From a virus, in IMG/VR virus record IMGVR_UViG_3300044615_000403, positions 1 through 34,774 of that record: 34,774 bases of DNA, one strand, 5' to 3'. Below, in pieces: positions 1 through 34,774 of this stretch. The translations under genes were made by a program, and so were the position numbers. Every line of letters begins with the position of its first letter. Positions within the stretch are counted from its first letter, which is position 1. A model generated the notes under the pieces. That model worked only from the letters and a program-made list of their open reading frames with translations. It made no database searches and was not told the origin of the DNA.

Positions 1-1
1 A

Positions 2-922
2 AATAGAACAACAAATACAAATGGAACTGTTTCTAGAGGCGGCGGTGGAGGGGGAGGAGATACTCATAGTGGTGGAGCTGAGGGAGGTGCTGGTGGTTCT
101 GGTATCGTAGTCGTCCGTTATGAGATCGGACAGGTCGGAGGAACCGCTAAAGCAACTGGTGGTGCCATTTCTTATACTCCAACCACGACCGTTCATACCT
201 TTTATTCATCAGGAACCTTTACGGTCACTAACCCAGCGTTAACGTCCGTTGACTACCTTGTGGTCGCTGGTGGTGGCGCCGGTGGTTATGAGGGGGGTGG
301 AGGCGCTGGTGGTTTTAGAACTGGTAGTGGATTATCTGTTTCTGGAAGTATGTCAGTTACTGTTGGCGGTGGTGGTGCTAGAATAACTGGACCATCTTTA
401 AGTAATGATGGATCTCCTTCAATATTTTCCACAATAACTTCCACTGGTGGTGGAGGGGGGGGAGATTACAATAATCCATCAACCCCAAACTATAATGGAA
501 GACCTGGTGGTTCTGGTGGTGGAGGATCAAGTCGTCCAGGAACTACTGGAGGTTCTGGAAATACCCCACCAGTATCACCACCACAAGGTAATAATGGTGC
601 TGGCGGCGCCGGTGCTAGTGGCGGTGGAGGAGGAGGAGGAGCAGGTGCCGCAGGTACTGCTGGTCCAGTTGGTCTTGGTGGAAATGGTTTAATATCAACG
701 ATTTCTGGAACTGCTACTTATTATGCAGGTGGCGGCGGCGGTGGCACTGGTCCAGGAGCTGCTGGTGGTGGATTGGGTGGAGGCGCTCCAGGAGCTGGTA
801 CTAATACTAATGCTACTTCTGGAACAATGGGAACTGGCGGCGGCGGAGGAGGAGTTTGGAATGGTGGATATCTTTCTGGTTCCGGTGGTTCTGGTATCGT
901 TATCATCGCTTACCCATCATAA
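2..922 (+). CDS. Glycine-rich tail-fibre adhesin, 3' part (5' end outside window)
   Basis: The frame is open from the first base of the window, so the start codon lies upstream and only about 306 residues are visible. The sequence is dominated by Gly runs with Ser, Thr and Ala. Two copies of a domain end can be seen: GGSGIVVVRY near base 120 and GGSGIVIIAYPS at the C-terminus. The second copy begins with a short beta-rich segment (HTFYSSGTFTVTNPA) that leads into VDYLVVAGGGAGG. This is the usual form of glycine-rich domains in tail-fibre tips of marine T4-like phages, where polyglycine-II sandwiches are thought to make receptor-binding surfaces. A virion-surface adhesin role is inferred from composition and the fibre neighbourhood. 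The GGTGGT-type DNA repeats make replication slippage and domain exchange likely. The stop lies inside the late-promoter-like motif of the next gene. Confidence 0.75.
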   Translation, partial: NRTTNTNGTVSRGGGGGGGDTHSGGAEGGAGGSGIVVVRYEIGQVGGTAKATGGAISYTPTTTVHTFYSSGTFTVTNPALTSVDYLVVAGGGAGGYEGGGGAGGFRTGSGLSVSGSMSVTVGGGGARITGPSLSNDGSPSIFSTITSTGGGGGGDYNNPSTPNYNGRPGGSGGGGSSRPGTTGGSGNTPPVSPPQGNNGAGGAGASGGGGGGGAGAAGTAGPVGLGGNGLISTISGTATYYAGGGGGGTGPGAAGGGLGGGAPGAGTNTNATSGTMGTGGGGGGVWNGGYLSGSGGSGIVIIAYPS

Positions 923-925
923 ATA
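918..925 (+). promoter_or_regulatory. Late-promoter motif CATAAATA
   Basis: An exact match to NATAAATA, the T4-like late promoter form, 14 bases before the ATG at 940. It overlaps the stop of the glycine-rich gene. The same motif followed by ACCTAAAAA recurs at 2129 and 3851. Confidence 0.55.
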
Positions 926-939
926 CCTAAAAAACTCAA

Positions 940-2133
940 ATGAGTATTCTGAATGTTAATCGTATACAACCAGTCGGAAGCGGTCAGACAGTCACGATAA
1001 ACGCTGCGAATATTAGTGCTGGGACGTTCAATATTAATGATTCTGTTGGTATAGGATCCACAACATTTTCTAGTAGTACTGCAAAATTAAAAATTTTTCA
1101 ACCAGAATCTTTATCTTATGGTCCATCTATTTTGGTTAATATTGGTGGAACAACGGGTGGATGGTTACAGTGGCAAACAAATGGAACAACAATTGGTGAG
1201 ATAGGTTCTGCATATCAACTTTTTGGATCTCCAACAAGAGGAGATAGTGATCATTTTGCTATAAATGGTAGATCCTCTAGACCATTAATTTTAGGAACTG
1301 ATAATATTGAAAGAGTTCGGATATCTTCAAGTGGTCATTTACAAATGCCTGCTGGATCTTATGATGTTCATATTGGTGATACTGTTGATAGTAATGCTGG
1401 AACTCAAACAATTTCTGTTGGATCAACTGCTTCTGGTTCTTCTGGAGGTTTACAACTATGGGCAAATCCAACAAATGGCAATTCCTGGGTTCAGTTTGGT
1501 GATAATTCAGCATCTGCATCACAGTACCGAGGATGGGTAAATTATCAACACGCTACTGATATTTTAAACTTTGGGGCAGGAGGCACAGAAAAACTTCGTA
1601 TATCAGACAGTAACAATGCTGGTATGGTTGTTATATCCAACACTGGGGGAACATATAGTTCTTTTAGTAGTTATAGTCCTTATGCCGTCCTTCAAGTTGT
1701 AGGTTCTCAAGCTGGAATAGGAGTTAGAGATAGTACATCTGGTGTGTATCGTTCAATATATACGAACTCCTCTGGTAATCTTTATTTTTACAATGGTACA
1801 AATGAAGGATATTTAAGTTCTGCTGGAGCATGGACTAATGCTTCTGATGAAAGACTCAAGCAAAATATTAGACCAATAGGATATGGGTTAACAACTGCTT
1901 TAAGTTTAGTACCAAGACATTATGAAATGAATAGTGATAATAAGACTCACATTGGATTTATTGCTCAAGAAGTTGAGGAAATTATTCCTGAAGTTGTATC
2001 AACTGGTGATGGGGCAACAGGATATAAGGGTCTAGACTATGGAAGTTTAGTTGCGGTTGCTTTTAAAGCTATTCAAGAGCAGCAAACTATCATTTCAGAA
2101 CTTCAAGCACGTTTAGATGCCGCTGGTCTATAA
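940..2133 (+). CDS. Fibre/structural protein with C-terminal S74 chaperone domain
   Basis: A 397-residue fibre-like protein. The N-terminal part (MSILNVNRIQPVGSGQTVTI) and the middle are beta-rich, with many Gly, Ser, Thr and Asn and phrases such as ERVRISSSGHLQMP that recur in phage fibres. The last ~96 residues form a Peptidase_S74 intramolecular chaperone domain: SDERLKQNI at residues 302-310, then HIGFIAQEVEEIIPEVV and a terminal coiled coil. In this family the domain drives trimerisation of a beta-helical stalk and is cut off by a Ser-Lys dyad; both expected residues (Ser302, Lys307) are present. The mature protein should therefore end near residue 301. It is one of three S74 proteins in this window. 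Its receptor or exact position on the virion cannot be read from sequence. Confidence 0.8.
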   Translation: MSILNVNRIQPVGSGQTVTINAANISAGTFNINDSVGIGSTTFSSSTAKLKIFQPESLSYGPSILVNIGGTTGGWLQWQTNGTTIGEIGSAYQLFGSPTRGDSDHFAINGRSSRPLILGTDNIERVRISSSGHLQMPAGSYDVHIGDTVDSNAGTQTISVGSTASGSSGGLQLWANPTNGNSWVQFGDNSASASQYRGWVNYQHATDILNFGAGGTEKLRISDSNNAGMVVISNTGGTYSSFSSYSPYAVLQVVGSQAGIGVRDSTSGVYRSIYTNSSGNLYFYNGTNEGYLSSAGAWTNASDERLKQNIRPIGYGLTTALSLVPRHYEMNSDNKTHIGFIAQEVEEIIPEVVSTGDGATGYKGLDYGSLVAVAFKAIQEQQTIISELQARLDAAGL

Positions 2134-2136
2134 ATA
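2129..2136 (+). promoter_or_regulatory. Late-promoter motif TATAAATA
   Basis: The exact T4 late promoter sequence, overlapping the stop of the S74 fibre gene and 14 bases before the ATG at 2151. Transcripts starting about 7 bases downstream would have an almost absent leader. Confidence 0.55.
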
Positions 2137-2150
2137 CCTAAAAACCTCCA

Positions 2151-2390
2151 ATGAGCACACTCAAAGCTAACATCATTGACTCCACGACCTCTACAACAGA
2201 GTTCAAGGACCAAATCACCGCAAATGGTGATAAGCAATGGGTGGATTCTTATGGAGTCATCAAGACCAATCGTAATACCATCGCTGAGAACATCACAATT
2301 CCAGCAGACACCAATGGACTTTCTGCTGGTCCCATCACGATTGCCGATGGTTATACCGTCACACAACTTGGTGAGTGGGTGATTGTATGA
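2151..2390 (+). CDS. Small fibre-associated protein, paralogue 1
   Basis: A 79-residue beta-rich protein, paralogous to the next gene. Both share an N-terminal strand, FKD-I-ANG--QW-D-YGVIK-N, NTI-EN-TIPA-TNG and a C-terminal GYTVT---GEW-IV. The stop overlaps the next start as ATGA, which suggests translational coupling. The C-terminal GYTVT/GEW pattern recalls the ends of phage appendage proteins, so a structural role in a fibre is inferred from sequence and neighbours. The function is unknown. Confidence 0.65.
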   Translation: MSTLKANIIDSTTSTTEFKDQITANGDKQWVDSYGVIKTNRNTIAENITIPADTNGLSAGPITIADGYTVTQLGEWVIV

Positions 2391-2629
2391 CAACTTTAAT
2401 TGTTAATACCGTTCGCTCACAAACTGGAAGCACCGTTGACTTTAAAGACATCATCAGTGCGAATGGTGCCTCACAGTGGCTAGATACTTATGGTGTGATT
2501 AAAGCAAACAAGAACACGATTGATGAGAATGTGACGATACCAGCAGGAACCAATGGAGTCACTGCCGGAACGGTAACAGTCAGTAGTGGTTACACCGTCA
2601 CAGTACAAGGAGAGTGGAGAATCGTATGA
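2387..2629 (+). CDS. Small fibre-associated protein, paralogue 2
   Basis: An 80-residue protein beginning MTTLIVNTVRSQTGSTVDFKD, clearly paralogous to the gene just upstream (shared ANG-QW, YGVIK, NTI-EN and GEW-IV blocks). I chose the ATG at 2387 because it overlaps the upstream stop as ATGA and aligns with the paralogue's N-terminus; an earlier non-ATG start at 2375 would add only four residues. The stop again overlaps the next ATG as ATGA, so three genes form a coupled series. Probably a virion appendage component; function not known. Confidence 0.65.
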   Translation: MTTLIVNTVRSQTGSTVDFKDIISANGASQWLDTYGVIKANKNTIDENVTIPAGTNGVTAGTVTVSSGYTVTVQGEWRIV

Positions 2630-3552
2630 CTAGCAAGATAGTTGTTAATAACATACAAGCAGACGCTGGAGTTTCTACGGTTACTTTTGGTAGTAACATT
2701 CAGGGTAACTTGATTGGTAATGTTACTGGAACTGTTAATTCTTCTGGTATTGCTACGTTTTCTAGTGGTCTTGTAGTTTCTGCCGGTAGCACTAGTGCTC
2801 CCCCTATAAGTCCAAGTGGCGACTCAAATACCGGTATCCTCTTCCCGAGTGCTGATACCATTGCGTTTGCAGAAGGTGGTGTTGAAGTAGGTAGGTTTGA
2901 TAGTAGTGGTCGTTTGGGTATAGGAACGAATAACCCAACTGGAAACGGAAATGAAACTACTATACACGTATCAGCACCATCATATCCAGTTGTTCATTTA
3001 ACGAACAACAATACTGGAAGCTCTGCTTCCGATGGATCTGAAATAACATTAAATGATGATGGTAGTTTTATTATTCGCAATCGTGAGAATAGTTTTATTC
3101 GTTTTGATACAAATGGATCAGAAAGAGTTCGTATAGATTCAAGTGGTAGAGTAACAAAACCTTCTCAACCAGCCTTTCAAGCATATGGTGATGGCAGCTA
3201 TACTACTTATTCGGCGAATGCAGAAATAACAAAATTTACTTTTACAACATATAATATTGGGTCACATTATAATACTACAACTTGTAGATTTACAGCACCT
3301 GTAGCAGGAGTGTATTTATTTACAACTACAGTTCTAACTGAAACAGATCAGTCAGGATCTCTCACATTTGCTATTAATGGTACTGACGCAACTGCCCAAG
3401 CAAGAATGTATATGAGTGCAGAGAGGGGCAGATCTAATAGTATTCTATTGCAATTAGCAGTAAATGATTATGTTAGTTTATTTGCTAGAGATAATAATTT
3501 GCGTATTTATGGACCATCATATAGTGGATTTAGTGGGGTTTTATTAGGATAA
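2626..3552 (+). CDS. Tail-fibre protein with C1q-like tip, copy 1
   Basis: A 308-residue fibre protein. Residues 1-110 are a repetitive beta stalk, including GDSNTGILFPSADTIAFAEG, which is nearly identical in the copy at 3876. The middle carries SERVRIDSSGRVTKP. The C-terminal ~130 residues look like a C1q/TNF-like jelly roll: FTAPVAGVYLFTTTV, an L--ND-V turn (LQLAVNDYVSLFA) and a terminal FSGVLLG. C1q-like domains form trimeric binding heads, so this is a likely receptor-binding tip. The start at 2626 is set by the ATGA overlap with the previous gene. It is followed by a small helical gene; fibre and small gene together form a cassette that is repeated immediately downstream. Confidence 0.75.
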   Translation: MTSKIVVNNIQADAGVSTVTFGSNIQGNLIGNVTGTVNSSGIATFSSGLVVSAGSTSAPPISPSGDSNTGILFPSADTIAFAEGGVEVGRFDSSGRLGIGTNNPTGNGNETTIHVSAPSYPVVHLTNNNTGSSASDGSEITLNDDGSFIIRNRENSFIRFDTNGSERVRIDSSGRVTKPSQPAFQAYGDGSYTTYSANAEITKFTFTTYNIGSHYNTTTCRFTAPVAGVYLFTTTVLTETDQSGSLTFAINGTDATAQARMYMSAERGRSNSILLQLAVNDYVSLFARDNNLRIYGPSYSGFSGVLLG

Positions 3553-3558
3553 TAGTGT

Positions 3559-3566
3559 AATAAATA
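3559..3566 (+). promoter_or_regulatory. Late-promoter motif AATAAATA
   Basis: NATAAATA match 16 bases before the ATG at 3583. The surrounding block is almost identical to the one at 4762 ahead of the paralogous gene. Confidence 0.5.
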
Positions 3567-3582
3567 CTCAAAAAGACTTTAT

Positions 3583-3855
3583 ATGGATTATACAATTACC
3601 TTAACCGAAGCAGAACAGAAGGCAATAGAATACATTGCTGCTGATGTGGACGAATGGATCACTAACGCTGCGACTAATAGGGCAAGAATTGCTATTGACG
3701 AAATCTGTGACTTATATGTTAAGACTAAACTAGAAAGTAATCAACCCATCACCGCAACTAACAAACCTGATATGGTTCTAGCGGCATACGAAGAAGGTCT
3801 AGTCAAAACAGTGGCACAAAGAAACGAAGAAGCAGCAGCACAACTTCCCGAATAA
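3583..3855 (+). CDS. Small helical protein following fibre, copy 1
   Basis: A 90-residue, mostly alpha-helical, soluble, acidic protein. It has no signal peptide or membrane segment. Its core TLTEAEQKA-EYIAADV, NRARIAIDEICDLYV and MVLAAYEEGLVKT recurs in the paralogue at 4786. Proteins of this type commonly follow fibre genes in marine T4-like phages as far as I recall, but I know of no established function. Constant pairing with a C1q-type fibre gene would fit a fibre assembly chaperone or a fibre-attachment subunit; that is inference. Confidence 0.7.
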   Translation: MDYTITLTEAEQKAIEYIAADVDEWITNAATNRARIAIDEICDLYVKTKLESNQPITATNKPDMVLAAYEEGLVKTVAQRNEEAAAQLPE

Positions 3856-3858
3856 ATA
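3851..3858 (+). promoter_or_regulatory. Late-promoter motif AATAAATA
   Basis: NATAAATA match across the stop of the small helical gene and 17 bases before the ATG at 3876; followed by CCTAAAAAACTCA as at 918. Confidence 0.5.
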
Positions 3859-3875
3859 CCTAAAAAACTCACACT

Positions 3876-4763
3876 ATGGCGAGTAATCTTCGTGTAGACC
3901 AGATATTACCATCAACCAGCACCAATGTTGCGATTGGAACTGCGACTGGAAGTGTAACGTTAGTAGGTTCAGTATCTGGCACAAGCATTACAAATAGTGG
4001 TGTTACAACCGTTGCTGCCGGTAGTGCTAGTGCTCCGTCCATAACACCAACAGGCGATTCAAACACCGGAATATTCTTTCCGAGTGCTGATACTATAGCC
4101 TTTGCTGAAGGTGGTGTAGAAGCATTAAGAATTGATAGTAGTGCTAATATTGGTATAGGAACCGCAGTCCCATCACAAAAACTTGAAGTTGTTGGTGGAG
4201 AAATCAAAGCAGGTAGAGTTGATGCATCTCAAGAGGGTGGACAAGTAAGTTTTGGTAGAGCAACTGATAATGCAACTGGTTGGTATATTGATGTTTATGG
4301 CAATACATCAACACCATCTCTTCGTTTTGTTGATGTAAGTAATGCGTCAGTCAGAGCAACTATTGATGGTTCTGGTAGATTAACTCTACCTTCTCAACCA
4401 TCATTTATGGTTCATGGAGCTACTTTTAATTCAACAACCCCAGAGATATATCTTGGTAGTAATGTGGATCATAATGTAGGAAATCATTTTAGTACAACTA
4501 CTGGACTTTTTACTGCTCCAATTTCTGGAAAATATTTTTTCTCATTTTCATTCTCAACAGAAGATACTAATTCTCATTTTGTAAATTTAGTAAAAAATGG
4601 TAGCGTATACCCAAATAATATGTTGAATTATGGTGTTGTATATCAACCCGGAACTAACACACAAATAATGAATTTGACTGCTGGTGATACTGTATCAGCA
4701 AGACGTAGAGCTAGTGGTTATGCGGTTTATTATGCTTGGTTTTGCGGATACCTTTTAGGATAA
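3876..4763 (+). CDS. Tail-fibre protein with C1q-like tip, copy 2
   Basis: A 295-residue paralogue of the fibre at 2626. The stalk repeats GDSNTGIFFPSADTIAFAEG and continues with EALRIDSSANIGIGT, a typical fibre phrase. The C-terminal ~125 residues keep the C1q-like signature (LFTAPISGKYFFSFSF, LTAGDTVSARR, terminal FCGYLLG) but otherwise share little with copy 1. This suggests a changed binding specificity on a conserved attachment stalk. Its own late-promoter-like motif lies just upstream, and the second small helical gene follows. Confidence 0.75.
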   Translation: MASNLRVDQILPSTSTNVAIGTATGSVTLVGSVSGTSITNSGVTTVAAGSASAPSITPTGDSNTGIFFPSADTIAFAEGGVEALRIDSSANIGIGTAVPSQKLEVVGGEIKAGRVDASQEGGQVSFGRATDNATGWYIDVYGNTSTPSLRFVDVSNASVRATIDGSGRLTLPSQPSFMVHGATFNSTTPEIYLGSNVDHNVGNHFSTTTGLFTAPISGKYFFSFSFSTEDTNSHFVNLVKNGSVYPNNMLNYGVVYQPGTNTQIMNLTAGDTVSARRRASGYAVYYAWFCGYLLG

Positions 4764-4769
4764 TAAATA
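4762..4769 (+). promoter_or_regulatory. Late-promoter motif AATAAATA
   Basis: NATAAATA match 16 bases before the ATG at 4786, within the duplicated intergenic block shared with 3559. Confidence 0.5.
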
Positions 4770-4785
4770 CTCAAAAAGACTCAAT

Positions 4786-5064
4786 ATGGACTACACAGTT
4801 ACTTTAACAGAAGCAGAACAGAAGGCAATGGAATACATTGCTGCTGATGTAGATTTTTGGATTACAAACGTAGCAACTAACCGTGCTCGCATTGCGATTG
4901 ACGAAATATGTGACTTGTATGTCAAGACTAAACTAGAAAGCAATCAACCCATTACTGTTATCAACAAAGATGATATGGTTCTAGCGGCTTATGAAGAAGG
5001 TCTAGTCAAAACAGCAGCACAAAGAAACGAAGAAGTACAAGCAACGTCTTTAAATTTATCATAG
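4786..5064 (+). CDS. Small helical protein following fibre, copy 2
   Basis: A 92-residue near-identical copy of the protein at 3583, differing at 8 of the first 83 positions and then at the C-terminus (ATSLNLS instead of AAQLPE). Most changes are conservative (Ile/Val, Ala/Val). Such strong conservation beside strongly diverged fibre tips suggests that this protein contacts the conserved part of the fibre or is recently duplicated. It ends the fibre module; a non-coding region with a promoter follows. Confidence 0.7.
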   Translation: MDYTVTLTEAEQKAMEYIAADVDFWITNVATNRARIAIDEICDLYVKTKLESNQPITVINKDDMVLAAYEEGLVKTAAQRNEEVQATSLNLS

Positions 5065-5123
5065 TACTTATCTTCAACCGCCACAAAGCAGAGTCTAGAC
5101 CCAAAATTATACTTTGTCAACCC

Positions 5124-5152
5124 TTGACACCTGACTCAGAATCCCTTATAAT
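5124..5152 (+). promoter_or_regulatory. Consensus sigma70-type promoter (TTGACA-17-TATAAT)
   Basis: Both hexamers are perfect (TTGACA 5124-5129, TATAAT 5147-5152) with a 17-base spacer. Transcription should start near 5159. The -35 box forms the right arm of a small inverted repeat, GTCAACCCTTGAC (5116-5128), which might be an operator. The downstream TATAATATTCAAGT resembles the promoter at 26298. Likely read by host RNA polymerase early in infection. Confidence 0.85.
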
Positions 5153-5158
5153 ATTCAA

Positions 5159-5258
5159 GTCTTCAACATCCTTGTAACTTTGGGAATGAAGACCCTCTCT
5201 GTGGTGGGAGAGGTGAGTTGGTGGTATAATGAGGAGGGTGTTTATGCCCTCCTTTTTT
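5159..5258 (+). ncRNA. Candidate ~100-nt leader or small RNA ending at an intrinsic terminator
   Basis: A transcript from the promoter at 5124 would meet a hairpin (CCTCTC 5194-5199 with GAGAGG 5208-5213) and then the terminator at 5232-5258, giving about 100 nt. It could be a stable small RNA or an attenuated leader of the glutaredoxin gene. A 35-codon ORF overlaps it. I do not recognise a known RNA family. Confidence 0.45.
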
Positions 5259-5293
5259 CTTATAAATTATTAAGCGTATCTAAAGAAATATGA
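5186..5293 (+). CDS. Candidate 35-residue leader peptide ahead of nrdC
   Basis: ATG at 5186 opens a frame beginning MKTLSVVGEVSWWYNEEG. It runs straight through the terminator hairpin and ends in TGA at 5291-5293, overlapping the nrdC ATG (5290) as ATGA. Only a weak GGGA lies before the start. The position suggests a leader peptide whose translation could block the terminator and couple to nrdC. It may equally be a chance ORF. Confidence 0.35.
   Translation: MKTLSVVGEVSWWYNEEGVYALLFSYKLLSVSKEI
5232..5258 (+). terminator. Intrinsic terminator upstream of nrdC
   Basis: AGGAGGG (5232-5238) pairs with CCCTCCT (5247-5253) around an 8-base loop, followed by a T run. It lies about 75 bases after the expected start of the transcript from the 5124 promoter and 31 bases before the nrdC ATG, so readthrough or another start is needed for nrdC. 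Confidence 0.8.
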
Positions 5294-5526
5294 AGTTCAC
5301 TGTTTATAGTAAAAACGATTGCCCCTATTGCACTAAGGTTAAAGAAGTATTGGAGTTGACAAAACAGTCATTTGTGGTCTATACTTTAGGTGAAGATTTT
5401 ACAAGAGAACAATTTTATTCTGAGTTTGGAGAAGGTTCTACTTTTCCACAGGTAATTTGTGATGATAAAAAGATTGGAGGATCCGTTGACACAATCAAAT
5501 TCCTCAAAGAAAACCAAATCGTCTGA
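5290..5526 (+). CDS. nrdC: Glutaredoxin
   Basis: A 78-residue glutaredoxin/thioredoxin-fold protein. The redox motif CPYC is at residues 12-15 (VYSKNDCPYCTKVKEVL), the cis-proline region is STFPQVICDDKKIGG, and the C-terminal helix ends in DTIKFLKENQIV. It should supply electrons to ribonucleotide reductase for dNTP synthesis during infection, using glutathione as the usual family partner. T4 and cyanophages carry nrdC for this purpose. Length and motifs are those of a complete glutaredoxin. The gene follows a promoter and terminator leader and overlaps a candidate leader peptide by ATGA. Confidence 0.9.
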   Translation: MKFTVYSKNDCPYCTKVKEVLELTKQSFVVYTLGEDFTREQFYSEFGEGSTFPQVICDDKKIGGSVDTIKFLKENQIV

Positions 5527-5737
5527 TACGAACATAAATAAACCTGAAGACCACTTTAATCGTGGCATTGAACTCATTCTTAATGGAGGTAAAAGAAAGC
5601 AGACTCAACCATTTCATATTATCTTTGAAAAGATAGTTTGCTTTCTCAATCGGGAAGTCACTATCTATTTTGAATTTTCCTTAAAGTCAAGGAAGAAAAA
5701 AGTAGTTTCCCGGAGAAAAAGAAATGTTAGCAGTTAG
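5459..5737 (+). CDS. Small basic hypothetical protein overlapping nrdC
   Basis: A 92-residue frame whose first ~23 codons overlap the end of nrdC. The likely core is NKPEDHFNRGIELILNGG, then a hydrophobic/aromatic stretch (FHIIFEKIVCFLNREVTIYF) and a Lys/Arg-rich tail. The only ATG starts (5459, 5462) lie inside nrdC, so the true N-terminus is uncertain. A late-promoter-like CATAAATA (5533-5540) is inside the frame. Without it the stretch 5527-5723 would be empty, which is unusual here. The 3' end overlaps the next gene by 14 bases. No function is recognised. Confidence 0.5.
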   Translation: MMIKRLEDPLTQSNSSKKTKSSDTNINKPEDHFNRGIELILNGGKRKQTQPFHIIFEKIVCFLNREVTIYFEFSLKSRKKKVVSRRKRNVSS

Positions 5738-5954
5738 TCTAGTATTCGGTTCCTTTCTAACCGTATTGTTTCTTATAGTGGGAGTAATGGCAGGTTGGGT
5801 GGCAAGAGAATACATGATGAACTATCGGGAGATTCCAAGACCACATCCTGAGATGTTTGACCAGCAAGGTAATCTTATACCTGACGAAGTAATCGCATTT
5901 AATTTTGAAAACTATCATGACTACGACGAAGAAGACGACAGCGACAACGAGTAG
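5724..5954 (+). CDS. Small membrane protein with acidic tail
   Basis: A 76-residue protein with one strong N-terminal transmembrane segment (residues ~3-26, LAVSLVFGSFLTVLFLIVGV). It is followed by WVAREYMMNY and a very acidic C-terminus (YDEEDDSDNE). Probably a single-pass inner-membrane protein with a cytoplasmic acidic tail, although orientation is uncertain. A good Shine-Dalgarno (GGAG, 5711-5714) precedes the ATG. Its 3' end overlaps the next gene by 38 bases. The family is unknown to me. Confidence 0.7.
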   Translation: MLAVSLVFGSFLTVLFLIVGVMAGWVAREYMMNYREIPRPHPEMFDQQGNLIPDEVIAFNFENYHDYDEEDDSDNE

Positions 5955-6549
5955 AGCAAAAACTACCGCAACAAAAAAACCAGCAGCACCAAAAGCAAAA
6001 GTTGCAGAAGCACCGATTCCAGACCTTCCAGCAAATCCTTTTGTTTTTGAAATTCTGAATGTTGCTGCAAAACAAAAGAGCACTGTTAAGAAAGTAGAAG
6101 CACTTCAAAAGTATGCTCATCCTTGTCTGAAAACACTGTTCATTTGGAACTTTGATGAGACCATTCAATCAGCACTTCCTCCTGGCGATGTTCCATACTC
6201 TGCGGTAAATGAGATGGACTCATTCAAGGGAACTCTGAGTGAGAAGATTGCTGATGCAGTTGATAAGATGGAAGAACTTGGAACTAACTCTCTTGGTTCT
6301 CAGGATCAAGGACGCTCTTCGATTCGCAAAGAGTATCAAAAGTTTTATAACTTTGTCAAAGGTGGCAATGATAGTCTGAGTTCTCTTCGCAGAGAAACAA
6401 TGTTTATCAATCTTCTTCAAGGTCTTCATCCTCTTGAGGCAGAAATTGTTTGCCTTGTTAAAGATAAGAAACTTGAAACCAAGTACAAAATTGGTAAAGA
6501 TGTTGTTTCGCAAGCATTCCCTGATATTATTTGGGGAGGGCGTTCGTGA
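5917..6549 (+). CDS. Conserved phage protein, probably DUF6433 family
   Basis: A 210-residue protein. I chose the ATG at 5917 over an upstream TTG at 5905. The first ~25 residues are a Thr/Lys/Ala-rich disordered tail (TTTKKTTATTSRAKTTATKK). The body is helical (PANPFVFEILNVAAKQKS, then the segment with RETMFINLLQGLHPLEAEIV) and ends in YKIGKDVVSQAFPDIIWGG. I recall this body as the DUF6433 family of T4-like marine phages, with no known function; the assignment comes from memory of the family. The basic tail could bind nucleic acid. The 3' end overlaps the next gene by 4 bases, with that gene's ribosome-binding site inside this coding region. Confidence 0.65.
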   Translation: MTTTKKTTATTSRAKTTATKKPAAPKAKVAEAPIPDLPANPFVFEILNVAAKQKSTVKKVEALQKYAHPCLKTLFIWNFDETIQSALPPGDVPYSAVNEMDSFKGTLSEKIADAVDKMEELGTNSLGSQDQGRSSIRKEYQKFYNFVKGGNDSLSSLRRETMFINLLQGLHPLEAEIVCLVKDKKLETKYKIGKDVVSQAFPDIIWGGRS

Positions 6550-6884
6550 GTCAAGTTGTTGAAAAAACACAGGAAAAGCATATGGATCATTGGACATCAG
6601 CAGAAAAAGAAACTTGCAAGTCACGCTACAGTTGTGAAATTATGATTGAAAATGGTTCATATGCTGATGTCTGCACCAAAGAAGCACCGAATGATGCTTA
6701 CATTGTAAAATATCTTGTAGACGAAGAAGTTTGTTATGACCTAACTAGAGGAACAAGAACTCGTTTGTTTGATATGTATTGGGATAAGTTTCGTGAAAAC
6801 TTAAAGAGTATTGACTTTGGATATGGTCGATACAATCCAAAGACCTGGGGTTATCAAGCACCCAAAACCAAAAAGCGGAAGTAG
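6546..6884 (+). CDS. Conserved small hypothetical protein (GTG start)
   Basis: A 112-residue protein. GTG 6546 is chosen as the start because GGGGAGGG (6534-6541) lies just upstream and the start overlaps the previous stop as GTGA. It contains Lys/Glu-rich helices, a Cys at each of three positions (TCKSRYSCEIM, ADVCTKEA), an aromatic segment (RLFDMYWDKFRENL) and a basic C-terminus (PKTKKRK). The cysteines do not make a recognisable zinc motif. It probably forms an operon with the previous gene. No function is recognised. Confidence 0.65.
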   Translation: MSQVVEKTQEKHMDHWTSAEKETCKSRYSCEIMIENGSYADVCTKEAPNDAYIVKYLVDEEVCYDLTRGTRTRLFDMYWDKFRENLKSIDFGYGRYNPKTWGYQAPKTKKRK

Positions 6885-6910
6885 TTTCCCATATCGGGGG
6901 AAAATTTCCC
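6885..6910 (+). other. Three-arm inverted repeat, possible weak terminator
   Basis: TTTCCC (6885-6890), GGGAAA (6898-6903) and TTTCCC (6905-6910) allow two mutually exclusive hairpins right after the stop at 6884. There is no proper T run, so termination is uncertain. Confidence 0.3.
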
Positions 6911-6935
6911 GGCAAAATTTCTTTGCGTGAGGGTT

Positions 6936-6965
6936 TTCATAAATCTTCATTCTTTTTAGTATAAT
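6936..6965 (+). promoter_or_regulatory. Possible sigma70-type promoter with start-site hairpin
   Basis: TATAAT at 6960-6965 is perfect, but the -35 candidate TTCATA (6936-6941, 18-base spacer) is weak. A perfect hairpin, GATACA-TTTT-TGTATC (6969-6984), begins at about the transcription start and may act as an operator or a 5' stabilising hairpin. Confidence 0.4.
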
Positions 6966-7009
6966 ATGGATACATTTTTGTATCTATTGTTACTGTTTCA
7001 ACATAAAAC

Positions 7010-7039
7010 TTGTATATATAAGAAGAATAGAGGTATAAT
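7010..7039 (+). promoter_or_regulatory. Sigma70-type promoter for the riboswitch microgene array
   Basis: TTGTAT (7010-7015), an 18-base spacer and TATAAT (7034-7039). The expected start near 7046 puts the first aptamer half (7050) almost at the RNA 5' end and the ATG (7060) about 14 nt from it, leaving no room for a Shine-Dalgarno sequence. Confidence 0.65.
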
Positions 7040-7049
7040 ATCCCTCTAA

Positions 7050-7300
7050 CGTTCATCCTATGTCTAAGGCACTTTTGCTTTTAGCATGGGTTCCACTTCT
7101 TTCTATCTCTACGCCTCAACTTGCCAAATCAAATCAAGTGACAATAAGTTGTGACGCAGCGTGGGAACTAATGGACATCGTTAAAAACGACGATGTAGTA
7201 GACCAAAGAAAAGAAGACCGATTGCTATCAGAACTCCGAAAGGATGTTGTGAGACTTAAGTGCTAAACTGAATAGGACGGAAGTAAGCCGACTCGGAACG
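7050..7300 (+). promoter_or_regulatory. Split glutamine-riboswitch-like aptamer A enclosing an ORF
   Basis: The 5' half CGTTCATCCTATG (7050-7062) and the 3' half at 7271-7300 (ATAGGACGGAAGTA core, terminal GGAACG) can form P1 (CGTTC 7050-7054 with GAACG 7296-7300) and P2 (CCTAT 7057-7061 with ATAGG 7272-7276). The core ACGGAAGTA and CGTTCAT match what I recall of glnA/Downstream-peptide glutamine riboswitches. The whole 68-codon gene lies in the P2 loop and its start codon is part of P2. The 3' core (CTCGGAACG) departs from the remembered CTGAAGGAACG. Confidence 0.5.
7060..7266 (+). CDS. Small exported-type protein inside aptamer A
   Basis: A 68-residue protein with a signal-peptide-like N-terminus (MSKALLLLAWVPLLSISTP) and a short charged helical body (DAAWELMDIV, RKEDRLLSELRKDVVRL) ending in Cys. 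It may be secreted to the periplasm or membrane-anchored. There is no Shine-Dalgarno; the ATG follows CGTTCATCCT directly, the same context as the next microgene. Its C..AxxLM region loosely resembles the next protein, suggesting duplication of a gene-plus-aptamer unit. The function is unknown. Glutamine-linked control of translation is inferred from the flanking RNA. Confidence 0.65.
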   Translation: MSKALLLLAWVPLLSISTPQLAKSNQVTISCDAAWELMDIVKNDDVVDQRKEDRLLSELRKDVVRLKC

Positions 7301-7303
7301 GAT

Positions 7304-7472
7304 CGTTCATCTATGGAAACACTCTTATTAACTTGTTTACAAGCACAGTTAATGATTGGAAGAGTTTATAAAGTTGATATTCCAAAACAAGCAAAAAATG
7401 ACTTGATTTGGGAAATCAAACAGATTGCTCCAAAGGAGTGTAAAATAGACGCAAAAGCCGACTGAAGGAACG
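7304..7472 (+). promoter_or_regulatory. Split glutamine-riboswitch-like aptamer B enclosing an ORF
   Basis: The 5' half CGTTCATCTATG (7304-7315) and the 3' half at 7445-7472 (ATAGACG, then CTGAAGGAACG) can form P1 (CGTTC 7304-7308 with GAACG 7468-7472) and P2 (CTAT 7311-7314 with ATAG 7445-7448). Compared with aptamer A, P2 is one base pair shorter on both strands, a paired change that supports the helix. The 3' core matches the remembered glutamine aptamer well; the GGAAGTA core is degraded (GCAAAAG). An alternative local fold pairs this 5' half with the 3' half of A. Confidence 0.45.
7313..7465 (+). CDS. 50-residue microprotein inside aptamer B
   Basis: ATG at 7313 opens a 50-codon frame: a hydrophobic N-terminus (METLLLTCLQAQLMIG), then a basic/amphipathic body (PKQAKNDLIWEIKQIAPKEC), with its stop inside the 3' aptamer half. 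The start sits in CGTTCATCTATG, matching the start context of the previous gene. No Shine-Dalgarno is present. The N-terminus is too short and polar for a confident signal peptide. It is probably a diverged duplicate of the preceding microgene. Function unknown. Confidence 0.6.
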   Translation: METLLLTCLQAQLMIGRVYKVDIPKQAKNDLIWEIKQIAPKECKIDAKAD

Positions 7473-7505
7473 CTCTTTAACCTAAAAAACTAAGGAGAAA
7501 ACCTA

Positions 7506-7643
7506 ATGTCTAAAGTCGTTTACAGAGGTGTTGAATACGATACCCAAAAGCGTATCGAATACCAACAGCAAATGCAACAACAAGCCCAACAATACAACGA
7601 AACCTATCGTGGTGTTAAGTTCGTAAAGGAGGGGCATAAGTGA
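7506..7643 (+). CDS. DUF4278-like small protein
   Basis: A 45-residue protein with YRGV motifs near both ends (VVYRGVEYDT, NETYRGVKFV) around a Gln-rich linker. The paired YRG motif is characteristic of the small cyanobacterial DUF4278 proteins, which also occur in cyanophages; function is unknown. AAGGAG (7491-7496) is well placed before the ATG. It begins a chain of tiny genes: its stop overlaps the next start as TGATG. The presence of this family supports a cyanobacterial host. Confidence 0.7.
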   Translation: MSKVVYRGVEYDTQKRIEYQQQMQQQAQQYNETYRGVKFVKEGHK

Positions 7644-7741
7644 TGCAAAAGCTAAACTTCCTACAACTTATCAAAGAACAAAAACAAAAAGAAGAGCGCC
7701 GTCACCAAGCACAACTAGCACAACTCGTTGGAGCAAAGTGA
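7643..7741 (+). CDS. 32-residue micro-ORF
   Basis: MQKLNFLQLIKEQKQKEERR followed by a short helical tail (HQAQLAQLVGAK). It is highly charged and predicted to be one amphipathic helix. AAAGGAGGGG (7625-7634) is a strong Shine-Dalgarno just before the overlap with the DUF4278-like gene. Start and stop overlap the neighbours by one base each, which supports translation. No function recognised. Confidence 0.5.
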   Translation: MQKLNFLQLIKEQKQKEERRHQAQLAQLVGAK

Positions 7742-7824
7742 TGTTCGCAGTATTACAAATTACCGCAGGTTGTGCGGTTGTAATTACTTTATTGTCGCTT
7801 TATATTCAATTTCTTTTTAAATAG
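7741..7824 (+). CDS. 27-residue membrane micro-ORF
   Basis: MFAVLQITAGCAVVITLLSL followed by YIQFLFK: almost the whole peptide is one transmembrane helix. Its ATG overlaps the previous stop (TGATG) and its stop TAG overlaps a GTG start. Possibly a membrane-targeted microprotein; function unknown. Confidence 0.45.
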   Translation: MFAVLQITAGCAVVITLLSLYIQFLFK

Positions 7825-7991
7825 TGGATTACCATTACCACTGGGACGATATGGATAAGGACAGCAGAGAACCTGCCTGTTATCAACTTACATATCGTGG
7901 GTGTAAGTATTGGTCTTGTTACCGCATACATCTTAAAGAGTGGTTTGAACAAGTTTTAGATATGGAACCAATATTTAACAGGAGGGGTTGA
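7824..7991 (+). CDS. 55-residue small protein with YRG motif (GTG start)
   Basis: GTG at 7824, overlapping the previous stop, opens a 55-codon frame: DYHYHWDDMDKDSREPACYQ, then LTYRGCKYWSCYRIHLKEWFEQ. The TYRGCKYW block resembles the YRG motif of the DUF4278-like gene three genes upstream. It is rich in aromatics and Cys. The stop codon lies in the loop of the terminator hairpin at 7980. Function unknown. Confidence 0.55.
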   Translation: MDYHYHWDDMDKDSREPACYQLTYRGCKYWSCYRIHLKEWFEQVLDMEPIFNRRG

Positions 7992-8006
7992 TCCCCTCCT
8001 TTTTTT
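7980..8006 (+). terminator. Intrinsic terminator ending the micro-ORF chain
   Basis: A perfect 8-base-pair stem, AGGAGGGG (7980-7987) with CCCCTCCT (7993-8000), a 5-base loop TTGAT and a T run to 8006. The stop codon of the last small gene is in the loop. Confidence 0.9.
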
Positions 8007-8037
8007 ATGTTAAAATGCCTCAAGAGAATAGTATCTT

Positions 8038-8211
8038 ATGGACAAAGACAAACTAAAACTTATTGTCCGTAATCTAGAACTTCTTGTTGATTCTTTGAAA
8101 GCAGAAGTTTATTCTGATACGTCTGCCTATTCCTACACCGAAGCAGAGGTCAGAAGAAGACCGATTTTAGATTACGACGAAATTTTTGAGGATTCTGATT
8201 TAGATGACTAG
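8038..8211 (+). CDS. 57-residue acidic small protein
   Basis: An ATG soon after the terminator begins MDKDKLKLIVRNLELLVDSL, an amphipathic helix, followed by YSYTEAEVRRRPILDYDEIF and an acidic end (EDSDLDD). The stop overlaps the next gene's ATG (8204) by 8 bases. No clear Shine-Dalgarno is present. Possibly the first gene of the unit that leads into thyX. Function unknown. Confidence 0.6.
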   Translation: MDKDKLKLIVRNLELLVDSLKAEVYSDTSAYSYTEAEVRRRPILDYDEIFEDSDLDD

Positions 8212-8371
8212 TAGAGCACGAGAACTAGTAAAGTTGCTTGAGAAATTAACCAAAAAAGAACACTTATATTCTGCTGAGCAACTTATAGAAATGAAAAAAC
8301 AACTGCGAGTAGTGAAACAAGAACTTGCAAACCTTGAAGCACAAACATCAAAAGGATTTGGAAAGAAATGA
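8204..8371 (+). CDS. 55-residue coiled-coil small protein
   Basis: MTSRARELVKLLEKLTKKEH followed by a heptad-like helical segment (EQLIEMKKQLRVVKQELANL) and a basic tail. Almost entirely alpha-helical, likely a short coiled coil. Its stop overlaps the thyX start as ATGA, so the two are probably translated together. Function unknown. Confidence 0.6.
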   Translation: MTSRARELVKLLEKLTKKEHLYSAEQLIEMKKQLRVVKQELANLEAQTSKGFGKK

Positions 8372-9003
8372 CCGTAAAACTTATCAGTGTGACTCCCGAT
8401 GCAGAACAAACAATGGCATATATTGCTAGGGTTTCTAATCCAGCGAATCAAGATTCTGAAAACTATGCGGGTTTGCTACGTTATTGTATTAAGCACAATC
8501 ATTGGTCTGTTTTTGAGCAGTCGTCTATGAGTTTGGAGATTGAAACAAACCGTGGTATCGCAGCTCAGATATTGCGCCACCGTAGTTTCACTTTTCAAGA
8601 ATTTTCGCAGCGATATGCTGATAGTTCTTTATTGAGTGATTATATCCCTGTTCCTGACCTTCGCCGCCAGGACACTAAGAACCGTCAGAACTCAATTGAT
8701 GATATTGGTGACTATGAGAAACTAAGTCTTCAGAGTAAAATTCAAGACCATTTTGCACACTCTATGCAACTCTACAAGGAACTTCTTGCACACGGTGTGG
8801 CAAAAGAGTGTGCAAGGTTTGTACTGCCCTTAGCGACGCCTACACGCATCTATATGACGGGTTCTTGCCGTAGTTGGATTCACTATATCAATCTTCGTTC
8901 TGCTAATGGCACTCAGAAGGAGCATATGGACATTGCTCTGGAATGTAAGAAGGTGTTTTCCGAACAATTTCCAACGGTTGCCGAAGCCCTTGAATGGGTC
9001 TAA
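8368..9003 (+). CDS. thyX: Flavin-dependent thymidylate synthase ThyX
   Basis: A 211-residue enzyme that methylates dUMP to dTMP using methylene-tetrahydrofolate, FAD and NADPH. The ThyX signature is visible as RHRSFTFQEFSQRY (residues ~72-85), with the RHR core and the following QE-S-RY used for flavin and dUMP binding. Further typical blocks are KECARFVLPLATPTRIYMTG and RSWIHYINLRSANGTQKEHM. The length is normal for the family. Together with the glutaredoxin gene it belongs to the phage's dNTP-supply set. The start overlaps the previous stop as ATGA. Confidence 0.95.
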   Translation: MTVKLISVTPDAEQTMAYIARVSNPANQDSENYAGLLRYCIKHNHWSVFEQSSMSLEIETNRGIAAQILRHRSFTFQEFSQRYADSSLLSDYIPVPDLRRQDTKNRQNSIDDIGDYEKLSLQSKIQDHFAHSMQLYKELLAHGVAKECARFVLPLATPTRIYMTGSCRSWIHYINLRSANGTQKEHMDIALECKKVFSEQFPTVAEALEWV

Positions 9004-9006
9004 ATA
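8999..9006 (+). promoter_or_regulatory. Late-promoter-like TCTAAATA
   Basis: NCTAAATA variant across the thyX stop, 22 bases before the ATG at 9029. Same form as at 15959 and 16839. Moderate support. Confidence 0.35.
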
Positions 9007-9028
9007 TTTTATCTTGAATTCGTAACTT

Positions 9029-9280
9029 ATGTGTCCCGTATATCCTGTAATTAATACTAAAACTGGTGAACAGAAAGAAGTGGAAATGAGTATCCACGTC
9101 TGGGACCAGTGGAAAAATGATAATCCAGACTGGACTCGTGACTGGTCTGATCCATCTACTTGCCCTTCTCCTGGAGAAGTTGGTGAGTGGAGGGATAAAC
9201 TCGTTAATAAGCATCCTGGATGGAACGAAGTTCTTTCTAAGGCAAGTAAGGCACCAAAATCACAAGTAAAAAAACTCTAA
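9029..9280 (+). CDS. Conserved cyanophage hypothetical, FmdB-like without zinc ligands
   Basis: An 83-residue protein: MCPVYPVINTKTGEQKEVEM, WDQWKNDNPDWTRDWSDPST and a basic C-terminus (SKAPKSQVKKL). The N-terminal order (short strand, TKTGE, then a helix with a DNP-W loop) resembles phage proteins annotated as FmdB-like zinc ribbons, but the paired CxxC ligands of that family are absent, so zinc binding is unlikely. It lies between thyX and phoH. Function unknown; the family comparison is from memory. Confidence 0.6.
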   Translation: MCPVYPVINTKTGEQKEVEMSIHVWDQWKNDNPDWTRDWSDPSTCPSPGEVGEWRDKLVNKHPGWNEVLSKASKAPKSQVKKL

Positions 9281-9281
9281 T

Positions 9282-10040
9282 ATGGCAAGAAGAAAAAGAG
9301 GAAACACCGATCAACCAATCGGAGTTGGTCTGACTGCAAAACAAATGAAGAGGAGAAAACCTCTAAGTGCTGAATACTTAATTGATATTGATCCTCTTAC
9401 AGACAATCAAAAAAGACTTTTTGAGTCTTATAATGATGGTAAACACATTGTTGCCTATGGTTGTGCTGGAACTGGTAAGACCTTCATTACTCTTTATAAT
9501 GCTCTTCAGGATGTTCTAGATGAACAGTCTCCTTATGAGAAAATCTATCTGGTTCGTTCACTAGTTGCCACTCGTGAAATTGGTTTCCTTCCTGGAACAC
9601 ATGATGACAAAGCAGATATTTACCAGATTCCATATAAGAATATGGTGAAGTACATGTTCCAGATGCCAAGTGACTCTGAGTTTGAAATGCTTTATGGCAA
9701 TCTGAAAGCACAGGAAACCATCAAGTTCTGGTCAACTTCTTTTCTTCGTGGAACTACGCTTGATAATGCAATCATTATTGTGGACGAGTTTCAGAATCTA
9801 AACTTCCACGAACTAGATTCTATTATTACTCGTGTCGGTGAAAATACCAAGATTTGTTTCTGTGGTGATGCTTCTCAGTCAGACTTGCAGAAAACAAATG
9901 AGCGTAATGGTATTGTGGACTTTATGACGGTATTGCGTAAAATGCCATCATTTGATATAATTGAGTTTGGTGTAGACGATATTGTTCGTTCTGGACTTGT
10001 TAAAGAATACATCATTGCGAAAATGGAAGCAGGTTTTTAA
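9282..10040 (+). CDS. phoH: PhoH-like ATPase
   Basis: A 252-residue P-loop ATPase. The Walker A motif is GCAGTGKT (residues ~59-66, VAYGCAGTGKTFITLYNAL), Walker B is AIIIVDEFQNL, and a sensor-like FCGDASQSDL follows; these are the PhoH hallmarks. phoH is nearly universal in T4-like marine phages; its role in infection is not established, with RNA or phosphate metabolism suggested. The first ~25 residues are basic (MARRKRGNTDQ). The stop overlaps the next start as TAATG. Confidence 0.93.
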   Translation: MARRKRGNTDQPIGVGLTAKQMKRRKPLSAEYLIDIDPLTDNQKRLFESYNDGKHIVAYGCAGTGKTFITLYNALQDVLDEQSPYEKIYLVRSLVATREIGFLPGTHDDKADIYQIPYKNMVKYMFQMPSDSEFEMLYGNLKAQETIKFWSTSFLRGTTLDNAIIIVDEFQNLNFHELDSIITRVGENTKICFCGDASQSDLQKTNERNGIVDFMTVLRKMPSFDIIEFGVDDIVRSGLVKEYIIAKMEAGF

Positions 10041-10720
10041 TGTTTAATCATGTTGATATTGAACTCCCTCAGTTGGAGCGTGAAACCATTGATGGTGTAA
10101 GGTACTACAAAGTTCCAGACGAAGAAGAACTTATTCGACTGGTTTCCATCACTTCGGTGACCAGTCATTTTAACAAGGAAATCTTTGTTAACTGGCGTAA
10201 GAAGGTGGGTGAAGAAGAGGCAGAGCGTGTCACTAAAGCGGCAACAAGTCGTGGAACTGATATGCACTCTCTTACTGAGCATTACCTTAAAAATGAAGAA
10301 CTGCCAGAAGTGCAACCTCTTTCAGATTTTCTGTTTAAGATCTCAAAATCAGAACTCAATCGTATAAATAATATTTACGCCCTTGAAGGGTCCCTATATA
10401 GTAAGCAACTGGGTATTGCTGGGACTGTTGATTGTATTGCCGAATATAATGGCGAGTTATCAATAATCGACTTTAAGACTTCTAAAAAACCAAAACCACG
10501 TGAGTGGATTGAACACTATTTTGTTCAATGTATGGCATATGGATGTATGCTATACGAACTAACAGGACTGACTGTTAAAAAACTTGTAATTATCATGGCT
10601 TGTGAAAATGGAGAATGCGTCGTTTATGAAGAATATGACAAATCAAAATACATCAAACTGCTCAGCAAATACATTAGAAAGTTTGTTAGAGATAAACTGG
10701 AGCTCTATGGAACCAAATAA
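10040..10720 (+). CDS. PD-(D/E)XK exonuclease (MGME1/RecB-like)
   Basis: A 226-residue nuclease. The visible motifs are the RGTDMHSLTEHYL helix, GIAGTVDCIAEYNG with the first catalytic Asp, IIDFKTSKKPK (the D-x-K core) and the following helix with QCMAYGCM. This arrangement is the RecB/Cas4/MGME1 type of PD-(D/E)XK nuclease. It probably trims DNA ends or flaps during replication and recombination, fitting its place directly before genes 33, 59 and 32. The start overlaps the phoH stop and the end overlaps gene 33 by 14 bases. Confidence 0.8.
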   Translation: MFNHVDIELPQLERETIDGVRYYKVPDEEELIRLVSITSVTSHFNKEIFVNWRKKVGEEEAERVTKAATSRGTDMHSLTEHYLKNEELPEVQPLSDFLFKISKSELNRINNIYALEGSLYSKQLGIAGTVDCIAEYNGELSIIDFKTSKKPKPREWIEHYFVQCMAYGCMLYELTGLTVKKLVIIMACENGECVVYEEYDKSKYIKLLSKYIRKFVRDKLELYGTK

Positions 10721-10967
10721 AGAACTAGAACAAGCCATCGAGAATAAGTTTCTAACGCCTTCCAAGTTTGCTCTTGAGATTGAAAAGATCGTAGCAGAAG
10801 AAAACTTTAACTATATTGATGCAATTTGTCACTATTGCGAAATCAATTGTCTTGAGGTAGAATCAGTTACGAAACTCATTTCAAAACCTTTGAAAGAGAA
10901 ACTAAAGTGGGACGCAACTCGTCTTAACTTTATGAAACGAACATCAAGAGCAAAACTTCCGTTATGA
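10707..10967 (+). CDS. 33: Late-promoter transcription accessory protein, gp33-like
   Basis: An 86-residue helical protein: MEPNKELEQAIENKFLTPSK, EEENFNY-type helix (AEENFNYIDAICHYCEINCL), VTKLISKPLKEKLKWDATRL and a C-terminal TSRAKLPL. I recall this as the cyanophage homologue of T4 gp33, which tethers the sliding clamp and gp55 to RNA polymerase for late transcription. The gene order (33-like, then 59) is as in T4, which supports the call. Start ATG 10707 lies within the end of the exonuclease gene. The late-promoter motifs across this window are the expected targets. Confidence 0.75.
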   Translation: MEPNKELEQAIENKFLTPSKFALEIEKIVAEENFNYIDAICHYCEINCLEVESVTKLISKPLKEKLKWDATRLNFMKRTSRAKLPL

Positions 10968-11554
10968 GTCCTTTTGAGACATATCAAACTTATCTTTCGA
11001 TGAAAAGTCATTTTACGAACAGTAAATATGACTTTTTTAAGTATGGAGGCAAATCCAGAGCAACAGTCACTTCGTTCAATAAACGCAAAGACAAATACTG
11101 GTTCGAAAAAAGTTCAAGAAAATATTCAGATAAAGAAATAGTAGATTTTTTACTCTCAAACTTTGTATCCGCAGACAACCCACAGAACTTATGGATTGGA
11201 GAAATTATCAATTCTGGAGAAAGGACCTACGCAGATTGGATGCGGAGGCAACAGAGTTTGACCTACTTGTTCAAAGAACAATCAACGGAATTGTTCTCAG
11301 AGAACGAATTAGAAACTGTGTTCAACTGTTCCAAAGGACACCCCATAGTCCTCAAAAAATTTCTAAGCGGGAAATTATCGCCAGAAACATTCGTCATCTA
11401 CGACAAAATATTTTCAATCGTAAAAGATTTTGATAAAAAACTTTTGGACCCAGTGTGGGAAACCGTCAGTTTGAAAATCAAAAAATATAATCCATTTCTA
11501 AATATTGATGTATTCCAGTATAAGAAGATTTTAAGGGAAATCATAGATGAGTAA
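10964..11554 (+). CDS. 59: DNA helicase loader gp59
   Basis: A 196-residue protein starting MSPFETYQTYLSMKSHFTNS, then YDFFKYGGKSRATVTSFNKR and KYWFEKSSRKYSDKEIVDF. These blocks are typical of T4 gp59, which loads the gp41 helicase onto gp32-coated DNA. The length is close to T4 gp59 (217). It overlaps gene 33 by ATGA and lies upstream of gene 32, the conserved T4 order. Its partners should be gp32 in this window and gp41 outside it. Confidence 0.88.
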   Translation: MSPFETYQTYLSMKSHFTNSKYDFFKYGGKSRATVTSFNKRKDKYWFEKSSRKYSDKEIVDFLLSNFVSADNPQNLWIGEIINSGERTYADWMRRQQSLTYLFKEQSTELFSENELETVFNCSKGHPIVLKKFLSGKLSPETFVIYDKIFSIVKDFDKKLLDPVWETVSLKIKKYNPFLNIDVFQYKKILREIIDE

Positions 11555-11879
11555 CTTTTTTGACTCCGATATTATTCAAGACGAACTGAAAGAAATCAAT
11601 AAGTTGCAAGAGGAGATATACGGAAGTATTCTCACTTTTGGTGGAATGTCCCGTGAAACAAAACTGGAACACATTGAAAAACTACAGTTGCTCCTTGAAA
11701 AACAGCGTGTAATGTATACACGTCTATCTCTTTCAGATGACCCAGAAGCGGTTGAGATGAAAGAGAACCTTCGTAAGTCAGTGGCACTGATGGGTTTCCC
11801 ACCAGAGACTGATATGAGCATCCTGTTCAGCAGTATGGACAAGACAATCGAATCTCTCAAGAAATACGTTGACCGTTGA
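11547..11879 (+). CDS. DUF1825 family protein
   Basis: A 110-residue helical protein. FFDSDIIQDELKEINKLQEE at the start, EKLQLLLEKQRVMYTRLSLS in the middle and MDKTIESLKKYV at the end match the cyanobacterial DUF1825 pattern (FDSEIVQEE..., RYRVFMKR). The function is unknown. It is inserted between genes 59 and 32, which are adjacent in T4. The gene may be host-derived and may act on replication or on host DNA or RNA transactions; this is inference. It overlaps gp59 by 8 bases, and its last codons contain the -35 box of the gene 32 promoter. Confidence 0.75.
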   Translation: MSNFFDSDIIQDELKEINKLQEEIYGSILTFGGMSRETKLEHIEKLQLLLEKQRVMYTRLSLSDDPEAVEMKENLRKSVALMGFPPETDMSILFSSMDKTIESLKKYVDR

Positions 11880-11897
11880 GAGCATCTTTGCTATAAT
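11869..11897 (+). promoter_or_regulatory. Sigma70-type promoter of gene 32
   Basis: TTGACC (11869-11874), a 17-base spacer, and TATAAT (11892-11897), with TATAATAT as in other promoters here. It gives gp32 its own early, strong expression. The -35 box overlaps the end of the DUF1825 gene. Confidence 0.85.
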
Positions 11898-11940
11898 ATC
11901 TAAGTAAATCCCCCGAATCCAAACTATCCGAGGTATCCAA

Positions 11941-12864
11941 ATGTCTTTTGCTGACCTTAAAAAGCAGTCTAAACTTGGTTCTTTGACCGCCAAACTGGTC
12001 AAAGAAGTTGAAAAAATGAATACTGGTAGCGGTTCTAGTGACGACCGCGTATGGAAACTGGATGTAGATAAGAGCGGCAATGGTTATGCCGTGATCCGTT
12101 TCCTTCCTGCTCCGAACGGTGAGGACCTTCCGTTCGTGAAACTCTACAGTCACGCATTCCAAGGTCCTGGTGGTTGGTATATTGAGAACTCTCTGACTAC
12201 TCTGGGTCAGAAGGATCCTGTATCGGAACTGAACTCCGAACTCTGGAACAACGGCACCGATGCTGGTAAGGAACTGGCACGTAAGCAGAAGCGTAAACTG
12301 ACTTATGTGAGCAACATCTATGTTGTGAAGGATCCTGCCAACCCTGCTAACGAAGGTAAAGTCTTCCTGTTTAAGTATGGTAAGAAGATCTTTGACAAAC
12401 TGACTGCAGCGATGCAACCTGAGTTTGAGGATGAAGAGGCGATTGATCCGTTTGACTTCTGGCAAGGTGCCAATTTCAAACTGAAGGCAAAGAATGTTGC
12501 TGGTTATCGTAACTATGACTCTAGTGAGTTTGCCGCTGCTGCCCCTCTGCTGGACGATGATGACGCAATGGAAGCAGTGTGGAAGAAGCAGTATTCCCTT
12601 GCCGAACTCGTTGCTGCTGACCAGTTCAAGACCTATGATGAACTGAAGAAGCGTCTTGAGTATGTGCTGGGTTCCAAAGGCACTCCTCGTTATCAGGATC
12701 CTGAAGACCTTGATGAGGACAACACCCGTGGTTCGACCCGTGAACTGACCGAAGACCTTCGTTCCGAACTTAGCAATCTTCAACCCACTCGTCGTGCTGC
12801 TGCGGTTGAGGAAGATGAGGATGATGATGCCCTGTCCTACTTTGCCCGTCTTGCCGAAGAGTGA
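11941..12864 (+). CDS. 32: Single-stranded DNA-binding protein gp32
   Basis: A 307-residue protein (T4 gp32 is 301). It has the basic N-terminal cooperativity segment (MSFADLKKQSKLGSLTAKL), the ssDNA-binding core with aromatic/basic strands (GYAVIRFLPAPNGEDLPFVK, GGWYIENS, YVSNIYVVKDP, GKVFLFKYGKKIFDKL) and a strongly acidic C-terminus (EEDEDDDALSYF) that contacts gp59 and other replication proteins. The Cys/His zinc ligands of T4 gp32 are not evident. The gene is relatively G+C-rich with uniform codon choice, as expected for a highly expressed gene. Confidence 0.93.
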   Translation: MSFADLKKQSKLGSLTAKLVKEVEKMNTGSGSSDDRVWKLDVDKSGNGYAVIRFLPAPNGEDLPFVKLYSHAFQGPGGWYIENSLTTLGQKDPVSELNSELWNNGTDAGKELARKQKRKLTYVSNIYVVKDPANPANEGKVFLFKYGKKIFDKLTAAMQPEFEDEEAIDPFDFWQGANFKLKAKNVAGYRNYDSSEFAAAAPLLDDDDAMEAVWKKQYSLAELVAADQFKTYDELKKRLEYVLGSKGTPRYQDPEDLDEDNTRGSTRELTEDLRSELSNLQPTRRAAAVEEDEDDDALSYFARLAEE

Positions 12865-13448
12865 AGTCTGATTACTACATTGAACGTGTAAGTAAGTCCG
12901 AAGCCGCAGAGTTACTTCTGCGGTTTCATTATCTTAAGGACTTTTCAAAAGGGTTCAAGTCAGGATACAATTATGGTCTTTTCAAGAAAAATGATTTTTG
13001 TCCGTTAAATATAGGTGGAATACAGGGAATTATTATCTTTACTGGACTCCCAGTTCCAGAAGTCGCGCAAGGAGCATTTGGACTTGGAAGAAATGAACAA
13101 CAAGGACTCTTCGAACTCTCAAGACTTTGCATCCACCCCGATACACAGTCACAGGAGTACAACATTACTTCTTGGTTCGTTGCAAAAGCGATTAGACAGT
13201 TTCGCAAAGACACAAAGGTATCAGCAATCATATCTTACGCGGATTCTGATTTTCACGATGGTACAATTTATCGTGCTTGCAACTTTAAATATTGCGGTCT
13301 TACAGACCCTAAGAAAGACTTCTACTATTCAGACGGCACCAAACATTCAAGAGGTAAAATAAAAGGTGCTGAAGGAGAATGGAAAGACCGCTCCCGTAAG
13401 CACCGTTATGTGATGATGTTTGATAAGAGTTTGGAACTCTTATGGTGA
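12861..13448 (+). CDS. Mom-like DNA base modification protein (GNAT fold)
   Basis: A 195-residue protein from GTG 12861, which overlaps the gene 32 stop as GTGA. The blocks FELSRLCIHPDTQ, NITSWFVAKAIRQFRKDTKV, SAIISYADSDFHDGTIYRAC and NFKYCGLTDPKKDFYY follow the order in the phage Mu Mom protein (LSRL, SWF, ALVSYAD, GTIYQATN, YTGL). Mom, a distant acetyltransferase-fold protein, converts adenine to an N6-modified form that resists many restriction enzymes. A DNA-protecting role next to the ssDNA-binding gene is therefore plausible. It could instead be another GNAT-like enzyme. The end overlaps the convergent gp53 gene by 9 bases. Confidence 0.72.
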   Translation: MKSDYYIERVSKSEAAELLLRFHYLKDFSKGFKSGYNYGLFKKNDFCPLNIGGIQGIIIFTGLPVPEVAQGAFGLGRNEQQGLFELSRLCIHPDTQSQEYNITSWFVAKAIRQFRKDTKVSAIISYADSDFHDGTIYRACNFKYCGLTDPKKDFYYSDGTKHSRGKIKGAEGEWKDRSRKHRYVMMFDKSLELLW

Positions 13449-14087
13449 AGTATTTCTTGTATTTTCTGTTTTTATAAGTCGGTTGTTGACATACTGAGAA
13501 GACTTTGGATAATACATAATATCCTTAAAGTCATTTACATATTGTTGTAGGTATCCTGGTTTTAGAACATATATTGAACGTTTTTTCTCATTCTTTCTAA
13601 CTTCATATTGAAAGTTAGAAATTCCAACAACTGGATTTAACGTTGTGTATGGATTATTTGGATTTGGTATTGTAAATGTTTTATCCACCACTTTACCAGC
13701 AGGAAGAATAAGTCTGTTTTTTGAGTCTCTGACTTCAGTTGTTTCGTAGAACTTAACATCATTTAAAATAGTTCCATACTTATTTTCAGCATAAAGATAT
13801 AAGTCTTTATCTGATAATGGCCACTGATCTCTTACGCTGGTAATATTTGCAGATAAAAGAACGACCCAATCATAGTCTGGAGCACCATAAATTTTTTCTG
13901 CAACTGTGTCTGGTCTTTCTCCTTCTCTGATTTCATACTTATTGAAGAGAGTAAAAACGTTCTGTAAGTCATCACGAAGTTTGACTCTTCTGAATAAGTT
14001 TTTTGCAGTCACATAGTCAAGAGAAGAATTTCTATCTTCAATGGGTGACTGGTATTGAATTTCTGGAAGTTCTCTGAAATAAGACAT
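13440..14087 (-). CDS. 53: Baseplate wedge subunit gp53
   Basis: A 215-residue protein (T4 gp53 is 196). MSYFRELPEIQYQSPIEDRN is the familiar start. The centre has the LysM-like segment in which YEIREGERPDTVAEKIYGAP leads to DYDWVVLLSANI, followed by DQWPLSDKDLYLY and a tail with GYLQQYVNDF. gp53 joins wedges together and to the hub during baseplate assembly. It is the last gene of the leftward operon gp4, unknown, gp48, gp53, with one base between the gp48 stop and this ATG. It is convergent with the Mom-like gene, and no terminator is evident between them. Confidence 0.88.
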   Translation of the reverse strand: MSYFRELPEIQYQSPIEDRNSSLDYVTAKNLFRRVKLRDDLQNVFTLFNKYEIREGERPDTVAEKIYGAPDYDWVVLLSANITSVRDQWPLSDKDLYLYAENKYGTILNDVKFYETTEVRDSKNRLILPAGKVVDKTFTIPNPNNPYTTLNPVVGISNFQYEVRKNEKKRSIYVLKPGYLQQYVNDFKDIMYYPKSSQYVNNRLIKTENTRNTSP

Positions 14088-14088
14088 T

Positions 14089-15105
14089 TTAGTAACCTAC
14101 TCCTGTTTTTCCTTCTTCGGTTTCATAATCTTCGGAGTAAATTGGATTGAGTTCTTTGAATGTCAAGGTCATTTGCATATGAACTGGTGTCCCATCTTGA
14201 TAAGTTGAATAAGTTCCAGAACCAGTGTAAGAAAGTTGCATATCAGTCAAAGCCATTGGTTTAAACTTATTCAAGAATGGATGCGTTTTATTACCACTTT
14301 TATAGGCAACTAAAAATACATCTGGAGATTTGATAAAAACTTTTCCAAGACTGCCAGTTGATGTTGATTTGGGAGTCATATGAATTTTAAATGCTCTAAT
14401 TATTTCTTTAACTTCTCTTGCTTCTCTTTCATCTCTCGGGGCAAAATCAAATACAAATGGAAAACTTCTAAGATTTACACCTTGAAAGAGAAGTTCTAGG
14501 TTTGGATTTAAAATTTGTCCAGAGGCTCTTGCGAGAATGCTTTGGTAACTAACACTTCCACCAACAGCATTAACTAATGCTCCACCGACTGCTGATGCAA
14601 TCAAATCTTTATTTGCTTCTGTTAATCCTTGCACCTCTGATCCAAATTTTTTGAAAAAAGTTCCAGCAGCTGCTGCTGCACCAAGAGGGTTTCCAACAAG
14701 ACTCGTTCCTGCTTTTAAACCAAAAGCTTCTAAAGGATTTAATGTATCATCTCCCCAAGTTATTGAGTTTGCATCTGATAAGTTTTGTGGAATTGGTAAG
14801 TAAATGTATTTTAAAGGTTTTGTATTTCTATTTGCTTCCGTTCCTGTTGGGATTGATGCCAAAGAAACAGTCTCTTCATTTATGGTAGTTTGATTATTTA
14901 CTGTTTTAGTTTCTAAATTTCCAGGTACAAATTTTGGTGCTTCATACTTTACAATTCTTATTTCCAGATAGTCGCTCTTGCTTTCAATTCTACGCAGCGG
15001 ATACCTATAACTCTTAGCTTTGGGTGTGCCATCATTGCTAGAGTTTTGAGTGTTTGAAACAAAACCATTAACTGCAGAGTTAAACCCTATGGATGGATCC
15101 AGCAT
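14089..15105 (-). CDS. 48: Baseplate tail-tube cap protein gp48
   Basis: A 338-residue protein (T4 gp48 is 364). The N-terminal part is disordered, then YRYPLRRIESKSDYLEIRIV, PLKYIYLPIPQNLSDANS, a long Ala/Gly-rich central segment and a C-terminal beta domain (NLELLFQGVNLRSFPFVFDF, PRDEREAREVKEIIRAFK, MALTDMQLSYTGSGTYSTYQ, MQMTLTFKELNPIY). The NPNLELLFQG-LR-F-F-F block is typical of tail-tube-fold baseplate proteins. gp48 sits on the hub dome and connects to gp54. An ACTAAATA motif precedes it. Confidence 0.85.
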   Translation of the reverse strand: MLDPSIGFNSAVNGFVSNTQNSSNDGTPKAKSYRYPLRRIESKSDYLEIRIVKYEAPKFVPGNLETKTVNNQTTINEETVSLASIPTGTEANRNTKPLKYIYLPIPQNLSDANSITWGDDTLNPLEAFGLKAGTSLVGNPLGAAAAAGTFFKKFGSEVQGLTEANKDLIASAVGGALVNAVGGSVSYQSILARASGQILNPNLELLFQGVNLRSFPFVFDFAPRDEREAREVKEIIRAFKIHMTPKSTSTGSLGKVFIKSPDVFLVAYKSGNKTHPFLNKFKPMALTDMQLSYTGSGTYSTYQDGTPVHMQMTLTFKELNPIYSEDYETEEGKTGVGY

Positions 15106-15114
15106 TATCCTTTT

Positions 15115-15522
15115 TTAACTATTTAGTCTAATATTTTGAAATGGTATCTCTTGCAAGTCTTTGACTTCGGATGGGAAGACTTCGTATATTTTTCCAGGTA
15201 TCTCATCCCACGTATATTGTCTTGTTTCTCCCCAGTGAAAGTTAATGCCACGAAATCCCCATTGAAAAACATCTGTCACGGCAACAAAGGGATTTTGATC
15301 GTATTGAATATTTGGAGTTTTAGGGCGATAAACAAAAATATAAAACTTACCAGGAGTTGGAACTTTAGGAGACTCTTGAATGACTTCAAGTAACTCAAGC
15401 ATCAAGTCGTCTGGATCTTCATTTCCAATAATGCCATCAAGAACAGGACGAACTCGGTTACGGTTACGATCAGTATCTGTAACTTTTTTTTGCTGTCTTT
15501 CTTTGAGACTTTTTCTAGGCAT
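15115..15522 (-). CDS. Conserved structural-operon hypothetical protein
   Basis: A 135-residue protein. The basic, probably disordered N-terminus (MPRKSLKERQQKKVTDTDRN) is followed by a compact beta-rich domain: PTPGKFYIFVYRPKTPNIQY, DVFQWGFRGINFHWGETRQY and IYEVFPSEVKDL. No catalytic motif is obvious. It lies between gp4 and gp48 and overlaps the gp4 stop by one base, so it is probably a virion or assembly protein. I recall similar proteins at this site in cyanomyoviruses, without assigned function. Confidence 0.7.
   Translation of the reverse strand: MPRKSLKERQQKKVTDTDRNRNRVRPVLDGIIGNEDPDDLMLELLEVIQESPKVPTPGKFYIFVYRPKTPNIQYDQNPFVAVTDVFQWGFRGINFHWGETRQYTWDEIPGKIYEVFPSEVKDLQEIPFQNIRLNS
15120..15127 (-). 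promoter_or_regulatory. Late-promoter-like ACTAAATA upstream of gp48
   Basis: On the minus strand ACTAAATA ends 14 bases before the gp48 ATG at 15105, inside the end of the upstream ORF. It would allow separate late expression of gp48 and gp53. Confidence 0.4.
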
Positions 15523-15959
15523 TACTTGATACCAAGTTCGTTTTCTGTGAGAACTTTGAACTCATATCCACGATCAGCGCACCATTCTTTTGCTGCTTCC
15601 CACTTTGCCTGATTTTTAGCATACTCATATGCCTCATAAAGATATTTTTTAGTTTGCCTTTGAGGTTTTGGTGGAGGCGCAGTCTGTTTATGTGGTTTAA
15701 TTTCAATCAGATACTTTTTAATATGACCGGTGCTTTCTTTAACTTTGATATAGAAGTCTGGGAAATATCTATGAGGTTTTGAGTCGATAGGGGAACGATA
15801 CCAAATAAACATTTCTTCAGAACCCCATTCTAAAATGTTTGTATTAGTGTCACAATAAACCATAAATTTTCTTTCCCACAAAGAGCGATAGACAATGTTT
15901 GTGGGATCTCCCTTATATTTGTTCGGATAAGACGGTTTATATTTTCCCCTATACGACAT
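15522..15959 (-). CDS. 4: Head completion protein gp4
   Basis: A 145-residue protein (T4 gp4 is about 150). MSYRGKYKPSYPNKYKGDPT, then IVYRSLWERKFMVYCDTN, SEEMFIWYRSPID and PHRYFPDFYIKV are characteristic of gp4 (also named gp50/65), which acts when the packaged head is completed and prepared for tail joining. The E-RYFPDF-x-EIKP layout resembles TnsA-like/restriction-endonuclease folds, so nuclease activity is possible. It is the first gene of the leftward operon, with a minus-strand TCTAAATA motif 29 bases upstream. Confidence 0.9.
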   Translation of the reverse strand: MSYRGKYKPSYPNKYKGDPTNIVYRSLWERKFMVYCDTNTNILEWGSEEMFIWYRSPIDSKPHRYFPDFYIKVKESTGHIKKYLIEIKPHKQTAPPPKPQRQTKKYLYEAYEYAKNQAKWEAAKEWCADRGYEFKVLTENELGIK

Positions 15960-15966
15960 CTAAATA
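15959..15966 (+). promoter_or_regulatory. Late-promoter-like TCTAAATA reading toward gp54
   Basis: Plus-strand TCTAAATA 30 bases before the GTG at 15997. It is one half of a symmetric divergent arrangement with the minus-strand copy at 15989-15996. Confidence 0.45.
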
Positions 15967-15988
15967 ACTATAACAATTCCATATAAGA

Positions 15989-15996
15989 TATTTAGA
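15989..15996 (-). promoter_or_regulatory. Late-promoter-like TCTAAATA reading toward gp4
   Basis: The minus-strand copy (TATTTAGA on the plus strand) 29 bases before the gp4 ATG. The two promoters face past each other, so each transcript begins within the other's upstream region. Confidence 0.45.
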
Positions 15997-16836
15997 GTGC
16001 CTACTCCCAGAAGGATATCAGATATCAAACCTCTGATAACTAACCTAGCACAAACTTCTCATTATGAAGTAGTCTTTGCTGGTTTATCTGCTCCATTAAG
16101 AGGTCACCTAGCATATAGAGGTCTAGATGCCAACTTCATTGGGGAAAGTATGGGATTGCTCTGTAGTTCTGCAGTTCTACCAGGAAGTTCTTTTGGAACA
16201 GCAGATATTGCAGGAAACTACATGGGTGTGGTTGAGAAGTTTGCTCATACTCGTTTGTTTACTCAAATTGATCTTGAGTTTTATGTTGATGCATCTTATA
16301 AAGCACTGAAGTTTGTAGAGCATTGGATTGAGTTTATTTCTTTTGGTTCTGGTGTATCTCCAGCAAGAGATGGATATTTTTTCAGAATGAGATATCCTCA
16401 AGAATACAAAACTGATGCAACTCGTATTATTAAATTTGATAGAAATTATAATCAACAAATTGAATACACTTTTTATGGTATGTTTCCCATTGCAATGAAC
16501 TCCGTTCCAGTTTCATATGCAAACTCGGATATTTTAAAAGTTACCGCATCTTTTAACTTTGATAGGTATGTTTGTGGTAAGACAACCAGTTATAGTGTTT
16601 ATGTTGGATCGGATAATAACAAAGTTTCTGGTCAGAAGACAAGCTTCTTAAATTCTAATGATACTGGAAATGTAACCAGACCATCTTTCCGCCCAGTATC
16701 ACCTGGTTTTTATGGTGGTGGAGTTGGTGCTTATGATGCAAATCAATATAATACTGTCACCGAAGCAAATAATGCAAGTGGTATTGTTCCGGTAAACCAG
16801 TGGAACTCTGTTGGTATGTCTGGACCTCAGCAATAA
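15997..16836 (+). CDS. 54: Baseplate tail-tube initiator, gp54-like
   Basis: A 279-residue protein from GTG 15997 (no ATG fits before PTPRRISDIKPLITNLAQ). A tail-tube-like beta core is visible: TSHYEVVFAGL at the start, RLFTQIDLEFYVDASYKALK, FVEHWIEFISFG, EYTFYGMFPIAMNSVPVSYA and ILKVTASFNFDRYV. The order strand, FYVD-x-YKA, W--FI and -GMFP resembles T4 gp54 (320 residues) and other tail-tube proteins. The C-terminal 70 residues are Gly/Asn/Ser-rich. gp54 lies between gp48 and the first tube ring; its gene faces away from the gp4-48-53 operon and is likely co-regulated with it. Confidence 0.7.
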   Translation: MPTPRRISDIKPLITNLAQTSHYEVVFAGLSAPLRGHLAYRGLDANFIGESMGLLCSSAVLPGSSFGTADIAGNYMGVVEKFAHTRLFTQIDLEFYVDASYKALKFVEHWIEFISFGSGVSPARDGYFFRMRYPQEYKTDATRIIKFDRNYNQQIEYTFYGMFPIAMNSVPVSYANSDILKVTASFNFDRYVCGKTTSYSVYVGSDNNKVSGQKTSFLNSNDTGNVTRPSFRPVSPGFYGGGVGAYDANQYNTVTEANNASGIVPVNQWNSVGMSGPQQ

Positions 16837-16838
16837 CC

Positions 16839-16846
16839 TCTAAATA
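16839..16846 (+). promoter_or_regulatory. Late-promoter-like TCTAAATA upstream of gene 26
   Basis: TCTAAATA 26 bases before the ATG at 16873, in the 36-base gap after gp54. Same form as the divergent pair at 15959 and 15989. Confidence 0.45.
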
Positions 16847-16872
16847 AAAATAACTGAACTTTATAGGATATT

Positions 16873-17595
16873 ATGCCTTTACCAACAATTGCGACTCCAA
16901 CTTATGAACTTGAGTTGCCTTCAAATAAAAAGAAAGTTAAGTATCGTCCTTTTCTAGTCAAAGAAGAAAAGATTCTCATTATTGCAATGGAGAGTGAGGA
17001 TCCAAAGCAAATTGCAAGAGCGGTTAAGGACGTAATTACGAACTGTATTTTAACCAAAGGTATCAAAGTAGATGAACTTTCTACTTTTGATATTGAATAT
17101 CTTTTCTTGAACATTCGCGGAAAGTCTGTTGGAGAAGATATTGAAGTCTTAATTACTTGTCCTGATGACGGAATGACTCAAGTTCCAACTTTGATTACTC
17201 TGGATGAAATCAAAGTTCAAATCAGTTCAGAACACACCAAAGATATTAAACTAGATGATAATCTAAGTTTGAGAATGAAGTATCCTTCAATGACTGAGTT
17301 CATTAAGAGTAACTTTAGCGTAGATGGTAGTTCTGTAACTGTAGATGAAACATTTGATCTTATTTCAACTTGCGTAGAGCAGATTTATAATGAAGAAGAA
17401 TCTTGGAGTGCCTCCGACTACTCTAAAAAAGAACTTCTAGAATTTTTAGAAGGACTGAGTTCAAAGCAATTCAAAGAAATTGAAAAGTTCTTTGAAACAA
17501 TGCCAAAACTTTCTCACACACTTACGGTTAAGAATCCAAACACTGGTGTAGAGAGTGATGTTGTCTTGGAGGGTTTAACGGCTTTTTTCGGGTAA
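16873..17595 (+). CDS. 26: Baseplate hub assembly protein, gp26-like (T4_baseplate family)
   Basis: A 240-residue protein with the T4_baseplate (PF12322) pattern: KKKVKYRPFLVKEEKILIIA, then KQIARAVKDVITNCI, KVDELSTFDIEYLFLNIRG and, later, the acidic helical half (ELLEFLEGLSSKQFKEIEKF). T4 gp26 is a hub-assembly protein; members of this family look like tail-assembly chaperones. The last codons GCT TTT TTC GGG TAA contain a T-TTT-TTC slippery site in frame, preceded by GGAGGG, and a -1 shift would fuse the product to the small ORF at 17598. Confidence 0.82.
   Translation: MPLPTIATPTYELELPSNKKKVKYRPFLVKEEKILIIAMESEDPKQIARAVKDVITNCILTKGIKVDELSTFDIEYLFLNIRGKSVGEDIEVLITCPDDGMTQVPTLITLDEIKVQISSEHTKDIKLDDNLSLRMKYPSMTEFIKSNFSVDGSSVTVDETFDLISTCVEQIYNEEESWSASDYSKKELLEFLEGLSSKQFKEIEKFFETMPKLSHTLTVKNPNTGVESDVVLEGLTAFFG
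17568..17589 (+). promoter_or_regulatory. Candidate programmed -1 frameshift site at the end of gene 26
   Basis: The heptamer T-TTT-TTC (17583-17589) is in the correct phase for tandem slippage, with GGAGGG (17568-17573) 9 bases upstream as an internal Shine-Dalgarno-like stimulator. After the shift the frame reads CGG GTA AGT and enters the ATG at 17598 with no stop. The predicted fusion is 299 residues. Confidence 0.6.
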
Positions 17596-17597
17596 GT

Positions 17598-17771
17598 ATG
17601 GCTCATGAAAGTCTTGAGTCATACTTCAAAACCAACTTTGCCTTGATTCAGCATCATAAATACTCATTGACAGAACTTGAAAATATGATACCTTGGGAAA
17701 GAGAAGTTTATGTTTCTCTTCTCCATAATTTCATAGAAGAAGAAAATCTTAAAAACAAAGTAAATGGCTGA
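17598..17771 (+). CDS. Small tail-assembly ORF, -1 frame extension of gene 26
   Basis: A 57-residue ORF in the -1 frame relative to gene 26: MAHESLESYFKTNFALIQHH, then SLTELENMIPWEREVYVSLL and an acidic tail. The MIPWEREVYVSLL block is like the FEREIYI motif in the distal part of many tail assembly chaperones. It has a poor ribosome-binding site of its own, so frameshifting may be its main route of expression. It overlaps the next gene by 8 bases. It could correspond in role to T4 gp51 or gp28, but I cannot support a direct match. Confidence 0.65.
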   Translation: MAHESLESYFKTNFALIQHHKYSLTELENMIPWEREVYVSLLHNFIEEENLKNKVNG

Positions 17772-19119
17772 ACTGGCATCACCCATCTTAGGTGGAATCA
17801 ATAGTGCTAGGGGAATGGTTTCTCCTAGACAGATGAGTGGTGCTATTGAAATAGAAAGACAGCAAGAAAGACAGCAGTTAATGTCTTCTGTTTCAAATTT
17901 AGTTGGTGGTTTGAATATTAGACTTGACCGTATCACCGGACAAATGGTTGGTCTAAGTCAGTCATTGCAAACTGTTTCTGCATCGGTTACACAAAATTCC
18001 TTTCTAGAAAGACAGAAAGAAGCGATAGAGCAAGAAAGAGAAAGAAGAGTCGCAGAGCAACAACTCAGGGAAGGTCAAGAAGCATTAGTCGAAAGAAAGA
18101 TTGAGAATGCAACTGTTGCGCCAGCACAAAAAGCTGCAGTCAAAGCGCAGTCTTCTCTTTCCCGTTTGATGGGATTCTTTACCTTATTATTGACTGGATG
18201 GTTAGCACCAAAAGTTATTGGTGGTATTGCATCTGCAGTTAAGTTTACGACTGATGCTTTAAATGGAGTTAAAAACCAAGTAGGTAAAGGTTTTAATCTT
18301 GCCGGAAATGTATTCAGAAATATCTACACGGGTCTTGCAGGAATTGTTGGATCAATCACTAGAACCACATCTAGAATCTCGCAAGCAATTGCAAACGGAC
18401 TATTCAAATATCCTTTTCAAGTTGTAAAAAATGCTGCACAGGGGACAATAGATAATATTAGAAACATTGTTCGTCCTGGCACAACAAATCCACCACCACC
18501 TGCTGCAGCACCAACAAGTGGAATAGCAGCAACTCCATCTTCTCAAATGGGACAGATGCTTAGGTCAGTTGGAAATCTGTTTCAAAATCCATTTGTGCAA
18601 GGAACTGCTGGAACTGCTGCTAATATTGCTTCTGGAGTTCCTGCAGGACAAGCAGTTATGGGTGCTGGAACAGCAGTAGCAGGTCTAACCGCACTTTCAA
18701 AAATACCATTCTTACCATTACCACTTAAACTACTGGGTGGATTTGCTTTATATTCTCCTCTTAATAACTTAGGACAAGATCTCTTTACTAAAGCTTCTGG
18801 CACAATGGCTGGATTTAATCTTCCAGAAGGTGCATTAGATGCATCCAGATATACTATGGCAGGAATGTCTGACGCTGCAGCGACCGTTCAAGCAAATGTT
18901 CAAACAACTGCATCTCCTGCATTAGTTAGAGCACAAAATCTTGGTCCAGCTCCTGAACCAGAAACAACCGTCGTTGTGACTGCAGGACAGCAACAGCAAC
19001 CAAGAGATGTGCCTGCAAACATGAACCCAGTCGCAAATAATATTCCATCTATTTCTTCGTCAAATCCTGATAATTTCTACGTGTATTATTCGATGGCAAA
19101 CTATAACGTGGTAGCATAA
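17764..19119 (+). CDS. Tape-measure-like hub protein 1
   Basis: A 451-residue protein of the kind that occupies the gp29 (tape measure) position. Residues 1-120 are helical, with an R/Q/E-rich coiled coil (IEIERQQERQQLMSSVSNLV, QEREREERRVAEQ-like stretch). A hydrophobic segment follows (LMGFFTLLLTGWLAPKVIGG), then Ala/Gly-rich sequence with a Pro-rich linker (PPPPAAAPTSG), a second hydrophobic part (residues ~300-340) and a Gln-rich, disordered C-terminus. There is no enzyme motif. It lies between gene 26 and the lysin-bearing protein, and both share a helix plus LTGW/MVGW membrane-like segment. Tail-length determination or hub core is inferred. Confidence 0.55.
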   Translation: MAELASPILGGINSARGMVSPRQMSGAIEIERQQERQQLMSSVSNLVGGLNIRLDRITGQMVGLSQSLQTVSASVTQNSFLERQKEAIEQERERRVAEQQLREGQEALVERKIENATVAPAQKAAVKAQSSLSRLMGFFTLLLTGWLAPKVIGGIASAVKFTTDALNGVKNQVGKGFNLAGNVFRNIYTGLAGIVGSITRTTSRISQAIANGLFKYPFQVVKNAAQGTIDNIRNIVRPGTTNPPPPAAAPTSGIAATPSSQMGQMLRSVGNLFQNPFVQGTAGTAANIASGVPAGQAVMGAGTAVAGLTALSKIPFLPLPLKLLGGFALYSPLNNLGQDLFTKASGTMAGFNLPEGALDASRYTMAGMSDAAATVQANVQTTASPALVRAQNLGPAPEPETTVVVTAGQQQQPRDVPANMNPVANNIPSISSSNPDNFYVYYSMANYNVVA

Positions 19120-19120
19120 G

Positions 19121-21046
19121 ATGAGCGTTTCATTCATTAAAGTTACTTCGAATAAACTGTTCAAGTCAACAGATAATCTTGAAAAGAGATCAAAGCAGAG
19201 TAATAGTATTGCAAAAAGTGTTGGAAGAACTTTACAACAACAGTCTGTTTTTAAAAGACAGTCTATTGCGAAAAGACAAAGCATTTATCAAAAAAGAAAA
19301 GACGGTATTCGCAGAAAACAACAAAGAGACCTATTTGAAGCATCAAGATCAACTGGTTCTATAAGAAGTGTAGGTAGAGCAGTCACAAACTCAACCAAAG
19401 GATTTTTGGGTAGAATACTTGATGCCATTGCAATTACAATGGTTGGTTGGGCAGTTATAAACTTACCAACTATTATTTCATTATCTAAACAACTAGGGGA
19501 AAGAATCGTAAAGATATCTGGAACGATGTCTAATTTCATGGGGAATACCCTTTCAATATTTCGAGAAATAGGAACACTTTCATCAGCATTTATTCGTAAC
19601 TTAATTGCTTTTGATTTTTCTGATATGGGTAAGCAAATCGATGCTTCGTTGTCGAGGGTCAGAACAACTTTCAGTAGAATGGAAGTTGATTTTTTTAATG
19701 CAATTAATATTCTAGTTCAACCATTTGATTTTGGTGAAGAAGAGCAGCAACCAGCACCAACTACAGGACAACCAACTCCCCCATCAGCACCAGGTGGTCC
19801 AACTGGAACTTCTTATGGAGTCAATCTAAAAGCTCTTGCTGATGCAACTTCTAAAGCAGAAGGAAACTATGGATCTGTAGGTCCAACGACGTATCTTGGT
19901 CACGGATTGGGAAGATACCAGTTTATGACTGGAAGAAATGATACCCAACAAATTTTATTGAAAAATGCGGGTAATAATAAAGCACAAGTACAGTCTTTAA
20001 TAAACAGATCTTTAAGTGGAGATCGTTCTGCTGCTCAACAGTTAATAAAATATTTTCCACCAAAAGATCAAGATGCTTTATTTGCAACTCACGCACAAAA
20101 TACTTTAACTCAAATAAAAAGAAAATACCCAAATGCTGATGAGTTCTTTTTAGTTCAAAAGTTCGGAGTTTATCATTTAACTGGTGGTGATTATCCAAAT
20201 AGTAGAGATGTAAATGGAACTAGTGGAAAGGCGCATGGGGATAAGATTCTTGATGCCTATAAAAATTTAAAAGGTAGAACACCAACTGCACCACCAGCAC
20301 AAACAACTCCAGCACCACCTGCAACTCCTGGTGGACTTGGTTCTAGACCATTAGTGAGTGGAGATGTATTGACTCAATCCATTGGAAGAGGAGTTCCTTT
20401 CATTCAAATCACAGATTCATTTAAGGACCCAGATAGACCTGGACACTTGGGTCTTGATATTGCGTGTCCTTCTGGAACTTGGATTGCATTGAGAGTTGAT
20501 TGTGAGTGGGTTGGATATCGTTGGGATGATGGTGGATATGGACACGTTGTAGATGTATGGGTTCCTTCATATGGAGTCCAACTTCGTTTAGGTCATTTGC
20601 TTGCAAAACCGAGAGCGTTTACCACAATGAAAGCAGGCAGGTCATTTGCTCAAGTTGGAAGCAGTGGTCGTTCAAGTGGTCCTCACATTCATCTTGAATA
20701 CACAAGACAAAAAGGAAAAATGGGTTATGGAAGTGATGCTGATCCATCACCTTATGTTCCACTTTTATTACTCACAAATCAACCAAACAAGGCTGCTTTT
20801 AATGCTCCTGGAAACACAACAGCAGTTCCAGCACAAATAACTGGAAGAAGACAAGGAGCAACAGTATCTGATGGTATTACTCCGGAGTCTAGTGGAAAAA
20901 CATTGGTTGTTGCCGCTCCACCACAGTTATATCAGAATCCAGCAATGATGACCGGTTCTGGTGAGGGGTCTCCAATTATTATTGCTGGACCAAGCTTAAA
21001 TAGTCTTATCAAACAAAGAATGTTGTTGGAGCTTGCTTATACCTAA
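19121..21046 (+). CDS. Tape-measure-like hub protein 2 with transglycosylase-like and M23 peptidase domains
   Basis: A 641-residue protein. Residues 1-100 are very basic and helical; a membrane-like segment follows (AITMVGWAVINLPTIISLS). Residues ~230-380 look lysozyme/transglycosylase-like: LKALADATSKAEGNYGS with candidate catalytic Glu247, and LGRYQFMTGR. After a Pro/Thr linker, residues ~415-560 are an M23 peptidase: HLGLD gives zinc ligands His442 and Asp446, with RLGHL (His492) and HIHLE (His522, His524). The protein could cut both glycan and peptide bonds of the host wall during injection. The gene lies before gp27 and gp5, so it is part of the hub rather than an endolysin. Confidence 0.78.
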   Translation: MSVSFIKVTSNKLFKSTDNLEKRSKQSNSIAKSVGRTLQQQSVFKRQSIAKRQSIYQKRKDGIRRKQQRDLFEASRSTGSIRSVGRAVTNSTKGFLGRILDAIAITMVGWAVINLPTIISLSKQLGERIVKISGTMSNFMGNTLSIFREIGTLSSAFIRNLIAFDFSDMGKQIDASLSRVRTTFSRMEVDFFNAINILVQPFDFGEEEQQPAPTTGQPTPPSAPGGPTGTSYGVNLKALADATSKAEGNYGSVGPTTYLGHGLGRYQFMTGRNDTQQILLKNAGNNKAQVQSLINRSLSGDRSAAQQLIKYFPPKDQDALFATHAQNTLTQIKRKYPNADEFFLVQKFGVYHLTGGDYPNSRDVNGTSGKAHGDKILDAYKNLKGRTPTAPPAQTTPAPPATPGGLGSRPLVSGDVLTQSIGRGVPFIQITDSFKDPDRPGHLGLDIACPSGTWIALRVDCEWVGYRWDDGGYGHVVDVWVPSYGVQLRLGHLLAKPRAFTTMKAGRSFAQVGSSGRSSGPHIHLEYTRQKGKMGYGSDADPSPYVPLLLLTNQPNKAAFNAPGNTTAVPAQITGRRQGATVSDGITPESSGKTLVVAAPPQLYQNPAMMTGSGEGSPIIIAGPSLNSLIKQRMLLELAYT

Positions 21047-22344
21047 TGTCAACTAAAAGATCTCTATACGAAAAACTCATACTAGAATCTACGGATCAGT
21101 CAAAGACGGTTGACATTAGACTTGGAACATATTCTATTGACTATTATGAAGATGTATTCTCACCAACTGTGACTGCAAAAATAGTTGTAATGGACACCGG
21201 TGGAAGTATCAGAGGTAAAAGTGGGGAACTTCAGTCAATTTATAATGGTCTTCCCTTGCGTGGTGGCGAAAGACTTGCGTTAAAAATAGGTGGAAACTCG
21301 CCAACAAATCCAGATCTAGATTTTTCTAAACCAGACGATCTACTTCATGTTTCTAGTATTTCAAACGTTATCAGTCAAAGTCAACGAGAAGTATTCCAAC
21401 TACACTTAGTTTCAAGAGAAGCAATTACAAATGAAACTTCAAGAGTCGGTGGAAAGTTTTCTCCAGGAACTTCTATTGATAGTGCAGTAACTCAAATATT
21501 AAATGATAAACTTAAGGCAACAAAAGTAGGAACAATTGATAAAACCTCAAACAAATATGCCTTTATTGGAAATTTAAGAAAACCATTTACTGTATTGGTT
21601 TGGTTAGCGTCTAAGGCAGTTCCAGATTCATCGGGTAGTGCAACTGCTGGTTTTTTCTTTTACCAAACACAAGATGGATTTCAGTTTCGTGCCATTGATA
21701 ATTTAATTCAGGCAGAGTCAAAAGCAACTTATACTTACTATGGACCAAATGAGTCTGACTTCTTTAGAAATAATGACTTTGCAATTATTGATTATACAAC
21801 TGAAAGAAACCAAAACCTAATAGAAAAACTTAGACTGGGAACATATTCAAGTTATAGAATGTTTTTCAATCCTCTAGATGGAACATTTACTCCTCAAAGT
21901 CAGGCAATATTTAAACTAGAAAATTATGTTGGTAAAACTAAAAATCTTGGTCAAGCAAACCTCAATCTACCAGGAAACTTAGGAAATCTTCCTACTCGAA
22001 TTATTACTCAAGTTCTTGATATTGGGACAATGGATCAGGGTATATCTACGGAACCAAATGCAAATCCATTTGAATATCAGTCTCAAGCAATTATGAGATA
22101 TAATATTATGTTTACTCAAACTGTAAGTATGACTGTTCCGTTAAATACAAACTTAAGAGCGGGAGATTTAATTAACTGTCAGATTCCAAAAATTACAGAC
22201 TCTGATAAAAATGTTTTTGACGAAGAGCAAAGCGGTCTATATATGATAAAAGAACTCTGTCATCACTTTGACCTAGATGGATCATTCACATCTATGAAAC
22301 TGATTAGAGATACATTTGGAAAATACGGAAAAAATAACAACTAA
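21046..22344 (+). CDS. 27: Baseplate hub subunit gp27-like
   Basis: A 432-residue protein (T4 gp27 is 391). The N-terminal tube-like domain contains DIRLGTYSIDYYEDVFSPTV and AKIVVMDTGGSIRG; SVRVF-type strands, a region with KPFTVLVWLASKAVP and a C-terminal strand set (LNTNLRAGDLINCQIPKI, LYMIKELCHHFDLDG) follow. This is the usual layout of gp27/gpD-type hub proteins, which bind the gp5 spike. It overlaps the lysin gene by one base (TAATG) and gp5 likewise. Confidence 0.82.
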   Translation: MSTKRSLYEKLILESTDQSKTVDIRLGTYSIDYYEDVFSPTVTAKIVVMDTGGSIRGKSGELQSIYNGLPLRGGERLALKIGGNSPTNPDLDFSKPDDLLHVSSISNVISQSQREVFQLHLVSREAITNETSRVGGKFSPGTSIDSAVTQILNDKLKATKVGTIDKTSNKYAFIGNLRKPFTVLVWLASKAVPDSSGSATAGFFFYQTQDGFQFRAIDNLIQAESKATYTYYGPNESDFFRNNDFAIIDYTTERNQNLIEKLRLGTYSSYRMFFNPLDGTFTPQSQAIFKLENYVGKTKNLGQANLNLPGNLGNLPTRIITQVLDIGTMDQGISTEPNANPFEYQSQAIMRYNIMFTQTVSMTVPLNTNLRAGDLINCQIPKITDSDKNVFDEEQSGLYMIKELCHHFDLDGSFTSMKLIRDTFGKYGKNNN

Positions 22345-24368
22345 TGGAAGAGTCCTTATTAAAATCTAATTTTATTGGTAGAGATGGATTCCGTTGGTGG
22401 ATTGGTCAAGTAGCACTTAAAGAGGTATGGGCTGACCAAAAAGATGGTAAAGGGTGGGGAAATAGGGCTAAGGTCCGTATTATGGGATATCATCCCGCAA
22501 ATACGGTTGAACTAAAAGATGAAGATCTTCCTTGGGCACAAATAGTATTACCAATGACCGCAGGAACTGGTGGTCAAGGTTCGGCACAAAAAGTTCGTGT
22601 CGCACCTGGAGATGTGGTATTTGGATTTTTTATGGATGGGGACAATGCTCAAGTTCCTGTAATTGTCGGTGCATTTGGTCATACTGCATATAAACCAGAA
22701 AAAGCATATTCGGGACCTTTTATTCCATTTACTGGGTTTACAAATGATATCAAACCACCTGATGGAGCAACATCTCAGATACTAGGTGGAAACACAAACG
22801 AACAGTCTTCAACATCTCAACCATCACCAGTTGCTCTACAGAAAAGTCAAGTAGAATCTGCTGGTGGAAAGGGTGCCGTTGGTCTTTCTGATGCAATTGG
22901 TGATAAAGTATTAAATGCAACTAAAAAACCTTCTACTCTTGATAAGATTGAAAATGCTCTTGGCAATTTTTTAAAAGACTATGCAGAGTTTGAAGATAAG
23001 ATTGCTAATGGTATTGAGGAAGCAAGAGAATGGTTAAAACAAGAAATTGATTTTCGTGTAAAGCAGTTAGAGGATATTGTTAGTCAGCAAGTTGGTGGTG
23101 CAGTTAATGCAGTATTCAAAGCACTTATCCCCCTCATTAAAGCAGGTCTTAAAATTCTTTATTCTACAGTTTATGGTCTAGTATTTGCTGCAACACTAAA
23201 CCCAACAACTGCAAACAAAGCAGGTGAACTTGCAGAGAAAGCAATGATTCCTGTAATATGTGAACTTGAAAAAAGAATTCCTTGTTTGATAGAAAGTATC
23301 ATTAAGTCTATTGGTAATATCATTAGACAAATGTTGTATGCAATCGTTGATAATATTGCTAACTTTGTGTCTTGTGTTGCGGAGCAATTTATGGGATCAA
23401 TAATGAACAGCATTATTGGTCAGATTGCAACTGGTCTTCAGTCTGCTATTGGTGGATTACAATCTATTCTTAAATATGTTGGTGGATTTAATACGGAAGA
23501 CTTTTTACGCAACACTGGAGAGTCATTCTTGGGAATGCTTGGTATTCCTAAATGTGAAGAAGATGAAGATGATAATGATACGAAAGAATGGATTGTTGGA
23601 TATGGAACAAAGATGCCAAAAGTAACTGATATCAATTCAATTCTTGAACTTGCAAATACTGCATTTTCAATTGCAGATGCACAGACTGGAGCAGGTAATC
23701 CAATCGAAGGTGTATCGCAAATCGTCGGTGCATTTGATATTTTCAATGCAGGTATTTCATCACCAGACTTTAGTGGTATCAGCGATTGTTTTGCTGGTAT
23801 TCCTCAGTTCTGTGGTCCTCCAACAATCAATATCTTTGGTGGCGGTGGAAGCGGTGCTTCTGGAATTCCTTTACTTGGTAATATTGTTGATGCCGCAAAT
23901 GGTGGTGTAACAGGAGGAATCATAGGAGTTAAAATGACCAATCCTGGTTCTGGTTATGTTTATCCCCCATTCGTAGAAATTACCGACAGTTGCAACCAAG
24001 GATATGGTGCTGTTGCTAGAGCGACAATTAAGGATGGTCAAGTAAACTCTATCTACATTGTTTCAGAGGGTGAGAACTACCCTGCTGTAGAACAACCATA
24101 TATCGTGTCCGATGTATCTGTAATTAATACCGGAAGTGGATACTCACCAGGAGATAAAGTCATTGATGATCTAGGAAATGAATATGAAACTCAAATTGCA
24201 AGTGGATACATCGTTAAGGTCACACCAATAAATAGGGTTAATGTTACTTCTTTACCAGTTTTAAGCGTTGTCACAGAAACTGGTGTTGGTGCTATTTTAA
24301 AACCAAAACTAGATGTACCAGATTTACAAGGTGAAGTTAAACAAGTTGTAGATTGTGTAACAACATAA
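22344..24368 (+). CDS. 5: gp5-like baseplate hub OB-fold protein without evident lysozyme domain
   Basis: A 674-residue protein. Residues ~15-130 form the gp5/VgrG-type OB domain: GFRWWIGQVALKEVWADQKD, RAKVRIMGYHPAN, DLPWAQIVLPMT, RVAPGDVVFGFFMDGDNAQV and PVIVGAFGHT. T4 gp5 has lysozyme next, but here residues ~150-500 are Gln/Ser-rich and then helical with hydrophobic stretches (LIPLIKAGLKILYSTVYGLV), with no lysozyme motif. Residues ~520-670 carry GSGY repeats (MTNPGSGYVYPPFVEI, INTGSGYSPGDKVID), a motif also seen in the giant fibre protein. The wall-cutting role appears moved to the protein at 19121, and the spike to 24370. Confidence 0.78.
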   Translation: MEESLLKSNFIGRDGFRWWIGQVALKEVWADQKDGKGWGNRAKVRIMGYHPANTVELKDEDLPWAQIVLPMTAGTGGQGSAQKVRVAPGDVVFGFFMDGDNAQVPVIVGAFGHTAYKPEKAYSGPFIPFTGFTNDIKPPDGATSQILGGNTNEQSSTSQPSPVALQKSQVESAGGKGAVGLSDAIGDKVLNATKKPSTLDKIENALGNFLKDYAEFEDKIANGIEEAREWLKQEIDFRVKQLEDIVSQQVGGAVNAVFKALIPLIKAGLKILYSTVYGLVFAATLNPTTANKAGELAEKAMIPVICELEKRIPCLIESIIKSIGNIIRQMLYAIVDNIANFVSCVAEQFMGSIMNSIIGQIATGLQSAIGGLQSILKYVGGFNTEDFLRNTGESFLGMLGIPKCEEDEDDNDTKEWIVGYGTKMPKVTDINSILELANTAFSIADAQTGAGNPIEGVSQIVGAFDIFNAGISSPDFSGISDCFAGIPQFCGPPTINIFGGGGSGASGIPLLGNIVDAANGGVTGGIIGVKMTNPGSGYVYPPFVEITDSCNQGYGAVARATIKDGQVNSIYIVSEGENYPAVEQPYIVSDVSVINTGSGYSPGDKVIDDLGNEYETQIASGYIVKVTPINRVNVTSLPVLSVVTETGVGAILKPKLDVPDLQGEVKQVVDCVTT

Positions 24369-24369
24369 A

Positions 24370-24921
24370 ATGGCAGAAAGAAAAAAGAACTGGGATAAAA
24401 GAGATTTTGTTAATTTCTCAACCGATGTTAAACTAACATTGCATAGCCCAATAATGGGTGGAACTGGAACTGGTGTATATCAGTTTTATGCGGTAACAGC
24501 AGATAAACTGCAGAGTTCTGTAAGTTTGTCTGAAGGTGGTTTAATGAGCATTTATAATGATGGTAAAATTGAAATACATGCTGGAAAGAAAAGTGGTGGA
24601 GGCATAGATATTGAGATTATGACTGCTGGTGGTGATATTTGCTTAACAGCAGATAAAACAGGACAAGTTAGAATACGTGGTAGTCGTATTAAAATTGATT
24701 GCGACGGAACATTAGATATGAATGTAGGAAAAGATTTGAACATAAAAGTAGGCGGCGGTCTAGGTATTAGCGCAAACGTTGCAAATCTTCAAGCACAGAC
24801 TGGTAATATGCTTCCAGAAGGTGAATCATTTAAAGAGAAATGTTTCGAAGAGTCTCATGTAGGTTCAAGTGCAGCTCGCAGTCGCAACTGTAGTATTACG
24901 GAACAATTTTTAGGAGGATAA
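24370..24921 (+). CDS. Separate beta-helix spike protein (gp5C-like)
   Basis: A 183-residue protein. From residue ~55 it has short regular repeats: IYNDGKIEIHAGKKSGGGID, IEIMTAGGDICLTADKTGQV, RIRGSRIKIDCDGTLDMNVG and KDLNIKVGGGLGISANVANL. This VxGxxxxx-like periodicity is that of the T4 gp5 C-terminal triple-stranded beta-helix. In T4 it is part of gp5; here it is a free-standing gene one base after the gp5-like stop. The C-terminus contains Cys residues but no PAAR motif. It is probably the membrane-puncturing needle. Confidence 0.75.
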   Translation: MAERKKNWDKRDFVNFSTDVKLTLHSPIMGGTGTGVYQFYAVTADKLQSSVSLSEGGLMSIYNDGKIEIHAGKKSGGGIDIEIMTAGGDICLTADKTGQVRIRGSRIKIDCDGTLDMNVGKDLNIKVGGGLGISANVANLQAQTGNMLPEGESFKEKCFEESHVGSSAARSRNCSITEQFLGG

Positions 24922-24922
24922 T

Positions 24923-25615
24923 ATGTCTTTTTCTGCTTTAACAAGTCTGTTTAAAATTTTTGACATTCTAAAGGGTGGTAACATTCCTGGAAAACAGAAG
25001 ACTTATTCTGAGGAGTCAATCTTTCAGGATAATGTAATTGCAAATGAGAATCATTTAACTGGTGGTAATAGTGTTACTCTAGGTCAAACTATTAAAACTG
25101 GAAGTGTTTTTCTAATTAAAAATCCATTTGACATTATTCCAGTCATTCCAAGTCTGTTTGCAAGTGGTGGTATTCTTGCTGGATTTTCAACATTATTGCA
25201 TACAGGACTTTCTATGTCTGTAGGGTCAATGACTTATATCGGTGATGTTAATTTATTTGGAAGTGTTAAAATTAATGGAAAAGATCTTGAAGCAGAACTT
25301 GCTTTAGGTAAGTCATTACCTTCGGATGAAAACCTAAAAGAAAATATTGAGACTATTCAAGAACCTCTGAAAAAAGTATCTGCGCTTCGTGGAGTCACGT
25401 TTGACTTTAAAGAAAATAAGCAAAAACAAATAGGAGTTATTGCCCAAGAAGTTGAAGAAATTATTCCAGAAGTTGTTGTGAATAGACCAGATGGGTATAA
25501 AGGTGTTCAATATGGAAATCTAGTTGGTCTTCTCATCGAAGCAATTAAGGAGCAACAAGAGCAGATAAATCAATTAAAAGCAACCGTTGAAGAACTTAAA
25601 AATGGAGTAGGGTAA
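24923..25615 (+). CDS. Baseplate/hub-region protein with S74 chaperone domain
   Basis: A 230-residue protein. The first ~130 residues are a small fibre-like domain with hydrophobic parts (FDIIPVIPSLFASGGILAGF, MSVGSMTYIGDVNLFGSVKI). The remainder is a complete S74 domain: SDENLKENI with Ser134 and Lys139, IGVIAQEVEEIIPEVV, GVQYGNLVGLLIEAIKEQQ and a terminal coiled coil. The Ser-Lys pair needed for self-cleavage is present, so the mature N-terminal part should be about 133 residues. It lies one base after the spike gene and overlaps the next gene. Its position suggests a central or tip spike-associated trimer. Confidence 0.78.
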   Translation: MSFSALTSLFKIFDILKGGNIPGKQKTYSEESIFQDNVIANENHLTGGNSVTLGQTIKTGSVFLIKNPFDIIPVIPSLFASGGILAGFSTLLHTGLSMSVGSMTYIGDVNLFGSVKINGKDLEAELALGKSLPSDENLKENIETIQEPLKKVSALRGVTFDFKENKQKQIGVIAQEVEEIIPEVVVNRPDGYKGVQYGNLVGLLIEAIKEQQEQINQLKATVEELKNGVG

Positions 25616-26301
25616 TGAGTCAGTTAATTGATAACCTTCAAAATAAAATTAAAAATAATGAAAATGCTCTTGGTTATGTGGCACAAGAAACGCCGAAGAC
25701 TCAGGCAGATATTGAGATGTTCAGTCCCACTTGTGTAAAGTTGGATAGTGATATTGTGTCTTTGGTTTCACAAATTAATAGTCTAAAGTCACAAATTGTT
25801 GTCTTATCAACAAATGCATTTGCAGTTGGATGTGGAACTACGGTAGGAGTAACAAATATTTTCCCAGATAGTATCGTTGCAAAAACTCCAAACTATTCCA
25901 CTTCAACCTATGATGGCAATGATCCTTATGGAAATACAAACAATACTTTAACAGCATCAAATGTTGGTATAGGTTCTTTTGTCGTTTATACACAGTCTGA
26001 TACATCTCAAACTGGCATTGGAAGCCTATTTGGTACTATAGGAAGTTGTTTTAGAACACCTTGTACATCTTCTGTCTGTGTTTCACACGCTTCTTCTATA
26101 ACAACATTACAAAGTCAAATATCAGCATTGCAATCTCAAGTAACAAATCTAGTTACAAAAACAAATGCTGTAAAAGGTGAACGATCTGAATATGAAATTG
26201 CAAGATACGGACAAAATAAAACCACTAGACTTTTGACCGATAAGAATACTCAAATCAGCATAGCAATACAGGCTATTAAAGATACTTCACCAACCGCTTG
26301 A
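25615..26301 (+). CDS. Coiled-coil structural protein at end of hub operon
   Basis: A 228-residue protein with two coiled-coil regions, near residues 1-60 (DSDIVSLVSQINSLKSQIVV) and 155-190 (ITTLQSQISALQSQVTNLVT). They flank a Ser/Thr/Asn-rich middle with several Cys (FAVGCGTTVG, CFRTPCTSSVCVS). The heptads suggest trimer formation. It ends the hub operon, and its stop codon lies inside the -35 box of the promoter at 26298. A virion role is inferred from position; I recognise no family. Confidence 0.6.
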   Translation: MSQLIDNLQNKIKNNENALGYVAQETPKTQADIEMFSPTCVKLDSDIVSLVSQINSLKSQIVVLSTNAFAVGCGTTVGVTNIFPDSIVAKTPNYSTSTYDGNDPYGNTNNTLTASNVGIGSFVVYTQSDTSQTGIGSLFGTIGSCFRTPCTSSVCVSHASSITTLQSQISALQSQVTNLVTKTNAVKGERSEYEIARYGQNKTTRLLTDKNTQISIAIQAIKDTSPTA

Positions 26302-26326
26302 CACCCGCCCCCATCTGCCCTATAAT
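26298..26326 (+). promoter_or_regulatory. Consensus sigma70-type promoter (TTGACA-17-TATAAT)
   Basis: TTGACA (26298-26303) and TATAAT (26321-26326), 17-base spacer, both perfect. The stop codon of the coiled-coil gene is inside the -35 box. Drives the small gene at 26352 and probably the antitoxin-like gene and tRNA-Ile. Downstream TATAATACTCAGGT is similar to the promoter at 5124. Confidence 0.88.
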
Positions 26327-26351
26327 ACTCAGGTAATCAACAAAACCACCC

Positions 26352-26561
26352 ATGAGCACCGCACAAGAAACTGTTCTCGGTATTGTCATCGACGTTTGCA
26401 CTCGCACCTTCCTTCTGATTAGTGATCAGGGAAGCGAGCGTCTGGTTGAGTGTGAGACTGTAGAAGAGTTTATGAACGTGCTGGAAGTTGTCACCGACCA
26501 ACTTGACCCAGATCAGATTGAGTATGCTGACCTCGCTATCAAAGGTCAGGAGAACAACTAA
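26352..26561 (+). CDS. Small acidic hypothetical protein
   Basis: A 69-residue protein: MSTAQETVLGIVIDVCTRTF, LLISDQGSERLVECETVEEF and DQLDPDQIEYADLAIKG. It is soluble and acidic, probably a small beta-alpha fold. It is the first gene after a perfect sigma70-type promoter, so it should be made early. Its G+C-richer codons differ from the neighbouring tail genes. No family is recognised. Confidence 0.7.
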   Translation: MSTAQETVLGIVIDVCTRTFLLISDQGSERLVECETVEEFMNVLEVVTDQLDPDQIEYADLAIKGQENN

Positions 26562-26564
26562 ATA
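26557..26564 (+). promoter_or_regulatory. Late-promoter-like ACTAAATA
   Basis: Overlaps the stop of the small acidic gene and ends 11 bases before the ATG at 26576. It may be chance, since the region already has an early promoter. Confidence 0.25.
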
Positions 26565-26575
26565 AAAACACAAAA

Positions 26576-26749
26576 ATGGAAGTTTTCACTGTGGCAGAGT
26601 TTCAAGAACGTTTTGACGAACTGATTGAAAGGGTAGAAAACGGAGAGCATTTAGGAATAGTGGGCGAAGACGGTAGAGTAGCAGTTATGATACCTGCGGA
26701 TGATGACCTCATACGAATACACACCGAGTTAAACAACGAGGCATCATAA
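26576..26749 (+). CDS. Orphan Phd/YefM-like antitoxin
   Basis: A 57-residue protein: MEVFTVAEFQERFDELIERV, ENGEHLGIVGEDGRVAVMIP and an acidic tail. The pattern T-x-x-E-x-R-x-x-x-x-x-L-x-x-V, then G-x-x-x-x-I-V-x-x-x-G-R-V-A-V-x-x-P is that of Phd/YefM antitoxins, which bind DNA by the N-terminal half and a RelE/Doc-type toxin by the C-terminus. No toxin gene is adjacent (a tRNA follows), and the C-terminal toxin-binding part is short. It may neutralise a host toxin or act as a small repressor. Confidence 0.7.
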   Translation: MEVFTVAEFQERFDELIERVENGEHLGIVGEDGRVAVMIPADDDLIRIHTELNNEAS

Positions 26750-26756
26750 ACCGTAA

Positions 26757-26828
26757 GGGAGCATAGCTTAATGGTTAGAGCGGCCTGCTTATAACGGGTT
26801 AGTCTGGGTTCAACTCCCAGTGTTCCTA
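26757..26828 (+). tRNA. tRNA-Ile (anticodon UAU)
   Basis: A full cloverleaf: acceptor GGGAGCA (26757-26763) with TGTTCCT (26821-26827), D arm GCTT/GAGC, anticodon stem GCCTG/CGGGT with loop CTTATAA (anticodon TAT at 26790-26792), T arm CTGGG-TTCAACT-CCCAG, discriminator A. No encoded CCA. It would decode AUA, a codon frequent in A+T-rich phage genes. Confidence 0.9.
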
Positions 26829-26958
26829 TCGGGTACAACAAGGAACGTTGTATTAAACGAAGGGTCCCCTCTGCTGAATCGTAGATTATCGTGGTCAGAC
26901 ACCCTCGCCCAAAATACGCCTTTATCTAAATAGGTGTATGTATAAGTTCATAACATAA
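26829..26958 (+). other. Non-coding gap between tRNA-Ile and the HNH gene
   Basis: No ORF or further tRNA could be folded here. A 6-bp hairpin, TACAAC (26834-26839) with GTTGTA (26847-26852), follows tRNA-Ile and may help 3' processing. Confidence 0.4.
26925..26932 (+). promoter_or_regulatory. Late-promoter-like TCTAAATA upstream of the HNH gene
   Basis: TCTAAATA 26 bases before the ATG at 26959, spacing as upstream of gene 26. Confidence 0.35.
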
Positions 26959-27379
26959 ATGATTAATTGTAAAGCGTGTGGGAAAGAAGTTCTACAACAC
27001 ACAAGAAAAGGTGGAAGAGCAAAACTTTATTGTAATGAAACCTGCCGTCAAAAGTGGCGTTATAAAAATGATCCTTTTGTTATGAACAGAAACACTTATA
27101 CTGAACAAAAAGAACGTGCATATTCCAATAAATGGGAGGCACTTCAATATAAAGGTGGTAAGTGTCAAAAATGTGGTGAAGATAATCCAGCAACTTTATG
27201 TTTTCACCATAGAGATCCTTCCCAAAAAAAAACTAAAACTTGACGGGAGAAGTTTCGCAAATAGAAAATGGGAACTTATCAAAGAAGAAGTTGATAAATG
27301 CGATCTTCTTTGCCACAACTGCCATCATATGATACACTATGGTGATAGTTGGAAAGAATTTCTGCAAACGCTGGTTTAG
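26959..27379 (+). pseudogene. HNH endonuclease split by a frameshift at an A9 run
   Basis: The first frame (26959-27243) gives CKACGKEVLQHTRKGGRAKL, CNETCRQKWRYK, CQKCGEDNPATLCFHHRDPS and stops soon after a run of nine A (27224-27232). The next frame continues the same domain: LDGRSFANRKWELIKEEV, DKCDLLCHNCHHMIHYG. Removing one A restores a 139-residue HNH protein with an N-terminal zinc-finger-like CxxC pair and the FHH...CHNCH catalytic/zinc core. It may be a sequencing indel, a true pseudogene, or a gene expressed by slippage on the A run. It lies between two tRNA genes, as many homing endonucleases do. Confidence 0.75.
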
Positions 27380-27442
27380 CTCTCTGGAGAAAGCACTGCC
27401 CTCATAAGGCAAGACAGGTCGGTTCGATCCCGACAACCAGCA
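27370..27442 (+). tRNA. tRNA with CAU anticodon (tRNA-Met or Ile2)
   Basis: Acceptor GCTGGTT (27370-27376) pairs perfectly with AACCAGC (27435-27441), discriminator A. The T arm GTCGG-TTCGATC-CCGAC is canonical; the anticodon loop CTCATAA gives CAT (27403-27405). The D arm and the first anticodon-stem pair are imperfect (a C-A mismatch in each). The 5' end overlaps the restored HNH frame by 10 bases. Elongator Met is most likely; a lysidine-modified Ile tRNA cannot be excluded. Confidence 0.8.
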
Positions 27443-27527
27443 CTTGCCGTGGTTCAAAACTTATGATAGAATCCAGTGGGGCATCTATCAAACGGTTTTG
27501 ATTTAGTCTCACAAACACACGGCATTC

Positions 27528-27556
27528 TTGACCATAAAGACTTTCTGAGTTATAAT
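27528..27556 (+). promoter_or_regulatory. Sigma70-type promoter upstream of tRNA-Leu
   Basis: TTGACC (27528-27533), a 17-base spacer and TATAAT (27551-27556). The expected start near 27563 is only about 6 bases before the tRNA-Leu 5' end. It gives this tRNA its own early expression. Confidence 0.75.
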
Positions 27557-27568
27557 GGTCTCATAAAT

Positions 27569-27652
27569 GGGGCGGTGACGTAACTGGTAGCCGTATCAGA
27601 CTTAAAATCTGCTGGGAGTATTCCCGTGCGGGTTCGATTCCCGCTCGCCCTA
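27569..27652 (+). tRNA. tRNA-Leu (anticodon UAA)
   Basis: Acceptor GGGGCGG (27569-27575) with TCGCCCT (27645-27651, G-T pairs at both ends), anticodon stem CAGA/TCTG with loop CTTAAAA (anticodon TAA at 27603-27605), a long variable arm (GGGA-GTA-TTCCC) as required for tRNA-Leu, T arm GCGGG-TTCGATT-CCCGC, discriminator A. No encoded CCA. UUA is a common codon in A+T-rich phages. Confidence 0.9.
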
Positions 27653-27656
27653 TAAA

Positions 27657-27664
27657 AATAAATA
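27657..27664 (+). promoter_or_regulatory. Late-promoter motif AATAAATA
   Basis: NATAAATA match just after tRNA-Leu and 20 bases before the ATG at 27685. Confidence 0.45.
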
Positions 27665-27684
27665 TAAGATATGGGAAGTTTCCT

Positions 27685-27987
27685 ATGTCTTATCGTATCG
27701 ATCACGCATACTGCTGGTACAATAATGGCAGTATGATCGTGAAGATGTACTTTATCAATCACATTCCATTTACATTTGACGAACTTCCTGACGGTCATTT
27801 ATACGACCAAGATCTTTGTAGAGCAGCAGACAAAGAAAGATCTTTTGAACCAGAAGACCTATACAGAAATTCATTCTACCTAATAGATGAAGAGGTGCAT
27901 CCTTGCTTCTTTCCAGTTGAGTTAGAGAACCCTGAAGATATGCCAGATGATGTTATTGAATATGATGAGGAGGATTTAATGGGATAA
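27685..27987 (+). CDS. Conserved acidic hypothetical protein
   Basis: A 100-residue protein: MSYRIDHAYCWYNNGSMIVK, MYFINHIPFTFDELPDGHLY, an EPEDLYRNSFYLIDEEVHPC segment and an acidic end (YDEEDLMG). There is no membrane segment or catalytic motif. It sits between the tRNA group and the giant fibre gene with a late-type motif before it, so it may be a virion or assembly protein. I do not recognise a named family. Confidence 0.65.
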   Translation: MSYRIDHAYCWYNNGSMIVKMYFINHIPFTFDELPDGHLYDQDLCRAADKERSFEPEDLYRNSFYLIDEEVHPCFFPVELENPEDMPDDVIEYDEEDLMG

Positions 27988-27990
27988 ATA
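27983..27990 (+). promoter_or_regulatory. Late-promoter motif GATAAATA
   Basis: NATAAATA match overlapping the previous stop and 33 bases before the ATG at 28024 of the giant fibre gene. Confidence 0.5.
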
Positions 27991-28023
27991 AAGGCATATA
28001 AACCTCAAAAGAAATATCATAAA

Positions 28024-31000
28024 ATGCCACTGAATAAGCTAGAAAATTTTATTAGGAATACTGAAGGTCGCATTCTTTATGTAAACCCTAATGACCTTGA
28101 TGCAACGGATAGTATTGAAAATCAGGGTAACTCTTTAACAAAACCTTTTAAAACGATTCAGAGAGCACTGCTTGAATCTGCTAGATTTTCGTATTTAAGA
28201 GGGGATAATAACGATATTGTTGAGAAAACCACAATTTTGCTCTTTCCAGGTGAGCACCTTATTGATAACAGACCTGGTTATGCAATTAAGAGTGTTGGTG
28301 GAGTTGCAACTGCAGTATCTCCTTCTGGTGCAGAATCAGTCGCTCAAAATGAGTTAAGTTTAACCTTAACCAGTAATTTTGATTTAACTCAGTCGGAAAA
28401 TATTCTTTATAAGTTTAATAGTGTCTACGGTGGTGTTGTTGTACCTCGTGGAACTTCGATCGTTGGTCTAGACTTAAGAAAGACCAAGATTCGTCCAAGA
28501 TATGTTCCTAACCCAACAGACGATCTTCTAGCAAACTCTGCCATCTTTAGAATTACTGGCGCTTGCTATTTCTGGCAGTTTTCTATCTTTGATGGTGATG
28601 AAAACACACTAGTCTATACTGATGCTGCCGATTTTTCTTCAAATAATCAGGCAAAACCAACATTCTCTCACCATAAACTAACCTGTTTTGAATATTGTGA
28701 TGGTGTCAATCTTCCTACTGGATATGGATTGACCGATCTTGATATGTATTATAGTAAACTATCGAATGCCTTTAATCTGGCATCTGGTAGAGATATTGAT
28801 CAAAAATATCCAGATCAAACTTTAGGTTTCGCCAAGCAACGTCCTGAGTGGGAAATCGTTGGTGCTTTTGCATCAGACCCAATTAATATGAGCTCCATCA
28901 TTTCTGGTGATGGTGCAACTCCTGGTTCAATTGTAACAGTCACAACAACAGTCGCTCATGGACTGACTGCTGGAACTCCAATTAAAATTCGTGGAGTCAA
29001 CGTAGATGACTATAATATCTCTACAAAAGTTCAGGTAGTTACAAGTGCAACTCAGTTTACTTATGTTCTTCCTTTCGTAAGAGATAATCTACCTGCAGGT
29101 CCTGCTGCTGGACTGAGTGGTTCTTCAGCAACAGTAACCATTGAAACAGATACGGTTTCAGGTGCATCTCCATATATCTTCAATATCTCGCTACGCTCCG
29201 TGTGGGGTATGCAAGGTATGCACGCTGATGGTAGCAAAGCATCAGGTTTCCGTTCGATGGTTGTTGCACAGTTCACCGCTGTGTCTCTGCAAAAAGACGA
29301 CCGTGCATTCGTAAAATATAATGAGTCAAATAGAGTATATGACTCAATTTCTTATACTAAAGTAACTGGAGCAGCACTTTCTGCTGGTTCATCTTCAACA
29401 AATATTGCAACAGTTTATCACCTTGATTCTGGTGCAATTTACAGACACGGTTGGCAACCAGTTCACATCAAAACAACAAATGATTCATTTATTCAGGTTG
29501 TTTCTGTATTCGCAATCGGTTTCAACAAGCACTTTGCTGTAGAGTCTGGTGGTGATGCCTCTATCACCAACTCAAACTCTAACTTTGGTCAGTTCTCACT
29601 ATCTGCAGACGGTTTCAAAAAAGAAGCCTTTGATAAAGACAATAAAGCATTCATTACATCGATTGTTACGCCAAGAGCAGTTGTTAATGAAGAACAAAAT
29701 ATTGACTGGATTTCTTTTGACGTAAACAAAGTTAAGCAAGTTGGTATCTCAAGTCATCTTTATCTGTATGGTTTCAATAACCCAGACATTGAACCACCAG
29801 TTATCACACAAGGATATCGTGTTGGTGCAAGAGTTAATGATACTCTCTACTTAGAAACTCCATCAGGAACAAAGAGTGCAAGCATTTTAATGCTTGATAA
29901 TATCATTGGTTCGGGAACAACTATTGCTCTTGGAACTTGGTCATCTGAAAAAGTATACAGTGCAACATCATCTGGTTCTAATATTCTAACTCTAGGAAGT
30001 CATACTATTCAAACTGGTGAAAAAATTAGAGTCATTAGTGATGCTGGTGATCTTCCAGAAAACTTGGAAGAAAACGTTATCTATTATGCAATTCGTCATT
30101 CGTCAACTCAAATTAAAATTGCTTCTTCCAAAACAAATGCAGAAGCAGCAACTCCACAACCAATTACCATTTATGGTGGTGTGCAACTCAAAGTTGTAAG
30201 TAGAGTATCTGATAAGTCTGCTAGTGAAATTGGTTCACCAATTCAATGGGACTCGGTAAACTCTGGTTGGTATGTTCATGCAAATACGAATAATGATATT
30301 TACACTACTATCAATACACTTGGCATAGCGGGACTGACAGAAAGAACAGCAGTTTCTTACTTCAAACGCTTTGAAGATAATAGAAGTCTGGATGAAAAAC
30401 TTTACAAAGTTCGTATTGTTGTTCCAAAAGAACTTGTAAATGGTAGAGATCCTAATGAAGGATTCATCATTCAAGAATCAAGCACAACAGGTGCAAGAAG
30501 TGATGCAGACTTCTCACTCTCAAGTATTACCGCAGCTGACTATCTGTTTGAGCGTAATCCAAGATTCATTAGCACTTGTACGTTCAATGCTGTAACAAGT
30601 ATTGTAACTGTTACTTCTGATCTCCCACACAATCTTAAAGCGGGTGATCAAGTTATCATTAAGAATGTTACCAGCACTACGAATACTTCTGGAACCATTA
30701 ACATTGGATACAATGGTACATTCCTAATTACTGAAATTGTTAATGATAAGTCATTCAGATACAGTGCAACAGACATCTTCGGAACCGTTCATACTCCAGG
30801 TGCATTTACTAATAATACAAATAACAGAACGGTTTCACTTCCTCGCTTTGAAAGAAACGACCTGAAAGGAAACTTCTTTGTTTACAGAAGTGAGGTTATC
30901 ACACCATACATCTACAATACACAAGATGGTGTATATCACGTTTATCTGTTAAACTCTTCTAATGCAATTCAAACTGAGTTTACCAACCTTAAGTATTCTC

Positions 31001-33639
31001 AGAGTGTTGTCGATCTTTATCCTCAGTTGGATAAGGATAATGTAAATGAGAACCCTGCGGCATCGGTCACTTTTGCCTACAGAGATCCTCTTGGTAAGAC
31101 CGTAACTAACGATCTGAGAAAGAGTATCACTAGAGAAACAGTTGATAAGTTCTTCCATTACTTTGGTTTAAGTCCAATTGTAACTGGCATCACAACCTCC
31201 TCTTCTGGTATTACCACTGTTACCTTTAACAGAGAGCATCAACTGAATGGTGTTGTAACTTACAATGCATTGACTGCTGGAACTGGTCATAATCCAGGAA
31301 CCTACTATAACGTCAAACTTTATAATGAAAATACTCTTACAAACTGGGATGGTGCAACTGCAAAGGTAGTTGTATCTGCTGGTGGTTCAGTTACTTCCTT
31401 AGATATTATTACTGGTGGTTCCGGATACACCACTGGTGAAACACTATATCTTGATAGCAACCAAATTGGTGGTTCTCCAAGTGCTGCTATTACCATTGCA
31501 ACTTCTGGTATTTCAACATCTATTGGAAACTCAGTTCAGTTTACTGGACTTGGTACAGTCACAGATGGATACTATAGAGTTCTTGATATTCCTGCTAAGA
31601 ATCAAATTGCCGTTGGTCAAACTTCTGGAGATCCAAGTATTGTTGTAGGTCAGTACTTCGTTAACATTGCCCCTTCAATCAATGTTAGCTCTGCTCCATC
31701 TTACGATTCAGCAACGGGTATTTCGACTTTTGTTTGTGGAACTCCTCACGGTCTTGTAGCAGGTAATAAGTTTAGAGTTCTTGACTCTTCTCATAATAAT
31801 CTTGGAGACTTTGTTGTTAATGAACTTATTTCACCAACATCATTCACATCCAAAACGAGAAAGAGTATTCCTGCTTCAGTAAAACTCTTAAAGCACGCAC
31901 TTTCTGCAAACGAAGCAACATCAGATTCACTTGGTGAAAATCTTGGAACTAGAGGTGTTTCTCTCTATCAGAATGAAGTTCTGACTCTTGGACAAACTAT
32001 TACAAATGATACTCAGTTCAAGGTAAGCGTACCAAATGCTGGTATTGGAACCACAAGAAGATTCCCACTTGGTTCTTATATTCAAATCAATAATGAGATT
32101 ATGAGAATCACCAGCAGCACGCTGTCTGGTTCTGGAAACGATGAAATCCAGGTCATTCGTGGAGCGATGGGTACTCTGAAAGAGAACCATACTTCAGGGT
32201 CTATGATTCGCAAGATCAAACCCGTACCTATTGAACTTCGTAGACCATCGATTGTTCGTGCATCTGGTCATACTTTTGAATATATGGGATATGGACCAGG
32301 TAACTACTCAACTGGTCTACCACAGGTTCAGAACAGAACTCTGACTGAAAGAGAAGACTTCCTTGCTCAGTCTCAAGAAAGTTCTTGCGGTTCTGTTATT
32401 TACACTGGTATGAACAGCGATGGCGACTTCTTTATTGGAAATACCAAGTATTCTGCACAGTCTGGTGAGCAAATTACTTTTGATATTCCAGTTCCAACCA
32501 TAACTGGACAAGATCCTTCACGTCTTTCTGTTGTATTTGATGAAGTTATTGTCAAGGAAAGAATTCTTGTTGAAGGTGGAAACTCTGGTCAGATTCTTTC
32601 ACAGTTTGATGGTCCTGTCACCTTCAACCAAGAGTTGAAGATGAATGATGATGTTCAAATCAATGGTGCTCTGAAAGTTAACAATACTGTAGAAATTACA
32701 AATACAACTCAATCAACAAACAAAGACACTGGAGCTCTGATTGTTGATGGTGGTGTTGGTATTGAAAAGAACCTGAATGTTGGTGGTGATGTCACAGTAA
32801 ATGGAACAACACAATCAACAAGCAAGGATACTGGTTCTCTGGTTCTTGAAGGTGGTCTAGGTGTTGAGAAGAACCTGAACATTGGTGGCGTTCAAACTAT
32901 TGCTGGAACCACCGAGTCTACCAGTTGCACGACTGGTGCCTTAGTTGTTGCTGGTGGTGCAGGTATTGCTAAGAATCTGAATATCTGTGGAAACCTCAAC
33001 GTTGCTGGAGTTGCAACGATTACTGGAAATATTACTGCTAATGGAACCATAAGATTTGGTGATAACGATCACCTGTATCTTGGTGATAGTGATGACCTTG
33101 ATCTATTCCATGATGGTTCGAACAGTTATATTGATGATAGAGGAACTGGTTCACTATTCATTCGTGGAAATGGTGGAGTATACATTCAGAAGTATACTGG
33201 CGAAAGCATGATTGATGCCGTCGCTGATGGTGCAATCAACCTCTATCATGACAACACAGTTAGAATCAATACCCGTTCTGATGGTGCTAGAGTCACTGGT
33301 GAGTTCAGTGCAACTGGTGATGTCATTGCTTTCGTTTCTGACGAAAGACTCAAGACAAACATTCAACCTCTTGAGAATGCACTCGATAAAGTTCTTCAGT
33401 TAAGTGGTTTCACTTATACATTCAATGAAACCGCTGGTTCACTTGGTTTTAATACTGAAGAAACTCACGTTGGTGTTTCTGCACAACAAGTTCAGGCAGT
33501 TCTTCCTGAGGCAGTCAAACCAGCACCTGTAAGTGGAGACTACATCACTGTTCAGTATGAGAAGATTGTTCCTCTGCTTATCGAAGCTATCAAGGAACTC
33601 TCTGCTAAGGTAGATGCTCTGGAAAAGAAAATAGGTTGA
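28024..33639 (+). CDS. Giant tail-fibre/structural protein with C-terminal S74 domain
   Basis: A 1871-residue virion protein. The N-terminus (GRILYVNPNDLDATDSIENQ, then LTKPFKTIQRALLESARFSY and ILLFPGEHLIDN) is a pectin-lyase-like beta-helix start common in cyanophage fibres. The centre has many beta domains with IVTVTTTVAHGL-type strands, and a GSGYTTGE motif like that in the gp5-like protein. Residues 1561-1662 are three 34-residue repeats. Then come DNDHLYLGDSDDLDLFHDGS and the S74 domain with SDERLKTNI (Ser1772, Lys1777), EAIKELSAKVDALEKKIG. Self-cleavage would release ~100 residues. It is probably a long or side tail fibre. Confidence 0.82.
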   Translation: MPLNKLENFIRNTEGRILYVNPNDLDATDSIENQGNSLTKPFKTIQRALLESARFSYLRGDNNDIVEKTTILLFPGEHLIDNRPGYAIKSVGGVATAVSPSGAESVAQNELSLTLTSNFDLTQSENILYKFNSVYGGVVVPRGTSIVGLDLRKTKIRPRYVPNPTDDLLANSAIFRITGACYFWQFSIFDGDENTLVYTDAADFSSNNQAKPTFSHHKLTCFEYCDGVNLPTGYGLTDLDMYYSKLSNAFNLASGRDIDQKYPDQTLGFAKQRPEWEIVGAFASDPINMSSIISGDGATPGSIVTVTTTVAHGLTAGTPIKIRGVNVDDYNISTKVQVVTSATQFTYVLPFVRDNLPAGPAAGLSGSSATVTIETDTVSGASPYIFNISLRSVWGMQGMHADGSKASGFRSMVVAQFTAVSLQKDDRAFVKYNESNRVYDSISYTKVTGAALSAGSSSTNIATVYHLDSGAIYRHGWQPVHIKTTNDSFIQVVSVFAIGFNKHFAVESGGDASITNSNSNFGQFSLSADGFKKEAFDKDNKAFITSIVTPRAVVNEEQNIDWISFDVNKVKQVGISSHLYLYGFNNPDIEPPVITQGYRVGARVNDTLYLETPSGTKSASILMLDNIIGSGTTIALGTWSSEKVYSATSSGSNILTLGSHTIQTGEKIRVISDAGDLPENLEENVIYYAIRHSSTQIKIASSKTNAEAATPQPITIYGGVQLKVVSRVSDKSASEIGSPIQWDSVNSGWYVHANTNNDIYTTINTLGIAGLTERTAVSYFKRFEDNRSLDEKLYKVRIVVPKELVNGRDPNEGFIIQESSTTGARSDADFSLSSITAADYLFERNPRFISTCTFNAVTSIVTVTSDLPHNLKAGDQVIIKNVTSTTNTSGTINIGYNGTFLITEIVNDKSFRYSATDIFGTVHTPGAFTNNTNNRTVSLPRFERNDLKGNFFVYRSEVITPYIYNTQDGVYHVYLLNSSNAIQTEFTNLKYSQSVVDLYPQLDKDNVNENPAASVTFAYRDPLGKTVTNDLRKSITRETVDKFFHYFGLSPIVTGITTSSSGITTVTFNREHQLNGVVTYNALTAGTGHNPGTYYNVKLYNENTLTNWDGATAKVVVSAGGSVTSLDIITGGSGYTTGETLYLDSNQIGGSPSAAITIATSGISTSIGNSVQFTGLGTVTDGYYRVLDIPAKNQIAVGQTSGDPSIVVGQYFVNIAPSINVSSAPSYDSATGISTFVCGTPHGLVAGNKFRVLDSSHNNLGDFVVNELISPTSFTSKTRKSIPASVKLLKHALSANEATSDSLGENLGTRGVSLYQNEVLTLGQTITNDTQFKVSVPNAGIGTTRRFPLGSYIQINNEIMRITSSTLSGSGNDEIQVIRGAMGTLKENHTSGSMIRKIKPVPIELRRPSIVRASGHTFEYMGYGPGNYSTGLPQVQNRTLTEREDFLAQSQESSCGSVIYTGMNSDGDFFIGNTKYSAQSGEQITFDIPVPTITGQDPSRLSVVFDEVIVKERILVEGGNSGQILSQFDGPVTFNQELKMNDDVQINGALKVNNTVEITNTTQSTNKDTGALIVDGGVGIEKNLNVGGDVTVNGTTQSTSKDTGSLVLEGGLGVEKNLNIGGVQTIAGTTESTSCTTGALVVAGGAGIAKNLNICGNLNVAGVATITGNITANGTIRFGDNDHLYLGDSDDLDLFHDGSNSYIDDRGTGSLFIRGNGGVYIQKYTGESMIDAVADGAINLYHDNTVRINTRSDGARVTGEFSATGDVIAFVSDERLKTNIQPLENALDKVLQLSGFTYTFNETAGSLGFNTEETHVGVSAQQVQAVLPEAVKPAPVSGDYITVQYEKIVPLLIEAIKELSAKVDALEKKIG
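32704..33009 (+). repeat. Three 34-residue (102-base) tandem repeats in the giant fibre gene
   Basis: The units begin TTQSTNKDTGALIVDGG, TTQSTSKDTGSLVLEGG and TTESTSCTTGALVVAGG, and each ends in a KNLN-x-xG stretch. They probably form stacked beta-helix turns of the shaft. The number of repeats may set shaft length. Confidence 0.8.
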
Positions 33640-33664
33640 CAAAATACCAGTGCTAGTTTATAGT
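33636..33664 (+). promoter_or_regulatory. Sigma70-type promoter overlapping the fibre stop and terminator
   Basis: TTGACA (33636-33641) includes the fibre gene's TGA stop; 17 bases on, TATAGT (33659-33664) is in the loop and right arm of the terminator hairpin. Transcription would start near 33671, 16 bases before the oxygenase ATG. Confidence 0.6.
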
Positions 33665-33682
33665 ACTGGTATTATCTTTTTA
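33643..33682 (+). terminator. Intrinsic terminator after the giant fibre gene
   Basis: A 13-bp stem (left arm 33643-33655 AATACCAGTGCTA, right arm 33661-33673 TAGTACTGGTATT, with one G-T pair) and a 5-base loop, followed by ATCTTTTT. The fibre message should end here. Confidence 0.8.
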
Positions 33683-33686
33683 AAGT

Positions 33687-34340
33687 ATGCTAGGCGTATA
33701 TCCTTTATTTCCAGTTCCTATTGCAAAGGTACAATATCCAAAGCGTAATGAGTTTAAAGATAAAATTCTAGACTTTATTAAAGAAAATAAAGAACTAGAA
33801 GTTGATGGTATTACTTCTCCAGAACTTAAACATTTCTTTAATTCTTCCGAACTAGAAAAAGGTTTCTTTGATTATATCAATGATGAAGACTTTAAAGAGT
33901 TTTTGCTTGAGTCTTCATATGGATTTGTGAGGGGGGTGATGGGATATGACCTTGAGGATGATTTGATTATTACTGACTGCTGGATAAACACTTGCTATAA
34001 AAATGGGTTTCAAAGATTTCATAGTCACGGAAACTCATTTGTATCTGCAACTTATTATGTAAACTATATTCCATCTATTCATTCTACACTTATATTCTTG
34101 AATCCATTTCTTAATCTTCACGTAGAACCATTTTTTGATTTGAACATCGCGGAAACAACAGCATTCAATCAAAAAGAAATAGTTTGTGACTTTATTGAAG
34201 AAGGTGATTTGGTTCTTTGGTCATCTCATTTAGATCATGGGTATGATATAAATATCGGTAATGGAAGAGTCTCTATCTCTATGAATTTTGTTCCATCAAA
34301 ATTCAAATCAGGACCATATACATTTTCAATACAAAAATGA
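33687..34340 (+). CDS. 2OG-Fe(II) oxygenase-like protein
   Basis: A 217-residue protein of the putative 2OG-Fe(II) oxygenase group (PF13759-like) abundant in cyanophages. MLGVYPLFPVPIAKVQY is the typical start. The iron-binding core is visible as RFHSHGNSFVSATYYVNYIP, with the HxH-type first ligands, and the distal SHLDHGYDINIGNGRVSIS, whose His and downstream Arg would bind iron and 2-oxoglutarate. The first ligand triad is HSH rather than the usual HxHP, so the exact ligands need care. The substrate is unknown; hydroxylation of protein or nucleic acid has been proposed. It has its own promoter at the preceding terminator. Confidence 0.8.
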   Translation: MLGVYPLFPVPIAKVQYPKRNEFKDKILDFIKENKELEVDGITSPELKHFFNSSELEKGFFDYINDEDFKEFLLESSYGFVRGVMGYDLEDDLIITDCWINTCYKNGFQRFHSHGNSFVSATYYVNYIPSIHSTLIFLNPFLNLHVEPFFDLNIAETTAFNQKEIVCDFIEEGDLVLWSSHLDHGYDINIGNGRVSISMNFVPSKFKSGPYTFSIQK

Positions 34341-34774
34341 CCTTACAATCAAGCGGACAAATTGCTTTATCGGATCTAAGAACAGAGTATACAAACTTAG
34401 GTCCACAGGGTCAGGTTGCAATGAATGAGTTTTATTATGGTTCTACATATTTGAAGAAAAATAAATGCACTGATCAAGCAAGAACTGATTCAAGTCATCC
34501 AACAAAAGCATCTCATTTTGATAATGTTCCTGTTGCTGGAGCTGGGACAACTATTGCTCTTACTAATTTTTACAATAAAGTATACTATTATGCTAGACAA
34601 GCGGTAGTCCAGTTAAGTGGAAATAATGCTTCAATTGATGTTAATACGATTGAAAATGAAGCATTAAAATCTAATAGCAACAATACGGTATTTTTTGATG
34701 CAGAAACAACTGGTAATTGTAGAGCAACTCTAACATCAAACTATGGTTTGACAATTCCACAAGGTTCTAGATCA
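34337..34774 (+). CDS. Structural protein, 5' part (runs off window)
   Basis: An ATG overlapping the oxygenase stop as ATGA opens a frame of 146 codons with no stop to the window end. It begins MTLQSSGQIALSDLRTEYTN and continues GQVAMNEFYYGSTYLKKNK and IALTNFYNKVYYY. The SSGQIALSDLRTEY / MNEFYYG start is common in cyanophage tail-fibre and glycine-rich virion proteins, so this is probably another adhesin-type protein. Only the N-terminal part is visible. Confidence 0.7.
   Translation, partial: MTLQSSGQIALSDLRTEYTNLGPQGQVAMNEFYYGSTYLKKNKCTDQARTDSSHPTKASHFDNVPVAGAGTTIALTNFYNKVYYYARQAVVQLSGNNASIDVNTIENEALKSNSNNTVFFDAETTGNCRATLTSNYGLTIPQGSRS

Follow-up and report, generated by a model that had tools for sequence, protein, structure and literature searches.

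The window analysed here, the whole 34,774-nt stretch of IMG/VR virus record IMGVR_UViG_3300044615_000403 (positions 1-34,774), contains in the region followed up (about 7,010-7,643) what are, by comparison with related loci, a tandem pair of glutamine-I-type (glnA, RF01739) aptamers, each wrapped around a small protein gene. We propose, at a probability of roughly 0.6, that a cyanomyovirus mRNA here begins with tandem glutamine-I aptamers whose P2 loops have been replaced by genes, and that translation of the enclosed genes and ligand sensing are mutually exclusive. The anatomy by itself, apart from the mechanism, is far more likely to be correct.

All features lie on the plus strand. A sigma-70-like promoter (7010-7039; -35 TTGTAT at 7010-7015, an 18-nt spacer and -10 TATAAT at 7034-7039) terminates 10 nt upstream of the first unit, and the RNA 5′ end is predicted at about 7046, a few bases upstream of aptamer 1. 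The two aptamers span 7050-7472, with an insert of 140-222 nt in each P2 loop. The first unit reads CGTTCA-TCCTAT, a 68-codon ORF and ATAGGA-CGGAAGTAAGCCGACTCG-GAACG. Its 5′ half (7050-7061) comprises P1 CGTTC (7050-7054), A7055 and P2 TCCTAT (7056-7061), which includes the AT of the start codon of nested gene A (7060-7266; 68 amino acids with a hydrophobic N-terminus, Cys31 and Cys68). Its 3′ half (7272-7300) comprises P2 ATAGGA (7272-7277), a core starting from CGGAAGTA (7278-7285) and P1 GAACG (7296-7300). After a 3-nt linker (7301-7303), the second unit reads CGTTCA-TCTAT, a 50-codon ORF and ATAGA-CGCAAAAGCCGACTGAAG-GAACG. Here the 5′ half (7304-7314) holds P1 CGTTC (7304-7308) and P2 TCTAT (7310-7314), again including the AT of a start codon, that of nested gene B (7313-7465; 50 amino acids with Cys8 and Cys43), and the 3′ half (7445-7472) holds P2 ATAGA (7445-7449), the core CGCAAAAGCCGACTGAAG (7450-7467), which includes the gene B stop, and P1 GAACG (7468-7472). 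The final codons of gene B, GAC GCA AAA GCC GAC TGA, cross both P2 and this core.

Directly adjoining P1 with no gap is a possible expression platform (7473-7497), in which CTCTTTA (7473-7479) is able to pair with TAAGGAG (7491-7497) and hide the Shine-Dalgarno sequence; CTCTTT and AAGGAG are also present in many relatives. A sub-threshold PreQ1 match over this Shine-Dalgarno region (7461-7499; 17.5 bits against a threshold of 39) is probably due to chance. The downstream gene (7506-7643; 45 amino acids), which starts 33 nt past P1 and after the Shine-Dalgarno sequence, is DUF4278-like: its product matches phrog_5049 (E 1.7e-10) and scores 19.7 bits with PF14105, under the cut-off of 25.3, while the P-SSM2 counterpart scores 29, over the cut-off.

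An earlier note on this DNA had described two small genes, each enclosed by split glutamine-riboswitch-like aptamer halves, with the start codon in P2 and no Shine-Dalgarno sequence. Both ORFs (7060-7266 and 7313-7465) were confirmed, as was the presence of each start codon within P2 in the window; P1 CGTTC/GAACG can be read from the window sequence in both units, no obvious Shine-Dalgarno sequence precedes either gene on inspection by eye, and comparison with relatives upholds the enclosure by aptamer halves. The P2 strands do pair around both genes, but their length had been understated by one pair, P2 being 6 bp in aptamer 1 (TCCTAT/ATAGGA) and 5 bp in aptamer 2 (TCTAT/ATAGA).

As a basis for identifying the RNA, the motif alone is statistically weak: CGTTCATC occurs twice in the window against 0.73 occurrences expected, and the exact GACGGAAGTA once. 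The covariance-model search proposed in the note had a divided outcome, in that the window went unmatched and compact relatives matched RF01739. An Rfam search of the window region returned no glutamine aptamer match even at E 10, nor did RF01704 match at E 10 within 6900-7700, and neither window aptamer scores at the RF01739 gathering threshold. This silence is expected because 140-222 nt sit inside P2, and the proof of identity is instead comparative, resting on short-P2 relatives recognised as RF01739 at the same place and on covariation of the second-slot P2. In S-PM2, S-CREM1, DSL-LC02 and P-SSM2 the best RF01739 match scored 33.3-35.6 bits (threshold 35, exceeded in two), and P-SSM4, with a gene in both slots, gave no RF01739 match. 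S-CREM1 already carries a glnA riboswitch annotation (PMC9964418). All 12 of a further set of loci compact in both slots matched RF01739 at E ≤0.019, five of them over the gathering score; a sixth (L063) was the sole one of the 12 over threshold with RF01704 (33.2 against 33). In two of the first five relatives RF01704 reached 24.6 and 26.4 against 33, with pairs that fail.

The window cores are variants of the canonical one. Aptamer 1 has the aCGGAAGUA core exactly, but CTCGGAACG in place of GAAGGAACG, so that the GAA of the canonical strand preceding P1 is lost; aptamer 2 has GAAGGAACG, but CGCAAAAG in place of aCGGAAGUA. The P3 hairpin comprises only about two pairs in Rfam alignments of the relatives and is still shorter in Syn9-type cores. 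In the solved glutamine riboswitch structure the ligand contacts C1:G59, C58 and G22 (PMC6698751). When these contacts were mapped onto the window by our own reading, both aptamers were found to have the corresponding bases, namely the C that opens P1, the CG that closes it and, following P2, the G of a CG.

A DNA search with the window region matched 39 cyanophage and marine-virus records. At the corresponding place both aptamers carry a P2 hairpin of the usual short kind in S-PM2 and S-CREM1; a gene occupies only the second aptamer in DSL-LC02 and P-SSM2, and each of the two aptamers in P-SSM4. Scanning IMG/VR for the junction between the aptamers yielded at least 120 stretches, which with the window and the five phage records were parsed as 126 loci; these were not dereplicated, and locus counts are therefore not counts of independent events. 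Owing to missing ends, 122 first and 120 second aptamers were typed among the matches listed. The first aptamers were compact in 86 cases and long, that is gene-bearing, in 36, and the second were compact in 52 and long in 68, insert lengths being bimodal in both slots. Where both slots were typed (116 of the listed matches), a gene was present in the second only at 46 loci, in neither at 35, in both at 18 and in the first only at 17.

Among the same listed matches, an ORF lies inside every long insert (36/36 first and 68/68 second), starting 3-6 nt past CGTTCA. Second-slot ORFs end 16 nt into the core in 62 of 68 cases and otherwise at -2 (three), +13, +29 and +52; first-slot ORFs end 2-14 nt upstream of the core or about 9 nt into it, a single end listed as +13 reflecting an ambiguous core match. 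The parsed loci thus establish, at the level of base complementarity, that P1 and P2 can form around each gene, and that the gene starts in or beside the P2 5′ strand and mostly stops shortly ahead of the 3′ strand, within it or in the core. In the second slot the core doubles as the final codons and stop, and 67 of the 68 listed inserts keep the reading frame between start codon and core over four start offsets. A stop occurs as the core triplet before AGGAACG in 68/68 gene-bearing and 43/52 compact second aptamers among the matches listed, a contrast that is modest since most compact aptamers also have it. No locus was found that retains the ORFs but not the P1/P2 complementarity, a case that the earlier note had said would count against it: every long insert retains P2, although six have only the 3 leading pairs.

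The nested proteins led to further isolates. With tblastn against phage records, window gene B matched 4 records and window gene A none, and two IMG/VR nested-protein relatives matched 58 and 100. Twelve more isolates were examined, 10 taken from nested-protein matches and 2 from DNA matches: S-TIM5, S-CAM1, S-IOM18, Syn9, S-MbCM100, S-ShM2, S-CAM8, P-RSM4, P-HM1, Sf-CH11, S-SSM7 and S-SRM01. All 12 have the tandem aptamer with at least one nested gene, amounting to 19 nested genes in 24 aptamers. Several have the more divergent core CGCAAGTAAGTCGCGGAACG; slot 1 is compact in S-MbCM100 and S-CAM8 (hairpin TCCC-TTCG-GGGA), the slot 1 start codon lies outside P2 in S-IOM18 and P-HM1, and gene B of S-CAM1 stops 15 nt upstream of the core. 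In S-SRM01, GACGGAAGG replaces GACTGAAGG in the aptamer 2 core, and gene B, having no core stop, reads on beyond the aptamer. In P-SSM4 a manA RNA (RF01745, 184 bits; L003:1019-1204) lies directly upstream of the tandem glutamine aptamers.

An independent scan used the canonical 3′ half as query and was insensitive to P2 length. In genomes, CGTTCA lay within 450 nt of 128 of the 131 halves among the matches listed, with loops of ≤60 nt in 124 and of 63-114 nt in four; in IMG/VR it was present for 127 of the 128 listed, and 126 loops were short. One IMG/VR half (L336) had a gene-A relative in its loop and another (L360) was preceded by a gene-A relative cut at the contig end. Since nearly all of the listed loops were short, gene inserts are not general to this RNA. 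The four loops of 63-114 nt between CGTTCA and core (L191, L147, L211 and L223) are not of nested-gene size. Contigs bearing canonical glnA-type 3′ halves with CGTTCA and a loop of ≤60 nt upstream (L131, L135, L137, L142, L146, L149, L172 and others) are labelled SAR86, SAR116, Pelagibacteraceae and other Alpha- and Gammaproteobacteria, at odds with the restriction of glutamine riboswitches to cyanobacteria described in a review (PMC6316151).

The nested coding sequences evolve as protein genes. Median pairwise dN/dS, computed from equal-length pairs, was 0.43 for the gene-A family (108 pairs, none ≥1) and 0.17 for the gene-B family (113 pairs, 8 ≥1), values that show purifying selection at the sequence level, and two cysteines are common to all 98 distinct nested proteins. 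Gene B is modelled as a two-helix hairpin (mean pLDDT 83.5), and the gene A model is less sure (65.6). A Pfam search of the window pair gave no family at its cut-off. phrog_504, of unknown function, was matched at E 0.01 by 27 of 32 gene-B relatives, window gene B itself giving 0.017; the best matches to the PDB had E 0.46 for the gene-B profile against sequences and E 3.5 for the gene-B model against folds. The two genes had been called duplicated, which is unproven: they are alike in size class, hydrophobic N-terminus and two cysteines, and profile-profile comparison gave a probability of just 15% (E 0.0018 for the single comparison). One nested-gene cluster (≥60% identity) occurs in slot 1 of L101 and in slot 2 of L091 and L107, a pattern suggestive of interchangeable gene slots in the P2 loops. 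On a gene-B tree of 64 rows the slot 1 state has to change at least 11 times, and on a DUF4278 tree of 105 rows the states of slots 1 and 2 have to change 21 and 27 times; with short proteins and phage recombination, these figures are rough signs of turnover, not counts of gains.

Pairing across the gene was assessed by covariation. P1 is invariant and was used in the search and parsing, and so gives no covariation evidence. For P2, 35 distinct second-slot halves were compared, after removal of two second-slot loci with a core of other than 23 nt. Both sides have changed in five of the six pairs, the covariation score was 0.325, which 0/500 shuffles reached, against 0.129 in shuffles and at most 0.122 when slid, and 89.5% of P2 cells were paired (94.3% counting the invariant P1). 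Other measures were less clear: five doubly changed pairs were reached in 11/500 shuffles and the 13 further pair types in 52/500, and the sixth pair fails in 18 of the 35. With partners shuffled among second-slot inserts, 0/2000 reached the observed pairing. Among first-slot inserts, which offer just 9 distinct strand pairs, 104/2000 did so over five positions and 35/2000 over six, a weak covariation. The comparison of strands thus shows that second-slot P2 strands co-evolve across the gene, and the earlier claim that P2 is kept by paired changes holds clearly for the second slot and weakly for the first.

The same strands bear on two other explanations. In one, block 7272-7314 would be a single contiguous, circularly permuted aptamer before gene B, with P2 formed from ATAG(GA) and (T)CTAT. 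The block does lie within the best conserved cyanophage DNA, and ATAG/CTAT and GAACG/CGTTC can pair locally with a GAT loop; nevertheless, at the 81 loci with at least one long insert among the matches listed, pairing over the first five P2 positions was 0.960 and 0.980 with the own partner against 0.635 for the permuted arrangement, and all five positions were paired at 65 and 74 of these loci against 4. Circular permutation was rejected on this difference in partner pairing and is considered very improbable. The other explanation, that gene insertion killed the aptamers and left their halves as relics in a plain 5′ UTR, would account for the missing Rfam score, for the GAA lost from aptamer 1 and for an aptamer 2 P1 that is scarcely predicted without a ligand bonus. 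It is nonetheless judged improbable, given that P2 covaries around second-slot inserts, that the glutamine-contacting bases of the solved structure are kept in both window aptamers and that second-slot cores remain conserved despite also serving as codons.

In most clades tested, the nested coding sequence is itself predicted by folding models to keep P2 closed. With one representative per clade and GC-matched natural phage coding inserts as controls, the predicted P2 pairing with the native insert had a median of 0.957 against 0.138 in 20 second-slot clades (Fisher p 3.3e-11) and of 0.979 against 0.241 in 5 first-slot clades (p 0.001); window gene A was no better than its controls (0.365 against 0.494). 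Relative to synonymous recodings, end-to-end pairing of the gene beyond P2 was stronger, at a combined z of -4.0 for the five and -3.0 for the 20 representatives, with 3/5 and 4/20 individually reaching the 5% level. Total stability of the nested coding RNA was discarded as a signal: it was strong against synonymous recoding, but the controls were also negative, with folding z means of -2.28 for nested genes, -1.57 and -1.17 for other phage genes and -3.07 for DUF4278 genes, and therefore only the specific closing of P2 was relied on. The DUF4278-like coding sequences (window 7506-7643 and homologs) fold more stably than their synonymous recodings (mean z -3.07, 20 loci). RNAalifold on 21 gene-B sequences predicted 13 pairs, none changed on both sides, and found no conserved internal fold.

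The position of the transcript start bears on when the start codons would become available. Within 22 nt upstream of aptamer 1, the best -10 box was perfect at 52, one-off at 32 and two-off at 38 of the 122 loci among the matches listed, compared with 2.3%, 22.6% and 53.5% of shuffled sequences; this enrichment, with the -10 box just upstream of aptamer 1 in the window, accords with the earlier proposal of a promoter at 7010 and an RNA starting at the aptamer. The box ends 7-10 nt upstream of aptamer 1 at 77 of the 84 listed loci with a good box, and the first start codon would therefore lie near the RNA 5′ end and be made before the 3′ half. At the other end, a Shine-Dalgarno sequence and start follow aptamer 2 at 114 of 115 listed loci, 109 of them with a YRG/FRG motif.

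Accessibility of start codons and Shine-Dalgarno sequences was predicted with energy penalties on P1 and P2. Among the matches listed, folding of the aptamer was predicted to lower the openness of the second-slot start codon in 57/68 cases and to raise it in 6, and nascent RNA was predicted to have the more open start in 52/68. For first-slot starts the counts with the aptamer folded were 13 lower and 14 higher of 36, with 18 more open in the nascent state. Of the two window genes, B conforms to the second-slot pattern and A is predicted to do the opposite (0.15 folded against 0.01 with P1/P2 penalised). The masking of start codons by aptamer folding, put forward in the note, is thus predicted for the second slot, but not for the first. 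Folded with the downstream leader but without a ligand bonus, aptamer 2 is predicted to form almost no P1 (median 0.00 compact, 0.01 long), and therefore an alternative fold competes with this helix, as a switch needs but as is also expected of a dead aptamer. With the aptamer folded, the DUF4278 Shine-Dalgarno sequence was predicted to be more open in 20 and less open in 7 of 50 compact loci, and more open in 15 and less open in 13 of 66 long loci, among the matches listed; in view of these mixed counts, no direction of DUF4278 control is claimed. Activation of expression is reported for the glutamine riboswitches of cyanobacteria (PMC6316151), and glutamine-II has been proposed to act by freeing a hidden ribosome site (PMC6698751).

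From the second-slot accessibility predictions we infer a competition between ribosome and aptamer. The mRNA of the nested gene would form an oversized P2 arm. A ribosome that initiates as soon as the start codon is made, ahead of synthesis of the 3′ half, would open P2 and prevent the aptamer, and a folded, glutamine-stabilised aptamer would hide the start and stop codons, such that one RNA would either yield the nested protein or sense glutamine for the DUF4278 gene, but not both. A ribosome finishing gene B at 7465 would reach the CTCTTTA/TAAGGAG hairpin that adjoins P1 in the clade of this window, making coupling between gene B and DUF4278 possible. A simpler account, which we consider unlikely though deserving of some weight, is that the nested genes are plainly translated and that the aptamer forms only on untranslated mRNA copies, regulating DUF4278 alone and leaving the nested genes without glutamine control. 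In its favour, folding of the aptamer is not predicted to mask the start codons of first-slot genes, no conserved internal structure was found in the gene-B family, and cyanobacterial riboswitches are described as acting on the downstream gene (PMC6316151). Against it stand the location of start and stop codons within or close to P2 and the core in nearly every insert, the closing of P2 above coding controls in most clades, and the second-slot starts predicted to open if the aptamer is unable to form (57/68 among the matches listed).

Returning to the proposed exclusion of translation and sensing, a more tentative extension, which we hold somewhat less probable than not, is a two-way riboswitch in which glutamine-bound RNA would shut the enclosed gene and set DUF4278, ribosomes would switch the sensor off and the P2 loops would act as exchangeable gene slots. 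One sequence would then be under simultaneous selection for its protein code, for its RNA helix and for its part in a ligand pocket. Riboswitches are usually drawn as non-coding leaders; here protein genes lie inside a putative ligand-binding fold in many cyanophages, including long-studied isolates, and bases of the aptamer core double as codons and a stop codon. The nested genes conceal gene-bearing aptamers from standard RNA-family searches, which suggests that further riboswitch classes be scanned again for long coding insertions in their peripheral helices. A likely nitrogen sensor shares its transcript with a DUF4278-like gene and small proteins, and the arrangement lends itself readily to testing whether translation and ligand sensing compete.

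Compared with glutamine-I RNAs (RF01739), the window shares P1 CGUUC/GAACG, a P2 directly after CGUUCA, the aCGGAAGUA core in aptamer 1 and GAAGGAACG in aptamer 2, as well as the occasional tandem arrangement upstream of DUF4278 genes; it differs in a P2 loop that holds 140-222 nt with a protein gene, and in the core variants CGCAAAAG (aptamer 2) and CTCGGAACG (aptamer 1). In cyanobacteria, too, such RNAs precede DUF4278 genes, a link that has been reviewed (PMC6316151), and tandem glnA riboswitches are already known: both motifs received their names from Weinberg et al. 2010, who also noted glnA RNAs in tandem and described short ORFs downstream of Downstream-peptide RNAs (PMC2864571), and 157 doublets and 4 triplets have been counted (PMC9481103). 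Those tandems likewise place two aptamers in series before one gene, but the available text of that report mentions no coding sequence within the aptamers (PMC9481103). Glutamine-II (Downstream-peptide, RF01704) is related in sequence, with a virtually identical ligand environment (PMC6698751), but has a pseudoknot fold and carries its short ORF downstream of the aptamer (PMC2864571). The M. tuberculosis metE B12 riboswitch with uMetE2 also has a start codon in the aptamer, the loss of which alters downstream output; there, however, a short uORF (+123 to +170) overlaps an ordinary aptamer for another ligand in an OFF switch, and no conserved gene replaces a hairpin loop in the system as described in the available text (PMC11260477). 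A search of the open-licence literature found no report of a conserved gene nested in a riboswitch aptamer, which is not proof of novelty. Group I introns carry endonuclease genes in their peripheral loops and so also place a gene in the loop of a structured RNA; they are self-splicing, whereas here the host is a putative regulatory aptamer and its cargo a small protein without a known family.
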